From an uncultured Oscillospiraceae bacterium (GTDB taxonomy: Bacteria > Bacillota > Clostridia > Oscillospirales > Oscillospiraceae), in assembly GCA_947626905.1 (NCBI GenBank), contig CANQUE010000009.1, positions 1-53,020 of the forward strand: DNA of 53,020 bases, in the 5' to 3' direction. The translations under genes and the position numbers were made by a program. The notes beneath the pieces are model-generated. The model made no database searches, was not told the origin of the DNA, and saw nothing but the letters and a program-made list of their open reading frames with translations. Shown one piece after another: positions 1 through 53,020 of this stretch (the first letter of the stretch is position 1; each line of letters begins with the position of its first letter).

Positions 1-2
1 TC

Positions 3-149
3 GCCCGCATCGCCGGGGAGAAGACCGACTTCGCCTCCCGGGTGGACCAGATCAGCGTGGCCGACCCGGTGGTGCAGGAGCTGTGCGCCCTCCGGAGCCG
101 TGTCATCGACCTGGAACAGCAACTTTCCGCAAAGGAGAAGGAGAACTGA
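3..149 (+). CDS. cysE: Serine O-acetyltransferase, C-terminal end (partial)
   Basis: Open frame running in from the left edge, ending in TGA three bases before cysS. The 48 visible residues include a VADPVVQELCALRSRVIDLE-type stretch. This matches the C-terminal tail of Firmicute serine acetyltransferases, where a segment of the form xxLPDPVxxxIxxLxxRVxxLE follows the left-handed beta helix. The enzyme makes O-acetylserine for cysteine synthesis. Adjacency to cysS is the usual arrangement and supports the call. The catalytic hexapeptide-repeat part lies outside the window, so the assignment rests on the tail and the neighbour only. Confidence 0.65.
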   Translation, partial: ARIAGEKTDFASRVDQISVADPVVQELCALRSRVIDLEQQLSAKEKEN

Positions 150-152
150 CCT

Positions 153-1553
153 ATGCGTTTTTACAACGACCTGACCATGCAGAAGGAGGACTTCGTCCCC
201 ATCACCGAGGGCAAGGTCACCATGTACAGCTGCGGCCCCACGGTGTACAACTACATCCACGTGGGCAACGCCCGGCCCATCATCATGTTCGACGTGCTGC
301 GCCGGTATCTGGAATACCGGGGCTATGAGGTGACGTTCGTGCAGAACTTCACCGACGTGGACGACAAGATCATCAAAAAGGCCAACGAGGAGGGCGTGTC
401 CTCCGCAGACATCGCGGAGAAGTATATCGCCGAGTACTGGAACGACGTGAAGGCCCTGGGCGTCCGGGAGGCCACCGTCCACCCCAAGGCCACCGAGAAC
501 ATCCCCCAGATCATCGAACTGGTCCAGACCCTCATGGACAAGGGTTACGCCTATGAGGTGAACGGGGACGTGTACTACCGCACCGCCAAGTTCCGGGATT
601 ACGGGAAGCTGAGCCACCAGAACCTGGACGACCTCATGTCCGGCGCCCGGGTGGAGGTCAACGACGTGAAAGAAAACCCCATGGACTTCGCCCTGTGGAA
701 GGCCGCCAAGCCCGGCGAGCCTGCCTGGGAGTCCCCCTGGGGCATGGGCCGGCCCGGCTGGCACATCGAGTGCTCCGCCATGAGCAACCGCTATCTCGGC
801 AAGACCATCGACATCCACACCGGCGGCAAGGACCTGGTATTCCCCCACCATGAAAACGAGATCGCCCAGTCCGAGGCCGCCAACGGCGTGCCCTTCGTCC
901 ACTACTGGCTGCACAACGGCTTCATCAACATCGACAACCGGAAGATGAGCAAATCCCTGGGCAACTTCTTCACCGTCCGGGAGGCCGCCGCCGCATACGG
1001 CTATGACTGCATCCGCATGTTCATGCTGATGAGCCATTACCGCTCCCCGCTGAATTACTCCACCGACATCCTCACCCAGGCCCAGGCCGCTCTGGACCGG
1101 CTGAAGACGGCCAAGGAAAATCTGGACTTCTTCGCCGCCAACGGCCGGGACGGCGCCCTCAGCGAGGCGGACGCCGCCTATATCCAGGGCCTGGGCAAAT
1201 ACCGGGACCGGTTCATCGAGGTCATGGACGACGACTTCAACACCGCCGACGCGGTGAGCGTGATCTTCGAGCTGGTCCGGGACGTGAACGCCGCCGTATC
1301 CCCCGCCGCCGACCCCTCCAAGGCGCTGGCCGCCGGGTGCCGGGACCTGTTCATGGAGCTGTGCGACGTGCTGGGCATCCCCTTCGGCGCCGCGGACGGC
1401 CTGGACCAGGAGATCGAAGAGAAGATCGCCGCCCGGCAGGCCGCCCGAAAGGCCAAAAACTGGGCGGAGGCCGACCGCATCCGGGACGAGCTGAAGGCCG
1501 CCGGCATCATCCTGGAGGACACCCCCCAGGGCGTGAAGTGGCACAGAGCCTGA
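153..1553 (+). CDS. cysS: Cysteinyl-tRNA synthetase
   Basis: Class I aminoacyl-tRNA synthetase that charges tRNA-Cys in the cytoplasm. The 466 residues match the family length. The HIGH motif appears as HVGN (about residue 36), the KMSKS loop is intact (about 264-268, followed by LGN), and zinc-site ligands are present: Cys27 in SCGPTVYN, Cys207 in HIECSAM and the PHHENE segment near 232. The C-terminal part carries the usual DALR-like and anticodon-binding region. A GAGAAGGAGAACTGACC stretch supplies the ribosome site and overlaps the end of the preceding cysE-like gene, so the two are probably cotranscribed. A strong terminator follows. Confidence 0.97.
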
Positions 1554-1571
1554 CAAATGCCATGTCTTCCC

Positions 1572-1601
1572 CACCACCGCCGTTTGGCGGTGGTGTTTTT
1601 T
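1572..1601 (+). terminator. Intrinsic terminator of cysE-cysS
   Basis: A perfect 10-bp stem (CACCACCGCC / GGCGGTGGTG, loop GTTT) is followed directly by six T. It lies 18 bases after the cysS stop. Confidence 0.92.
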
Positions 1602-1759
1602 GCCCTTCATTCCCCACTTTGCAGGGTCATTGCCGGTCTGCCGGTCCTCCCGGCCACACGGCGCCCTGTTTTGCCCGGGCATTTCTGTCCCGGGAACGGT
1701 CCGCCCCGCCGGCGGATTTAAGGGTCCATTCATCATTTGTTTACAAATAGTTGCAAATT

Positions 1760-1954
1760 TATTCACCAATGGCCCGGCGGGATGCTGTATCATAAGACCA
1801 TCCCAAGGGAGAGTGCCGATGCTCCCGCGGGGGGTACACGTGAGCATGATCATTTGACACTTTTCATTTTTCACTCCTCTCTTCTTTGTTGCAGGGCCGG
1901 TCACCTTCGGGTGACCGGCTTTGTACGTTCCCGGGCGGCATGCCCGGGTTTTTT
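1760..1954 (+). ncRNA. Candidate structured RNA or leader ending in terminator
   Basis: The 1602-2003 gap has no convincing gene. It contains successive inverted repeats: GGGATG..CATCCC, then GGGAG..CTCCC at about 1806-1831, whose 3' half can alternatively pair as ATGCTC..GAGCAT. These are followed by a 10-bp stem with a TTCG loop (GCCGGTCACC/GGTGACCGGC, 1896-1919) and a 7-bp stem plus T6 (1930-1954). The competing pairings and the final terminator look like an attenuated leader or a small RNA. No known riboswitch class was recognised and no good promoter was found, so both the 5' end and the function are guesses. Confidence 0.35.
1930..1954 (+). terminator. Intrinsic terminator upstream of DUF2461 gene
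   Basis: Stem CCCGGGC / GCCCGGG with a 5-base loop, followed by TTTTTT. It stands 50 bases before the next start codon, so it ends something transcribed from the left (read-through or the candidate RNA). Confidence 0.75.
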
Positions 1955-1975
1955 CTGTCTTTTTCCCGCAAAATG

Positions 1976-1988
1976 TGGTATCATACCA
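1976..1988 (+). promoter_or_regulatory. Extended -10 element, DUF2461 gene
   Basis: TGGTATCAT reads as an extended -10 (TGnTATNAT). It sits within an 11-bp palindrome GGTATCATACC, about 20 bases before the gene. No good -35 is visible. Confidence 0.4.
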
Positions 1989-2003
1989 GGCGAGGTGACA
2001 TCC

Positions 2004-2672
2004 ATGCCGAAAAGCATCCCGCCCTTCGAGGGCTTTCCTGGGGACCTGCCCGACTTTCTGTGGGGGCTGGCCTTCAACAACGAACGGCCCTGGTTCAACG
2101 CCCACCGGGAGGATTTCGAGCGGTGCCTGAACGTGCCCATCCACGCCCTGGCGGAGGACGTGAAAGCCGCCATGGCCCAGCGGCATCCCGGCCTGGCCCC
2201 GGCGCTGCATGTGTCCCGCATCTGGCGGGACGCCCGGCGGCTGTTCGGCCGCGGCCCTTTCAAGGAGCATATGTGGTTCTCCCTGGGCGTGTCCGGGGAG
2301 ATCTATACCCCCACGCCCCAGTTCTGGTTCGGCATCGACGCCAAGAGCTGGGAGGCGGGCATGGGCTGCTGGAACATGAACGGGGAGCTTCTGGACCGCT
2401 GGCGCAAGAGCATCGACGCCGCCCCCGGCCGGCTGGGCCGGATCGTAGAGGCGCTGAATGAGCGGGACGATCTGTCCCCCTATTGGGAGACCTACAAAAA
2501 GCCCAAGGGCGATCCGGGCCCCCTGCTCTACAGCTGGTACAACGCCCGGGTGGTGGAGCTGGGCAAGACCGTCTGGTTCGATCCGGCCCCGCCGGGAAAG
2601 GAGCTGCTGGCCCAGGTCCTGGACGTGTTCGAGGCCCTGACGCCCCTATATCAGTATTTGCTCACCATATAG
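2004..2672 (+). CDS. DUF2461 family protein
   Basis: A 222-residue protein of the DUF2461 (TIGR02453) family, of unknown biochemical function. It shows the characteristic N-terminal FLxxLxxNNxRPWFNAHR-like block (here FLWGLAFNNERPWFNAHRED, about residues 18-37) and the RIWRDARRLFGRGPFKEH segment. A C-terminal helical region follows, with YKKPKG and a short aromatic tail. No signal peptide or membrane segment is seen, so it is cytoplasmic. The ATG at 2004 is preceded by GAGGTGA at the right distance; an open frame extends further upstream but has no ribosome site. It stands alone between a terminator and the perR promoter. Confidence 0.85.
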   Translation: MPKSIPPFEGFPGDLPDFLWGLAFNNERPWFNAHREDFERCLNVPIHALAEDVKAAMAQRHPGLAPALHVSRIWRDARRLFGRGPFKEHMWFSLGVSGEIYTPTPQFWFGIDAKSWEAGMGCWNMNGELLDRWRKSIDAAPGRLGRIVEALNERDDLSPYWETYKKPKGDPGPLLYSWYNARVVELGKTVWFDPAPPGKELLAQVLDVFEALTPLYQYLLTI

Positions 2673-2715
2673 GCCGGGGAATGGCTCCGCCATACCGCGG
2701 GGCGGATTTGTTTGG

Positions 2716-2743
2716 TTGACTTTCCCGGCTTCTATGGTATAAT
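2716..2743 (+). promoter_or_regulatory. Sigma-A promoter of the perR-like gene
   Basis: TTGACT, 16-base spacer, TATAAT, with TGG just before the -10 (extended -10). This is one of the best promoter matches in the window. Confidence 0.9.
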
Positions 2744-2746
2744 CAA

Positions 2747-2763
2747 TTAGGAATCAATCCTAA
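2747..2763. promoter_or_regulatory. Probable autoregulatory operator (PerR-box-like)
   Basis: Inverted repeat TTAGGA-ATCAA-TCCTAA at the expected transcription start, just after the -10. Read as 7-1-7 (TAGGAAT C AATCCTA) it has the architecture of Fur/PerR boxes, although the sequence differs from the Bacillus consensus. Position and dyad suggest that the perR-like product represses itself. Confidence 0.6.
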
Positions 2764-2777
2764 AAGAGGTGAGGGAT

Positions 2778-3140
2778 TTGACCCGCCAGAGGGAGCTGAT
2801 ATACCGCATCGTCACCGCCGCGCCGGAGCACCGGACGGCGGAGGAGATATATGACCTGGCCCGGGAGGAGATCCCCTCTCTGGCCCGGGGGACGGTGTAC
2901 CGGAACCTGGGCCTGCTGGTCCAGGCAGGCCAGATCCGAAAGCTGGAGATGGACGGCGCGCCCGCCCGGTACGACCGGGACCCCCTGACCCATCCCCATC
3001 TCATCTGCCAGCGGTGCGGCCGGGTGGAGGATCTGACGATGCCGGAGGCGCTGCTCGCCCCGTTGGCGGAGGATCTGGGCGAACCCATCACCGGCTATGA
3101 GCTGAAGCTGTATCACATCTGCCCCGCCTGTCGGGGCTGA
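2778..3140 (+). CDS. perR: Fur-family regulator, PerR-like
   Basis: A 120-residue Fur-superfamily repressor. The N-terminal winged helix (TAEEIYDLAR...ARGTVYRNL) is followed by the dimerisation domain. Two CxxC pairs (Cys77/80, Cys115/118) form the structural zinc site. The regulatory metal ligands of PerR all have counterparts: His18, Asp66 (RYD), His72, His74 and Asp85. Asp at the RYD position, rather than Glu, favours PerR over Fur, so peroxide sensing is inferred. TTG at 2778 is preferred because AGAGGTG lies six bases ahead; the in-frame GTG at 2769 falls inside that ribosome site. It is slightly shorter than Bacillus PerR at the N-terminus. The nitroreductase gene follows after 17 bases. 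Confidence 0.85.
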   Translation: MTRQRELIYRIVTAAPEHRTAEEIYDLAREEIPSLARGTVYRNLGLLVQAGQIRKLEMDGAPARYDRDPLTHPHLICQRCGRVEDLTMPEALLAPLAEDLGEPITGYELKLYHICPACRG

Positions 3141-3157
3141 GGAAAGGATGGTCGCTT

Positions 3158-3676
3158 ATGAACAAGACCCTGGAGGATCTGAAGAGCCGCCGCTCCGTGC
3201 GGAAGTATAAGCCGGATATGGTGAAAAAGGCGGATCTGGACGCGGTGCTGGAGGCCGGGACCTGGGCCCCCACCGCCAAGAACGGCCAGCGGGCCTGCAT
3301 CGTGGCGGTGACGGACAAGGCCACCCGGGACCAGCTCAGCCGGATGAACGCCGAGGCGCTGGGCGCCCGGCACGATCCCTTCTATGGCGCGCCGGTGGTA
3401 TGCGTGGTGTTCGGGGACAGCACCTGGCCCAACGGCGAGCGGGACGGCAGCCTGATCCTGGGCAATATGATGCTGGCGGCCCACGCTCTGGGTCTGGGCT
3501 CCTGCTGGATCAACCGGGCGGACGTGATGTTCGCCACCGAAGAGGGGAAAGCCTTGAAGAAAAAATGGGGCGTGCCGGAGGAATATGCCGGCGTGGGCAA
3601 CTGCATCCTGGGTTATCCGGACGAAACGCCCGCTCCCCTGCCCCGTAAAGAGGGATACGTCATCCGGGTGGAATGA
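3158..3676 (+). CDS. Nitroreductase family protein
   Basis: A 172-residue FMN-dependent nitroreductase-fold enzyme. The N-terminal SRRSVRKYKPD segment is the usual FMN phosphate-binding motif, followed by AGTWAPTAKNGQ, the NMMLAAHALGLGSCWI helix and a C-terminal LGYPDETP block. Substrate is unknown; family members reduce nitro compounds, quinones or flavins with NAD(P)H. It lies 17 bases after the perR-like gene and is probably in the same transcript, which fits an oxidative or electrophile stress role. The start has an AAGGATGG ribosome site. It is shorter than classical NfsB-type enzymes, like many clostridial members. Confidence 0.9.
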   Translation: MNKTLEDLKSRRSVRKYKPDMVKKADLDAVLEAGTWAPTAKNGQRACIVAVTDKATRDQLSRMNAEALGARHDPFYGAPVVCVVFGDSTWPNGERDGSLILGNMMLAAHALGLGSCWINRADVMFATEEGKALKKKWGVPEEYAGVGNCILGYPDETPAPLPRKEGYVIRVE

Positions 3677-3717
3677 ACCCGTCATATTCCGGGAGAGATC
3701 TCCCATACTAAATAAGA

Positions 3718-3740
3718 GGCCGCCTGCCGGGCGGCCCTTT
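3718..3740 (+). terminator. Weak terminator-like hairpin
   Basis: Stem GGCCGCC / GGCGGCC with a 5-base loop, then only CTTT. It lies between the nitroreductase and YihY genes. Confidence 0.4.
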
Positions 3741-3762
3741 CCATAGAAAGCGAGGCGGCACG

Positions 3763-4578
3763 ATGGGATCAACGGCGGCGGATAAGATGCGGCGGGCGGC
3801 GGACCGGCTCAACCGGGCGGACCTGTGGCTGTACGCCACCAGCGGGGCGTACTACTTCTTCTTCTCCCTGGGCCCTCTGGCGGTGGTGATACTGGCGCTG
3901 CTGCCCTGGCTCAACATCTCCCGGCAGACCCTGGCGGAGGCCCTTTTGGAATACACGCCCGGCCCCTTCCAGGAGCTGATGGGCACGCTGGTGGAGGACA
4001 TCTATTCCGGCTCCGCGGCGGCGCTGGGGATCGGCCTGGTGGTCGAGCTCTGGTCGGCGGGCAAGTTTTTCGGCCTGCTGCGGCGGGGCATCGCCCACAT
4101 CTATGACGGCCGCCTCCGGGACAGCTACCTGCGCCAGCGGCTCATGGGGGCGCTGTACACCGCGGCCGTGATCGCCCTGATCCTGGGCAACCTGGCGCTG
4201 CTGCTGGGCGGGGAGCGGTGGCTCGTTTCCGCCGGATATGTGTCCCGGCAGGCGGGGCTGTGGGCCCTGCTCCTCCGATCCCGGAGCCTCCTGTTCTTCC
4301 TGGCGGTGACGGTCCTGAACGCCCTGCTGTTCCAGACCGTGCCCCGGCGGTCGCTGACCTTCCGGGGCCAGCTGCCGGGGGCGGCCTTCGCCGCGGCGGC
4401 CTGGTTACTCTTCTCCCGGATCTACTCCTGGGCGGTGGAGCGGTTCAGCTTTTTCAGCATTTACGGCGGCCTGGCCATCGTGATCATCTCGCTGTTTTGG
4501 ATGTACTGCTCGCTGTACCTGCTGTTTCTGGGGGCCTGGCTGAACACCCTGCGGGCGCCGGCCCCGGCGGAGGAATAA
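3763..4578 (+). CDS. YihY/BrkB family membrane protein
   Basis: A 271-residue polytopic inner-membrane protein with about six hydrophobic segments. It has the YihY/virulence-factor-BrkB layout: an N-terminal AYYFFFSLGPLAVVILALLPWL helix, the LVVELWSAGKFFGLLRRGIAHIY block, a central helix pair and the C-terminal SRIYSWAVERFSFFSIYGGLAIVIISLFWMY region. The transport or other role of the family is unsettled; the old name tRNA-processing RNase BN for this family is wrong. It ends before a strong hairpin. It may share the perR-nitroreductase transcript through the weak hairpin. Confidence 0.88.
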   Translation: MGSTAADKMRRAADRLNRADLWLYATSGAYYFFFSLGPLAVVILALLPWLNISRQTLAEALLEYTPGPFQELMGTLVEDIYSGSAAALGIGLVVELWSAGKFFGLLRRGIAHIYDGRLRDSYLRQRLMGALYTAAVIALILGNLALLLGGERWLVSAGYVSRQAGLWALLLRSRSLLFFLAVTVLNALLFQTVPRRSLTFRGQLPGAAFAAAAWLLFSRIYSWAVERFSFFSIYGGLAIVIISLFWMYCSLYLLFLGAWLNTLRAPAPAEE

Positions 4579-4585
4579 AACCAAA

Positions 4586-4607
4586 GGGCGCGGCTCTCGC
4601 CGCGCCC
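4586..4607. terminator. Strong hairpin after YihY gene
   Basis: Perfect 9-bp stem GGGCGCGGC / GCCGCGCCC with loop TCTC. There is no T-run on the plus side; on the minus strand the stem is followed by TTTGGTTTTATT, so it may act better in that direction. Confidence 0.6.
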
Positions 4608-4702
4608 TGCGCTGTGATCACGGGTGCCCCCTCTCTGTTTTCCGGCTGGGTCCGGGCCGTTTGGCTTCGACAAAACTAGTGTCCGTCCGAGCGCCTTCGC
4701 TC

Positions 4703-4731
4703 TTTACAAGCGGGGCAAAACAGGGTATTCT
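4703..4731 (+). promoter_or_regulatory. Promoter of candidate small RNA
   Basis: TTTACA, 17-base spacer, TATTCT. A good sigma-A-type match with no protein gene downstream on this strand before the terminator at 4801. Confidence 0.65.
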
Positions 4732-4737
4732 TTAGAT

Positions 4738-4835
4738 ACAGCTTATCCAATGGGTCCCGGAGGGCCCGGCTCATATCTTTATCCCACAACCCTATGCTTT
4801 GGCGGGCCGCAAAACGCAGCCCGCCTCTTTCTTTT
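4738..4835 (+). ncRNA. Candidate small RNA, about 95-100 nt
   Basis: The segment runs from a good promoter (4703-4731) to a terminator-like hairpin with a pyrimidine tail (4801-4835), and no believable reading frame lies between. It contains a compact stem GGGTCC-CGGA-GGGCCC (one G-U pair). It was not recognised as 6S, SRP, tmRNA or a known riboswitch. The gene beyond it is on the opposite strand, so it is not a leader. Confidence 0.5.
4801..4835 (+). terminator. Terminator of candidate small RNA
   Basis: Stem GGCGGGC / GCCCGCC around an 11-base loop (4801-4825), followed by TCTTTCTTTTCC. Confidence 0.65.
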
Positions 4836-4850
4836 CCTTGGCCGCCGCTG

Positions 4851-5861
4851 TCAGCCCACGCTGGCGGCGCCGGCGTCCTCGATCAGGTATTCCTTGCTGC
4901 TCCAGCCGTACTTGCCCTGGTATTTCAGCAGCCACCAGTCGCCCTTTTTCGCGTATACATCCACCTTGGTGCCGTCGGGCATAGAGGCGTCGGAGCCGTC
5001 GTCCAGCTTCACCTGGCTATAGGTGGTGCTGGGTCCGATCCGCAGGCGCAGGGTGGTATTGCCCACGCTGACGGTGGCGGTGGTGGGGGCGGTCACATAT
5101 TCCTGCTCCCCGGGCAGTACCTCCAGGCCGGAGGCGTGGATATCGGAGATGATGTCCTCCGTGGGATATTCCTCCTGGGTCTGCTGGCCCCCTTCGGACT
5201 GGCCATCCCCGGCGGGATTGGCCTGGCCGGCCTGGGGCACGGAAGAGCCGCTGCCGCCGCCCTCGTCGGAGGAGCGGCTGGAGATGAAGATGGCGGCGAT
5301 GGCGATCAGCAGCACCGCGCATATGCCGATGCAGACCATCTCCAGCTTCCGCCACTGGCCGTTGGTCCATCCGCTGAAGAAGGACCCGACGGAACGGGAC
5401 CTTCCCCGGAAAGGCCGGCTGTCCAGCTCGTCGTCATACTCCTCGCCGTCGTTTTCGTCGTATTCCTCCTCGTCGTATTCCTCCCGGACGGGGCGGCGGA
5501 CGGCGGGCGCGGGACGGCGGACATTCTGCCGGGCCGGACGGGCGGTCTGGGCCCCGCGGGCGGCGTCGATCCGCACCGGCTCGGGGGGTACGGCTTCCGG
5601 CTCCCGGCGGTGGGGGGACGGAGCGGCGGCCTGCTTTTTCTGCTGCTGGAGGATATCCTCCATCCGTTCCTGGGCGGGGCCATAGCCCGCCTGGGCCGCT
5701 TTCACCAGACATTTCGCGGCCAGCCGGTTCCAGCGGGGCTCGTCAGGCTCCTCCTCCCCCCGCTCCAGCGCCCACAGGCTCAGCTCATAGTTGGCCCGGG
5801 GATCTCCGGTCTTGGCCAGCTCTATCATTTCCTGTTCTTCCTGTTCGGTCCAGTCTTTCAT
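4851..5861 (-). CDS. SH3-domain membrane protein with Sel1-like N-terminus
   Basis: A 336-residue protein in four parts. Residues about 1-70 are helical and resemble one Sel1/TPR-type repeat (AKTGDPRANYELSLWALE and KCLVKAAQAGYGPAQERM). Residues 75-165 are a charged, disordered linker, Arg/Pro-rich then Asp/Glu/Tyr-rich. One membrane helix spans about 174-195. The extracytoplasmic part ends in a bacterial SH3 (type 3) domain (about 262-330; LRLRIGPSTTYSQV...WWLLKYQGKYGWSSKEYL). The topology suggests cytoplasmic protein contacts and wall binding outside. ATG at 5861 has AGAGGAGGT upstream; an in-frame GTG at 5891 has no ribosome site. Its promoter lies in the palindromic repeat. Specific function unknown. 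Confidence 0.82.
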   Translation of the reverse strand: MKDWTEQEEQEMIELAKTGDPRANYELSLWALERGEEEPDEPRWNRLAAKCLVKAAQAGYGPAQERMEDILQQQKKQAAAPSPHRREPEAVPPEPVRIDAARGAQTARPARQNVRRPAPAVRRPVREEYDEEEYDENDGEEYDDELDSRPFRGRSRSVGSFFSGWTNGQWRKLEMVCIGICAVLLIAIAAIFISSRSSDEGGGSGSSVPQAGQANPAGDGQSEGGQQTQEEYPTEDIISDIHASGLEVLPGEQEYVTAPTTATVSVGNTTLRLRIGPSTTYSQVKLDDGSDASMPDGTKVDVYAKKGDWWLLKYQGKYGWSSKEYLIEDAGAASVG

Positions 5862-5889
5862 CGGTGCTATGTACCTCCTCTTGTCCGGC

Positions 5890-6050
5890 ACGGCCGGGAA
5901 GCAAACCGCCCTGCGGTCCCTGCGGTCATTATAGCATATCCGCCGCCAGGCGGGATGCTATAATACGGCATGTTTTGCGGTTCCGGCCTTGGCCGGGAGC
6001 AAAACCGCCTTGGATCATATATGATGACCGCCCTGCGGTCATTATAGCGT
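5890..6050. repeat. Composite palindromic element, copy 1
   Basis: Intergenic block between two divergent genes, with three successive dyads. (1) 5928-5964: ATTATAGCAT-at-CCGCC-gcca-GGCGG-g-ATGCTATAAT. (2) 5972-6005: GTTTTGC-ggtt-CCGGCC-tt-GGCCGG-ga-GCAAAAC. (3) 6024-6042: ATGACCGC-cct-GCGGTCAT, followed by TATAG. A diverged partial unit (CGGCCGGGAAGCAAACCGCC..GCGGTC) precedes at 5891-5917. Related copies occur at 35851-35902 and 45534-45653. It encodes no protein. Confidence 0.85.
5928..5936 (-). promoter_or_regulatory. Extended -10 promoter of SH3 gene (within repeat)
   Basis: On the minus strand this reads TGCTATAAT, a consensus extended -10, about 67 bases before the SH3-protein start. 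The palindrome carries the same TGCTATAAT on the plus strand at 5956-5964. No clear -35 is seen. Confidence 0.5.
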
Positions 6051-6127
6051 GAAACCGCTCCAATTCCAAGCGGAAAGCAAAAAACTTGCAAAAATTTTTT
6101 CAAAAAGGTCGAAAAGCGCTTCTCCAG

Positions 6128-6156
6128 TTGCAATTTTTTGGGAATACAGGTATAAT
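6128..6156 (+). promoter_or_regulatory. Sigma-A promoter of lipid kinase gene
   Basis: TTGCAA, 17-base spacer, TATAAT. The start codon is at 6177, giving a leader of about 15 bases. Confidence 0.9.
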
Positions 6157-6176
6157 TTATGTTGGGGGGTGTAGCT

Positions 6177-7076
6177 ATGAAAAAGCTGCTCTTGCTCGTC
6201 AATCCCCACGCCGGAAAAGGCGGTTTCCGCAACGGCATGGGCGACATCCTTTTGAATTTTCACAACGCCGGCTTCTCCACCACGGTCACGTTCACGGACA
6301 GGCGCGGGGACGCCCCCCGCATCGCCGCCCAGGCCGCCGGAGAATACGACCGGATCGTCTGCGTGGGCGGGGACGGGACGCTGGGCGAGACCGTTTCCGG
6401 GCTCATGCAGGTGGAGCACCGGCCGGAGCTGGGGTATATCCCCATGGGCACCACCAACGACTGCGCCGCCACCCTGGGTCTGAGCCATGACCCGCTGCGG
6501 GCCGCCTATACCGCGGCCAACGGCGTGACGCTGCCGCTGGATGTGGGCCGGCTGAACGGCCGGGGATTCTTCACCTATGTGGCCGCCTTCGGCGCCTTCA
6601 CCGAGGTATCTTATGAAACGCCCCAGGACCAAAAGAACACCCTGGGCCGGCTGGCTTACATCCTGGACGCCCTGCGCCGGCTGCCCAACCTGACCCACCG
6701 GTGGACGAAGGTGGAATACGACAGCGGCGTGCTGGAGGACGACTTCATCTTTGGCGCGGTGATGAACGCGCGGTCGGTGGCCGGGGTCATCCGTCTGGGG
6801 GAAGACGTGGGCGTGTCCCTCAGCGACGGCCTGTTCGAGGTGCTCCTGATCCGCACGCCGGAGAGCGTGCTGCAGCTGGGCGCGCTGGTCACGGACATCC
6901 TGGCCAACAAGTTCGACAGCAACTATGTGACCCTGCTGCGGAGCAAAAACGTGCGCTTCACGTTCCGGGAGCCGGTATCCTGGACCGCGGACGGGGAGGA
7001 CGGCGGCCGCCACTTGCAGGTGCTGTGCGAGAATATCCCCCGGGCCGTCAATATGATGGTGAATCCGGGCAAGTGA
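6177..7076 (+). CDS. Diacylglycerol/lipid kinase, YegS/BmrU family
   Basis: A 299-residue lipid kinase that phosphorylates diacylglycerol or a related lipid with ATP. The DAGK catalytic domain starts with LLLVNPHAGKGG (residues about 4-15) and has the GGDGT nucleotide-binding signature (about 65-69) and GTTNDCAATLG (about 98). The C-terminal beta-rich domain ends in WTADGEDG and the VNMMV tail, as in YegS/BmrU proteins. In this clade it typically recycles diacylglycerol released during lipoteichoic acid or membrane glycolipid synthesis; the substrate here is inferred. ATG at 6177 is chosen because GGGGGGTG lies just ahead; the ATG at 6159 overlaps that site and the transcription start. Confidence 0.92.
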   Translation: MKKLLLLVNPHAGKGGFRNGMGDILLNFHNAGFSTTVTFTDRRGDAPRIAAQAAGEYDRIVCVGGDGTLGETVSGLMQVEHRPELGYIPMGTTNDCAATLGLSHDPLRAAYTAANGVTLPLDVGRLNGRGFFTYVAAFGAFTEVSYETPQDQKNTLGRLAYILDALRRLPNLTHRWTKVEYDSGVLEDDFIFGAVMNARSVAGVIRLGEDVGVSLSDGLFEVLLIRTPESVLQLGALVTDILANKFDSNYVTLLRSKNVRFTFREPVSWTADGEDGGRHLQVLCENIPRAVNMMVNPGK

Positions 7077-7092
7077 GCATCCGCCCGGCGCA

Positions 7093-7120
7093 GAGCGCCC
7101 CGCCTTTCGGCGGGGCGCTC
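7093..7120. terminator. Strong hairpin between lipid kinase and birA
   Basis: 12-bp perfect stem GAGCGCCCCGCC / GGCGGGGCGCTC, loop TTTC. There is no following T-run, so it may partly attenuate or stabilise the message rather than end it. Confidence 0.5.
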
Positions 7121-7145
7121 GCCACGATAGGGAAGAGGTGATAAC

Positions 7146-7961
7146 ATGGACCGCGCATCCCGGCCCCGGGACCAGGTCAGCGCCGAAGGCGTCCGCCGGG
7201 CCCTGGGGGACCTGGCAGAGCGGATAAGCGTGGAGGTGATCCCCTGCTGCGCTTCCACCAACACCCTGCTGAAAGAGCGGGCCGCCTCGGCGGAGCCCTG
7301 GCACACCCTCATCGCCCGCCGGCAGACCGGAGGCCGGGGGCGGATGGGCCGGCATTTTTTCTCCCCGGAGGGCACGGGGCTCTATATGAGCGTGCTGCTG
7401 CGGCCGGACCTGCCCCCGGACCGGCTCTGGCTCGTCACCCCCGCCGCCGCGGTGGCGGTCTGCCGGGCGGCGGAGGAGCTGGGCGCGGCCGAGGCCCGGA
7501 TCAAATGGGTCAACGACGTGCTCATCCGGGGCCGGAAGGTCTGCGGCATCCTGACGGAGGCCGGGACCGGGCCCGCCCCCGGCGGCCCCTGGGCAGTGCT
7601 GGGCGTGGGGATCAACGTCACCGAGCCGGAGGGAGGTTTCCCGCCGGAGGCGGCCGAGGCCGGGGCTGTGTTCCCGGGACCGGTCCCGGGACGGATGGAC
7701 GCGCTGGCGGCGGCGTTTTTGCGCCACCTGTACGCCCTGTGTGCGCCCGGCCCGGGTCGGGCCTTCGTGGAGGAATACCGGGCGCGAAGCTGCCTGAACG
7801 GGCAGGAGGTGACGGTGCTGGGCCCCGGCGGGGCCCAGCGGGCCCTGGCCCTGGAGGTAGACGGGGACTGCCGGCTGCGGGTGCGCTATCCCGACGGGAG
7901 AGAGGAGGCCCTCTTCTCCGGGGAGGTCAGCATCCGCCCGGCGGGGGAGCCCCGGCCGTAA
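7146..7961 (+). CDS. birA: Biotin--[acetyl-CoA-carboxylase] ligase
   Basis: A 271-residue biotin protein ligase that attaches biotin to carrier proteins such as AccB via biotinyl-AMP. Visible motifs are the STNTLLKE entry, the RQTGGRGRMGR adenylate-binding loop (about residues 58-68), the KWVNDV segment (about 120-125), a GVGINV strand and a small C-terminal SH3-like barrel (NGQEVTVLGPGG...). There is no N-terminal helix-turn-helix, so it is a monofunctional ligase without the repressor activity of E. coli BirA. GAAGAGGTGATAAC supplies the ribosome site. A large bidirectional terminator follows. Confidence 0.94.
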   Translation: MDRASRPRDQVSAEGVRRALGDLAERISVEVIPCCASTNTLLKERAASAEPWHTLIARRQTGGRGRMGRHFFSPEGTGLYMSVLLRPDLPPDRLWLVTPAAAVAVCRAAEELGAAEARIKWVNDVLIRGRKVCGILTEAGTGPAPGGPWAVLGVGINVTEPEGGFPPEAAEAGAVFPGPVPGRMDALAAAFLRHLYALCAPGPGRAFVEEYRARSCLNGQEVTVLGPGGAQRALALEVDGDCRLRVRYPDGREEALFSGEVSIRPAGEPRP

Positions 7962-8010
7962 AAAAACAAAAAGCGCCGGCCCAAACAGCCGTCGCTCATA
8001 AAACAGTATC

Positions 8011-8062
8011 AAAAAGGCCGTTGACTTTTTACCGGGAAACCGGTGTGTCAACGGCCTTTTTT
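8011..8062. terminator. Large bidirectional terminator after birA
   Basis: 15-bp perfect arms AAAAAGGCCGTTGAC / GTCAACGGCCTTTTT, enclosing an inner stem ACCGG-GAAA-CCGGT. It has a T-run on both strands. It marks the left border of the AT-richer island. Confidence 0.88.
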
Positions 8063-8083
8063 CAGTATTCAATTTTCAGACTT

Positions 8084-8326
8084 GCTGAACAGGCAAAACG
8101 CAAGCGGGTTTATCTGTTCGGCAAGTACACTGGGAATAGCCGCTTTAGCGGCGCAAGGGGGGTAACCCCCTTGACGAAGCGAAGCGACGAACCCTCTCGA
8201 GGTTGGCTTTCTGCTGTCAGAGAGGAAGCCTCGCAGAGCGCACGATACATGGTCGCCAGACCATGTATCGAAATGCGCCCTTTCGTTTCTAAAGGGTTTT
8301 ACAACGTTTCAACAAACGTGAAGTTG
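8084..8326. repeat. Cluster of inverted repeats, possible mobile-element remnant
   Basis: A non-coding stretch with at least four dyads in a row: TGCtGAACAG..CTGTTCgGCA (8084-8124), GCCGC-TTTA-GCGGC (8139-8152), AAGGGGG-gtaa-CCCCCTT (8155-8172) and CGATACATGGTC-GCCA-GACCATGTATCG (8243-8270), the last inside GCGC..GCGC. A GAAGCGAAGCGACGAA tract lies between. Neither a reading frame nor a named RNA family was recognised. Composition differs from the flanking genes, and it abuts a GNAT gene. Confidence 0.5.
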
Positions 8327-8839
8327 TCAATCAATTCCGAAGGCTGGATCATATTTGACCATGCCTTTCACTTGAGGTGCATCGTTTTGTAATTTGAACG
8401 CCATGAAGTATTCGTCCTGTACTTCAAATGGCGCTTTAATTCCGTATAAGCTCGCCGGAAGATAACCAGCACGCGGATAATATACCGGAGAGCCCAATAC
8501 CACCGAGTAGTCATACCCCAACTGTTTGGCAATACGATGTCCCTCACGGATAAGCGCCAGCCCAATTCCTCTCCGCTGATATGCCGGAAGAACAGAAAGA
8601 GGCGCGAGAGCAAGTTCAGTGTATTCCCCTATGGCGATCTTGGTAAAGAGGATATGCCCCACTATCTTGCCATCTTCCACTGCCACAAGGGAAAGCTCTG
8701 GAATAAAGGATGGAGTGTCCCGCAACAGGGTCACAAGCTCCTGCTCGTTTCCATCGCTATGTTCAGCATGAGAAAACGCTTCTGTTACGACCTGAAAAAC
8801 TGTACTATGATCGTCTGCTCGTTCTTGCCTTATTTCCAT
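8327..8839 (-). CDS. GNAT family N-acetyltransferase
   Basis: A 170-residue acetyl-CoA-dependent N-acetyltransferase. The core shows LSLVAVEDGKIVGHILFTKI, then LAPLSVLPAYQRRGIGLALIREG with the Q/RxxGxG/A acetyl-CoA loop (QRRGIG, about residue 90), and a VVLGSPVYYPRAGY segment typical of YhbS-like proteins. Substrate unknown. Codon use and base composition are clearly more AT-rich than neighbours, and the gene sits between structured non-coding blocks, which suggests recent transfer. A short overlapping frame (ATGGCGGTACTTGTATGGAA, 7 codons) covers the start and might couple translation. TATAAT with an extended -10 is upstream at 8918-8923. Confidence 0.88.
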   Translation of the reverse strand: MEIRQERADDHSTVFQVVTEAFSHAEHSDGNEQELVTLLRDTPSFIPELSLVAVEDGKIVGHILFTKIAIGEYTELALAPLSVLPAYQRRGIGLALIREGHRIAKQLGYDYSVVLGSPVYYPRAGYLPASLYGIKAPFEVQDEYFMAFKLQNDAPQVKGMVKYDPAFGID

Positions 8840-8917
8840 ACAAGTACCGCCATTTTAGAAAACCTTTTATATCGCTAAATGCCGATCTGTCGAACCGTCG
8901 CACACTCGATAATTAAC

Positions 8918-8946
8918 ATTATACCAACCAAATGTGAGGAAATCTA
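8918..8946 (-). promoter_or_regulatory. Promoter of GNAT gene
   Basis: Minus strand: TAGATT, 17-base spacer, TGG-TATAAT (extended -10), giving a leader of about 70 bases. Confidence 0.6.
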
Positions 8947-9004
8947 CTGTCCGTTAAGACGGTTAATCGAATTTTCCCGAAGTTTTTGCCCACCTCGAAT
9001 AGAA

Positions 9005-9039
9005 AACGCTCTGGCGATTTTGTCCTCGTCCAGAGCGTT
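9005..9039. terminator. Inverted repeat at right border of AT-rich island
   Basis: 10-bp arms AACGCTCTGG / CCAGAGCGTT around a 15-base loop. No long T-run. The 8840-9147 gap holds this, the GNAT promoter and no gene. Confidence 0.4.
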
Positions 9040-9147
9040 CCTATCCGCTGTCCCTGCCCGTCTTAAAGACAGGCTCAAACAGCATACTGTTTTATGACCA
9101 GCCCCCATTTGGGCCGGCGCCGCTGTATACAGGTCCGTGCGTCCGGA

Positions 9148-10371
9148 TCAGAGATCGATGGGCGCCAGGTTTTCCTCTTTGATGCCGTGCTTCTCGGCAT
9201 AGCCGGTGAGGATCAGCGTCAGAGCGCCGTCGCCGGTGACGTTGCAGGCGGTGCCGAAGGAATCCTGCAGGGCGAAGATGGCCAGCATCAGGCCGGTGCC
9301 GGCGTCGTCAAAGCCCAGCACGCCGATGATCAGGCCCAGAGAAGCCATGACCGTGCCGCCGGGCACGCCGGGGGCGCCGATGGCGAACACGCCCAGCAGC
9401 ATGCAGAACAGGACCATGGTCCCGGGAGAGGGCAGCGCGCCATAGAGGATGTTGGACACGATCATGACAAAGAAGGTCTCCGTCAGGACCGAGCCGCACA
9501 GATGGATGTTGGCAAACAGGGGGATGCCGAAGTCCACCATGTCGGAGCGCAGGTTGGTGCTCTTGTGAGCGCACTGCAGGGCCACGGCCAGGGTGGCGGC
9601 GGAGGACATGGTGCCCACGGCGGTCAGATAGGCGGGGCCGTAGTGCTTCACCACCTCGATGCCGGAGCGGTGAGAGTAGGCGCTGGCGCAGCCGTACAGC
9701 ACGGCCAGCCAGATGTAGTGGCCCAGCATGACGATCACGATGGCGATCAGGAACACAGGCAGCTGCTTGGTGATGGAGCCGTTCCAGGCCAGCTGGAAGA
9801 AGGTGGTGCCGATGAAGAAGGGCAGCACGGGGATGATGACCTTCTTAACGATGTCCAGCACGATGTTCTGGAACTCCAGCAGCACGTTGGAGATGGTCTT
9901 GGCCTTGGTCCACACGGCCGCCAGGCCCATGAGCACGGAGAACACCAGCGCGCTCATCACGGGCATGATCTGGGGGATGTCAAGCTGGAACTTCACCGGC
10001 AGGCCGGCGCCCTCTTCGGCGGCCACGGTGGCGATGTTCAGGTGAGGGATGATGGCGTAGCCGGCGCCCATGGACATGAACGCGGCCAGGATGGAGCTGG
10101 CATAGGCGATGATGATGGCCACCATCAGCATCCGGGTAGCGCTCTTGCCCAGCTTGGTGATGGACGGAGCGATGAAGCCGATGATGATCAGGGGCACGCA
10201 GAAGTTGATCAGCTGGCCCATGATGTACTTGGCGGTGCCCACCACGTTCTCCACGGCTCCGGCAAAGGGCAGGGTGGAATTCTGGGGCACCAGCAGGCCG
10301 CAGACGATGCCGATGACGATGCCGATGAGCAGTTTCAAGGGCAGACTCATGGATTTTTTGGTTTTTTCCAT
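9148..10371 (-). CDS. Dicarboxylate/amino acid:cation symporter (DAACS family)
   Basis: A 407-residue sodium- or proton-coupled carrier of the DAACS (GltP/SstT/DctA) fold with about eight membrane helices and two re-entrant hairpins. Key segments are the first hairpin's TAVGTMSSAATLAVALQ serine-rich loop (about residue 250), the GIPLFANIHLCGSVL helix, and the second hairpin GAPGVPGGTVMASLG with QDSFGTACNVTGDGALT at the substrate site. The usual NMDGT motif is replaced by NIHLCG, so the substrate may differ from glutamate or aspartate. It lies 64 bases after the cyuA-like gene in the same direction, suggesting uptake of that enzyme's amino acid substrate, such as cysteine or serine. Confidence 0.9.
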   Translation of the reverse strand: MEKTKKSMSLPLKLLIGIVIGIVCGLLVPQNSTLPFAGAVENVVGTAKYIMGQLINFCVPLIIIGFIAPSITKLGKSATRMLMVAIIIAYASSILAAFMSMGAGYAIIPHLNIATVAAEEGAGLPVKFQLDIPQIMPVMSALVFSVLMGLAAVWTKAKTISNVLLEFQNIVLDIVKKVIIPVLPFFIGTTFFQLAWNGSITKQLPVFLIAIVIVMLGHYIWLAVLYGCASAYSHRSGIEVVKHYGPAYLTAVGTMSSAATLAVALQCAHKSTNLRSDMVDFGIPLFANIHLCGSVLTETFFVMIVSNILYGALPSPGTMVLFCMLLGVFAIGAPGVPGGTVMASLGLIIGVLGFDDAGTGLMLAIFALQDSFGTACNVTGDGALTLILTGYAEKHGIKEENLAPIDL

Positions 10372-10394
10372 TTTGTATTACCTCTCTTTTCAAG

Positions 10395-10410
10395 TGCGAA
10401 CAAGTTCGCA
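10395..10410. promoter_or_regulatory. 16-bp perfect palindrome between cyuA and symporter
   Basis: TGCGAAC-AA-GTTCGCA lies 24 bases before the symporter start. It could be an operator or an mRNA hairpin; it is too tightly spaced for a LexA box. Confidence 0.4.
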
Positions 10411-10435
10411 AATTTTGACGGGTCGTTTGTCCGGG

Positions 10436-11731
10436 TCACTTGTCACAGGGCTGCCCGGTCATGATGCGGATGATCTCCCGGTCGGTCTCCCGCATACCGA
10501 GCCGGCCCAGCCGGCCGATGTTGGCGATGGTCTCTTCCACGCCTTTTGTGACGATGCCGTCGCCGCCGCGGAACTGTTGGCCGCTGCGGAACATGCTGTA
10601 GCCCAAAATGCCGTTTTCCACCGCCATGGCGATCTTGGCCGCGCAGGAGGGCTTGGCTCCGTCGCAGACCATGCCGGAGATGGTGGCGAGGGCGTTGACC
10701 AGGGTGTGGGATATCTCCCGGTAGCCGCCGCCGTTGAGGTAGGAGATGGCCGCTCCCGCGCCGCAGCCGGCGCTGGCCGCGCCGCAGTATGCGCTCAGCC
10801 GGCCGATGCCGGTCTTCAGATGCAGAGTGAGCAGATCGCTCAGCGTCACGGCCCGGACCATGGTGTCGTGGTCCACATCCAGCTCCTTGGCGTACACCAC
10901 CACCGGCACGGAGGCGGTGATGCCCTGGTTGCCGCTGCCGGAGCAGATGATCACCGGCATTTCGCAGCCGCTCATCCGGGCGTCAGACCCGGCGGCCGCC
11001 ATGTAACGGGCCCGGACCTTGACGTCGTCGCCGTAGTGGTCCCGGAGCACCTTTCCCACATTGGCGCCCCAGTCATGGGTCATGCCCTCTTGGGCGATGG
11101 CGTAGTTGTACTCGATCTGCCGCTCCACCATCGGCCGCACATCGTCCACGTCCATGGTGTCCACGAAGTCCACGATGCCCTCCACGGTCATACAGCTGCG
11201 GTCGGTCAGGCCGTCCTCCTTGGCGGACTCGTCCACCACGCCGGACTTCAGCAGCACATGGCCGTTGCGCTCGATGAGCACGATGTTGGTGTGGTAGTCC
11301 ATGATCCGCAGCCGGACCGTATCCGATCCGGCGGTGAGGGTGAGGATGATGTCAAAGATCACATCTCCCTCCGCCGGGAGCACCCGCACAGAATGGGTCT
11401 CCAAATATGTACGGATCGCTTCCTTCTGCTCATCCGACACCTGGGAGATGACCTCCAGGATCTTGTCCGCCTGGCCGGCCACGGCTCCCGCGGCGGCGGC
11501 GGCCTCGATGCCCTTCAGTCCGCCGGTGTTGGGCACCACCACGCTCTTCACGTTTTTGATGATGTTTCCGCTGGCCTCCACGGTGATGGAATCCGGCTCT
11601 CTGCCCAGCACCTCCCGGGCCTTGGCGGCACCGTAGGCGATGGCGATGGGCTCGGTGCATCCCATGGCCGGGACCAGCTCTTCCTTCAGGATCTGGACAT
11701 AATTATGGTATCTCGGGTCAGTGCGTTCCAT
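10436..11731 (-). CDS. cyuA: L-cysteine desulfidase-type protein (UPF0597/CyuA)
   Basis: A 431-residue member of the UPF0597/CyuA family, related to the alpha subunit of iron-sulfur serine dehydratases. It is expected to break down L-cysteine (to pyruvate, ammonia and sulfide) or serine. The conserved MGCTEPIAIAYGAAKA block carries Cys25. Other expected cysteine segments are ICSGSGNQG (about residue 261), the AYCGAASAGCGAG region and MVCDGAKPSCAAKIA; the conserved cysteines are presumed [4Fe-4S] ligands. ATG at 11731 is used because family length is about 430; a frame extending to 11962 is AT-rich non-coding sequence. The symporter follows in the same transcript. Confidence 0.88.
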   Translation of the reverse strand: MERTDPRYHNYVQILKEELVPAMGCTEPIAIAYGAAKAREVLGREPDSITVEASGNIIKNVKSVVVPNTGGLKGIEAAAAAGAVAGQADKILEVISQVSDEQKEAIRTYLETHSVRVLPAEGDVIFDIILTLTAGSDTVRLRIMDYHTNIVLIERNGHVLLKSGVVDESAKEDGLTDRSCMTVEGIVDFVDTMDVDDVRPMVERQIEYNYAIAQEGMTHDWGANVGKVLRDHYGDDVKVRARYMAAAGSDARMSGCEMPVIICSGSGNQGITASVPVVVYAKELDVDHDTMVRAVTLSDLLTLHLKTGIGRLSAYCGAASAGCGAGAAISYLNGGGYREISHTLVNALATISGMVCDGAKPSCAAKIAMAVENGILGYSMFRSGQQFRGGDGIVTKGVEETIANIGRLGRLGMRETDREIIRIMTGQPCDK

Positions 11732-11840
11732 TTGGTATCCTTCCCCTTCCGGTCCCGGACCCGGTCCGGCGCTTCCCTCCCATCCGTCCGCATACGACGG
11801 ACAAACCGCGGCGGGACCAATTTGTGTTTTTCTGAAAAGA

Positions 11841-11869
11841 ATCTTATCACCTTCCCACAAATAAGTCAA
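11841..11869 (-). promoter_or_regulatory. Promoter of cyuA-symporter operon
   Basis: Minus strand: TTGACT, 17-base spacer, TAAGAT. It gives a leader of about 100 bases to the start at 11731. The 11732-12039 gap holds this promoter, AT-rich sequence and the mutS terminator. Confidence 0.75.
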
Positions 11870-11985
11870 TACGTACAAAATTTTTTCTATCAATCCCCTA
11901 TATTTTGCAGCTAATTCTATAAGTTGATATTCAATTAACACTAGTTTGGTGGGTTTTTGCATTTAGCGAAGTAGCGTATTGTCTA

Positions 11986-12022
11986 CAAAAGAAAAACAAA
12001 CGGACGCTCCGAAGAGCGTCCG
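11986..12022 (-). terminator. Intrinsic terminator of miaB-FAH-mutS
   Basis: 9-bp stem CGGACGCTC / GAGCGTCCG with a tetraloop (12001-12022), followed on the minus strand by TTTGTTTTTCTTTT. Confidence 0.92.
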
Positions 12023-12039
12023 TCCCTGTTTTATTCTCT

Positions 12040-14613
12040 CTATCCCTGGGCTTTCTGCTTGAGCCTGTACAGCAGGTTCAGCGCCTCCAGGGGGGTGAGG
12101 GTGTTCAGATCCAGATCCCGCAGCTGCCGCGCCAGCTCGCCTCCCGCCATGTCCATCATGGACACCTGTTCCTCCGGGACGGCAGGGGCGGCGGCCAGCG
12201 CCGGGGCGCGGCCGGATTCCATCTCCGCTAGGTACTGTTTCGCCTTTTTGATCACCGGGTCCGGCACCCCCGCCAGCTTGGCCACCTCGATGCCATAGCT
12301 GTCATCGGCGGAGCCGGGAACGATCTTCCGCAGGAAGATCAGGCTCCCCCCCTGCTTCTTGGCGGTGATGTTGTAGTTCTTCACCCCGTCCAGGCTCCCC
12401 TCCAACGCGGACAGCTCGTGGTAGTGGGTGGCGAACATGGTCCGGGCCCCCAGCCGGCGCTTATCGGCGCAGTACTCCAGCATGGCCCGGGCGATGGCCA
12501 TGCCGTCGAAGGTGGAGGTGCCCCGGCCGATCTCGTCCAGGATGAGCAGGCTGGCCCCGGTGGCGTGGCGGAGGATCTCCGCCATCTCCGCCATCTCCAC
12601 CATGAAGGTGGACTGGCCGCTGGCCAGATCGTCCGACGCGCCGATACGGGTGAACACCCGGTCCGTCACGCCGATGACGGCGCTCCTGGCGGGGACGAAG
12701 GAGCCCATCTGGGCCATGAGGACGATCAGGGCCGTCTGGCGCATATAGGTGGACTTACCGGCCATGTTGGGCCCGGTGATGATGGCCACCCGGTCGGTGG
12801 TGTCGTTGAGGTAGGTGTCGTTGGGCACGAACAGAACGTTCTTCTGGGCCTGCTCCACCACCGGATGGCGGCCCTCGGCGATCTGCACGGTCCGGCCCAC
12901 GTCCACCTCCGGGCACACGTAGCGGTTCCGGGCGGCCACCTCCGCCAGGGAACACACCGCGTCCAGCTCCGCCACGCTGGCGGCGGCGGCCTGGATGCGC
13001 TCCACCTGGGCGGCCGTCCGCTCCCGGAGGGCCGAGAAGACCCGGTATTCCAGGTCGGCGATCCGCTCCCGGGCCCCCAGGAGGGTGTTTTCCAGCTCCT
13101 TCAGCTCCGGGGTGAAGTAGCGCTCGTTGCTGACCAGGGTCTGCTTGCGGATATAGTCCTCCGGCAGCGGGGCGTCCCCGGCGGACCGGGGCACGTCGAT
13201 GTAGTAGCCGAAGACCTTGTTATAGCCCACCTTCAGCTTTTTGATGCCGGTCCGCTCCCGCTCCCGGGTCTCCAGCGCCACCACCATGTCCGCGCCGTTG
13301 TCCCGCACGGACCGGAGCCGGTCCACCTCCGGGTCCGCGCCGGGCCGGAGGATGCCCCCCTCCCGGACGGAGAAGGGCGGCTCGTCGGCGATGAGGGACA
13401 GGATATCGTCCCGGACCGCGTCCAGCGTATCCATCGCCCCCGCCTGGCGCAGCAGGGCGCTCTTCGCCTCCCCCAGAAGGGCCACGATCCGGGGCAGCTG
13501 GCTGAAATAGGTGCCCAGGGCCAGCAGGTCCCGGCCGTTGGCGGTGCCATACACGCACCGGCCCACCAGCCGCTGGATGTCCCCGATGTCGTGGAGCGCC
13601 AGGCGCAGCTCCTGGCGCAGGATGGCATTGGCGTGCAGCTCCTCCACCGCGGCCAGCCGGCGGCGGATGGCCACCGGGTCCAGCAGCGGCCGCTCTACCC
13701 AGGACCGGAGCAGCCGCCCGCCCATGGGGGTGCGGGTCCTGTCCAGCACCCACAGCAGGCTCCCCTTCTTCTCCCCGGTGCGGAGGTTCTCCGTCAGCTC
13801 CAGGTTCCGCCGGGTGGCATAGTCCAGCTCCATATACCGCCCCTGGCCGAACCGGTCCAGACGGCGGATGTGGGAGAGGTCGAATTTCTGGGTGTCGATG
13901 ATGTAGCTGAGCAGCGCCCCCGCCGCCAGGGTCTCCGCCGGCGAAATCACCTCGCCGAAGCGCTCGTAGACCAGCTCCCGGCACTTGTCCGGGCCGAACC
14001 GGTCCGGGGCGCTGGTGCGCATGCAGTCGATGCGCCGCAAGAGCCCGTCGACGGTCTGGTCCGCCTCCGCCCCGGCGGAGAGGACCGCCTCCCGGGGGGA
14101 GAACCGGCCCAGCTCGTTGGCCATATGCTCCGCCGCCTCGGAGGAAAAGCCCTCCACGCAGAACTCCCCCGTGGAGATGTCGCAGAAGGCGGCGGCCCCC
14201 TGGCCGTCCTCCAGCCACAGGGCGCAGAGATAGTTGCTCTTGCCCTCCTCCAGCATGGAGCTCTCCGTCACCGTGCCGGGGGTGATGACCCGGATGACCC
14301 CCCGGTCCACCAGGCCCGTGGCGGCGGCCGGGTCCTCCAGCTGTTCGCATATGGCCACCTTATATCCCTTGGCGATGAGCCGGGCGATATAGGCCTCGCT
14401 GGAGTGGTAGGGCACGCCGCACATGGGCGTCTGCTCCTCCGCCGGCTTGCCCCGGTCCCGGGTGGTCAGCGCCAGATCCAGCTCCCGGGAGGCCAGCTTG
14501 GCGTCGTCGTCGAACATCTCATAAAAGTCGCCCAGCCGGAAAAACAGCAGGCAGTCCGGGCACTGCTGCTTGATCTCGTAATATTGCCGCTTCATGGGGG
14601 TCATCTCAGCCAT
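12040..14613 (-). CDS. mutS: DNA mismatch repair protein MutS
   Basis: An 857-residue MutS1. The N-terminal mismatch-recognition domain has the Phe-x-Glu motif (Phe30, Glu32 in GDFYEMF). The ATPase domain has Walker A GPNMAGKST (about 612-620), Walker B LLILDEIGRGTSTFD (about 685-700) and the ATHYHEL switch. It binds mismatches and recruits MutL. The C-terminal tail is short but ends in a helical LYRLKQKAQG as expected. It is third in a miaB-FAH-mutS operon, 56 bases after the FAH gene, and lies back to back with mutL across a shared promoter region. The ribosome site ahead of ATG 14613 is weak. Confidence 0.97.
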   Translation of the reverse strand: MAEMTPMKRQYYEIKQQCPDCLLFFRLGDFYEMFDDDAKLASRELDLALTTRDRGKPAEEQTPMCGVPYHSSEAYIARLIAKGYKVAICEQLEDPAAATGLVDRGVIRVITPGTVTESSMLEEGKSNYLCALWLEDGQGAAAFCDISTGEFCVEGFSSEAAEHMANELGRFSPREAVLSAGAEADQTVDGLLRRIDCMRTSAPDRFGPDKCRELVYERFGEVISPAETLAAGALLSYIIDTQKFDLSHIRRLDRFGQGRYMELDYATRRNLELTENLRTGEKKGSLLWVLDRTRTPMGGRLLRSWVERPLLDPVAIRRRLAAVEELHANAILRQELRLALHDIGDIQRLVGRCVYGTANGRDLLALGTYFSQLPRIVALLGEAKSALLRQAGAMDTLDAVRDDILSLIADEPPFSVREGGILRPGADPEVDRLRSVRDNGADMVVALETRERERTGIKKLKVGYNKVFGYYIDVPRSAGDAPLPEDYIRKQTLVSNERYFTPELKELENTLLGARERIADLEYRVFSALRERTAAQVERIQAAAASVAELDAVCSLAEVAARNRYVCPEVDVGRTVQIAEGRHPVVEQAQKNVLFVPNDTYLNDTTDRVAIITGPNMAGKSTYMRQTALIVLMAQMGSFVPARSAVIGVTDRVFTRIGASDDLASGQSTFMVEMAEMAEILRHATGASLLILDEIGRGTSTFDGMAIARAMLEYCADKRRLGARTMFATHYHELSALEGSLDGVKNYNITAKKQGGSLIFLRKIVPGSADDSYGIEVAKLAGVPDPVIKKAKQYLAEMESGRAPALAAAPAVPEEQVSMMDMAGGELARQLRDLDLNTLTPLEALNLLYRLKQKAQG

Positions 14614-14669
14614 GACGCAAACTCTCTCTTTCTGTTACTTCTTCCTGGCGCGCTCCGGCGGCCGCTATA

Positions 14670-15512
14670 TCACTTCACCGTATTGCGCAGCAGGCCGATC
14701 TTCTCGATCTCGCATTCCACCACGTCGCCGGGCCGCAGGAATTTGGGCGGGTCGAAGCCCATGCCCACCCCGGCGGGTGTGCCGGTGGCAATGATGGTCC
14801 CCGGCAGGAGGGTCATGCCGGCGCTCAGCTCCGCGATGGTGTCGGCGATGGAGGTGATCAGCTCATCCGTCCGGGCGCGCTGGCGCTCTTCGCCGTTCAC
14901 CCGGCAGACAATATCCAGCGCCGGCGGGAAGGGGATGTCGTCGGCGGTGACGATGCAGGGCCCTATGGGCGTGAAGCCGTCCAGGCTCTTGCCGAAATAC
15001 CACTGCTTGTGGCCGGTCTGCTGGTCCCGGGCGGACACGTCGTTGAGCACCGTATAGCCGAAGATATGCTCCGCCGCCTTCTCCGCAGGGACGTCTTTCG
15101 CCGTCTTGCCGATGACCACCGCCAGCTCCGCCTCATAGTCCAGCCGCTGCACCAGGCCCGGATGGCTCTCGATATACCCCTCCGGCGCCACCGCCTGGGT
15201 CACCCGCTTGGAGAAATACACCGCCACGGGCTTTTCCTTGGTAAAGGCCTCTTTGTCGTACTGGGCCGCCTCCCGGGCGTGGGCCAGGTAGTTCATGCCC
15301 AGGCAGATCACGTCCTGCCGGGGCCGGGGGATAGGCGCCAGCACCTCCACATCCGCCAGGGACACCGGGTCCCCCGCCGGGACCAGGGCCGGCTGTCCCG
15401 CCTCGATGGCGGCGGTCATATCCGAAAAGGGCAGCGGCGCCACGGCGTCGCCCTCCGGCGTGAGCGCGCCCACCTTTTCGATCCCGTTTTCCCGATAAGT
15501 GATGAGCTTCAT
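14670..15512 (-). CDS. Fumarylacetoacetate hydrolase family protein
   Basis: A 280-residue FAH-fold enzyme. The catalytic C-terminal domain begins near residue 70 with VICLGMNYLAHAREA. It carries the metal-binding acidic set, including DYEAELAVVIG (about 129-139) and NDVSARDQQ, followed by GPCIV and a LLPGTIIATGTPAGVG loop. Family members are metal-dependent hydrolases, isomerases or decarboxylases (e.g. oxaloacetate decarboxylase, acylpyruvase, HpcE-type isomerase), so the substrate cannot be named. It starts 14 bases after the miaB stop with GGAGGAATATACG ahead of the ATG, hence translation within that operon. There is no obvious functional link to its RNA-modification and repair neighbours. 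Confidence 0.9.
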   Translation of the reverse strand: MKLITYRENGIEKVGALTPEGDAVAPLPFSDMTAAIEAGQPALVPAGDPVSLADVEVLAPIPRPRQDVICLGMNYLAHAREAAQYDKEAFTKEKPVAVYFSKRVTQAVAPEGYIESHPGLVQRLDYEAELAVVIGKTAKDVPAEKAAEHIFGYTVLNDVSARDQQTGHKQWYFGKSLDGFTPIGPCIVTADDIPFPPALDIVCRVNGEERQRARTDELITSIADTIAELSAGMTLLPGTIIATGTPAGVGMGFDPPKFLRPGDVVECEIEKIGLLRNTVK

Positions 15513-15526
15513 CGTATATTCCTCCT

Positions 15527-16948
15527 TTACTCGATTTGACCGTACAGCGCCCAGGTGGTGCTGTCCGTGATCTTCACATCCAAAAACTGTCCCACCAGGG
15601 CCGGATCGCCGGCCAGGTGCACCAGCCGTCCCCCCTTGGTCCGGGAGGACAGGTCATAGGGCTCCTGCCCCGTCGCCCCGTCCACCAGCACCCGGACCGT
15701 CCGGCCCACATAGGCGGCGTGTTTCTCCGCGGAGATGCGGTTGGCCGTCTGCACCAGCCGGTCGAACCAAACCTGCTTCTCCGCCCGGCTCACCGGGTCG
15801 GGCATGGCCGCCGCCGGGGTGCCGGTCCGGGGAGAATAGATAAACGTGAACATGGCGTCGTATCCCACCTGCTCCACCAGGGACAGGGTGTCGGCAAAGT
15901 CCGCCTCCGTTTCCCCGGGGAAGCCCACGATGATATCCGTGGTCAGCACCAGGTCCGGCATGGCGGCCCGGGCCGCCGCCACCTTTTCCAGATACCCCGC
16001 CCGGTCGTAGCGCCGGTTCATCTGGCGCAGGATGCGGTCGGAGCCGGATTGGAGGGGCAGATGGATGTGGTGGGCGCAGTGCTCGCTTTCGGCCATGACC
16101 CGAAACAGCTTTTCCGTGGCGTCCTTGGGGTGGCTGGTCATGAACCGCAGCACATAGTCCCCCGGGATAGCGTCCAGCGCCGCCAGCAGAGCGGGAAAGT
16201 CCGTGTCCTCCTCCAGGCCCTTGCCGTAGCTGTTCACGTTCTGGCCCAGAAGGGTGATGTCCTTATAGCCCAGCCGGATCAGCTCCCGGGCCTCGGCCAG
16301 CACGTCCTCGGGCCGGCGGCTGCGCTCCCGGCCCCGGACATAGGGCACGATGCAGTAGGAGCAGAAATTGTCGCACCCGTTCATGATGGACAGCCAGGCC
16401 TTCACCTGATTGTCCCGCTGCCGGGGCAGGCCCTCCGCCACCACCCCTTCGCTGGGCGCGGCGGCGATGAGGCGGCTCTTGGCGCCCCGGCGGCCCCGGC
16501 GCTCCATGGTCTCCAGCAGCAGCTGGGGGAACTGCCACAGCTCGTGGGGGCCGAACACCAGATCCACCACCCGATAGGACCGGCGGATGCGCTCGCGCAT
16601 GGTTTCCTGCTGGGTCATGCACCCGCCCACACAGACGAGAAGCTCCGGGTTTTTCGCCTTGTTGTGGGCCAGAGCGCCCACATTGCCCAGCACCCGCTTC
16701 TCCGCGTGCTCCCGCACGGCGCAGGTGTTCACGGCGATCAGATCCGCCTTCTCCTCGCTGCCGGTCAGCTCGTAGCCGCACTGGACCAGCCACCCCCGCA
16801 GGATCTCGCTGTCAGACTCGTTCTGCTGGCAGCCATAGGTGTCCACCAGCGCGTAGTGGGGCCGGTGGGCGATGAGGGCGCGCACGCGCTGGCAATACTG
16901 CTCCTGCTGGAGCCGTTCCTGGGTGGTGATCTCCCGGCGTTGGTACAT
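15527..16948 (-). CDS. miaB: tRNA-2-methylthio-N6-dimethylallyladenosine synthase MiaB
   Basis: A 473-residue radical-SAM methylthiotransferase that adds the 2-methylthio group to i6A37 in tRNA. Order of parts: N-terminal UPF0004 domain with three cluster cysteines (TYGCQQNESDSE, NTCAV, VGGCM), radical-SAM core with CDNFCSYCIVPYVRG (about residue 186-200), and a C-terminal TRAM domain (RTVRVLVDG...LVGQFLDVKI). ATG at 16948 follows GGAGAACAGCTT; the open frame running to 17020 lacks a ribosome site. It heads the miaB-FAH-mutS transcript. Its partner miaA, which makes the i6A substrate, lies on the divergent mutL transcript. Confidence 0.96.
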   Translation of the reverse strand: MYQRREITTQERLQQEQYCQRVRALIAHRPHYALVDTYGCQQNESDSEILRGWLVQCGYELTGSEEKADLIAVNTCAVREHAEKRVLGNVGALAHNKAKNPELLVCVGGCMTQQETMRERIRRSYRVVDLVFGPHELWQFPQLLLETMERRGRRGAKSRLIAAAPSEGVVAEGLPRQRDNQVKAWLSIMNGCDNFCSYCIVPYVRGRERSRRPEDVLAEARELIRLGYKDITLLGQNVNSYGKGLEEDTDFPALLAALDAIPGDYVLRFMTSHPKDATEKLFRVMAESEHCAHHIHLPLQSGSDRILRQMNRRYDRAGYLEKVAAARAAMPDLVLTTDIIVGFPGETEADFADTLSLVEQVGYDAMFTFIYSPRTGTPAAAMPDPVSRAEKQVWFDRLVQTANRISAEKHAAYVGRTVRVLVDGATGQEPYDLSSRTKGGRLVHLAGDPALVGQFLDVKITDSTTWALYGQIE

Positions 16949-17020
16949 AAGCTGTTCTCCGTCTGTTCCATATTGCCTGTCCCGGCCGGGAAAGCGTCTG
17001 TCCCGGCCATAACATAGCAC

Positions 17021-17049
17021 TTTATATTATCATTTTTCTGTGCTATAAT
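17021..17049 (+). promoter_or_regulatory. Promoter of mutL operon
   Basis: TTTATA, 17-base spacer, TGC-TATAAT (extended -10). The start codon is 29 bases downstream. It overlaps the miaB promoter on the other strand. Confidence 0.75.
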
Positions 17050-17052
17050 CAA
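17024..17052 (-). promoter_or_regulatory. Promoter of miaB operon
   Basis: Minus strand: TTGATT, 17-base spacer, TAATAT. It overlaps the divergent mutL promoter base for base. Confidence 0.75.
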
Positions 17053-17077
17053 GGCAATATAGATAAAGGAGTCATCT

Positions 17078-18922
17078 ATGGGTGTGATCAATCTTCTCTC
17101 CCCTCTGGTGGCGGACATGATCGCCGCCGGGGAGGTGGTGGAGCGGCCGGGCAGCGTGGTGAAGGAGCTTTTGGAAAACGCCGTGGACGCGGGCGCGCGG
17201 AACGTGACCGTGGAGATCCAGGGCGGCGGCGCCACCTGCGTGCGCGTCACGGACGACGGCTGCGGCATGGCGCCGGACGACGCGGGCAACTGCTTTTTGC
17301 GCCACGCCACCTCCAAGCTCCACGACGAGCGGGGGCTGGAGGCCATCGCCACCATGGGCTTTCGCGGCGAGGCCCTGGCGGCCATCTCCGCCGTGAGCCG
17401 GATCGAGCTCCTCACCCGCCGGGCGGAGGACGCCGGCGGCACGTATGTATCCGTGGCCGGAGGGGAGATCCAGGATATGCACGCCGCCGGCTGTCCCAAG
17501 GGCACCGTGTTCACCGTGCGGGACCTGTTCTACAACACCCCCGCCCGGCTGAAATTCATGAGATCCGACCGGGCGGAGGGGTCCTGGTGCGTGCAGCAGG
17601 CCCTGCGGGTGGCCCTGGGGCGGCCGGAGGTGTCCGTGCGGTGCGTCAAAGACGGCAAAGAGGAATTTTTCACCCCCGGCGACGGCCGGCCGGAATCCGC
17701 TCTCTATGCCCTTTTGGGCCGGGAAACGGCCCTGGCCATGCTGCCGGCGGAGGGCGAGAACGAGGGCGTGAGCGTGTCGGGCTTCGTCAGCTCCCCCGCC
17801 TCCGGACGGGGCAGCCGGGCCATGCAGTTCTTCTTCGTCAACGGCCGGTCCATCCGCTCCCAGAGCCTCCAGGCCGCCCTGGAGCAGGCCTATAAAAACA
17901 CCCTCATGGTGGGGAGGTTCCCCGCCTGCGCCCTGTATATCCGTCTGAGTCCCGGGGCGGTGGACGTGAACGTCCACCCCACGAAAAACGAGGTGAAATT
18001 CACCTCCGAAAAGCGGGTGTTCGACGCGGTGTATTACAGCGTCCTCGCCGCCCTGCAGGGCGAGCGGGACACCCTGCAGATGCGCCTGTCCGGCTCCACG
18101 GAGAAGAAGCTGGCCCCCCGCCAGGCCCCGCCCGAGCCCGGCCCGGCCAAGGCTCCGGCCCGGGACCCCCGGCCGGAGCAGATGGAGATGGCCCTGCACA
18201 GCCCCCGCCCCGCTTACGGTCTGGGCGCGTCGGTGGTCTATACCCCCCGTCCGGTCCCCGCCAAGCCCGCGGCCTATACCGCCGCGCCCGCCCGGTCCGG
18301 ACCGGCCGCGCCGCCGGAAAAGGCCGCCGCCGTCCCGGCGGACCGGCCCGCTCCCCCGTCGGAGGACCCCGTCCGGGTGGCCGGAGAGGTGATGCGCACC
18401 TACATCATCGCCGAGCAGGGCGACAAGGTGCTGTTCATCGACAAGCACGCCGCCCACGAGCGGATGGTGTTCGACCGGCTGAAGGCCCAGGGCGGCGCCT
18501 GTATGAGCCAGACCCTTCTCCAGCCCCAGACCTGGCGGCCGGAGCCGGAGGATCTGGACGTGCTGGAATCCCACGGGGAGACCCTCAGCCAGCTGGGCTT
18601 CGAGCTGGAGCGGCTGGGGGACGACGGGTGCATCGTCCGGGCCGTGCCGGAGGATCTGGACCCGGCCCAGACGGCGGCGGCGCTGGAGGAGATATGCGAC
18701 AAGCTGCGCCGGGGCGGCAGGGATCTGGCCCGGGACGGCATACTGCAGACCGTGGCCTGCAAGGCCGCCATCAAGGCCGGCTGGGACACGGACCCCCGGG
18801 AGATGCAGGTCCTGGCGGAAAAGGTGGCCTCCGGCCAGATCAAGTACTGCCCCCACGGCCGGCCGGTGGCCGTGACGCTGACAAAAAAGGAACTGGACCG
18901 GCAGTTCGGCCGGATATCATAA
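17078..18922 (+). CDS. mutL: DNA mismatch repair protein MutL
   Basis: A 614-residue MutL with GHKL ATPase motifs KELLENAVDAGAR (about 29), DDGCGM (about 57) and GFRGEAL (about 94), and the NVHPTKNEVKF block near 305. A Pro/Ala-rich linker spans about 345-425. The C-terminal endonuclease domain has DKHAAHERMVFD (about 454), ACKAAIKAG (about 560) and CPHGRP (about 590). Those endonuclease metal motifs indicate a nicking MutL as in organisms without MutH; the second Glu of the first motif is Asp here. AAAGGAGTC precedes the ATG. It heads mutL-miaA-hfq, divergent from the mutS operon. Confidence 0.97.
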   Translation: MGVINLLSPLVADMIAAGEVVERPGSVVKELLENAVDAGARNVTVEIQGGGATCVRVTDDGCGMAPDDAGNCFLRHATSKLHDERGLEAIATMGFRGEALAAISAVSRIELLTRRAEDAGGTYVSVAGGEIQDMHAAGCPKGTVFTVRDLFYNTPARLKFMRSDRAEGSWCVQQALRVALGRPEVSVRCVKDGKEEFFTPGDGRPESALYALLGRETALAMLPAEGENEGVSVSGFVSSPASGRGSRAMQFFFVNGRSIRSQSLQAALEQAYKNTLMVGRFPACALYIRLSPGAVDVNVHPTKNEVKFTSEKRVFDAVYYSVLAALQGERDTLQMRLSGSTEKKLAPRQAPPEPGPAKAPARDPRPEQMEMALHSPRPAYGLGASVVYTPRPVPAKPAAYTAAPARSGPAAPPEKAAAVPADRPAPPSEDPVRVAGEVMRTYIIAEQGDKVLFIDKHAAHERMVFDRLKAQGGACMSQTLLQPQTWRPEPEDLDVLESHGETLSQLGFELERLGDDGCIVRAVPEDLDPAQTAAALEEICDKLRRGGRDLARDGILQTVACKAAIKAGWDTDPREMQVLAEKVASGQIKYCPHGRPVAVTLTKKELDRQFGRIS

Positions 18923-18978
18923 CGCCGATATCTCTGCTGCCCCTCATCTACTCTCTGCAGACCCGGAGGTCCGCTCCT

Positions 18979-19944
18979 ATGTACGACCTTATCGTCATCA
19001 CCGGCCCCACCGCCACGGGCAAGACCGCCCTGGGGGTGGCGCTGGCCAAGCTGCTGGACGGGGAGATCATCTCCGCCGACTCCATGCAGGTCTATCGGGG
19101 CATGGACATCGGCACCGCCAAGCCCACCGCCGGGGAGATGGACGGCGTGCCCCACCACATGCTGGACGTGGCGGACCCCGCCCAGCGCTTTTCCGCCGCC
19201 AAATACGCCTCTATGGCCGCCGCCTGCGCCGAGAGCATCGCCGCCCGGGGCCGGCAGGGCATCGTGGTGGGCGGCACGGGACTTTACATCGACGGTCTGA
19301 TCCGGGGCACGGATTACGCTGCCGCCCCCTCGGACCCGGACGTCCGCCGGGCCATCGAAGAGGAATACGACGCCCTGGGCGGGGAGGCCTTTCGCCAAAA
19401 GCTGGCCGCCGTGGACCCAGAGCGGGCCGCCGCGCTGCACCCCAGGGACAAAAAGCGGCTGGTCCGGGCCTGGGAGGTGTACGCCCTCACAGGCAAGCCC
19501 ATCTCCTGGCACGACCGGCAGTCCCAATTGGCCCGCCCCCGGTATGGGGCCTACACCGTGGCGCTGGATTTTGCCCGCCGGGAAGTGCTTTACGACCGGA
19601 TCGAGCGCCGGGCCCGGGCCATGTTCGACGCCGGGCTGGTGGAGGAGGTCCGCCGGCTGCTGGAGGCGGGCGTGGGGCCGGACGCCACCGCCATGCAGGC
19701 CATCGGATACAAAGAGGTGGCGGCGTATCTGGCCGGGGCGTGTACATTGGACCAGGCGGTCAGCCAGGTCTGCCAGGCCTCCCGGCGGTACGCCAAGCGC
19801 CAGCTGACCTGGCTGCGCGGCCGGCCGGAGGTGCGCTGGCTGCGGTGGCAGGCGGAACCGGACCGGGCCGCCCTGGAGGCCGCCGCCCAGGCCGTCGCCG
19901 ACGGTTTCCGACAGAAACTGCCCTCTCTTCCCGCCGGATTTTGA
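18979..19944 (+). CDS. miaA: tRNA dimethylallyltransferase MiaA
   Basis: A 321-residue prenyltransferase that adds dimethylallyl to A37 of tRNAs reading UNN codons, giving the substrate for MiaB. P-loop GPTATGKT is at residues 8-15, then SADSMQVYRGMDIGTAKPT (about 34-52) and the VGGTGLYIDGLIRG segment (about 96). The C-terminal part has the QAIGYKEV block and the RYAKRQLTWLRG signature. GGAGGT stands eight bases before the ATG. The gene lies 56 bases after mutL and is followed by hfq, a widespread mutL-miaA-hfq order. Confidence 0.97.
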   Translation: MYDLIVITGPTATGKTALGVALAKLLDGEIISADSMQVYRGMDIGTAKPTAGEMDGVPHHMLDVADPAQRFSAAKYASMAAACAESIAARGRQGIVVGGTGLYIDGLIRGTDYAAAPSDPDVRRAIEEEYDALGGEAFRQKLAAVDPERAAALHPRDKKRLVRAWEVYALTGKPISWHDRQSQLARPRYGAYTVALDFARREVLYDRIERRARAMFDAGLVEEVRRLLEAGVGPDATAMQAIGYKEVAAYLAGACTLDQAVSQVCQASRRYAKRQLTWLRGRPEVRWLRWQAEPDRAALEAAAQAVADGFRQKLPSLPAGF

Positions 19945-20002
19945 CCCCGGACTCGACACGGTCCGACGGCATTTTCCACGTATGCCGCCGTAAAATAGGC
20001 GC

Positions 20003-20021
20003 TGTACAACGGTTTTGTACA
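20003..20021. promoter_or_regulatory. Inverted repeat upstream of hfq
   Basis: TGTACAA-CGGTT-TTGTACA, 7-bp perfect arms, about 38 bases before the candidate hfq -10. Could be a regulator site. Confidence 0.45.
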
Positions 20022-20058
20022 AATTTACTATTTTGCGGGGCGGCAGACTGTGATACAC

Positions 20059-20064
20059 TATAAT
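20059..20064 (+). promoter_or_regulatory. Candidate -10 of an hfq promoter
   Basis: TATAAT 40 bases before the hfq start. A TTGCGG lies upstream but with a 20-base spacer, so the promoter is uncertain. Confidence 0.45.
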
Positions 20065-20103
20065 TTAACGTCTGCACCGTCAGCCCCGGAAGGGATGGAC
20101 AAG

Positions 20104-20334
20104 ATGCAGAAAGCACAGAATCTTCAGGACATTTTTTTGAACCAGGCGCGCCGGGAACGGATCATGGTGACCGTGTTCCTCGTCAACGGCTTTCAGCTCA
20201 GAGGCACGGTCCGGGGCTTCGACTCCTTCGTGGTGTTCGTGGACTCCGACGGAAAGCAGCAGATGATCTACAAGCACGCCATATCCACCATCGCTCCGGC
20301 CCGGACCATTGCCATGACGGAGGAAACTGTCTGA
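20104..20334 (+). CDS. hfq: RNA chaperone Hfq
   Basis: A 76-residue Hfq, hexameric Sm-like RNA-binding protein for small-RNA pairing. Sm1 is the [21 protein letters not shown] region, with the [12 protein letters not shown]-terminal helix before it. Sm2 is the IYKHAISTI signature, with the YKHA core needed for poly-U binding. The C-terminus is very short ([12 protein letters not shown]), as in Gram-positive Hfq. ATG at 20104 has GGAAGGG nine bases upstream; the ATG at 20095 lies too close to it, and the frame from 20050 has none. It follows miaA and precedes the HlyD-like gene by one base. Confidence 0.95.
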
Positions 20335-20335
20335 C

Positions 20336-21895
20336 TTGAAAAAGACCGACGCCCTTATCCGGATCACTTCGCTGCTGGTATTCATCGCCCTGGCGGCTTA
20401 TTTCACCGTGTACGTGGCCCAGCGGGCCATGAACCCGGTGCAGACCTCTCTTACCGTCACGGCCACCATGAGCGATTCCGCGCCCATGAGCGGGCTGGTG
20501 ATCCGGGACGAGCTGCTGATTAACAGCCGGGAGCTGTACATAGACGTGACCGCCGAAGACGGGGCCAAGGTGGCCGCTGGGGAGACGGTGGCCGTGGCGT
20601 ACAGCTCCGAGGAGGCACTGGAGAGGGCCTCCCGGCTGAACGCCCTGGACCGGGAGATCGAAGAGGTGTCCGCCGCCCTGACCCGGGCCGGCAGCGTCCA
20701 GGTGGAGGGCGACCGGGAGCAGTCGGTCTATAACGCCATCACCGCCCTGTCCGGCAGTCTGCGGGGCGGGGATCTGTCGGATGTGGACTCCCGGGCCAGC
20801 GCCCTGGCGGGGCTGCTCTTCCCCACGGACACGGGCCTGACCGCCACCGACGAGTACCTGCAGCAGCTGAAGGACGAGCGGGACCAGCTGCGCCGCACCA
20901 GCGCCGGGGACACCCAGCAGATCACCGTCAGCCAGAGCGGCACCTTTTCCGCCGTGGTGGACGGCTACGAAGGGGTGAGCCCGGACTATGTGCATGACAT
21001 GACTCCCAGCCAGCTCCGGGAGCTGATCGCCGCCGACCGGGTGCTGGACAGCGGCTCGCTGGGCAAGCTCATCACCTCCTACAGCTGGTATTACGCCGCC
21101 ATCCTCCCCCGGGAATACGCCCGGGAGATGCTGGCCGGCAGCCAGGTCCAGCTCTCCTTCGGCCGGTACTACAACGGCACCGTCCGCGCCGAGGTGGAGT
21201 GGGTCGGCCGGGCCGAAGGGGACAGCCAGCTGGTGCTGTTCCGGATGGAAAAGGGCATGGCGGACATGCTGGCCGTGCGCAGCGTGGCGGCGGAGCTGAT
21301 CTATGAGGAATTCACCGGCCTGCGGGTGCCTTTGAAGGGGCTTTACCGCTATTACGCCGGATACGTGTCCGACGCGGACGGACAGGCCCTGACCCCGGGC
21401 CAGGCCGTGACTCTGACCCTGGGCGGGCGGGAATATGCCGCCTTCGTTTCCGAGGTGGGTTCGGCCAGCCGGTACGGGGATCTGCTGCCCGGCGTGGAGG
21501 CGGGCAGCGAGGAGGACACCCGGCCTCTCCGGCGGCTGGCGGTGTTCTGCTGGCCCTGGGACGACACGGGCCCCGCGGACACCTCCGCCGGGGTGGGCGT
21601 CGTCACGGCCCCGGAGCTGGCCGGGCCCATCCAGACCTCCAACTACTACGATTACCGCCAGCTGGCCTTCGTGGGCGCGGAGCTGCTGCCGGACGACGAC
21701 GAGAGCAAGTGGGTCGTGCCGGACCGGCTGTGCGTGTTCACCATGACCGGGATGCAGGCGGAGCGGAAGATCGTGGAGCTGGTCTTCGCCGGAGAGGAAT
21801 ACTGCCTGCTGTCCTCCAGCGGCACCGACGCCCTCCGGGAGGGCAACGAAGTCATCGTCCAGGCCCGGGATCTCTATAACGGCCGGGTATTTTAG
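20336..21895 (+). CDS. HlyD-family adaptor-like membrane protein
   Basis: A 519-residue protein with an N-terminal membrane anchor (about residues 8-28) and a large extracytoplasmic region. The DVTAEDGAKVAAGETVAVAY stretch resembles the half-lipoyl motif of HlyD/RND adaptor proteins. A helical hairpin region follows (about 85-190), then beta-rich segments, with a second lipoyl-like half near LTPGQAVTLTLGG. It resembles clostridial HlyD-domain proteins found beside yggS-sepF-divIVA. No transporter gene is nearby, so a role in wall or division machinery rather than export is possible but unproven. It starts with TTG one base after the hfq stop; GGAGG lies 12 bases ahead. Confidence 0.75.
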   Translation: MKKTDALIRITSLLVFIALAAYFTVYVAQRAMNPVQTSLTVTATMSDSAPMSGLVIRDELLINSRELYIDVTAEDGAKVAAGETVAVAYSSEEALERASRLNALDREIEEVSAALTRAGSVQVEGDREQSVYNAITALSGSLRGGDLSDVDSRASALAGLLFPTDTGLTATDEYLQQLKDERDQLRRTSAGDTQQITVSQSGTFSAVVDGYEGVSPDYVHDMTPSQLRELIAADRVLDSGSLGKLITSYSWYYAAILPREYAREMLAGSQVQLSFGRYYNGTVRAEVEWVGRAEGDSQLVLFRMEKGMADMLAVRSVAAELIYEEFTGLRVPLKGLYRYYAGYVSDADGQALTPGQAVTLTLGGREYAAFVSEVGSASRYGDLLPGVEAGSEEDTRPLRRLAVFCWPWDDTGPADTSAGVGVVTAPELAGPIQTSNYYDYRQLAFVGAELLPDDDESKWVVPDRLCVFTMTGMQAERKIVELVFAGEEYCLLSSSGTDALREGNEVIVQARDLYNGRVF

Positions 21896-21905
21896 GAGCG
21901 CAACC

Positions 21906-22580
21906 ATGGACCTTTCATTGGAACAGAGGATCGCCCTGGTCCGGGAGAACATCGACCGGGCCGCCATGGGCCGGACCGTGACCCTGGTGGGCGCGGCCAA
22001 GACAAAGCCGCCGGAGCTGATCGCCCGGGCCGTCCGGGCGGGCCTGGAGGCCATCGGGGAGAATTACGTCCAGGAATTCCGGGACAAGTCCGCCGCGGGC
22101 GCCTACCAGGGGGCGGCGGTACATATCATCGGCCATTTACAGCAAAACAAGGTAAAATACGTGGCCGGGCAGGTGGACATGATCCAGTCGGTGGACTCCC
22201 CTGCCCTGCTGGCGGCCATTGGAAAGCGGGCCGCCTCCCTGGGCCGGACCCAGGACGTGCTCATCGAGGTGAACATCGGCACCGAGCCGGGCAAATCCGG
22301 CGTCGCGCCCCAGGCTCTGGACCAGCTGCTCTCCGCCGCCGGCGATACGGCGGGCGTACGGGTGCGGGGGCTGATGGCCATTCCTCCGGCAGAAAATTCC
22401 AGGGCTTATTTTGGCGCTATGTATAACCTTTTTGTTGACATTGCCGCAAAAAAATACGATAATGTCCTCATGGACTTTCTATCCATGGGTATGTCGGATG
22501 ATTATGAAGACGCCATCCGGCAGGGCGCAAACATGGTCCGCGTCGGATCGTTCATCTTTGGTCCCCGCAACTACATCTGA
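21906..22580 (+). CDS. yggS: YggS family pyridoxal-phosphate homeostasis protein
   Basis: A 224-residue alanine-racemase-N-fold protein (YggS/YlmE/PLPBP), which binds PLP and maintains vitamin B6 and amino acid balance without known catalysis. The PLP lysine is Lys32 in LVGAAKTKP. Other marks are GENYVQE (about 52), HIIGHLQQNK (about 75) with the QSVDS strand, and the C-terminal LSMGMSDDYEDAIRQGANMVRVGSFIFG phosphate-binding segment. The gene starts 10 bases after the HlyD-like stop and precedes sepF by 15 bases, the standard Firmicute arrangement. Confidence 0.95.
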   Translation: MDLSLEQRIALVRENIDRAAMGRTVTLVGAAKTKPPELIARAVRAGLEAIGENYVQEFRDKSAAGAYQGAAVHIIGHLQQNKVKYVAGQVDMIQSVDSPALLAAIGKRAASLGRTQDVLIEVNIGTEPGKSGVAPQALDQLLSAAGDTAGVRVRGLMAIPPAENSRAYFGAMYNLFVDIAAKKYDNVLMDFLSMGMSDDYEDAIRQGANMVRVGSFIFGPRNYI

Positions 22581-22595
22581 AGCAGGAGGCACACC

Positions 22596-23105
22596 ATGGG
22601 TTTTCTTGACGAACTGAAAAAGCTGACCAAGCCGTATGACGACGAGGAGGAATTCTTTGGCGGGGACGTTCCCGGCGGAGAGGATGACGATCCCACCATC
22701 GTCGCCCCCAGAGCCTCCAGCGAGCAGCGGCAGGAGCGGCGCAATCCCTTTGACGATACAGACGCCCCCCTCTTTGACGAGAGGACTCCGGCCAAAAAAG
22801 AGAACAAAGTGGTGAATATCCATACCACCACTGCCGTGCAGGTGGTGCTCTCCAAGCCCGAACGCTTTGAGCAGGCCGCGGAGATCGCCGACCATCTGCG
22901 GGAAAAGCGGACGGTGGTGATGAATCTGGAGACCACCAACAAGGATGTGGCCCGCCGGCTGGTGGACTTTCTGTCCGGCGTGGCGTATGCCAACGACGGA
23001 AAGATCAAGAAGGTCGCCATCAATACATATATCATCACCCCCTTCAATGTGGACATCATGGGGGATCTGATCGACGAGCTGGAGAACAACGGAGTCTACA
23101 TCTGA
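22596..23105 (+). CDS. sepF: Cell division protein SepF
   Basis: A 169-residue SepF, which tethers FtsZ to the membrane at the septum. The N-terminal amphipathic membrane-binding helix is MGFLDELKKL. An acidic, disordered linker follows (about 15-65). The C-terminal SepF core (about 70-155) contains ERFEQAAEIADHLREKRTVVMNL and the VARRLVDFLSGVAYANDGKIKKV FtsZ-binding fold. AAGCAGGAGGCACACC gives the ribosome site. It is followed by divIVA; ylmG and ylmH, often between them, are absent. Confidence 0.95.
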   Translation: MGFLDELKKLTKPYDDEEEFFGGDVPGGEDDDPTIVAPRASSEQRQERRNPFDDTDAPLFDERTPAKKENKVVNIHTTTAVQVVLSKPERFEQAAEIADHLREKRTVVMNLETTNKDVARRLVDFLSGVAYANDGKIKKVAINTYIITPFNVDIMGDLIDELENNGVYI

Positions 23106-23147
23106 TCCATCGCGCCTGCATATTTGAGAAAGGATAGGGTTTTGGAT

Positions 23148-23882
23148 ATGGTTACAGCAAAGGATATCCAGGAAAAAGCATTTGAACGGGCCGGAAAAGG
23201 CTATAATATGTCCCAGGTGGACGAATTTCTGGACGAGCTGGCGGCGGATTTCACCTCCCTGAGCAAGGAGAACGCCGCTCTGAAGGGAAAACTGAAGGTG
23301 CTGGTGCAGAAGGTGGACGAGTACCGCCAGACTGAAGACTCCATGCGTCTGGCCCTGCTTTCCGCCCAGAAGCTCTCCGCCCAGATCGAGTCCGACGCTC
23401 GGGTCCGGGCGGACGCCATGCTGGCGGAGGCCCAGGACCGGACCGATAAGCTGACCCGTCAGGCGGCCGACGGCATCGCCAACGAGGAGGCCAAGCTGGA
23501 GGAGGCCAAAAAGGCCACCAACCGCTTCTTTGACCATATGCGCACCGTCTGCCAGAAGCAGATCGAGTTTTACGACAAGCTCAGCCAGATGCAGCTGGTG
23601 GGCGGCGAGGAGCGTCAGCCCGAACCGGAGAGCGAACCGGAGCCGGAGAGCGCGCCCCGGGCCGCCAAGCCGCTGGATATGGAAGAGGCCGTGCGCAGCA
23701 TCGCCGCCTCCGCGGCGGAGGCCGCGTTGGACGAGCCGGAGCCGGAGGAAGAGGCGCCCCAGGAGGAGCCCCCCGAGGAAGAGGAGGAGCCCACCCGCCT
23801 GTTTCCCGCCGGAGGCCGCGGCCAGCGGAGCAAGAAGAGAAAGCGCAGCTTTGACGATTTCAGCTTCGACGAAGATATCTGA
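23148..23882 (+). CDS. divIVA: DivIVA domain cell-division protein
   Basis: A 244-residue DivIVA. The N-terminal lipid-binding domain is MVTAKDIQEKAFERAGKGYNMSQVDEFLDEL. A long coiled coil follows (about 30-155; LSKENAALKGKLKVL and heptads through KKATNRFFDHM), then a Glu/Pro-rich disordered tail (about 165-225) ending in a basic patch and SFDDFSFDEDI. It marks poles and septa by binding curved membrane. ATG at 23148 has AAAGGATAGGG eight bases ahead; an upstream in-frame TTG at 23124 does not. It lies 42 bases after sepF, in the division part of this operon. Confidence 0.93.
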   Translation: MVTAKDIQEKAFERAGKGYNMSQVDEFLDELAADFTSLSKENAALKGKLKVLVQKVDEYRQTEDSMRLALLSAQKLSAQIESDARVRADAMLAEAQDRTDKLTRQAADGIANEEAKLEEAKKATNRFFDHMRTVCQKQIEFYDKLSQMQLVGGEERQPEPESEPEPESAPRAAKPLDMEEAVRSIAASAAEAALDEPEPEEEAPQEEPPEEEEEPTRLFPAGGRGQRSKKRKRSFDDFSFDEDI

Positions 23883-23896
23883 TCTGTGATCCCTCA

Positions 23897-23922
23897 GGGC
23901 GGAGCGAAGAAGCTCCGCCCTT
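23897..23922 (+). terminator. Hairpin between divIVA and ileS
   Basis: 9-bp stem GGGCGGAGC / GCTCCGCCC with a 6-base loop, followed by only two T. It is probably a partial terminator or processing hairpin. There is no room for a T-box. Confidence 0.45.
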
Positions 23923-23953
23923 GCAAACTATATTCAGCCTGGAGAGAAAAGAT

Positions 23954-26776
23954 ATGCCCACCGACTTCAACGCCACTGTCAACCTTCCCAAAACCGATTT
24001 CCCCATGCGCGCCGGCCTGCCCAAGCGGGAGCCGGACATGCTCAAGGCCTGGGAAGAGCTGGACCTGTACCATGAGATGCTCAAGCGCACCGAGGGCCGG
24101 CCCCAGTTCGTGCTCCACGACGGCCCCCCGTTCTCCAACGGCAGCCTGCACATGGGCACCGCCCTCAACAAATGTCTGAAGGATTTCATCAACCGCTACA
24201 AATCCATGGCCGGGTATCACGTGCCCTACACCCCCGGCTGGGACAACCACGGCATGCCCATCGAGTCGGCCATCATCAAAGAGCAGAAGCTCAACCACAA
24301 GGCCATGAGCGTCAGCGAGTTCCGCAACGCCTGCCACGCCTATGCCGAGCACTACCTGGACGTGCAGCGCCAGGGCTTCAAGCGCCTGGGCGTGCTGGGC
24401 GACTGGGACCGCCCCTACCGGACCATGGACCCCAAGTTCGAGGCCCAGGAGGTCAAGGTCTTCGGGCAGATGTATGAGAAGGGCTACATCTACAAGGGCA
24501 AGAAACCCGTCTATTGGTGCCCCAAGGATGAGACCGCCCTGGCCGAGGCGGAGATCGAGTACTCCGACGACCCCGTCACCACCATTTTCGTGAAGTTCCG
24601 GGTCAAGGACGATCTGGGAAAGCTCAGCGCCATCGAGCCGCTGGACAACGTCTATTTCGTGATCTGGACCACCACCACCTGGACCATCCCGGGGAACCTG
24701 GCCATCTGCCTGAACCCCGCCTATGACTATACCCTGACCCGCGCCTCCAACGGCGAGGTCTACATCATGGCAAAGGAGCTGGCGGAGGGCGTCCTCCAGA
24801 AGGCAGGCCTGGAAATCAAGGAGGTCCTGGCCACCTTCAAGGGCGCCGAGCTGGAGCTGATGACCGCCCAGCACCCCCTCTTCGACCAGACCAGCCTTGT
24901 GATCCTGGGCGACCATGTGACCCTGGACGCCGGCACCGGCTGCGTGCACACCGCGCCGGCCTACGGCGCAGACGACTTCTTCGTCTGCCAGAAATATCCC
25001 CAGATCCCCTCCGGCCGGGACCTGGTGGTCAATGTGGACGACACCGGCCGCTTCACCGCCGACGCCGGAAAATATGAGGGGCTCAGCGTCCTGAAGGCCC
25101 ATGAGCCCATTTTCGCGGACCTGGTTTCCTGCGGCGCCATCCTGGCCTCCGAGGACATCACCCACTCCTATCCCCACTGCTGGCGGTGCAAGAACCCCAT
25201 CATCTTCCGGGCCACGGACCAGTGGTTCTGCTCCGTGGACGCCTTCAAGGAGGACGCGGTCCGGGCCGCCCGGAAGGTCAAGTGGAACCCCGACTGGGGC
25301 GCGGACCGGATGGAGAGCATGATCCGGGAGCGGGCCGACTGGTGCATCAGCCGCCAGCGCCGCTGGGGCCTGCCCATCCCGGTGTTCTACTGCGGTGATT
25401 GCGGCAAGCCCGTGTGCACCCCCGAGACCATCGAAAACGTCGCCGGGATATTCGGCGAAAAGGGCTCCAACGCCTGGTTCGACCTGTCCGTGGAGGAGCT
25501 GCTGCCCCAGGGCTTTGTCTGCCCCCACTGCGGCGGCAAGGTGACGGAGAAGGAGACCGACACCCTGGACGGCTGGTTCGACTCCGGCTCCACCCACATC
25601 GCCTCCATGGAGTTGGACAGCCCTGGCGTGTGGCCGGCGGATCTGTACCTGGAGGGCGGCGACCAGTTCCGCGGCTGGTTCCAGTCCAGCCTGCTCACCG
25701 CCGTGGCCACCCGGGGCCAGGCCCCCTATAGGGCGGTGCTGTGCCACGGCTGGACCGTGGACGGCGAGGGCCGGGCCATGCACAAGAGCCTTGGCAACGG
25801 GGTCTCCCCCGACGAGCTCACCGCCAAATACGGGGCGGACCTGTGCCGCCTCTGGGCCGCCAGCGCCGATTTCCGGCTGGATATGCGCTGCTCCGACGCC
25901 ATTTTCAAGCAGCTCAGCGACAAATATCTGAAGATCCGCAACACCGCCCGGTTCATCCTGGGCAACCTGGACGGGTTCGATCCCGACGCCGATCTGGTGC
26001 CTTACGAAGAGCTGCTGCCCATCGACCGCTGGGCTCTTGGCCGGGCGGCGGCGCTGATCGAAAAATGCCTGGCCTGCTACGACCGGTATGAGTTCTGGTC
26101 CGTCACCTACGCCATCCACAACTTCTGCGTGGTGGACATGTCCAACGTGTATATGGACATCGTGAAGGACCGGCTGTACTGCGAAGCTCGCCGCAGCCCC
26201 GTCCGCCGGGCCGCCCAGACCGCCCTGTGGTACGTGCTGGACTCCATGGTCCGGCTGCTGGCGCCCATCCTGTCCTTCACGGCGGACGAGATCTGGCTGG
26301 CCATGCCCCATCGGGCCGGCGACGACAGCCGCAACGTGATGCTCAACGATATGCCCTCCGGCCATGCGGAGTGGAAGCTCAGCGAAGAGCAGGCCGCTTT
26401 CTGGGACGACAGCCTGCGCCTGCGCTCGGACGTGAACAAGGCCCTGGAGCTGGCCCGGACGGACAAGACCATCGGCAAGCCCCTGGACGCCAAGGTCATC
26501 CTCCATGTGGGCCCCGAGGCCGCCCAGACCATGGCCCGGGTGGCAAAGCAGCCTCTGGAGAGCTTCTTCATCGTGTCCGAGGCGGAGATCTCCCCGGGCG
26601 AGGGCCCCGGCTGGGCCGGCACGGAAATGCCCGGCGTGAGCGTGGAAGTGGAGCCCTCCCGCCTGCCCAAATGCCCCCGCTGCTGGACCCACAGCGCCAG
26701 CGTGGGCAGCGACAGCGAGTATCCCGAGCTCTGCGCCCGGTGCGCCGGCGCGCTGAAATATACCCCCGGGGCGTGA
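23954..26776 (+). CDS. ileS: Isoleucyl-tRNA synthetase
   Basis: A 940-residue class I synthetase that charges tRNA-Ile. The HIGH motif is in GPPFSNGSLHMGTALNK (about residues 57-73). The editing CP1 insertion contains the TWTIPGNLAI segment (about 245) and GCVHTAPAYG (about 330). The KMSKS motif has the AMHKSLGN form common in clostridial IleS (about residue 610). The C-terminal zinc finger has CPRCW (about 910) and CARCAGAL. ATG at 23954 follows GGAGAGAAAAG; the TTG at 23921 has no site. It is followed by lspA after 49 bases, as in many Firmicutes. Confidence 0.97.
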   Translation: MPTDFNATVNLPKTDFPMRAGLPKREPDMLKAWEELDLYHEMLKRTEGRPQFVLHDGPPFSNGSLHMGTALNKCLKDFINRYKSMAGYHVPYTPGWDNHGMPIESAIIKEQKLNHKAMSVSEFRNACHAYAEHYLDVQRQGFKRLGVLGDWDRPYRTMDPKFEAQEVKVFGQMYEKGYIYKGKKPVYWCPKDETALAEAEIEYSDDPVTTIFVKFRVKDDLGKLSAIEPLDNVYFVIWTTTTWTIPGNLAICLNPAYDYTLTRASNGEVYIMAKELAEGVLQKAGLEIKEVLATFKGAELELMTAQHPLFDQTSLVILGDHVTLDAGTGCVHTAPAYGADDFFVCQKYPQIPSGRDLVVNVDDTGRFTADAGKYEGLSVLKAHEPIFADLVSCGAILASEDITHSYPHCWRCKNPIIFRATDQWFCSVDAFKEDAVRAARKVKWNPDWGADRMESMIRERADWCISRQRRWGLPIPVFYCGDCGKPVCTPETIENVAGIFGEKGSNAWFDLSVEELLPQGFVCPHCGGKVTEKETDTLDGWFDSGSTHIASMELDSPGVWPADLYLEGGDQFRGWFQSSLLTAVATRGQAPYRAVLCHGWTVDGEGRAMHKSLGNGVSPDELTAKYGADLCRLWAASADFRLDMRCSDAIFKQLSDKYLKIRNTARFILGNLDGFDPDADLVPYEELLPIDRWALGRAAALIEKCLACYDRYEFWSVTYAIHNFCVVDMSNVYMDIVKDRLYCEARRSPVRRAAQTALWYVLDSMVRLLAPILSFTADEIWLAMPHRAGDDSRNVMLNDMPSGHAEWKLSEEQAAFWDDSLRLRSDVNKALELARTDKTIGKPLDAKVILHVGPEAAQTMARVAKQPLESFFIVSEAEISPGEGPGWAGTEMPGVSVEVEPSRLPKCPRCWTHSASVGSDSEYPELCARCAGALKYTPGA

Positions 26777-26825
26777 GCCTCCGCTCCGCTCTGGGCTGAC
26801 AGACAGACAGTAGGAGGAAACTTCG

Positions 26826-27881
26826 GTGCTATACGCGATCGTGGCTTCCCTGGTCCTGATCCTGGACCAGGCGGTGAAACTGTGGACCACAAAGAACATC
26901 GTCCCCCTGGCCATCGGGGATGAGTGCGTGGAGCTGATCCCCGGCGTGCTTCACATGACCAATGTGCAAAACACGGGCGCCGCTTTCAGCATCCTGGCCA
27001 ACGCCCGCTGGCTCTTGGTGGCGGTGTCGCTGGTCTTCATCATCGGCATCATCATTCTCATCAGCTCGGAGATCATCTCCACCAACTTCGGCCGCTGGAC
27101 GGCGGTACTGGTGATGGCCGGCGCGCTGGGCAACTGCATCGACCGGGTCTTTTACGGCTATGTTGTGGACATGTTCGAGATCGAGCTGTTCAACTTCGCG
27201 GTCTTCAACGTGGCGGACATCTTCATCACCGTGTGCGGCATCCTGTTCTGTATCCACGTGATATTCTACCGGGAGCCGGCGGAGGTGGCCGCGGCGGTGC
27301 CCAAAAAGCCCCGCCCGGAGCGGCCCGCTCCCTTCAGGCGGCCGGCCAAGGCCGCCCCGGCCCGGACCAGCGCCAAGACCAGCGCCCGGACCGCCGAGCC
27401 GGAGGAGGAGCGTCCCGCCCGGCGCACCCGGCCCGCCCGGCAGCCCAAGGAAGATCCTTACGCCAACATCCCCCGGCGGGGCGAACACCGCTCCCTGGCC
27501 GACGAGCTGAAGATCAGCGACCCCAGCGATCCCTTCGCGGAGTGGGATTTCGGCGCGGAGGTGGAAGCTCCCGCCGCGGCTAAGAAGCCCGCCCCCGCCC
27601 CGGAGCCCGCCCCCGCCCCGAAGACGCGGGCGTCCGCCGGCGCGGCCCGCGCCCAGGCTCAGGCCCAGAAAAAACCGGCTCCCGCGCCGGAAGAGGACGA
27701 CTGGGACGATCTGGACTTCCAGCAGCAGACGCCCGCGCCCCGAAAACCGGCGGCCCGGACCCAGGCTCCCGCCCGTCCGGCGGCGCAGCCCGTCCCGAAG
27801 GCCCCCGCGCCGGAAGCGCCGGCGGAGGACACGGAGGAATACTCTCTGGAGGATATCCTGGCGGAGTTCCGGGATCTGTGA
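26826..27881 (+). CDS. lspA: Lipoprotein signal peptidase with long C-terminal tail
   Basis: A signal peptidase II that cleaves prolipoproteins after Lgt modification. Residues 1-150 are the normal four-helix enzyme: LILDQAVK near the N-terminus, QNTGAAFS (about 48-55), catalytic Asp106 in GNCIDR and Asp131 in FNVADI. About 200 further residues follow, roughly doubling the usual length of 150-170: an Ala/Pro/Arg-rich disordered tail, acidic near the end, closing with EEYSLEDILAEFRDL, which looks like a short helical peptide. The tail should be cytoplasmic. GTG start with AGGAGGAAAC ahead. The stop overlaps the rluD start (TGATG). Confidence 0.93.
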   Translation: MLYAIVASLVLILDQAVKLWTTKNIVPLAIGDECVELIPGVLHMTNVQNTGAAFSILANARWLLVAVSLVFIIGIIILISSEIISTNFGRWTAVLVMAGALGNCIDRVFYGYVVDMFEIELFNFAVFNVADIFITVCGILFCIHVIFYREPAEVAAAVPKKPRPERPAPFRRPAKAAPARTSAKTSARTAEPEEERPARRTRPARQPKEDPYANIPRRGEHRSLADELKISDPSDPFAEWDFGAEVEAPAAAKKPAPAPEPAPAPKTRASAGAARAQAQAQKKPAPAPEEDDWDDLDFQQQTPAPRKPAARTQAPARPAAQPVPKAPAPEAPAEDTEEYSLEDILAEFRDL

Positions 27882-28807
27882 TGGACAAAAACGACAAGAT
27901 CATAACGATAACGGCAGAGGAGAGCGGCGAGCGGATCGACGCTCTCCTTGCCCGCCAGGAGGAGATCCGCAGCCGCTCCGCCGCGGCGAAGCTGCTGGAG
28001 GAGGGACTGGTGAGCGCCGGGGGCGTCCCCGTGCGGAAAAACCACCGTGTTTCGGCGGCGGAAACCTTCACCGTGATCCTCCCCGAGGCGGCCCCGGCCC
28101 GGGCCGTGGCGCAGTCCATCCCTCTGGACGTGGTATATGAGGACGGCGACGTGATCGTGGTGAACAAGCCCCGGGGCCTGGTGGTGCATCCCGCCCCCGG
28201 CCACCCGGACGGCACGCTGGTGAACGCCCTGCTGGCCCACTGCGGGTCCAGCCTCTCCGGCGTGGGCGGCGAGCTGCGGCCGGGGATCGTCCACCGGATC
28301 GACAAGGACACCAGCGGTCTTATCATTGCGGCGAAAAACGACCGGGCCCACCAGGCGCTGGCCGCCCAGCTCAAGGACCGGAGCCTGTCCCGGGTCTATG
28401 ACGCGGTGTGCCACGGCTCTTTCCGGGACAGCGCCGGCACGGTGGACGCCCCCATCGGCCGGGACCCCCGCAACCGCCAGCGCATGGCGGTCACGGACAA
28501 AAACGCCCGGCCCGCCGTCACCCACTGGCAGGTGCTGACCCGGTATGACCGGTACACCTATATCCGCTGCCGCCTGGAGACCGGCCGCACCCACCAGATC
28601 CGGGTCCACATGGCCTATACGGGCCACCCCCTGCTGGGGGACACGATCTATGGCGGCCGCCGGGACAAGGGCATGCAGACCCAGTGCCTGCATGCCCGGG
28701 GCCTGCAGTTCATCCACCCGGCCACCGGCGAGCCCATCCAGCTGTGGACCGACCTGCCCGACTGGTTCAGCCAGGCGCTGTCCAAGCTGGGCCCGCCGAT
28801 CGATTGA
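27881..28807 (+). CDS. rluD: RluD-type 23S rRNA pseudouridine synthase
   Basis: A 308-residue RluA-family pseudouridine synthase. The N-terminal S4 RNA-binding domain (about 15-75; RIDALLARQEEIRSRSAAAKLLEEG) precedes the catalytic domain with GIVHRIDKDTSGL, where the Asp near residue 140 is the nucleophile. Later marks are GRTHQIRVHM (about 240) and HPLLGD. In Firmicutes this gene next to lspA (ylyB) modifies the large-subunit rRNA; the exact uridines are inferred. ATG at 27881 overlaps the lspA stop by one base, so translation is probably coupled. Confidence 0.92.
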   Translation: MDKNDKIITITAEESGERIDALLARQEEIRSRSAAAKLLEEGLVSAGGVPVRKNHRVSAAETFTVILPEAAPARAVAQSIPLDVVYEDGDVIVVNKPRGLVVHPAPGHPDGTLVNALLAHCGSSLSGVGGELRPGIVHRIDKDTSGLIIAAKNDRAHQALAAQLKDRSLSRVYDAVCHGSFRDSAGTVDAPIGRDPRNRQRMAVTDKNARPAVTHWQVLTRYDRYTYIRCRLETGRTHQIRVHMAYTGHPLLGDTIYGGRRDKGMQTQCLHARGLQFIHPATGEPIQLWTDLPDWFSQALSKLGPPID

Positions 28808-28817
28808 GGTCATGCCC

Positions 28818-30719
28818 ATGCTCCCACTGTTCATATATCTGATCTTCGGCCAGCTCCTGGCCTGGCGGGTCCTGCCCGAGCTTCGGGCGGCGGTAAAATG
28901 CTGGCTGGGGCTGGTGTTCGGCTGCGTGGCCCTGATGTGGCTGCCCTGTCTGGGCGCCTTCGTCTGGGGCTTCACCTTCCGCGCCCAGATCGCCGCCCTG
29001 GCCGCTGCCGCCCTGGGCGCGGCGGCGCTGCTGCCCTGGAAAAAGGCCCCGGCGCTGTGGAAGCGCCGGACCCTGCCCGCCCCGCCGGCACTGACCCGGG
29101 GCGACGGGGCGGGGCTGCTGCTCTCCCTGCTGGCCACCGCCTTTTGCGGATATCTGCTGCACACCCACGTGCTCATGCCCCACGACGACGGCAGCCTCTG
29201 GGTGGGCCAGAGCACTTACGGGGATCTGGCCATGCATCTGGGCTTCGTGGAAAGCCTGTACCGCCAGGGGACCTTCCCCCCGGAGTACAGCATCTTCCCC
29301 GGCCAGCAGATCGATTACCCCTTCCTGGTGGACGCCGCCTCCGCCAGCCTGCGCTTTTTCGGGCTGAGCCTGCGCATGAGCGTGATCGTGCCCAGCCTTT
29401 TCATGCTGCTGGCGGTGTTTTACGGCTTCTGGCTGCTGGCGGACAAGCTGGCCCGGAAGCTGGCCCCCACGGTCACCGCATGGCTGCTGTTCGTATTCAA
29501 CGGCGGGTTCGGCTTTCTGTACTTTTTCGGTGGGAAATACAACCTGACCACCCTGCTCAGCGGCTTTTACGTGACCCCCACCAACCTGGTAGACGAGGAT
29601 CTGCGGTGGGTGAACGTGGTGTGCGACATGCTGATCCCCCAGCGGACCACCATGGCCGGCTGGTGCGTGGGCCTGGCGGCCATATACCTGCTCATCACCG
29701 TGCTGGAAAAGTCCGTGGCCGGAGAGAACTGCCGCCGGACGACCCTGGCGCTGGCGGTCACCGCCGGGGCCATGCCCATGATCCATACCCACACCTTCCT
29801 GGCGCTGGGCGTGCTGTCGGCGGTCTGGTTCTTCGCCTGGATCGGCAAGGCAAAAAAGGCGGGCGCCGCCCGGGTCCTGGTGAGCAACTATGTGCTCTAC
29901 GGGGCGGTGTGTCTGGCCCTGGCGCTGCCCCAGCTGTTCCGGTGGACCTTCGACGCGGCGGGGACCGGGCGGCTGATCTGGTTCAACCCCGGCTGGGTCC
30001 ATGGCGATACCCCGTGGCTGTTCTTCTGGCTCATCAACGGCGGGGTGGTGTTCTGCGCCATGCTGCCGATGATGGTCTTCCTGCGGGGGGACCGGCTGCG
30101 GCTGTTTCTGGGCGCGGCGGCGCTGTTCGTCCTGGGCAATCTGGTGGCCTTTCAGCCCAACCCCTACGACGACAACAAGCTGCTGTACATCTGGTACATG
30201 ATCGTGGATATCCAGGCCTGCGCCTGGATATGGGAGCTTCTGGAGCGGACGAGGCCCCGGGCCCTGGCGGCCGCCGCCGGGGCGGCCTTCGTCGTCCTGG
30301 GCACCCTGTCCGGCGCCATGACCATGCTTCGGGAGGCCGTCAGCGAATACCAGCTCTTCAGCCCGGAACAGGTCCGCGCGGCCGACTACATCACCGCCGA
30401 GACCCCGGCGGACAGCCTGTTTCTGACCGCCACCGCCCACACCAACCCGGTGTCCGTGCTGGCCGGGCGCAGCATCCTGTGCGGGCCGGGGATGTATCTG
30501 TATTACCACGGCGTGGACTACGCCGACCGGGAAGCGCAGGTGGCGGAGATGTACAAGGGCGGAGAGAAATTTGAGATCTTCGCGGAAAAATACGGCGTGG
30601 ACTATGTGTATATCAGCCAGACGGAGCGGTCCGCCTACGCCGTGGATTACGACTATTTTGCCGGCGCTTACCCCCTGATCTACTCCCAGGACGGCGTCAG
30701 CATCTTCCAAATCTCGTAG
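28818..30719 (+). CDS. Large polytopic membrane protein, GT-C glycosyltransferase-like
   Basis: A 633-residue protein with many hydrophobic helices. After three or four N-terminal helices comes an extracytoplasmic loop with HDDGSLWVGQSTYGDLAMHLGF (about residues 118-140), where acidic residues sit as in GT-C lipid-sugar-dependent glycosyltransferases. More helices follow, and then a soluble C-terminal part (about 540-633; ADYITAETPADSLFLTATAHTNPV and YGVDYVYIS) of the type seen in YYY/DUF2298-like and related membrane glycosyltransferases. Transfer from a polyprenyl-phosphate sugar is inferred. The GtrA protein two genes on fits. ATG 28818 has GAGGT eight bases upstream; ATG 28812 is too close. 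Confidence 0.65.
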   Translation: MLPLFIYLIFGQLLAWRVLPELRAAVKCWLGLVFGCVALMWLPCLGAFVWGFTFRAQIAALAAAALGAAALLPWKKAPALWKRRTLPAPPALTRGDGAGLLLSLLATAFCGYLLHTHVLMPHDDGSLWVGQSTYGDLAMHLGFVESLYRQGTFPPEYSIFPGQQIDYPFLVDAASASLRFFGLSLRMSVIVPSLFMLLAVFYGFWLLADKLARKLAPTVTAWLLFVFNGGFGFLYFFGGKYNLTTLLSGFYVTPTNLVDEDLRWVNVVCDMLIPQRTTMAGWCVGLAAIYLLITVLEKSVAGENCRRTTLALAVTAGAMPMIHTHTFLALGVLSAVWFFAWIGKAKKAGAARVLVSNYVLYGAVCLALALPQLFRWTFDAAGTGRLIWFNPGWVHGDTPWLFFWLINGGVVFCAMLPMMVFLRGDRLRLFLGAAALFVLGNLVAFQPNPYDDNKLLYIWYMIVDIQACAWIWELLERTRPRALAAAAGAAFVVLGTLSGAMTMLREAVSEYQLFSPEQVRAADYITAETPADSLFLTATAHTNPVSVLAGRSILCGPGMYLYYHGVDYADREAQVAEMYKGGEKFEIFAEKYGVDYVYISQTERSAYAVDYDYFAGAYPLIYSQDGVSIFQIS

Positions 30720-30733
30720 ATCTGTGTTATACT
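30705..30733 (+). promoter_or_regulatory. Promoter of lipoprotein-gtrA pair
   Basis: TTCCAA, 17-base spacer, TATACT, overlapping the end of the membrane glycosyltransferase-like gene. Confidence 0.6.
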
Positions 30734-30785
30734 GACAGCGCTGTCCCCGATCCGACACATAGCGCCCCCTTGGAGGAACCTACTT

Positions 30786-31181
30786 ATGAAAAGAACCATC
30801 GCATTGATCCTGTTCGTCCTGCTTCTCACCGGCCTGGCCGCCTGCAGCCGGGAGGAGAGCGACGTGGCCCAGACCCCCTCGCCCACGGTCCCGGCGGCCT
30901 CTTCCAGCTCCGACACGTCCCTGACGGGCCAGAAAGAGCCCCCCGCCTCGGGAACGGACGCCGCCCCCTCCGGGAATTATGCGGCGGCCCTGGAATATGT
31001 GGGCCGGCCCGTGTCGGAGCTGTACGCCGCCCTGGGCCAGCCTGTGGAGACCCCCTCTTACGGCCCCTCCTGCCTGACCGAAGGGGCGGAGGACGGCATC
31101 CTCACCTATGAAGATTTCTATGTCTGGACCGTGCGCACCGCCGACGAGGAGCTGGTCCACGACGTGTACCCGGCGGAATGA
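30786..31181 (+). CDS. Small lipoprotein of unknown function
   Basis: A 131-residue secreted lipoprotein. The signal peptide MKRTIALILFVLLLTGLAAC ends in a lipobox (LAAC) with Cys20 for lipidation. A Ser/Thr/Pro-rich linker follows (about 22-62), then a small folded domain of about 65 residues (YVGRPVSELYAALGQPVETPSYGPSC...) resembling a short SmpA/OmlA- or BLIP-like fold. That resemblance is a guess from the GRPVSEL..ALGQP pattern. Its stop overlaps the GtrA start (ATGA), so the two are cotranslated. Confidence 0.75.
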   Translation: MKRTIALILFVLLLTGLAACSREESDVAQTPSPTVPAASSSSDTSLTGQKEPPASGTDAAPSGNYAAALEYVGRPVSELYAALGQPVETPSYGPSCLTEGAEDGILTYEDFYVWTVRTADEELVHDVYPAE

Positions 31182-31624
31182 CCATGCCGGAAAAGCTCCT
31201 GGCCCTGTATCGGAAATACAGGGAGATCATCAGCTACCTCTTCTTCGGCGGCCTGACCACCCTGGTCAGCTGGGCCACCTACGCCCTGGGCGCCGGGCCT
31301 TTGGCGCTGGGCGTCACCCCCGCCAACATCTTCAGCTGGATATGCGCCGTTTCCTTCGCCTTCGTGACCAACAAGCTGTGGGTCTTTGACTCCAAAAGCT
31401 GGGCCTGGCCCGGCTGGCTGAAGGAGGCCGGGTCCTTCTTCGCCGGCCGGATCTTTTCCGGGGTGGTGGAGCTGGGCGGGCTGCCGCTGCTGATGCGGCT
31501 GGGCCTGGACCAGGCGTTGTTCGGCGTCGAGGGCTTCGCCGCCAAGATCGTTATCAGCGTGGTGGTGATCGTCCTCAACTACGTCATCTCCAAGCTCTTC
31601 GTCTTCCGAAAGAAGAAATCATAA
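31178..31624 (+). CDS. GtrA family membrane protein
   Basis: A 148-residue GtrA-like protein with four membrane helices: SYLFFGGLTTLVSWATYAL at the N-terminus, the NIFSWICAVSFAFVTNKLWVFDS signature loop (about 55-75), and a C-terminal IVISVVVIVLNYVISKLFVF helix with basic tail. GtrA proteins are thought to move polyprenyl-phosphate-linked sugars across the membrane for a partner glycosyltransferase. The GT-C-like gene two positions upstream is a candidate partner. The ATG at 31178 overlaps the preceding stop; a second ATG at 31184 is possible. A strong bidirectional terminator follows. Confidence 0.9.
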   Translation: MTMPEKLLALYRKYREIISYLFFGGLTTLVSWATYALGAGPLALGVTPANIFSWICAVSFAFVTNKLWVFDSKSWAWPGWLKEAGSFFAGRIFSGVVELGGLPLLMRLGLDQALFGVEGFAAKIVISVVVIVLNYVISKLFVFRKKKS

Positions 31625-31632
31625 CAAAAATC

Positions 31633-31665
31633 CCGCCGCGGCCATAGGCCGCGGCGGCGTCTTTT
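31633..31665. terminator. Bidirectional terminator
   Basis: 11-bp perfect stem CCGCCGCGGCC / GGCCGCGGCGG with loop ATA. It is followed by CTTTTT on the plus strand and ATTTTTGTT on the minus strand, serving two convergent genes. Confidence 0.93.
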
Positions 31666-31675
31666 TATCGATCTG

Positions 31676-32179
31676 TCAGTCCCAGCGGGGGCCGTCGTCG
31701 TGGGGCTCCTCGTGGAATTCTTCCTGGCCCTCCTCCTGGGGCGGCTCCTGGTGGCTCTCCTCCCCGGCGGGCTCCTCCTCGTGGATCTCCACTTCCACGT
31801 CCGCCTCGGCCTCTGTCTGGTCCACCACCGACTCGAAGGATACGTCCTTCTGCGCCGCCTCGATGGCCATGGCCGCCTGGATCTGGGTGATCTCCTCCTC
31901 CATCGACGCGATGGTCGCCATGGCCATGTCGATCTGCTGGCTGACCTGGGCCAGGCCCTCCTCCGGCGCGTCATGGTGAGCCTCATAGTACAGCTTCCCC
32001 AGCTCGGTGTAAGCCTTCTTGATGGTGTCCTTCTGGCCGGAGATGTCCATGTTCAGCTTGGCGATGCGGCTGACCTGCTTCGTCTTGGTGGCCGCCGCGC
32101 TGGCAACATCCTTGGTCTTTTCCGCCGCCTTGGACGCGAACGCCCCCACCTTATCCATGAAATCACTGAATCCCGACAT
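31676..32179 (-). CDS. Coiled-coil protein of unknown function
   Basis: A 167-residue protein. The N-terminal FSDFMDKVGAFASKAAEKTKDVASAAATKTKQVSRIAKLN region is an amphipathic Ala/Lys helix recalling YtxH-like sequences. Then comes a helical segment DISGQKDTIKKAYTELGKLYYEAH (about 45-70), a further coiled coil, and an acidic Glu/His-rich disordered tail (about 122-167). There are no cysteines, no signal peptide and no catalytic motif. Similar helical proteins, some followed by a zinc ribbon, occur in clostridia, but no function is known to me. It stands 74 bases downstream of lgt with its own ribosome site (AGGAGGC). Confidence 0.65.
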   Translation of the reverse strand: MSGFSDFMDKVGAFASKAAEKTKDVASAAATKTKQVSRIAKLNMDISGQKDTIKKAYTELGKLYYEAHHDAPEEGLAQVSQQIDMAMATIASMEEEITQIQAAMAIEAAQKDVSFESVVDQTEAEADVEVEIHEEEPAGEESHQEPPQEEGQEEFHEEPHDDGPRWD

Positions 32180-32253
32180 TTGAATGCCTCCTTTTTTATT
32201 TCTTATTCTATTCTATTTTCTTTGCTTTTTCTTGTTTTTCCTCTGGTAGTTTT

Positions 32254-33216
32254 TTATTCGCCCTCCGGCGGGTCCCCGTCCTCCGGCTCCTGGGAGGCAG
32301 CCGGCGCCGGCTCGCCGTCCGCGCCGTCCGCGCCGCTGTCCGGCTCCGCCGCCGGCGCCTCTTCCTCCGCCGGGCCCGCCGCTATGGCCGCCGCCCGGTT
32401 CACCCACAGCTTCTCCGGCCGGCACCGGCCGCTGCGCAGGATCGCGATCACCGCCACTGCCGCCGCCAGGCATGTGACCGCCGCCAGCAGCTGGCTGACC
32501 CGGATGCCGCTGCTGCCGATATACAGCGAGTCGGTCCGCAGGCCCTCGATCCACATCCGTCCCAGGCCATACCAGCCCACATAATACAGGAAGAACTGTC
32601 CGTCAAAGCGGCGGACCGTCTTTTGGGAAACGGTGTGCAGGCCGATAAAGCCCAGCAGGTTCCACAGCGACTCATACAAAAACGTGGGATGTACATAGAT
32701 GGTGCTGCCGTTCAGCGTCAGCCCCATCCGGCAGAAGATATCGGTCTCGTACCCATAGGCCTCCCGGTTCATAAAGTTGCCCCAGCGGCCCACGCACTGG
32801 CCGATGAGAAGGCCAAAGCTCACCAGATCCAGCATGGCCAGCGGGGAGATCTTTTTCACCCGGCAGACCACGAACACCGTGATCACCGCGGCGATCACGC
32901 CGCCGTAAATGGCCAGGCCGCCCTCCCAGATCTTCACCATGTCCCAGAGGGTCTCATAGCCCCCGTAAAACACCACATAGTATACCCGGGCGCCGATAAT
33001 GGCCAGGGGCACGGCGAACAGAAGGTTGTCGATCAGGTCGTCCTGCTTGATGCCGAATTCCTCGCTCCGGTGGTAGCAGTATGCCACCGCCAGCAAAAAC
33101 CCGCAGGCAATGATCACCCCATACCAGTAAAAGGTGTGGCCGAACAGGACGAAGGAGTTGGACGGACAAATGGACCAGTCCCCCAGCAGAGGGAAGGATA
33201 TAGACGCGGATGACAT
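32254..33216 (-). CDS. lgt: Prolipoprotein diacylglyceryl transferase
   Basis: A 320-residue Lgt that transfers diacylglycerol from phosphatidylglycerol to the lipobox cysteine of prolipoproteins, the step before LspA. Seven membrane helices are visible. Marks include YWYGVIIACGFLLA near the N-terminus, GGLAIYGGVI (about 93-102) and the Lgt signature GRWGNFMNREAYG (about 143-155). The C-terminal 55 residues are a Pro/Ala/Glu-rich disordered extension beyond the usual end. ATG 33216 is preferred over the upstream TTG at 33243, whose codons overlap the AAGGAGGAAC ribosome site. It starts two bases after the yfmH stop, so it is in that operon. Confidence 0.95.
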   Translation of the reverse strand: MSSASISFPLLGDWSICPSNSFVLFGHTFYWYGVIIACGFLLAVAYCYHRSEEFGIKQDDLIDNLLFAVPLAIIGARVYYVVFYGGYETLWDMVKIWEGGLAIYGGVIAAVITVFVVCRVKKISPLAMLDLVSFGLLIGQCVGRWGNFMNREAYGYETDIFCRMGLTLNGSTIYVHPTFLYESLWNLLGFIGLHTVSQKTVRRFDGQFFLYYVGWYGLGRMWIEGLRTDSLYIGSSGIRVSQLLAAVTCLAAAVAVIAILRSGRCRPEKLWVNRAAAIAAGPAEEEAPAAEPDSGADGADGEPAPAASQEPEDGDPPEGE

Positions 33217-33218
33217 TT

Positions 33219-34487
33219 TTACGCTTGTTCCTCCTTGGGACAAATGATGGAAAGGGCGAAACGCCCGGCGGCCAGATGCTCCGCCGCCCAGGCCGAAACG
33301 TCGGCACAGGTGATCCCGTCCAGTACGCCGGGCGTTTCGAAAAGGTCAAATCCGGCGAAGCATCCGTCCGCCATGGACTCGGTCAGTTCAAAAAAATCGT
33401 CCAGCATCCGGATAAAGCCGCCGTATACGGCCTTTTTCTGCCGCAGGAAAAAGGCGGGATCGATGGGCCGCTCCACCGCCGCCGTCAGCTGGCTCAGGAC
33501 GGCTTCCGGGCGGTCAGACTCCCCGCTCAGGATGAGGAAGCTCTGGCCCGCGGCGTGGTCGAGCTCAAAGAAGAAGCTGTCGTTCAAAAGGCCCTTTTCA
33601 TACAGCTCCAGATAGGCCGGGGCGCTTTTCCCCCACAGGCACCGCATCGCCAGCTCCGCTGTGAGCCGCTCCCGCAGGGCCTCCGGCCCCTTTGCCGCCG
33701 GGCCCAGCTTTGCCCCGGCGCAGAACAGCGGCACAGAAACCTCCATGGTCCGCCGCCGGCTCTTCTCCACCGGCTCCACCCCCGGGTCCGGGCCATAGTC
33801 CCGGGCCGGCGCCGCCGCCCGGTCCCCGGGCAGCGCTTCCAGCGCGGCCCGCTCCACCGCCTCCGGGTCCACATCCCCCGCCACGCAGAGGGCCATGTTG
33901 GCCGGAACGTAAAAGGCCCGGTGGCAGGCGGCCAGGATCTCCGGCGTGACATCCTGGATGGACGCCACCGTGCCCACCACATCGCTGCCCAACGGGTGGC
34001 CGCCGAACAGCAGTTTCAGGCAGTCCTGATAGACCGCCCAGGACGGGTCGTCCTCCCCCTCCACGATCTCCTGGGCGATGATGCCCCGCTCCTTTTCCAC
34101 GGTCTGCCCGGTGAAGTAGGGGGTAGAAACGAATCGCAGCAGGGTGCGGAGATTCTCCTCAAACTGTCCGGCGCAGGTGAAATGATAGCTGGTGACGGCG
34201 TAAGACGTATAGGCGTTGGAGTCCGCTCCCCGGCCGGCAAAGATCCCATCCACGCTGCCGTCCGGCATGTCGAACATCTTGTGCTCCAGATAGTGGGCCA
34301 CCCCCGCCGGGGTGTCATAGCGGCGGCCGTCCAGGACGAAGCGCCGGTCCGCGCCGCCGTAATTCGTCACGAAGGACGCCCGGCACTTGCGCCAGCCGGG
34401 CTTGGGGACCACACACACGGCCAGGCCGTTGGGCAGCGTGGACGTATACGCCGCCATGCCCAGGGCGGGATAGTCAGTTCTCTTCAT
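33219..34487 (-). CDS. yfmH: M16 peptidase, YfmH-like (catalytic partner)
   Basis: A 422-residue M16B zinc-peptidase homologue. It keeps the inverted zinc motif HYLEH (His65, Glu68, His69) in the AGVAHYLEHKMFD segment, and a downstream acidic EIVEGEDDP region (about 140-150) for the third ligand. In Bacillus the YfmH/YmfH and YfmF/YmfF pair is associated with 5-aminopentanol modification of elongation factor P; the exact role is unclear, and transfer to this organism is inference. The start overlaps the end of yfmF by 14 bases. It is predicted cytoplasmic. Confidence 0.88.
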   Translation of the reverse strand: MKRTDYPALGMAAYTSTLPNGLAVCVVPKPGWRKCRASFVTNYGGADRRFVLDGRRYDTPAGVAHYLEHKMFDMPDGSVDGIFAGRGADSNAYTSYAVTSYHFTCAGQFEENLRTLLRFVSTPYFTGQTVEKERGIIAQEIVEGEDDPSWAVYQDCLKLLFGGHPLGSDVVGTVASIQDVTPEILAACHRAFYVPANMALCVAGDVDPEAVERAALEALPGDRAAAPARDYGPDPGVEPVEKSRRRTMEVSVPLFCAGAKLGPAAKGPEALRERLTAELAMRCLWGKSAPAYLELYEKGLLNDSFFFELDHAAGQSFLILSGESDRPEAVLSQLTAAVERPIDPAFFLRQKKAVYGGFIRMLDDFFELTESMADGCFAGFDLFETPGVLDGITCADVSAWAAEHLAAGRFALSIICPKEEQA

Positions 34488-35784
34488 CCTCTTCCTCCCG
34501 GCCGCCGCTGAGGAAATACACCGCGTCGCACGCTATGCCCGCCGCGGCCTTCATCACGTCGGCCCTCGTCACGTCCTCCGCCAGCGCCGCCAGCTCCTCC
34601 GGACCGTAGTCCAGGCCCAGCAGGTTCTGCTCCAGCCAGAAGCTCTCCAGCCGGTCCGGCTGATCCGTCAGCGTCAGCAGATCGGCGCTCACGCCCATCC
34701 GGGCCGTGCGCAGCTCTTCGTCGGTGAACGCGCCCTCTTTCACGGCCCACACCTGGCAGTCGATCTCGTCCTTCGTTTTATCGTAGTCCGCCGGGTCGAT
34801 GCCGCTGTTCACGATCATAAGGCCCTTCATCACATCCAGCGCCGAATGCACGTAATAGCACAGGCTCATCCTCTCCCGCACGTTTACAAAAAGCCGGGAA
34901 TTGACATAGGCCGCGCCGCCGCCCCCCAGAAGGGCGTTCATCACCCGCAGCGCCGCCATGTCCGGTTCCTCCATGGCCTCGCCCAGCCGGTAGCCCAGGA
35001 CCAGTTTCCCCTGCTCCACGTCCATCCGCTCGGCAAACGTCCGGGGCCCTTCCTCCACGGTGTTCAGGCGCACATCCGTCCCGATGTCCAGATCCAGCTC
35101 GCCCCTGGGCAAGGCGGCCAGCGCGTCGGTCAAGGCGGCGGCCACCCGGTCCGCCGGGGCCGAGCCGCAGTAAAAGATCTCTATGGGACTGGCCGCCAGC
35201 AGAGCCCGATAGTGCCGGGTCAGGGCCACGTAGCCGATGGCCCGGGCCGTTTCCTCGTCCCCCAGCGCGTCCACCGCGTAAGCCTCCCCGGGGCACATCA
35301 GCCGGAGCAGGCGGCTCTGGGCATAGGCCGCCCGGTCGTTGACCAAGGCCCGGATCTGATGCAGCAGCTTTTCCCGCTCGCTCTCCACATACTGGGGCAG
35401 CAGCAGCCCGCCCCGGGTGTTGGGCGCCAGCAAAAGCTCTCCCAGCAGCGCCGTCATATCCTCCAGCGGCTCCTCCCCCGGCGGCAGGCAGGCCCCGTCC
35501 ACGAAGTCCGCCGCAAAGCCGACGGCCTGGATCTCCCCCAGCTTCCGCACAGAGGGCTCGATGTGGGCGCCATACATCCCGTCCAGCCGGGCGGCCAGCG
35601 CGGTCAGGTCCGGCGAGGCCACCGTGCCCCGGCGGAGCACCCCGGGCAGGAGGGCGTTCTGGGCGGCGGTCTGACGGTCCAGCCCGGTGAGCAGATGCAG
35701 GCTGAGGATCGACGTTTTGAATTTGTCCGTGCCTATATATGTCAGAAAAACGCCGGGCAGCAGTTCCCGCCGGGTCCGTTCCAT
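34474..35784 (-). CDS. yfmF: M16 peptidase homologue, YfmF-like (non-catalytic partner)
   Basis: A 436-residue M16-fold protein without HxxEH: the corresponding region (LLTGLDRQTAAQNALLPGVLRRGT) has no zinc ligands. The C-terminal half has the RLGEAMEEPDMAALRVMNALLGGG and RLFVNVRERMSLCYYVHSALD segments that contribute the substrate-binding Arg/Tyr in M16 heterodimers. It probably forms a dimer with the catalytic YfmH encoded next, with overlapping reading frames. ATG 35784 follows GGAGGGTGAGTGGG; the open frame to 35835 has no ribosome site. An extended -10 inside the palindromic repeat at 35881-35889 lies upstream. Confidence 0.86.
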   Translation of the reverse strand: MERTRRELLPGVFLTYIGTDKFKTSILSLHLLTGLDRQTAAQNALLPGVLRRGTVASPDLTALAARLDGMYGAHIEPSVRKLGEIQAVGFAADFVDGACLPPGEEPLEDMTALLGELLLAPNTRGGLLLPQYVESEREKLLHQIRALVNDRAAYAQSRLLRLMCPGEAYAVDALGDEETARAIGYVALTRHYRALLAASPIEIFYCGSAPADRVAAALTDALAALPRGELDLDIGTDVRLNTVEEGPRTFAERMDVEQGKLVLGYRLGEAMEEPDMAALRVMNALLGGGGAAYVNSRLFVNVRERMSLCYYVHSALDVMKGLMIVNSGIDPADYDKTKDEIDCQVWAVKEGAFTDEELRTARMGVSADLLTLTDQPDRLESFWLEQNLLGLDYGPEELAALAEDVTRADVMKAAAGIACDAVYFLSGGREEEDEEN

Positions 35785-35850
35785 CCCACTCACCCTCCGA
35801 TCTGGAATATATTGCCACCGCCGCCGGAATATCACTCTCCGGTCATCTGT

Positions 35851-35902
35851 GTTTTGCGGTAGTATAATGGCTGCTTGCGGTCATTATAGCATATCCGCCG
35901 CC
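35851..35902. repeat. Composite palindromic element, shortened copy
   Basis: GTTTTGCGGT (35851-35860) joins directly to TATAATGGCTGC-TT-GCGGTCATTATA (35863-35888), whose arms pair fully as RNA with G-U wobbles. The 27 bases 35876-35902 are identical to 5921-5947. The second half of the GTTTTGC hairpin is missing, as if deleted. Confidence 0.8.
35881..35889 (-). promoter_or_regulatory. Extended -10 promoter of yfmF (within repeat)
   Basis: Minus strand: TGCTATAAT, about 97 bases before yfmF. TTTCAA lies 16 bases upstream as a possible -35. The surrounding 27 bases are the same as those before the SH3 gene. Confidence 0.5.
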
Positions 35903-35959
35903 GTTTGAAAATGACAATATTGTGAACAATGAGGCAGGCGCGCCAGGCGCCTGCCTCTG

Positions 35960-38900
35960 TTACTCAACCGTGACTTTCCCGTCTTTGACGGTGATCTTCC
36001 GGCCGCAGATGTCGGCCTCATAGCCGGCCCAGCCGGACGGGAGGTTGGGCCGGACGGTGAGCCGGCCCCTCTCCAGCCGGATGCCCAGCAGATCCTCCAG
36101 CACCACCCGGAAAAACCATCCGGCGGAACCGGTATACCAGCTCCACAGCGCCTGGCCGTAGTGGTCCGAATCGGCGGACACATCCGCCGCCATCACCCAG
36201 CTCTCCGCCCCCCACGACTCCGGGGGATGCCTGGCCGGGAGCAGGTCCAGCAGCATGGCCGTCCCCACATCGGTGGACCCCTCCTTCAAAAGCGCCGACG
36301 CCAGCCACACCGCCCCATGGGTATACTGTCCGCCGTTTTCCCGGAACCCGGGACCGCAGGAGCGGATATATCCCGGGTCCCGGCCCTCGTCCCCGAAGGG
36401 AGGCGAGAACAGCTTCACCAGCCCGTGGGCCCGGTCATAGAGCCGGTCCACACAGGCCCCCAGGGCCGTATGGACCCGGGCCCGGTCCGCCTGAGGGCAG
36501 AAGGCCGCCCAGCTCTGGGCGATCGAGTCGATCTCACAGCCCGCCGCGCCGGCCCCGCCCAGGGGCGCGCCATCCTCCCACCAGCCCCGCAGGTACCACT
36601 GGCCGTTCCAGCTGCGTTCCGCGGCGGCGGCGTACTCTTTCGCCGCGGCGGCGTACCGGCCGGCATCTGTCTGGTCCAGCCGGTCCAGAAGCCCGGCGAA
36701 CCGCCCGGCGATGTGGACGAAGAACCAGGTCAGCCACAGGCTCTCGCCGCCCACCTTGTCCATCCCGTCGTTCCAATCTCCGGACCCGGTCCGCAGCAGC
36801 CCGTGGGGGCCGTGGCCCCGGGCCAGCACGCATGTCATGGCCTGGCGGGCGTGGTCCAGCACAGAGCTGTCCTCCTTGCTCCGGCCCGGCCGGAAATACC
36901 GCTCCCGCTCCTCCGGAGCCAGAGGCGGCGCCTCCAGCCAGGGGGCCCGCAGGGCGCACAGGCCCTCGTCCCCCGTCTTTTCCACATACTCGCACACCGC
37001 CCATACCAGCCACAGCAGGTCGTCCGAGCAGCGGGTGCGTACGCCCCGGGGCCCGGCGGGGCCGTCGTGCCACCAGTGGAGCACGTCCCCCTCCCGGAAC
37101 TGCCGGGCGCAGCAGGTCAGGATATGGCTCTTGGCCCGGTCCGGCGCGATGAGCAGAAGGTTGGCGGTGTCCTGGAGCTGGTCCCGGAAACCCAGGGCCC
37201 CGCCGCTCTGATAGAGGCTGGTCCGGCCCATGATCCGGCAGGCCAGGGTCTGATACGCCGCCCAGCCGTTCATCATCCGGTCCAGGGCCGGGTCCGGCGT
37301 ATGCACCCGCACCCGGCCTACCAGGGTCCGCCAGCTGTCCCGGACCCGGATCAGCTCTTCGGCGGCCCGGGCCGGGTCCGCCAGAGCCCGCAGGGTCTCG
37401 GCGCTCTCGAACCCGCAGACCAGCACGCTCACGCCGCCGCCCTTCCAAAGCGCCCCGAAGCAGGGGCGCAGGCCCGGACCGGTCCGGCCGTCCATCCGGC
37501 CCGCCAGCCACGCGGCCTCGTCCCCGGTGAAGCCGGACAGCTTTTGACTGCACACCGCCCGGAACACCTGCCCCGGCGCCTCGGCCCGGGGATTCATCGC
37601 CGTGAGGCAGCCGTCCTCATATCCCGTGATCACGCAGGGGATATCCGGTGCGCTGGCCGTGAGGGCCAGGGGCAGATGCCAGCCCAGATAGGTCCCCTCG
37701 CCGCCCTCGATGAGCATGATCCTGGCCCTGCTGCCACAGGGGACGAAGGCGGTGAGGGCCAGGCCCTCCTGCTCCCAGCGGGTCCAGCCGAAGCCGTTGG
37801 TCACCTTGCACGGTCTCTCCCCGGCGAACAGGCTCCGCCGGCCCTGGGCCGTCACCAGCTCCAGGGTTTCCCCGCCAAAGGTCTCCGCCGGATCGTTGCG
37901 CCAAGGGTCCACCGGCCGCTCCCGGGCGTTCTCCAGCCACATGAACCCGCCGCCGCAGTCCGCCGCCAGGTATCCGAACGCGCCGTTGGTCAGCACATTG
38001 CACCAGGCCCTGGGCGGCAGGGGCGGTGTCTGATAGCTCACCGTGCCCCCCGGGCCATATTCCACCGCCGGGACCCGGCCGTCCCGCACCGGCGCCCGCC
38101 GCCAGGCAGGCAGCGGGGCGTACCGCCGGGGCGGCGGCTGGCTCACGATCGCCGCCGCGGCGGCGATATCCTCGCCCCCGGAGAACCACACGCCCCCGTG
38201 GGCCCCCTCAAAGGCCGCCAGGCCGTATTTTTCCAGATACCGGCGCAGCTCGTCCCGGCGGGGATGGAGATAGGCCCCGTCCTCCCCGGTGGGGATCACC
38301 AGATCGAAGGCCACGCCGCAGGCGGTGAGCAGCGCGTGGCGCTTGATCATCCGCTTGGCCTGGTCCAGACGCTCCGTCTCCCCGGCGTATACGATGGGCA
38401 GATCGCCGGACAGGCCCTTTTTCCACAGGGCCTGGCGGGTGGAATCCGGCCGGGCCGCCACCCGGGGATCGCACACGTCCCCGGCCAGGTCGAAGGCCGC
38501 GGCCAGTCCCTCCGGTCCCATGCCCAGCAGAGCGCCCATGGACCCGGCCATATCCGCCGTGCCGCCGGTGAGGATGCGCCGGGCGCCCTCCTCCGCCTGG
38601 CGGGCGCTCTCGCCGAAGCACAGCGCCAGGGACGCACACCCGCCCTCCGGCAGCACGCCCCGGACCGACACCGGCGAGAGCATCTGCCATCCGGCGCCGG
38701 AGGCCAGGCTCAGATCGATGGTGGCCGCCAGACACAGCCATGCCTCCGGCACGCTGCCCCGGGCCAGCCGCCGCACCAAGATAACGCCCCGGTGGACCGT
38801 CACCTCCAGCCCCAGCCGCCAGAAGGCGGGATGGGCGGCGTGGTCCGCCCGGGGGGCCAGCACCGGCTCGAACCGCACGGTGAGCCGGCCGCCGCTGGGG

Positions 38901-41900
38901 CCGGTGACGCGCCGCAGTTCGCCCCGCTCCCCGCTGGCCACCGCCAGGGACAGGGTGGTCACCCGGTCCGCCCGGCGGGCGGTGAAGGTCAGCGCGCCCC
39001 CCTCGTAGCGCCAGGGATACAGCGTTCCCTCCCGGCGGGATGGCCCCGCGGGGATGCCGTCCACCGCCACCTCAAAGCCCTCCTCCCGGTACATCAGCAG
39101 CCCCATGCTCTGCGCCCGGCACCGGCCGTCGTCACAGGCCGCCAGGGACCACACCCCGTTGGACATGGGAAACCAGGCCGGGCTGGCGGGCACATGGCCC
39201 GGGCCCTCCCGGCGGAAGGCGGGATGGTCCGGCCGGCTCTCCGGCGGCCGGACCACAGCAGAGCGGCTGCGGCGCAGCACCGCCCCGCTCAGGGGCACCC
39301 GCTCCTCCAGCAGCGGCCGGAACGCCGCAAAGGCCGGCTCTTTCATGAAATACCGCCGGAGCATCCCGCTGTTCAGGCAGTTGGCCGCGGCGCCCAGGCT
39401 CATACCCAGGTGGTGGCTCATAAAGCAGGCCACCGTCCGGCCGCTCTTTTCCGTCCGGCCGCTCTTTTCCGTCCGGCCGGGGGTCAGATCCAGGGCCTCG
39501 TAAAATCCGTACCGGCCCCACATGCCCATGGCCTTCAGCCGCCGCAGATTCTCCACCGCCGCCTTGGGGTGGACGCACAGGGCCAGAAAGCTGGCGTAGG
39601 GGGCGACGACCAGCTCGTTGTCCATATCCCGGCGCAGGGCCAGCGCCGCCGCCCCATGGGCCTTATAGCGATAGTCCATCCCCGCGTCCAGAGAGAAAAA
39701 CGCGCTCTCGGAGCTGCCCCAGGGCGCCTTGATCTGGCCCGGCCGCCGCCGCTGGGCATACAGGCAGAACCGGGCCGTTTCCCACAGCATGGAGCCCTTC
39801 ACCAGGGGCAGGAACAGCTCCGGCATCAGATACTCGAACATAGACCCGGACCAGCTGGCCAGCCCCCGCCAGCCGTCCAGCGCCAGCCGCGCCCGGCTCA
39901 GGCTCTGCCAGTGGCGCACCGGCACGTCGCCCCGGGCGCAGGCGATGAAGCTGGTGAGCCGGGCCTCGGAGGCCATCAGATCATAGTGTCCGGGACCGGG
40001 CTCCGCCGCCGACGGGTCCAGGCCGATGCGAAACAGCTTCTTCTTTTCATCGTACAGCGCCCCCAGATCGGTCCCGTCCGCCAGGGTCCGGGCCCGGTCC
40101 GCCAGGTCCGGCCGGCCGTGGGCGGCCAGGCCCGCCGAGAGCGTATACAGGCACGCGCACAGGTTGCCGCTGTCCACCGTGGACACATAGGCCGGCTGCA
40201 GCGGCGCGCAGGTGCGGGTATCGTACCAATTGTAAAGATGGCCCCGCCACTTGGGCAGCTTTTCCACCGTGGCCAGGATGTGCTCCGCCAGGGCCACCGC
40301 CTCGCCCTCCGGCGCCACCCCCAGCTCCATGGCCGCCAGCGCGGAGGTAAGGGCCAGGCCGATGTTGGTGGGAGATGTGCGCCGGGCCACCCCCTTGGGG
40401 GGCTGGATCTGGATATTGTCGGGGGGGAGCCAATGATCCGGCCGGGTGCACAGCCCGGCGAAATAGCCCCAGATCGCCTGGGCAGCCCGGAGCAAAAACT
40501 TCCTGTCCCCCTCGGTCAGGCCGTTTTTCGGCGGCCGTTCCCGGCCGGACAGGCGGGCAAAAACAGGCGCGCAAAGCCACACCACCCCCGCGGCCTTTCC
40601 CGCGGGGCCGGGGGCAAAAAGCCCCATCGCCAGGCCCAGGGCCAGGTCGAACCACACCGCCGGCGGGATGTCCCGGCCCTTGTCCGCCTGGGCGGCGGGG
40701 ACCCACTGGAGCATATTCCGGCGGCTCACCGCCATGCGCCACAGGGCCGTGACCGCCGCCGAGGCACAGGTATACCCCTCCCAGGGCAGGAGGATCAGCC
40801 GGACAAAAAACCGCGTCAGCGATCCGCCCAGACCCCGGAGCACCCCGCTGCGGCAGCGCAGGCGGGCGTCCCGGGTCCTGGCGAACAGTCCGGCAAAGGC
40901 GTCATGGACCGCGTCCGCCCCCAGGCATCCCAGCGTCAGCCAGGCCGCCGCCCGGCAGGACGGCAGCCACATCCCCAGCACCAGCGCCGCCAGGGCCGCC
41001 GGGGCCACCATGCTCCGGCGCAGGCTGTCCAGCAGCCGGAACCGCTCCAGCAGCGGCAGGTCCTTGCCCTCCCCCAGCAGCCAGGGCAGGTTCTGCCAGT
41101 CCCCCCGGGTCCAGCGGTGCAGCCGCCGGAACCAGGCCGCCGCCGTCACCGGCGAGCCGTCCGTCAGCTCCACGTCCCCCACATAGGCGCCCCGGAGATA
41201 GGCCCCCTCCAGCGCGTCGTGGCTCAGGACCCGGTTGTCGTCGAACCGCCCGTCCAGACAGGCCAGATAAGCGGCTATGTCTACCACGCCCTTCCCGGCG
41301 AAGCCGCCCCGGTCGTACAGATCCGTGAACAGCTCCCCCGTAGGCGCGCCGTAAGGATCGGTGCCGCCCTGCCCGGCGTAGACCCGGGCAAAATCCGTGG
41401 CCATGGCCCGGTCCAGCTCTACCGCCATCCGGGGATGGAGCACCCCGTGGCCCCGGACCACCACGCCCCGCTCCACCACCGGCGCTTGCAGCGGATGCAT
41501 GGCCGCGCCGATGAGCTGCCGGGCCGCGCCGGGCACCAGCCGGGTGTCCGCGTCCAGACAGAGGATATACTTTGCGTGCAGCTGCCGCGGATCCCCCGCC
41601 AGGCATTTCAGCCGGTTGGGCCGGCCCTGGAGCAGACGGGCCAGCTCCAGAATGGCCCCCCGCTTCCGCTCCCAGGGCGCATAGACCCGGTCCGCCTTAT
41701 TCCAGGCCGGGTCCCGGCTGATGAGGAAAAACCCGCCGCCGTATTTTTTGTTCAGCGCCTCGATGGCCCGCCGGGTCTCCTCCAGCCGCCCCGCCGCCGG
41801 CGAGGGAAAGACCGGGCTGTCAGGCAGATCGGCCAGCAGGGCGAACAGCAGCTCCTCCCCGCAGTCCCGGCTGGCCAGCCTATACTCCTCCAGCCGCCCG

Positions 41901-42868
41901 GCCAGCCGCGGCCCGATCCCATCGCCTCCAAGCAGCGCGGACACGGCGCATACCGTCCGGCCCGCCGGGCCCACGCCCTCTTCCAGGGCCAGCCGGGGCA
42001 GCCGCCGGGGGCGCACAACCCGCAGCAGCACCGAGTCCAGCGCCACCCGGACCAGCTCTGTCAGGGGCAGCAGCGCCAGCAGGGCCGTCCAGGGGCTGCC
42101 GGACAGGTATCCCGCCAGCACCGCCAGCGCGCCGGGCAGAAAGATCCGCCCGGCGATATACCCCGCGCCGGTGCGCCGGTTGTCGGGAAACAGGATCTCG
42201 TGCAGTCCGGCGGCCAGGGCCGTCCGGGCCGCCTCCTGCGCGGGCACGCCCTGCTTTTTCGCCAGCTTCTGGACCCGCTCCCGGTACTGGGCCCGGCTGA
42301 TCTCATCCATGGCCGGATATACCCGGTCCTGCCGGAGCAGCGCGTCCACCGGGTCGGAGATCTCCAGCGCGGCGGTCAGATCCATGTCCGCCAAGGTCCG
42401 CAGGCTGGTGAAAAGCTCCCCCGCCCGGGTCCGGTCCACCTCCGGCTGCGCCAGCTCCTCGATGAGCGCGGCGCGAAGAGCGGCCCCCACCAGGGCCGCC
42501 TCGTTTTCCGGCATTTCTCTGCCCTTCCGCGCGCCGGTGAGAAAGGCGGCGATACGCTCCTCTGTCACCGGTCCGGCGCAGGCCAGCTTCCGGCACAGGC
42601 TCACCAGCGCCGCCCCGTCCCGGCCCCGCTCCAGGCGGCCTCCCGCCCGGAAAGCGGCCATGGCCAGGTCCGCCTCCCGCCGGGCCAGGTATTCGTTGTC
42701 GGCGAACCATTCCGGCTGGCCGGGGTCCTTGGCCTTATCCGCTATCTCCGCCATGGCCCGGCGCAGCCGGGCGGCCGTCCGGCGGCCGGACACGGTCTTG
42801 TTGATGGGGATGCTCCTGGCCGCCTCTTCGCCCCATCCGGCCAGGCGTTGTGTGCTTATCTTTTCCAT
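35960..42868 (-). CDS. Giant cyclic beta-glucan synthase-like glycosyltransferase/phosphorylase
   Basis: About 2302 residues, with the NdvB/cyclic beta-1,2-glucan synthase layout. An N-terminal helical region is followed by a GT84-type transferase (about 330-640; LDADTRLV, LSHDALEGAYLRG, HRWTRGDWQ) with flanking membrane helices. The middle glycoamylase-like (GH189/PF10091) domain is about 800-1250 (LPPDNIQI, RTSPTNIGLALT, MSHHLGMSL). The C-terminal GH94 phosphorylase-like region (about 1480-2300) has GGALGFRDQLQD and GSGDWNDGMD, whose Asp is the general acid. Such enzymes make, cyclise and trim beta-1,2-glucans; the product here is inferred. A tandem GRTEKS repeat sits near residue 1140. The start at 42868 has a weak ribosome site; the frame extends upstream without support. 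Confidence 0.85.
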   Translation of the reverse strand: MEKISTQRLAGWGEEAARSIPINKTVSGRRTAARLRRAMAEIADKAKDPGQPEWFADNEYLARREADLAMAAFRAGGRLERGRDGAALVSLCRKLACAGPVTEERIAAFLTGARKGREMPENEAALVGAALRAALIEELAQPEVDRTRAGELFTSLRTLADMDLTAALEISDPVDALLRQDRVYPAMDEISRAQYRERVQKLAKKQGVPAQEAARTALAAGLHEILFPDNRRTGAGYIAGRIFLPGALAVLAGYLSGSPWTALLALLPLTELVRVALDSVLLRVVRPRRLPRLALEEGVGPAGRTVCAVSALLGGDGIGPRLAGRLEEYRLASRDCGEELLFALLADLPDSPVFPSPAAGRLEETRRAIEALNKKYGGGFFLISRDPAWNKADRVYAPWERKRGAILELARLLQGRPNRLKCLAGDPRQLHAKYILCLDADTRLVPGAARQLIGAAMHPLQAPVVERGVVVRGHGVLHPRMAVELDRAMATDFARVYAGQGGTDPYGAPTGELFTDLYDRGGFAGKGVVDIAAYLACLDGRFDDNRVLSHDALEGAYLRGAYVGDVELTDGSPVTAAAWFRRLHRWTRGDWQNLPWLLGEGKDLPLLERFRLLDSLRRSMVAPAALAALVLGMWLPSCRAAAWLTLGCLGADAVHDAFAGLFARTRDARLRCRSGVLRGLGGSLTRFFVRLILLPWEGYTCASAAVTALWRMAVSRRNMLQWVPAAQADKGRDIPPAVWFDLALGLAMGLFAPGPAGKAAGVVWLCAPVFARLSGRERPPKNGLTEGDRKFLLRAAQAIWGYFAGLCTRPDHWLPPDNIQIQPPKGVARRTSPTNIGLALTSALAAMELGVAPEGEAVALAEHILATVEKLPKWRGHLYNWYDTRTCAPLQPAYVSTVDSGNLCACLYTLSAGLAAHGRPDLADRARTLADGTDLGALYDEKKKLFRIGLDPSAAEPGPGHYDLMASEARLTSFIACARGDVPVRHWQSLSRARLALDGWRGLASWSGSMFEYLMPELFLPLVKGSMLWETARFCLYAQRRRPGQIKAPWGSSESAFFSLDAGMDYRYKAHGAAALALRRDMDNELVVAPYASFLALCVHPKAAVENLRRLKAMGMWGRYGFYEALDLTPGRTEKSGRTEKSGRTVACFMSHHLGMSLGAAANCLNSGMLRRYFMKEPAFAAFRPLLEERVPLSGAVLRRSRSAVVRPPESRPDHPAFRREGPGHVPASPAWFPMSNGVWSLAACDDGRCRAQSMGLLMYREEGFEVAVDGIPAGPSRREGTLYPWRYEGGALTFTARRADRVTTLSLAVASGERGELRRVTGPSGGRLTVRFEPVLAPRADHAAHPAFWRLGLEVTVHRGVILVRRLARGSVPEAWLCLAATIDLSLASGAGWQMLSPVSVRGVLPEGGCASLALCFGESARQAEEGARRILTGGTADMAGSMGALLGMGPEGLAAAFDLAGDVCDPRVAARPDSTRQALWKKGLSGDLPIVYAGETERLDQAKRMIKRHALLTACGVAFDLVIPTGEDGAYLHPRRDELRRYLEKYGLAAFEGAHGGVWFSGGEDIAAAAAIVSQPPPRRYAPLPAWRRAPVRDGRVPAVEYGPGGTVSYQTPPLPPRAWCNVLTNGAFGYLAADCGGGFMWLENARERPVDPWRNDPAETFGGETLELVTAQGRRSLFAGERPCKVTNGFGWTRWEQEGLALTAFVPCGSRARIMLIEGGEGTYLGWHLPLALTASAPDIPCVITGYEDGCLTAMNPRAEAPGQVFRAVCSQKLSGFTGDEAAWLAGRMDGRTGPGLRPCFGALWKGGGVSVLVCGFESAETLRALADPARAAEELIRVRDSWRTLVGRVRVHTPDPALDRMMNGWAAYQTLACRIMGRTSLYQSGGALGFRDQLQDTANLLLIAPDRAKSHILTCCARQFREGDVLHWWHDGPAGPRGVRTRCSDDLLWLVWAVCEYVEKTGDEGLCALRAPWLEAPPLAPEERERYFRPGRSKEDSSVLDHARQAMTCVLARGHGPHGLLRTGSGDWNDGMDKVGGESLWLTWFFVHIAGRFAGLLDRLDQTDAGRYAAAAKEYAAAAERSWNGQWYLRGWWEDGAPLGGAGAAGCEIDSIAQSWAAFCPQADRARVHTALGACVDRLYDRAHGLVKLFSPPFGDEGRDPGYIRSCGPGFRENGGQYTHGAVWLASALLKEGSTDVGTAMLLDLLPARHPPESWGAESWVMAADVSADSDHYGQALWSWYTGSAGWFFRVVLEDLLGIRLERGRLTVRPNLPSGWAGYEADICGRKITVKDGKVTVE
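39433..39478. repeat. 18-bp tandem repeat inside the giant gene
   Basis: Two exact copies and part of a third of CCGTCCGGCCGCTCTTTT, encoding GRTEKS-GRTEKS-GRT. It is in frame and lies just before the conserved MSHHLGMSL motif. Confidence 0.92.
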
Positions 42869-42965
42869 ACCTGGGATTTTTCCCGGGCCGGCGGAGGAAT
42901 ATACGGCCTCCGGGCCCGGCGGGCCGAATGGGGCCGCCGAAGCGCGCCGCGGCGCGGAAAGCCTA

Positions 42966-42994
42966 TTGCCGGGAGCCGCCGTTTGCGGTAAAAT
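42966..42994 (+). promoter_or_regulatory. Promoter of DUF1349 gene
   Basis: TTGCCG, 17-base spacer, TAAAAT. Transcription would start near 43001, leaving a leader of about 65 bases that contains a hairpin. Confidence 0.6.
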
Positions 42995-43032
42995 ATACCG
43001 GGAGCCAAATACCGGCACGGTCAAAAAAATAC

Positions 43033-43052
43033 CCGGCGCGATCACGCGCCGG
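43033..43052 (+). promoter_or_regulatory. Hairpin abutting DUF1349 ribosome site
   Basis: 8-bp perfect stem CCGGCGCG-ATCA-CGCGCCGG, whose 3' arm shares GG with the GGAAGAGGTG ribosome site. It could hinder translation initiation. Confidence 0.5.
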
Positions 43053-43066
43053 AAGAGGTGAAGACG

Positions 43067-43687
43067 ATGGCATCCGATCGGATCGACTTGGGCAAATGGG
43101 AGTGGACAAGGCAGCCGGCCGCCTATTCCATCGGCAGCGGCCGCCTTGAGGTGATCACAAAGCCCCATACCGACCTGTGGCAGCGCACGTACTATCATTT
43201 CCGCAACGACAGCGCCCCCCTTTTTCAGACGCGGACCCGGGAAAAGTTTTTCTCTTTCACGGTGAAGACCGCCTTTGAGAGCAAGCGCCGCTTTGACCAG
43301 TGCGGCGTGGTGATGTACCTGGACAGCGAAAATTGGCTCAAGGGCTCCGTGGAGTATGAAAACGACACGTTCCAGCACCTGGGCAGCGTGGTCACGAATC
43401 ACGGCTACTCGGACTGGGCCACCACCGCGATCGACGCGTCGGTCAAGTCCATGTGGTACCGCCTGAGCCGGCGGGCGGACGATTTCCGCATCGAGTGCTC
43501 CTCGGACGGCGTCCATTTTTCCCAGATGCGGGTATGCCACATGTGGGAAGCGGCCGACGAGATCCGCTTCGGCGTCTATGCCTGCAGTCCGGAGGACTCA
43601 TCTTTTAAGGCCGTGTTCACCGATATGGAGCTGACGCAGTGCCGGTGGCCTGCCCACGACGGCCAGCCGCCGGATGAGGACGGCTGA
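43067..43687 (+). CDS. DUF1349 family protein
   Basis: A 206-residue beta-sandwich protein of the DUF1349 family (concanavalin-like lectin/glucanase fold). Typical segments are KPHTDLWQRTYY, FSFTVKTAF, QCGVVMYLDSENWLKGSVEYEND and the FRIECSSDGVHFSQMRV strand pair. No catalytic residues are assigned; relatives include the yeast Regulator-of-Ty1-like group and bacterial proteins of unknown role. There is no signal peptide, so it is cytoplasmic. ATG 43067 is chosen because AGAGGTG precedes it; GTG 43058 lies in that site. It is divergent from the giant glucan synthase gene, so a carbohydrate link is possible. Confidence 0.85.
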   Translation: MASDRIDLGKWEWTRQPAAYSIGSGRLEVITKPHTDLWQRTYYHFRNDSAPLFQTRTREKFFSFTVKTAFESKRRFDQCGVVMYLDSENWLKGSVEYENDTFQHLGSVVTNHGYSDWATTAIDASVKSMWYRLSRRADDFRIECSSDGVHFSQMRVCHMWEAADEIRFGVYACSPEDSSFKAVFTDMELTQCRWPAHDGQPPDEDG

Positions 43688-43730
43688 CGCCTGGCCGGCG
43701 GCCGGCAGGAACAGGAGGACAGGTGAAACT

Positions 43731-43943
43731 ATGTTCGGAAAGAAAAAGAGGCCCAAGTACGACCGGACCGGCAAAGAGCCGGTCATCCGGGCCAGCATAT
43801 GCACCGGCGAAAAAGTGGCCGGGTACCGTCAGACCGCCACAGGCCGCTTCGTGGAGGTCATGCTGATCCGCAACGACGCCGACCTGGAGCAGTTTTTGCG
43901 GGACTATGGCTTCGACAAAAGCGAGATCAAATACGAGTGGTGA
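43731..43943 (+). CDS. Small conserved clostridial protein
   Basis: A 70-residue basic protein. MFGKKKRPKYDR is followed by PVIRASICTGEKVAGYRQTATGRFVEVMLIRNDADLEQFLRDYGFDKSEIKYEW. Close relatives are frequent in clostridia and are sometimes labelled aspartate dehydrogenase. That label is not credible for a protein of this size without a nucleotide-binding fold. The fold looks like a compact beta-sheet plus C-terminal helix; function unknown. The gene lies 43 bases after the DUF1349 gene, with a strong AGGAGG, and its product lacks a signal peptide. Confidence 0.8.
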   Translation: MFGKKKRPKYDRTGKEPVIRASICTGEKVAGYRQTATGRFVEVMLIRNDADLEQFLRDYGFDKSEIKYEW

Positions 43944-43973
43944 GGACAGGACGAGAGCCGGCGCCGGCAGCGC

Positions 43974-44009
43974 ATGACGCGCCCCCATGCGGGGGCGCGT
44001 CATATATTT
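43974..44009 (+). terminator. Terminator between convergent genes
   Basis: 13-bp perfect stem ATGACGCGCCCCC / GGGGGCGCGTCAT, loop ATGC, followed by ATATTTA. It separates the small protein gene from convergent spoVT. Confidence 0.7.
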
Positions 44010-44550
44010 ACGATTCCATCTGCTTGCCGAGAAATCCGCTGACCGTGGTGGCCAGCTTTAGCTCCACATCCCCTGGCCGCACACCGTCCGGCCGTTCCAG
44101 GAACACCACGCAGCCCAGCACGTCCCCCTCCGAGAGGATGGGCACGGCCACCGCCGCGGCGGGGGCGTTCTCTCCGTCGATGACCGCCACCCGGCGTCCG
44201 CCCGGCTCAGACCGATAAGCCCGCCGGCCCTCCATGATCTCTTCCAGCTCCGGGCTGATATGCCGGTCCAGCAGCTCCTTCCGCCCGGCCCCGGCGGCGG
44301 CGATCACGCTGTCCCGGTCGCATACCGCGGCGGGATACTCCGCCGTCTTGTGCATGGACTCACAGATCTGCTCGGCAAAGGAGCTCATCTCCCCCATGGG
44401 AGAGTACTTTTTGAATATGACCTCCCCGTCCTTTTCTGTATAGATCTCCAGCGGGTCACCCTCGCGGATGCGCATGGTGCGGCGGATCTCCTTCGGTATG
44501 ACCACCCGGCCCAGATCGTCGATGCGCCGCACGATCCCTGTTGCTTTCAT
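44008..44550 (-). CDS. spoVT: Stage V sporulation protein T
   Basis: A 180-residue SpoVT, a forespore transcription factor that tunes sigma-G genes in spore-forming Firmicutes. The N-terminal AbrB-type swapped-hairpin DNA-binding domain is MKATGIVRRIDDLGRVVIPKEIRRTMRIREGDPLEIY (1-37). The C-terminal GAF-like domain spans about 55-178, with the PILSEGDVLGCVVFLE strand pair. ATG 44550 has AGGAGG six bases ahead; the frame extending to 44598 does not. Its promoter (44587-44615) resembles the sigma-G class. The presence of spoVT indicates a spore-forming lineage. Confidence 0.96.
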   Translation of the reverse strand: MKATGIVRRIDDLGRVVIPKEIRRTMRIREGDPLEIYTEKDGEVIFKKYSPMGEMSSFAEQICESMHKTAEYPAAVCDRDSVIAAAGAGRKELLDRHISPELEEIMEGRRAYRSEPGGRRVAVIDGENAPAAAVAVPILSEGDVLGCVVFLERPDGVRPGDVELKLATTVSGFLGKQMES

Positions 44551-44586
44551 CTTTATCCTCCTGTCATTCTTTTGTTTGACAGGATT

Positions 44587-44615
44587 TATTATCCGCAAAA
44601 GTCCCAGACCTATAC
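44587..44615 (-). promoter_or_regulatory. Sigma-G-like promoter of spoVT
   Basis: Minus strand: GTATA, 17-base spacer, GATAATA, against the sigma-G consensus gHATR-17/18-CATWMTA (one mismatch, C to G). It gives a leader of about 30 bases. Confidence 0.65.
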
Positions 44616-44645
44616 AAACAGCCGAAATTTGGCAGAAGCGGATCT

Positions 44646-44662
44646 CTTAAAGAATTCTTAAG
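44646..44662. promoter_or_regulatory. Palindrome between spoVT and NlpC-like gene
   Basis: CTTAAAGAATTCTTAAG, a near-perfect palindrome (one extra A), in the divergent promoter region. Possible operator. Confidence 0.4.
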
Positions 44663-44703
44663 GAATAAATACTAAATTTGTAAGACAAATCCGGTGCTTT
44701 CAT

Positions 44704-44711
44704 GGTATGAT
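44704..44711 (+). promoter_or_regulatory. Extended -10 of NlpC/P60-like gene
   Basis: The bases T-G-G-TATGAT (44703-44711) form an extended -10 with no good -35. The start codon is 29 bases downstream. Confidence 0.45.
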
Positions 44712-44739
44712 AGAATACAGTGAAAGGGAGGGCCGTTCC

Positions 44740-45516
44740 ATGAAGGCAGATTTTTCCGTGAAGCAGAGAGTCCGCTACGAGGTGCTGGCCATATGTCTGC
44801 TGGCGCTGGTGGCGGCGGTGGCGCTCCTGGCCCGTCCTCTCGTCCGCCATTCCGAGGCGGAGGCGGAGGACGGCGATCAGATCCAGCAGGCCAGCAGCGT
44901 CCCCGTCCCCATGGAGATCCCGGAGGATATGTTCGAGTGGAAGCCGGGGCAGTATGTCCATGTGGAACGGGGCTCCTCCACCTCCAACGACATAGACGAG
45001 AGCCTTTTCGACGACCTGTCCAAAAAGACCGCCGACGGGCTGGTGACCTGGGCCCAGATGGCCTGGGAAAACCAGTGGGGGTACGTATGGGGCACGTTCG
45101 GCACCGTGCTGGACGAGGATCTGCTGCAATACAAGATCGAACAGTTCGGCAAAGACGTGGAGGATTATGAGGCCATCATCCGGGAGAAATGGATGGGCCG
45201 GCGGACGGTGGACTGCGCCGGGCTGATCAAAAGCTACGGCTGGTATGACCCGGAGCAGCACGGGATCGTCTATTGCCACGGGGACATGCCGGACATCGGC
45301 ACCGACGGGTTCTATGAGGCGGCGCCCGACAAGGGGCCCATCGACACTCTGCCGGAGATCCCGGGGCTGCTGGTATACGCCGATGGCCACATCGGCGTCT
45401 ATGTGGGCGACGGCTGGGCCATCGAGGCCATCTCCCACGCCGGAGGCGTGGTAAAGACCCGGGTGGCGGACCGGCCCTGGACCTACTGGCTGAAAAGCCC
45501 CGCTATCACATATTGA
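44740..45516 (+). CDS. NlpC/P60-like cell-wall peptidase, membrane-anchored
   Basis: A 258-residue protein with an N-terminal membrane anchor (about residues 13-33), a linker, and a C-terminal papain-like domain. The probable nucleophile is Cys159 in RTVDCAGLIKSYGW, and His217 in YADGHIGVYVGDG is the likely catalytic histidine. The GHIGVYVGDGWAIEAISHAGGV stretch is typical of C40-family peptidoglycan endopeptidases. An insertion of about 45 residues separates the two motifs. The NQWGYVWGTFG segment before the Cys matches the usual 'YxWGG' entry. Substrate specificity is unknown. AAAGGGAGG precedes ATG 44740. It is divergent from spoVT, so a sporulation link is possible. Confidence 0.8.
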   Translation: MKADFSVKQRVRYEVLAICLLALVAAVALLARPLVRHSEAEAEDGDQIQQASSVPVPMEIPEDMFEWKPGQYVHVERGSSTSNDIDESLFDDLSKKTADGLVTWAQMAWENQWGYVWGTFGTVLDEDLLQYKIEQFGKDVEDYEAIIREKWMGRRTVDCAGLIKSYGWYDPEQHGIVYCHGDMPDIGTDGFYEAAPDKGPIDTLPEIPGLLVYADGHIGVYVGDGWAIEAISHAGGVVKTRVADRPWTYWLKSPAITY

Positions 45517-45533
45517 AAAATCCAATATTTGTG

Positions 45534-45653
45534 TGTATAATGGCTGCATTGCAGCCATTATACTTTTTATCCCACGCTGTTTTGCTCCCGCCTGCGGCGG
45601 AACCGCAAAACATAGCACGCTGGTCTGCATTGCAGCCATTATACTTTTTATCT
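45534..45653. repeat. Composite palindromic element, copy 2 (inverted orientation)
   Basis: It begins with a 29-bp perfect palindrome, 45535-45563 (GTATAATGGCTGCA-T-its complement). Then comes GTTTTGC-tc-CCGCC-tgc-GGCGG-aacc-GCAAAAC (45579-45611) flanked by CACGCT direct repeats (45573-45578, 45616-45621). A second copy of the first palindrome's right half plus CTTTTTATC follows: 45545-45571 equals 45626-45652, 27 bp. As reverse complement the middle hairpin has the same GTTTTGCGGTTCCG..CGGGAGCAAAAC frame as 5972-6005. The 45517-45696 gap contains nothing else but the asnS ribosome site. Confidence 0.88.
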
Positions 45654-45696
45654 GCTTTTTTACCCAGCAGTTTTTCATCAGAAGAGAGGGACCGAC

Positions 45697-47088
45697 ATGA
45701 CCAGAACGAAGATCGCCCAGCTATGGAAGGATGCCGCCGCCCTGGCGGGGGACATCACCGTCTGCGGCTGGGCCCGCACCATCCGCGACCAGAAAAATTT
45801 CGGCTTCATCGACCTGAACGACGGCAGCTCCTTCAAGGGCGTGCAGATCGTGTTTGAACGGGCCGTTTTGGACAATTACGACGAGATCGCCAAGCTGAAC
45901 GTAGGCGCGGCGCTGGTGGTGACCGGCACCCTGGTGCTGACCCCCCAGGCCAGGCAGCCCTTTGAGATCAAGGCGGCCTCCATCGCCGTAGAGGGCGTGT
46001 CCGCCCCGGACTATCCCCTGCAGAAAAAGCGCCACACCGTGGAATACCTGCGCACCATCCAGCATCTGCGCCCCCGGACGAATCTGTTCTCCGCCGCCTT
46101 CCGGGTCCGGTCCGTGGCGGCCCAGGCCGTGCACGAGTTCTTCCAGAGCCGGGGCTTCGTATATGTGCACACCCCCATCATCACCGGCTCCGACTGCGAG
46201 GGGGCCGGCGAGATGTTCCAGGTCACCACGCTGGACATCAACGACCCGCCCCGGAACGAGGACGGCTCGGTGGACTACACGAAGGACTTCTTCGGCAAGC
46301 CCACCAACCTGACCGTGTCCGGCCAGCTGAACGCGGAAAACTTCGCCATGGCCTTCGGCGACGTCTATACCTTCGGCCCTACCTTCCGGGCGGAAAACTC
46401 CAACACCCAGCGCCACGCGGCGGAGTTTTGGATGATCGAGCCGGAGATGGCCTTCTGCGACCTGGAGGGAGATCTGGAGTGCATGGAGGCCATGGTGAAG
46501 TACATCATCAACACCGTGCTGGAGAAATGCCCCCAGGAGCTGGAATTCTTCAACAGCTTTGTGGACAAGGGGCTTTTGGAGCGGCTGCGCCATGTGGCGG
46601 CCAGCGACTTTGCCCGGGTGAGCTACACCGAGGCGGTGGAGCTTTTGAAGCAGTCCGGGGCGGAATTCAAATATCCGGTGGAGTGGGGCATGGATCTGCA
46701 GACCGAGCACGAGCGGTACCTGACGGAACAGATCTACAAAAAGCCCCTGTTCGTCACGGACTATCCCAAAGAGATCAAAGCGTTTTACATGCGCCTGAAC
46801 GACGATGGCAAGACCGTGGCGGCGGCGGACTGCCTGGTGCCCGGCATCGGGGAGATCATCGGCGGCAGCCAGAGGGAGGAGCGGCTGGACATGCTCACCG
46901 CCCGGATGGCCGAGCTGGGGCTCAAAGAGGCCGATTATTGGTGGTACCTGGACTTGCGGCGCTACGGCTCCTGCCGCCACGCCGGCTTCGGTCTGGGCTT
47001 TGAGCGGATGGTGATGTACCTCACCGGCATCAGCAACATCCGGGACGTGGAGCTGCATCCCCGCACCGTGGGCAACGCGGAATTCTGA
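45697..47088 (+). CDS. asnS: Asparaginyl-tRNA synthetase
   Basis: A 463-residue class IIb synthetase that charges tRNA-Asn. The N-terminal OB-fold anticodon domain (about 15-105; [25 protein letters not shown]) is followed by the catalytic domain. Motif 1 lies around [28 protein letters not shown], motif 2 around [27 protein letters not shown] (about 225-250) and motif 3 is [15 protein letters not shown] (about 430-445). The FRAEN..RH pattern and the ending [10 protein letters not shown] identify AsnS rather than AspS. Start with AGAGAGGGACCGAC ahead. A strong terminator follows. Confidence 0.96.
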
Positions 47089-47101
47089 TCCAAACAGCGG
47101 T

Positions 47102-47135
47102 CGGGACCGGCACAGAGCCGGTCCCGATCTTTTTA
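47102..47135 (+). terminator. Intrinsic terminator of asnS
   Basis: 10-bp perfect stem CGGGACCGGC / GCCGGTCCCG with a 5-base loop, followed by ATCTTTTTATT. Confidence 0.93.
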
Positions 47136-48650
47136 TTCTTTGCGCCCCTTTACGGTCCGGACCAGCAGCCACAGGCACAGCAGCAGCATCGCCGCCCGGG
47201 GCAGGATGGCCGTGCTGTCCCCGGTCCGGGGAGCTGTTCCTCCCCCGGACCCGCCGGTCCCGGCAAAGGGCAGGGTCCCTCCCGGTCCCACCGGGATGAC
47301 CGGCTCATTCGTGGGGACAGGTTCCTCCGTAGGGACGGGCTCCTCCGTGGGCGCAGGTTCCTCCGTGGGGATAGGCTCCTCCGTAGGGATAGGCTTCTCC
47401 GTGGGGAGAGGCTCTTCCGTGGGGAGAGGCTCCTCCGTGGGGACAGGCTCTTCCGTGGGCATAGGCTCTTCCGTGGGCATGGGCTCATCTGTGGGGCTGG
47501 GTTCCTCCGTGGGGACGGGCTCTTCCGTGGGGATAGGCTCTTCCGTGGGGATAGGCTCCTCCGTGGGGGCGGGTTCCTCCGTGGGGGCGGGTTCCTCCGT
47601 GGGGGTCGGGGCCTGGTAGGAAAACACCGGGTAGCCCCGGTTCAGCCCCCGGCTTCCCGCCGGGGCGAAGGCGCTTCCCAATACGCCAGGGAACGCCTCG
47701 CTCTGCATCCGGGCGGTGTCCGCCCCTTCCACGCCGCCGGGCCAGCCGCCGCTGCCCACGGCGGGCAGGGGCGCCGTCAGTTCCCCGTCGAACCAGGCGT
47801 TTTGCGCCGTGCCGCTCTCCCACGCCCCGGCAAAGGCCCCCGCGTCCGCCTCCCCGGCGGCGATCGGCCCCGCGGCATAGGCGTTGGTCACGGACCCGCC
47901 GCCGATCCGGCCGGCAAAGCCTCCCACATAGATGCCCCGGTCGTTGATATACAGTCCGGCCGTGGAATAGCAGTTGTCCGTCCGGCAGCCGGACAGGGAG
48001 CCCGCCAGCCCCCCGGCGTATACGGGCCCGTCGAAGGAGCCCGCCGCGCCCAGACTGCCCCGGGCGGCGCACCGGTCCATGACCGTGCCCTCCGCCGCCC
48101 CTACCACGATCCCCGCGGCCAGCTCTCCCCCGCCCGGCGGCGCCCACGCCGTGGCGGTGACGTCGGCGGCGACGGTGACGTTGGACAGCACGCAGTCCTC
48201 CGCCCGGCCAGCCAGGCCTCCCACCGTCTGCCGCCCGGAGGCGGACACCGCCGCTTCCAGCCACAGGTCCTGCACCACGGCGTTTTTCAGCGCCGCGAAA
48301 AGACCCGCGCCGCTCCCGCCGGGGCCGGCGGCGACGGTCAGACCCACGATGCCGTGGCCCTGGCCGTCCAAGATCCCCTCGAAGGCCCTGTCCTCTCCGC
48401 CGGGGCCCGATCCGATGGGCTCCAGGGCATAGCCGGTCATATCGATGTTTCCGGCCAGGACCACCCGTCGGCCCCGGAAGCTCTCGCCGGCGCGCACGCT
48501 CTCCCCAAAGGCGATCAGATCCTCCGGGCCGGCCACAGTCAGCTCGGGCGCCTCCAGCGCCTGGGCGGCCGACGGTCCCAGGAGCAGCAGCAGGAGCAAT
48601 ATGAGCAAAAGACCGGCTATGCGGCCGGCCTTTTTTCGTCCGATCTTCAT
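47133..48650 (-). CDS. Repeat-rich surface protein with sorting-type tail
   Basis: A 505-residue exported protein. The signal peptide (about 1-31) has a Leu-rich core ending in GPSAAQA. The extracellular region (about 35-340) holds repeated GLUG-like beta segments (FEGILDGQGHGIVGLTV, VGGLAGRAEDCVLSNVTV, YAGGLAGSLSGCRTDNCYS, VGGFAGRIGGGSVTNAYA), as in adhesin-type beta-helices. Next is a stalk of about 17 PTEEPx hexapeptides (about 350-450). The C-terminus APRTGDS, a hydrophobic stretch and RTVKGRKE fit a non-classical PxTGD sortase signal. It is probably wall-anchored and adhesive. No sortase gene is in the window. GAGGGGA precedes the ATG. Confidence 0.85.
   Translation of the reverse strand: MKIGRKKAGRIAGLLLILLLLLLLGPSAAQALEAPELTVAGPEDLIAFGESVRAGESFRGRRVVLAGNIDMTGYALEPIGSGPGGEDRAFEGILDGQGHGIVGLTVAAGPGGSGAGLFAALKNAVVQDLWLEAAVSASGRQTVGGLAGRAEDCVLSNVTVAADVTATAWAPPGGGELAAGIVVGAAEGTVMDRCAARGSLGAAGSFDGPVYAGGLAGSLSGCRTDNCYSTAGLYINDRGIYVGGFAGRIGGGSVTNAYAAGPIAAGEADAGAFAGAWESGTAQNAWFDGELTAPLPAVGSGGWPGGVEGADTARMQSEAFPGVLGSAFAPAGSRGLNRGYPVFSYQAPTPTEEPAPTEEPAPTEEPIPTEEPIPTEEPVPTEEPSPTDEPMPTEEPMPTEEPVPTEEPLPTEEPLPTEKPIPTEEPIPTEEPAPTEEPVPTEEPVPTNEPVIPVGPGGTLPFAGTGGSGGGTAPRTGDSTAILPRAAMLLLCLWLLVRTVKGRKE
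47308..47607. repeat. 18-bp repeat array encoding PTEEPx
   Basis: About 17 in-frame degenerate copies of an 18-bp unit (minus strand encodes Pro-Thr-Glu-Glu-Pro plus Ala, Ile, Val, Leu, Met or Ser). Variation is mostly at the sixth residue, plus PTDEP, PTEKP and PTNEP variants. Confidence 0.95.
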
Positions 48651-48750
48651 TTTTCATTCCCCTCTCTGCAAACTGCGAGGCGGTTTTGCCTCATCCCATT
48701 GTATACAAAGAAGGGCTTGTTTGTTCCGCCCGTCCCGCCGGGCGGCGGCG

Positions 48751-50319
48751 TCACATCAGGGGCGCGGCCAGCTTCAGGATGGACGCGGCCAGGCGGGTGA
48801 TCAGCTTCTGCCGGGCCACATCCTGGCCGGTGATGAGCCGACACTGGGGGAAGGTCTGTTCAAAGTCCCGCAGCACGTCCCCGATGGCGGGGACCTTGTA
48901 CAGATAGACCGCGCATTCAAAATTCAGATACAGGCTCCGGTAGTCCAGGTTGATGGTGCCCACCACGGCCCGCGTCCCGTCGGCCAGAAAGACCTTGGAG
49001 TGGATGAAGCCGGGGGCGTACTCATAGATCTTTATCCCCGCGCCCACCAGCTGTTTGTAGTGGCCCTTGGCCAGAAGGTTGGCGTATTTTTTGTCCGGGA
49101 TGCCCGGCAGGATGATCCGCACGTCTACCCCCCGCCGGGCGGCGAAGGTGAGCGCCGAGGCCATCTGGTTGTCCAAAATGAGATACGGGGTCATGATATA
49201 CAGCCGCTCCCGGGCGGTGTTGATCATGTCCAGGTAGATCATCTCTCCCGTGCGCTCGTCGTCCATCGGGCTGTCCCCATAGGGGATCACGCACCCGGGC
49301 AGGTCCTCCCGCCGGGGACCGGGCGCCAGCAGATAGGGCTCGTAGATCCGCTCCTTCTCCTGGATGTTCCACATCCGCAGGAACATCAGCGTCATGCTCC
49401 GCACTCCGTCGCCGGCGAGCATCACCGCCGCGTCCTTCCACCGGCCGAATTTCTCCCGGCGGTTGATGTACTCGTCCGCCAGATTCACCCCTCCGGTAAA
49501 GCTCACCTTCCCGTCGATCACCAGGATCTTCCGGTGGTCCCGGTTGTTGTAGGCGGTGGAGATGAACGGCCGGATCGGGGCGAACACCTTGCACTGGATG
49601 CCCCGGGCCCGGAGGGTCTTCGGATAGCTGGCCGGCAGGCGCATCAGCGAGCAGGTGCCGTCATACACCATCCGCACGTCCACCCCCTGCTCCGCCTTGC
49701 GGGTCAGGATCTCCAGCACCGTGTCCCACATCTGGCCCTGTTCCACGATGAAGTACTCCAGGAAGATGAACTTTTCCGCCTTCTCCAGCTCCCGGAGCAT
49801 GGCCTCATACTTGGCCTCCCCGCTGGGGAAATAGGTGACGGCGGTGTTCTCGTATACGGCGTAGCCGTTGCGCCCGGCGGCATAGGACGCCAGGGGATAA
49901 AACCCCGGCTCCTCCCGCTTCAGCCGCTCCATCAGCTGCTTCTGCTCCGGCATGAGGGGCGCGCTGTCCGCCACGATCTTCAACAGCAGCTTTTTCTCCT
50001 GCCGGTGGCCCACGTCAAAGGTGATAAACAGGTACAGCAGCACCCCGAACACCGGCACCAGGGCGATCACGATGCACCACGTCAGCTTCACCGTGGGGTC
50101 CTGGGGCGTGTTGAGCAGGTATGCCAGGAACACCCCCGTCAGGACGGTGACCGTCCCGGACAGATAGATGCTGTACTGCTGCAGGCGGCCGAAGATCACG
50201 AACAGAAAGCCCGCCTGCGCCAGCAGCATCAGCACGGCCACGGCGCCACGGCCAAAGGTCATGCTGAAAAATCCCCGGCGGGGCCGGGTATTGCGGTCTA
50301 TATCCTCCCTCGCGTCCAT
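48751..50319 (-). CDS. cls: Cardiolipin synthase (phospholipase D family)
   Basis: A 522-residue membrane-bound phospholipase-D-family synthase that joins phosphatidylglycerol molecules into cardiolipin. Three N-terminal hydrophobic segments (about 20-100) are followed by two PLD domains. The first HKD motif is in NNRDHRKILVIDGKVSFTGG (about 258-277) and the second in FIHSKVFLADGTRAVVGTINLD (about 437-458). Both have the His-x-Lys-x4-Asp set, so the enzyme should be active. ATG 50319 has GGAGG seven bases ahead. The in-frame ATG at 50346 has none, and the open frame to 50763 crosses the cadC-like gene and is not real. The surface-protein gene follows after 100 bases. Confidence 0.93.
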   Translation of the reverse strand: MDAREDIDRNTRPRRGFFSMTFGRGAVAVLMLLAQAGFLFVIFGRLQQYSIYLSGTVTVLTGVFLAYLLNTPQDPTVKLTWCIVIALVPVFGVLLYLFITFDVGHRQEKKLLLKIVADSAPLMPEQKQLMERLKREEPGFYPLASYAAGRNGYAVYENTAVTYFPSGEAKYEAMLRELEKAEKFIFLEYFIVEQGQMWDTVLEILTRKAEQGVDVRMVYDGTCSLMRLPASYPKTLRARGIQCKVFAPIRPFISTAYNNRDHRKILVIDGKVSFTGGVNLADEYINRREKFGRWKDAAVMLAGDGVRSMTLMFLRMWNIQEKERIYEPYLLAPGPRREDLPGCVIPYGDSPMDDERTGEMIYLDMINTARERLYIMTPYLILDNQMASALTFAARRGVDVRIILPGIPDKKYANLLAKGHYKQLVGAGIKIYEYAPGFIHSKVFLADGTRAVVGTINLDYRSLYLNFECAVYLYKVPAIGDVLRDFEQTFPQCRLITGQDVARQKLITRLAASILKLAAPLM

Positions 50320-50412
50320 TGCGATCGCCTCCGTCTTCGTTGCCATTATAGTGCCATGTTTTCCCGGAAAAATCAAGTCCGGCGGGCCCGCAGAAAAAAT
50401 GTTCCCCGGGTA

Positions 50413-50441
50413 TTGACAGGGCGGCCGGCATATGCTAATAT
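50413..50441 (+). promoter_or_regulatory. Promoter of metal-efflux operon
   Basis: TTGACA, 17-base spacer, TAATAT. A near-consensus sigma-A promoter. Confidence 0.92.
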
Positions 50442-50459
50442 ATGAACAGTCATTCATAT
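50440..50459. promoter_or_regulatory. Operator for the CadC-like repressor
   Basis: ATATGAA-CAGTCA-TTCATAT: perfect 7-bp arms overlapping the -10 and start point. It matches the TATGAA..TTCATA style of ArsR/SmtB operators. Confidence 0.8.
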
Positions 50460-50482
50460 GTTTGTTTGAAAGGGTGATCTCT

Positions 50483-50839
50483 ATGGACGCCGACATCGAG
50501 CGCTGCGGGTTTTTGTGCGTGCACGAGGACACGGTAAAGCAGGTGCTGGAGCAGCTGCCCGCGGACGAAAAGCTGTACGATCTGGCGGAGCTATTCAAAG
50601 TCTTCGGCGACTCCACCCGCATAAAAATATTATACGCCCTGTTTGAGGCGGAGCTGTGCGTGTGCGACATCGCCCAGCTGCTGGGGCTGACCCAGTCGGC
50701 GGTGAGCCACCAGCTGCGGGTGCTGAAGGCCGGGCGGCTGGTCCGGCCCCGGAAGGACGGCAAGACCGTGTTTTATTCCCTGGCAGACGACCATGTCCGG
50801 ACGCTGATCGCCCAGGGCATGGAGCACGTCAACGAATAA
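50483..50839 (+). CDS. cadC: ArsR/SmtB-family metal-sensing repressor, CadC-like
   Basis: A 118-residue winged-helix repressor. The alpha-3 metal motif ELCVCD provides Cys59 and Cys61, and the N-terminus has Cys8 and Cys12 (ERCGFLCVHED). This four-cysteine set matches CadC, which senses Cd, Pb and Zn. A second, alpha-5-type site is suggested by ADDHV and the C-terminal GMEHVNE. The recognition helix is LTQSAVSHQLRVLKAG (about 69-84). It should sit on the dyad at 50440-50459 and leave when metal binds. The ATG at 50483 follows AAAGGGTGATC. It is the first gene of a three-gene efflux operon. Confidence 0.93.
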   Translation: MDADIERCGFLCVHEDTVKQVLEQLPADEKLYDLAELFKVFGDSTRIKILYALFEAELCVCDIAQLLGLTQSAVSHQLRVLKAGRLVRPRKDGKTVFYSLADDHVRTLIAQGMEHVNE

Positions 50840-50868
50840 AAAATCCATTGGAAAAGGAGATATATGCC

Positions 50869-51090
50869 ATGAAAAAGACCTTCAAGCTCATCGACCTGGA
50901 CTGCGCCAACTGCGCCCGGAAGATGGAGGACGCCATCAAAAAGCTGGACGGCGTGGCCGACGCCAGCGTCAGCTTCCTCACCCAAAAGATGACCGTGGAC
51001 GCGGACGAGGCCCGCTTTGACGAGATCATGCAGCGGGTGGTCAAGTGCTGCAAAAAGGTAGAGCCGGACTGCGAGATCGTGCTGAAATGA
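50869..51090 (+). CDS. Stand-alone heavy-metal-associated (HMA) domain protein
   Basis: A 73-residue ferredoxin-like HMA domain with the metal motif LDCANCARKME (Cys12, Cys15). Extra cysteines sit in VKCCKKVEPDCE near the C-terminus. It corresponds to the N-terminal metal-binding domain that most cadmium/zinc ATPases carry in one chain; here it is encoded separately. It has its own AAGGAGA ribosome site, and its stop overlaps the ATPase start (ATGA), so the two are translated together. It probably hands metal to, or regulates, the ATPase. A copper chaperone role is possible but less likely next to a CadC-like gene. Confidence 0.92.
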   Translation: MKKTFKLIDLDCANCARKMEDAIKKLDGVADASVSFLTQKMTVDADEARFDEIMQRVVKCCKKVEPDCEIVLK

Positions 51091-52937
51091 GCAGTCTGAC
51101 GAAAAAGGAAAAGAAGGCCCTGGCCCGTATCCTGGCCGCCGGGGCCCTTCTCATCGCCGCGGTGCTGCTCCCGGTGGAGGGGCTGTGGGCGCTGCCGGTG
51201 TTTTTGATCCCCTACGCCATCGTGGGGTGGGACGTGCTGTGGAAGGCGGTGCGGAACATCGCCAACGGCCAGGTATTTGACGAGAACTTCCTCATGGCTC
51301 TGGCCACCGTAGGGGCCCTGGTGCTGGGAGAATACGCCGAGGCGGTAGGCGTCATGCTCTTCTACCAGGTGGGAGAGCTGTTCCAGACCCACGCCGTGGG
51401 CAAGTCCCGCCAGTCCATCGCCCAGCTCATGGACATCCGCCCGGACAGCGCCAACGTGCTCCGGGATGGGGCCTTCGTGGAAACGGACCCGGAGGAGGTG
51501 GCCGTGGGGGACGTGATCCAGGTGAAGCCCGGGGAGAAGGTGCCTCTGGACGGCCGCGTGCTCACCGGCACGTCCACGCTGGACACCGCCGCCCTCACCG
51601 GCGAGAGCGTGCCCCGGACCGTGCGGGAGGGGGACGAGATCGTCTCCGGGTGCGTGAACCTGTCGGGCCTGCTCACCGTAGAGGTGACGAAGCCCTTCGG
51701 GGAGAGCACCGTGGCCAAGATCCTGGAGCTGGTGGAGAACGCCGCCAGCAAGAAGGCCGCGGCGGAGAACTTCATCACCCGCTTCGCCCGCTGGTATACC
51801 CCCGCGGTGGTCATCGGCGCGGTGTGTCTGGCGGTGATCCCGCCGCTGATCGTAGGCGGCTGGGCCAACTGGGTCCGCCGGGCGCTGATCTTCCTGGTCA
51901 TAAGCTGCCCCTGCGCGCTGGTGATCTCCATCCCCCTGGCCTTTTTCGGCGGCATCGGCGGCGCCTCCCGCCAGGGCATCCTGGTGAAGGGCGGCAACTA
52001 TCTGGAAAAGCTGGCGAAGGTGGAGCTGGCCGTGTTCGACAAGACCGGCACGCTCACCCGGGGCGAGTTTGAGGTGTCCGGCGTCTGGCCCGCCGCCGGC
52101 GTGACGGAGGCAGAGCTGCTGGAACAGGCGGCCCTGGCGGAGCAGTACTCCGGCCACCCCATCGCCCAGTCCCTGCTGCGGGCCTATGGCCGCCCGGCGG
52201 ACCCCGCCCGGACGGCGGAGGTCTCCGAGACCGCGGGCCAGGGCCTGACCGCCCAGGTGGACGGCCACACCGTGGCCGCGGGCAACGGCAAGCTCATGGC
52301 CGCCCTCGGCGTGACGGTCCCCGGCCAGGAGGACGCCGGAACGGTGGTCCACGTGGCCCGGGACGGGCAGTATCTGGGCCGGATCGTCATCTCCGACGGG
52401 ATCAAGCCCTCCGCCCCGGGGGCCATCGCCGCCCTGAAGGAGCGGGGCATCCGCACCGTGATGCTCACCGGCGACACGGAACGGGTGGGCCGGGCCGTGG
52501 GGGCGGACCTGGGTCTGGACGAGGTCCACGCCCAGCTCCTCCCCGGCGACAAGGTGGACGCCGTGGAGGCCCTTCTGGCAAAAAAGTCCCCCAAGGGCGC
52601 CCTGGCCTATGTGGGCGACGGCGTCAACGACGCGCCGGTGCTCAGCCGGGCGGACGTGGGCGTGGCCATGGGGGCCATGGGCTCGGACGCGGCCCTGGAG
52701 GCGGCGGACGTGGTGCTCATGGACGACGACCTGGGCAAGCTGGTCACGGCCATGGACGTGGCGAAAAAATGCAGCCGCATCGTGGTGGAGAACATCGTCT
52801 TCGCCCTGGGGGTAAAGGGCCTGTTCCTGCTGCTGGGCGCGCTGGGCATGGCCAACATGTGGGAGGCGGTATTCGCCGACGTGGGCGTGGCCGTGATCGC
52901 CATTTTGAACGCGGGGCGGATGCTCCGCAGCAAATGA
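51087..52937 (+). CDS. cadA: P1B-type heavy-metal exporting ATPase (Cd/Zn/Pb type)
   Basis: A 616-residue metal-transporting ATPase that exports divalent cations. The first helices start at about residue 12. Marks in order: TGES phosphatase loop (about 171-174), CPC in VISCPCALVIS (about 274-276), DKTGTLT with phosphorylated Asp near 318, a Gly-His-Pro (SGHPIAQSL) nucleotide contact near 355, and GDGVNDAPVL (about 510). Near the C-terminus a Lys in VKGLFLLLG and an Asp in FADVGVAVIA match the P1B-2 Zn/Cd/Pb subgroup. There is no N-terminal HMA domain; the preceding gene supplies it. ATG overlaps that gene's stop. Confidence 0.94.
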   Translation: MSSLTKKEKKALARILAAGALLIAAVLLPVEGLWALPVFLIPYAIVGWDVLWKAVRNIANGQVFDENFLMALATVGALVLGEYAEAVGVMLFYQVGELFQTHAVGKSRQSIAQLMDIRPDSANVLRDGAFVETDPEEVAVGDVIQVKPGEKVPLDGRVLTGTSTLDTAALTGESVPRTVREGDEIVSGCVNLSGLLTVEVTKPFGESTVAKILELVENAASKKAAAENFITRFARWYTPAVVIGAVCLAVIPPLIVGGWANWVRRALIFLVISCPCALVISIPLAFFGGIGGASRQGILVKGGNYLEKLAKVELAVFDKTGTLTRGEFEVSGVWPAAGVTEAELLEQAALAEQYSGHPIAQSLLRAYGRPADPARTAEVSETAGQGLTAQVDGHTVAAGNGKLMAALGVTVPGQEDAGTVVHVARDGQYLGRIVISDGIKPSAPGAIAALKERGIRTVMLTGDTERVGRAVGADLGLDEVHAQLLPGDKVDAVEALLAKKSPKGALAYVGDGVNDAPVLSRADVGVAMGAMGSDAALEAADVVLMDDDLGKLVTAMDVAKKCSRIVVENIVFALGVKGLFLLLGALGMANMWEAVFADVGVAVIAILNAGRMLRSK

Positions 52938-52949
52938 CAGGAAACCCAA

Positions 52950-53020
52950 ATGAATGTGACCTTCGTAAATCCCGGGGCGGATTATATGCTCTCGCGGATC
53001 ATGGAGTCCCAAGCCGAAGG
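52950..53020 (+). CDS. Start of an unidentified gene (partial)
   Basis: An open frame begins at ATG 52950, twelve bases after the ATPase stop and preceded by CAGGAAACC, and runs off the window. It starts MNVTFVNPGADYMLSRIMES. Only 23 residues are visible and no family was recognised. The spacing suggests it belongs to the efflux operon. Confidence 0.4.
   Translation, partial: MNVTFVNPGADYMLSRIMESQAE

Follow-up and report, generated by a model that had tools for sequence, protein, structure and literature searches.

What kind of element is the composite of hairpins at positions 5890-6050, and how did it come to lie there? We studied it within the window, i.e., the whole analysed stretch of 53,020 nt, which is contig 9 of a draft genome of 2.15 Mb in 87 contigs. 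An earlier note had placed three copies in the window, at 5890-6050, 35851-35902 and, inverted, 45534-45653. All hairpins claimed for 5890-6050 were re-found in the sequence, and the copy at 45534-45653 is indeed inverted. At 35851-35902 the outer hairpin is complete, while the central one has decayed to a fragment. The features are listed below, with the hairpins named H1, H2 and H3 in the order set by the orientation of the central one.

5890-5933, plus strand: decayed extra unit with remnants of the right half of H2 (GGCCGGGAAGCAAACCGCC) and of an H3 and with ATTATA at its end, recognised by comparison with the adjoining full unit.
5928-5964, plus strand: H1, a bulged hairpin with the gene-side ATTATA (5928-5933) in its left arm (fold, sequence).
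5967-6009, plus strand: H2, the central hairpin, GGC-AT-GTTTTGC-GG-TTCCGGC..GCCGGGA-GCAAAAC-C-GCC (covariance model, 68.3 bits, E 2.3e-18).
6020-6046, plus strand: H3, the outer palindrome, whose right arm ATTATA (6041-6046) is the -10 box of the minus strand (sequence).
6041-6069, minus strand: putative host promoter of the minus-strand gene (ORF to about 5861), with -35 TTGGAA (6064-6069), a 17-nt spacer and -10 TATAAT (6041-6046); read from sequence and among the 126 flanks treated below.
35851-35888, plus strand: decayed copy, consisting of the H2 fragment GTTTTGCGG (35851-35859) and an intact H3 (35863-35888) (sequence).
45536-45562, minus strand: H3 of the inverted copy (sequence).
45572-45618, minus strand: H2 of the inverted copy with the inner stem CCGCC-gca-GGCGG (covariance model, 51.8 bits, E 6.9e-13); read from the sequence, its hairpin spans 45576-45616.
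45622-45643, minus strand: a further TATAAT hairpin remnant on the gene side of the inverted copy (sequence).
45513-45541, plus strand: putative promoter of the class II (D, K and N) tRNA synthetase gene at 45697-47088, with -35 TTGAAA (45513-45518), a 17-nt spacer and -10 TATAAT (45536-45541), at which the inverted copy begins (sequence).

That is, both intact window copies follow a predicted promoter (TTGGAA-17-TATAAT and TTGAAA-17-TATAAT). Elsewhere in the window, an 18-nt tandem unit (15 overlapping registers) occupies 47252-47647; since it lies inside the long minus-strand ORF 47133-48650, it corresponds to a six-residue protein repeat.

Units of the family range from 76 to 113 nt, i.e., 76-78 nt where they consist of H2 and H3 and about 110 nt where H1 is present as well. 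The window's H2 at 5967-6009 represents type 1, while type 2 has the arms TACC-AT-GTCGTGC...GCACGAC-C-GGTA. Among 189 distinct copies, the middle-stem arms read GTTTTGC/GCAAAAC in 80, GTCGTGC/GCACGAC in 72, GTCGCGC/GCGCGAC in 17 and GTCTTGC/GCAAGAC in 11; some relatives outside the genus add CTTTTGC/GCAAAAG, CCTTTGC/GCAAAGG and GTTTTTC/GAAAAAC. H3 is a palindrome that starts with TATAAT or TATAAC in most copies and ends in the complement; H1, not found in all copies, is a palindrome with the word ATTATA in its left arm. Units can form tandem arrays of up to seven (contig C80), with a period of about 76-78 nt for type 2 and about 110 nt for type 1, and the inner array boundaries carry (A/G)TT(A/G)TA in 39/50 cases and lack it in 11/50. 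As regards a target site duplication, TATA/ATTATA words flank the element on both sides, and the two copies can differ (as at site C30). Judged by eye, elements start with TACCATG or GCATA and typically end with GCTATTA, i.e., their ends are direct and not inverted, and terminal inverted repeats, the feature of a MITE, were not seen at unit ends. Inspection by eye of the copies without called H3 revealed no gene inside a copy, i.e., no autonomous version. A separate locus of the same genome (L324, contig C37, 2770-3030) holds four tandem units with a period of about 70 nt and a divergent H2 (GTCGCGCGGTTCCCCGCAAGGGGGAGCGCGAC); there, the outer hairpin is a GC-rich palindrome (GATGCGGCGG..CCGCTGCATC) in place of TATAAT.

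For the distribution of the family, we used a covariance model built on H2 (R1) and a broader model (R2). The expectation of further copies in the genome and its relatives was borne out: R1 gave 38 strong matches (E <= 2.6e-8) in the window's own genome, a lower bound because only 150 of 3454 first-look candidates were scored, and it was positive in 24/40 genomes, i.e., 23/25 of the genus and 1/15 other genomes of the order, with zero matches in the genus genomes G003 and G019. The large scans of order, class and phylum ran under stricter filters, by which weak matches were lost. They show a patchy presence in the order (17/295 genomes, 13/149 genera) and one positive among 398 genomes of a phylum sample, which is the window's own genome, with none outside the order; the class scan with R2 found 4/391 genomes, all within the order and including G040, which R1 had missed. 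The exact pattern occurs in at least 106 stretches of named genomes. Among the 80 matches listed, these are mostly rabbit-gut Oscillospiraceae MAGs, with termite-gut and rumen MAGs and one record titled Lachnospiraceae; viral contigs gave no exact pattern match, and no element was found on plasmids. The earlier note recognised no named family, in agreement with Rfam (15), which gave 0 matches in the window at the gathering threshold and 0 at E<=1 on eight loci.

Copies are mostly intergenic. Among 107 of the 129 terminal copies, namely those flanked by 700 nt or more to either side, 87 lie between two called genes and 3 have an empty side. A crude ORF caller placed the other 17 inside an ORF, where some of these are upstream-extended ORF starts. 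Neighbouring genes are mixed in kind, and some copies lie upstream of housekeeping genes. In genome G282, nine of ten copies were inspected; they have one common H2 sequence in differing flanks, and this genome apparently shows a recent burst of copies. A copy in G021 (L325, near 7958) lies upstream of an ORF whose translation resembles ribosomal protein L10, and a copy in G020 (L069) has flanks near-identical to it, such that some insertions seem to be old and inherited. One G282 copy (L340, contig C12, 7215-7263), whose H3 is truncated, abuts an ORF that matches MatE; the words CTTTTGT and ACAAAAG flank this copy in inverted arrangement, and a rearrangement is possible.

Is the folded form what is kept? 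Folded as DNA, the composite at 5885-6055 (171 nt) has z = -4.75, and 0/200 shuffles are as stable. In an alignment of 54 rows, of which 51 are distinct, 95.2% of the cells are paired compared to 81.0% in shuffles, and two-sided changes are found in 129 cells compared to 37.7, spread over 13 of 18 pairs. None of 500 shuffles reached any of five covariation measures and all slid controls were exceeded as well, where this alignment leans towards the structure since it was fitted to the model. With a 16-row MAFFT alignment, the paired cells, the two-sided cell changes and the covariation score beat all 500 shuffles, while the measures that count pairs or types are unremarkable (reached by 22/500 and 116/500 shuffles). 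The joint change of the inner stem from CCGGCC/GGCCGG to CCGCC/GGCGG, from which selection on the folded form had been proposed, is real, and the proposal itself is supported by covariation and fold beyond shuffles.

Two details of H2 depart from regular pairing. The bulged GG is identical in all 51 distinct rows, and a pair by the GG bulge region is T.G in 49/51 rows and C-G in 2, i.e., a wobble and not a Watson-Crick pair is maintained; among distinct H2 sequences, the wobble is present in 82/89. On the opposite strand it would read C.A. This asymmetry also appears when G.T is compared with A.C on the modelled strand, with 23:11 in H1, 16:7 in H2 and 35:16 in H3. The total of 74:34, for which the scoring treats both alike and the near-invariant T.G pair is excluded, has p = 0.00015 when pooled over related sequences. 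The G.T excess together with the T.G wobble points to the modelled strand as the one that matters for folding. This strand is the template strand of the adjacent host promoter; the host transcript therefore corresponds to the other strand.

To characterise the insertion sites, flanks were taken at the outer end of the last unit per array, aligned at the TATAAT of H3 and read as promoter. From 189 distinct copies, 164 have a called H3, 129 are terminal, 127 have a -10 match of at least 4/6 and 126 are distinct and full-length; the 126 flanks stem from these 189 copies, where the full set of loci comprises 218. These unrelated flanks yield a sigma-A promoter logo, with T64 T63 G57% at -35 to -33, T74 G87% at -15/-14, a weaker signal at -17/-16 and almost no information upstream of -36. 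The spacing of TTG is 17 nt in 45 flanks, 16 nt in 9 and 18 nt in 9, with 0-5 for each other value between 12 and 23 nt. A separate set of 28 flanks from another copy type, mostly from other genera of the order, has the exact TTG at 17 nt in 13, at least 2/3 of TTG in 21/28 and TG in 26/28. In G282, six outer ends are readable: four show TTGACA, TTGCAT, TTGACT and TTGCCG at 17 nt, one shows TTGACA at 16 nt, and the sixth, beside a partial further unit, has no -35 word. A flank counts as promoter-like if it has the TG or scores 5 or more at -35; by this definition, 112/126 flanks are promoter-like and 14/126 are not. Most copies examined in bulk hence appear to share one kind of target, i.e., the -10 box of a promoter.

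The genes around the copies show a matching asymmetry. Of the 87 sites between two called genes, 71 have a gene beside H1/H2 that is directed away from the element (p = 2e-9) and 16 one in the opposite direction, while the genes on the H3 side split 42 vs 45 (p = 0.83). Such a bias is as expected if the predicted H3-side promoter drives the gene through the element.

Comparing orthologous regions with and without the element, as the earlier note had advised, proved informative. We compared 20 sites of the window's genome with 1.15 Mb of the relative G001 (genome about 2.4 Mb). Seven sites had both flanks on one G001 contig; at one of them (C20) the flanks are 3.6 kb apart, and the other six (gdhA, C21, C24, C37, C30 and C5) are informative. 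All six are empty in G001, with a -10-like hexamer at the junction. The gdhA site is empty also in G006, G007 and G013 and, because four relatives are empty, insertion in the own lineage is likelier than loss. At C37, filled and empty genomes have the identical word TTTATGCTATAAT on the promoter side. At C30, the host word is AGTATA (TATACT on the promoter strand); the filled site has ATTATA (TATAAT) on the promoter side and AGTATA on the gene side, where the host's CAGTATA is retained. Likewise, the host reads TATACT at C21 and the filled genome TATAAT.

The gene-side boundary was also summarised over 68 first units without H1, the copies not being selected by boundary letters. It reads A57 T76 T76 A53%, followed by T94 (A68/G29) C82 C97 A100 T100%, and is best read as the remains of the host -10 box with their natural variation, followed by the element. 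These remains, together with the empty sites, place the insertion inside the hexamer, with the missing half supplied by the element, whose last H3 bases restore AAT or AAC on the promoter side. Within the hexamer the exchange point could not be narrowed down further, and single copies of G282 do not fit one cut (ATTACA left of L342, ATTTTA right of L341).

We infer the mobility of the family from this comparison of sites and copies, and the reading that we favour as the probable one is a non-autonomous, strand-specific hairpin element that inserts into the -10 boxes of sigma-A promoters. It would fold on one strand and enter the host's -10 hexamer, which is ATTATA on the element strand. As the comparison shows, the promoter-side flank keeps the -35 box, the TGn and the start of the host -10, and the gene-side flank the remains of the other half. 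With H3 contributing AAT or AAC, a -35/-10 pair precedes the element, which therefore sits between promoter and gene; such promoter-preserving insertion would explain the tolerance of dozens of copies. The strand modelled in H2 would be processed as single-stranded DNA by a putative strand transferase acting in trans. In H2, this enzyme would recognise the GG bulge, the AT bulge and the T.G wobble, and its cut would fall at ATTATA, which is able to pair with the TATAAT of the H1 and H3 arms. This logic would resemble the hairpin plus guide of IS200/IS605 and REP elements, with an enzyme that would not be a Y1 transposase.

A Y1 transposase is the mover that the earlier note had suggested, in the form of a REP element tied to a Y1/REP-associated enzyme. 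We ran Y1 (Y1_Tnp) profile searches on the own genome, on 40 genomes (own included), on 9 genomes at E<=10 and on 10 element-bearing genomes. At E<=0.001, 24 of the 40 genomes have no match, among them the copy-rich G011 (51 element matches), G013 (33), G021 (16) and G030 (13); at E<=10, G021 and G030 still have none, and G011 (0.2) and G013 (0.05) show chance-level matches only. No match at E<=0.01 was found in 8/10 element-bearing genomes, i.e., in G282, G306, G073, G054, G118, G030 and G011, which are 90-100% complete, and in G149. No H2 match was found in the fetched flanks of the Y1 loci inspected (C1:27677 of the own genome and nine further ones of the genus), and the Y1 genes of the genus lie, where ends are readable, inside IS200-like elements with other hairpins (L100, one of the nine, is without readable IS ends). 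The proposed tie is not upheld by these results, and a Y1/RAYT transposase was rejected as required mover on the four profile searches. One locus of the own genome (L026, contig C1, 3450-4240) contains an IS200-like element that looks complete, encodes a Y1 transposase of 163 aa and has hairpin ends of its own; the nearby copy of the hairpin family is 1.6 kb away. Relatives of this transposase occur in 17 IMG/VR loci. Its gene was considered as mover of the nearby copy and dropped, as it belongs to an IS with its own hairpin ends. A Pfam scan of ten ORFs beside the G282 array gave radical SAM, SpoIIE, MatE and others and no transposase, and only housekeeping-type ORFs were seen by eye between the array sites of G021. 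The absence of an enzyme is not final because the genomes are draft MAGs. Candidate movers are an HUH strand transferase of another class, a tyrosine recombinase acting on the folded strand, or something else.

How do other explanations fare against this material? That a Y1 enzyme (RAYT or IS200/IS605) moves the element after all, being intermittently present or not captured in the assemblies, would fit an architecture with hairpins inside the ends and a target word kept on one side, as well as the Y1 matches in 9/25 genus genomes; given the copy-rich genomes without a match and Y1 loci with other hairpins and no H2, we regard it as improbable. A tyrosine recombinase could recombine the folded strand, by its TATAAT stem in H3 or H1, with the TATAAT duplex of the promoter, much like attC, and build arrays by repeated integration at a shared core. 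A TATAAT:ATTATA stem is formed by H1 as well as H3, this word recurs at both ends and at most junctions of tandem units, and the bulges of H2 could set strand polarity. However, GTT/AAC is not maintained in the H2 arms (GTCGTGC in 76/189 copies, GTCGCGC in 17/189) and the junction is at ATTATA, outside H2, such that this mechanism seems unlikely, though better placed than a Y1 enzyme. The least probable account, in our view a highly doubtful one, is a cis-acting leader RNA that is kept at transcription starts for regulation and not moved. Strong covariation, the fixed place just downstream of the -10 box and the one-orientation bias relative to the gene would be natural for a leader, but the host transcript is the other strand, on which the near-invariant T.G becomes C.A, and the outer H3 arm is the -10 box itself and hence upstream of the start. 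Mixed neighbouring genes, orthologs without the element and the varying number of array units also speak against it.

A further question is what would be recognised at the target. Under a transcription-directed insertion, the element would enter the -10 box where RNA polymerase has melted the DNA, and rebuild the box; we hold this to be a speculative possibility only. Equally tentative is its corollary that the working promoter and not the word is recognised, with the enzyme acting on a bulged DNA hairpin. TGnTATAAT often marks promoters in GC-rich genomes. Among TGnTATAAT sites, the exact TTG at 17 nt is found in 21/58 with the element vs 10/35 without, and the 45/126 of all element flanks do not differ from the latter either (p = 0.55). 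Since -35 frequencies are alike at both kinds of site, a preference for that sequence alone may suffice, and RNA polymerase targeting as sole explanation is lowered by this control. On the other hand, TATAA(T/C) sites are promoter-like in 88/92 cases with the element vs 157/324 without. For sites lacking TG, 18/22 vs 117/284 score 5 or more at -35 (p = 0.0002), while sites with TG show no significant difference (53/70 vs 25/40, p = 0.19). The two sets are not fully alike in this comparison because the element provides the last half of the hexamer, and the pattern could also arise if insertions elsewhere had been lost. The contrast fits three readings: the target word may include TG, RNA polymerase may direct the insertion, or insertions elsewhere may have been lost.

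Small hairpin repeats are usually described as intergenic passengers. Under the favoured reading of insertion into -10 boxes, this family would enter the promoter core and leave a promoter in place, and could thereby rewire many leader sequences without switching genes off. With the obvious candidate class (Y1) largely excluded, finding the mover could add a recombination activity aimed at the six-base word of many bacterial promoters. The bulge and wobble, conserved in almost every copy, offer a ready binding substrate for an enzyme search.

How does the family compare to known systems? Among the matches listed from open-licence full texts, none describes hairpin elements inserted in -10 boxes. 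REP/BIME elements with their RAYT (TnpA_REP) are alike in short imperfect hairpins, many intergenic copies, tandem arrays and a selected fold; unlike them, several copy-rich genomes have no Y1 match and the element sits in -10 boxes, mostly in one orientation. In addition, the parts of the source consulted give a GT[AG]G tetranucleotide 5' of the REP hairpin foot (PMC6006769), which is found in 0/218 copies here, where the four bases are CCAT in 140, GCAT in 46, TCAT in 19 and others in the rest. For IS200/IS605, the same partial source describes hairpins inside the ends and a target word kept on one side (PMC6006769). These elements and their non-autonomous derivatives share with the family strand-specific end hairpins, the lack of terminal inverted repeats and a target word that is retained at one side, with a matching word at the other end (-10-like at 6/6 sites). 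They differ in that the word here is a -10 hexamer, the unit comprises two or three hairpins in 76-113 nt, most of the element-bearing genomes tested lack the enzyme and the inspected Y1-encoding IS with readable ends do not share those of the family. A MITE of a DDE transposase is unlike the family, which is without terminal inverted repeats.

Integron integrases use a folded attC strand as stand-in for a duplex, with the core boxes GTTRRRY/RYYYAAC; the arms GTCGTGC, GTCGCGC and GTCTTGC, which occur here beside GTTTTGC, depart from these boxes. The BOX elements of Streptococcus pneumoniae are built in modules of stem-loops, and the number of their internal units varies. As far as the source excerpt goes, they are alike in this modularity and unlike in their terminal inverted repeats, which are likened to ISSpn2, with no -10 target mentioned (PMC3049150); BOX is set apart here by description and not by sequence. 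The Correia elements (NEMIS) of Neisseria are described in the excerpts as small, non-autonomous and able to create promoters, with terminal inverted repeats of 24-26 bp and TA at the ends (PMC2229807, PMC3049150). They resemble the family in size, lack of autonomy and promoter creation and differ in the inverted repeats and, within these excerpts, in that a -10 preference is not mentioned. The yeast retrotransposon Ty3 is retrovirus-like and is targeted by TFIIIB to transcription start regions. It is alike in integrating at transcription starts, as an analogy for promoter targeting only; a transcription-directed insertion, if true, would be a bacterial counterpart of such promoter-directed integration. 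Taken together, the family works like a REP or IS200/IS605-type hairpin element, yet departs from each in at least one tested feature.
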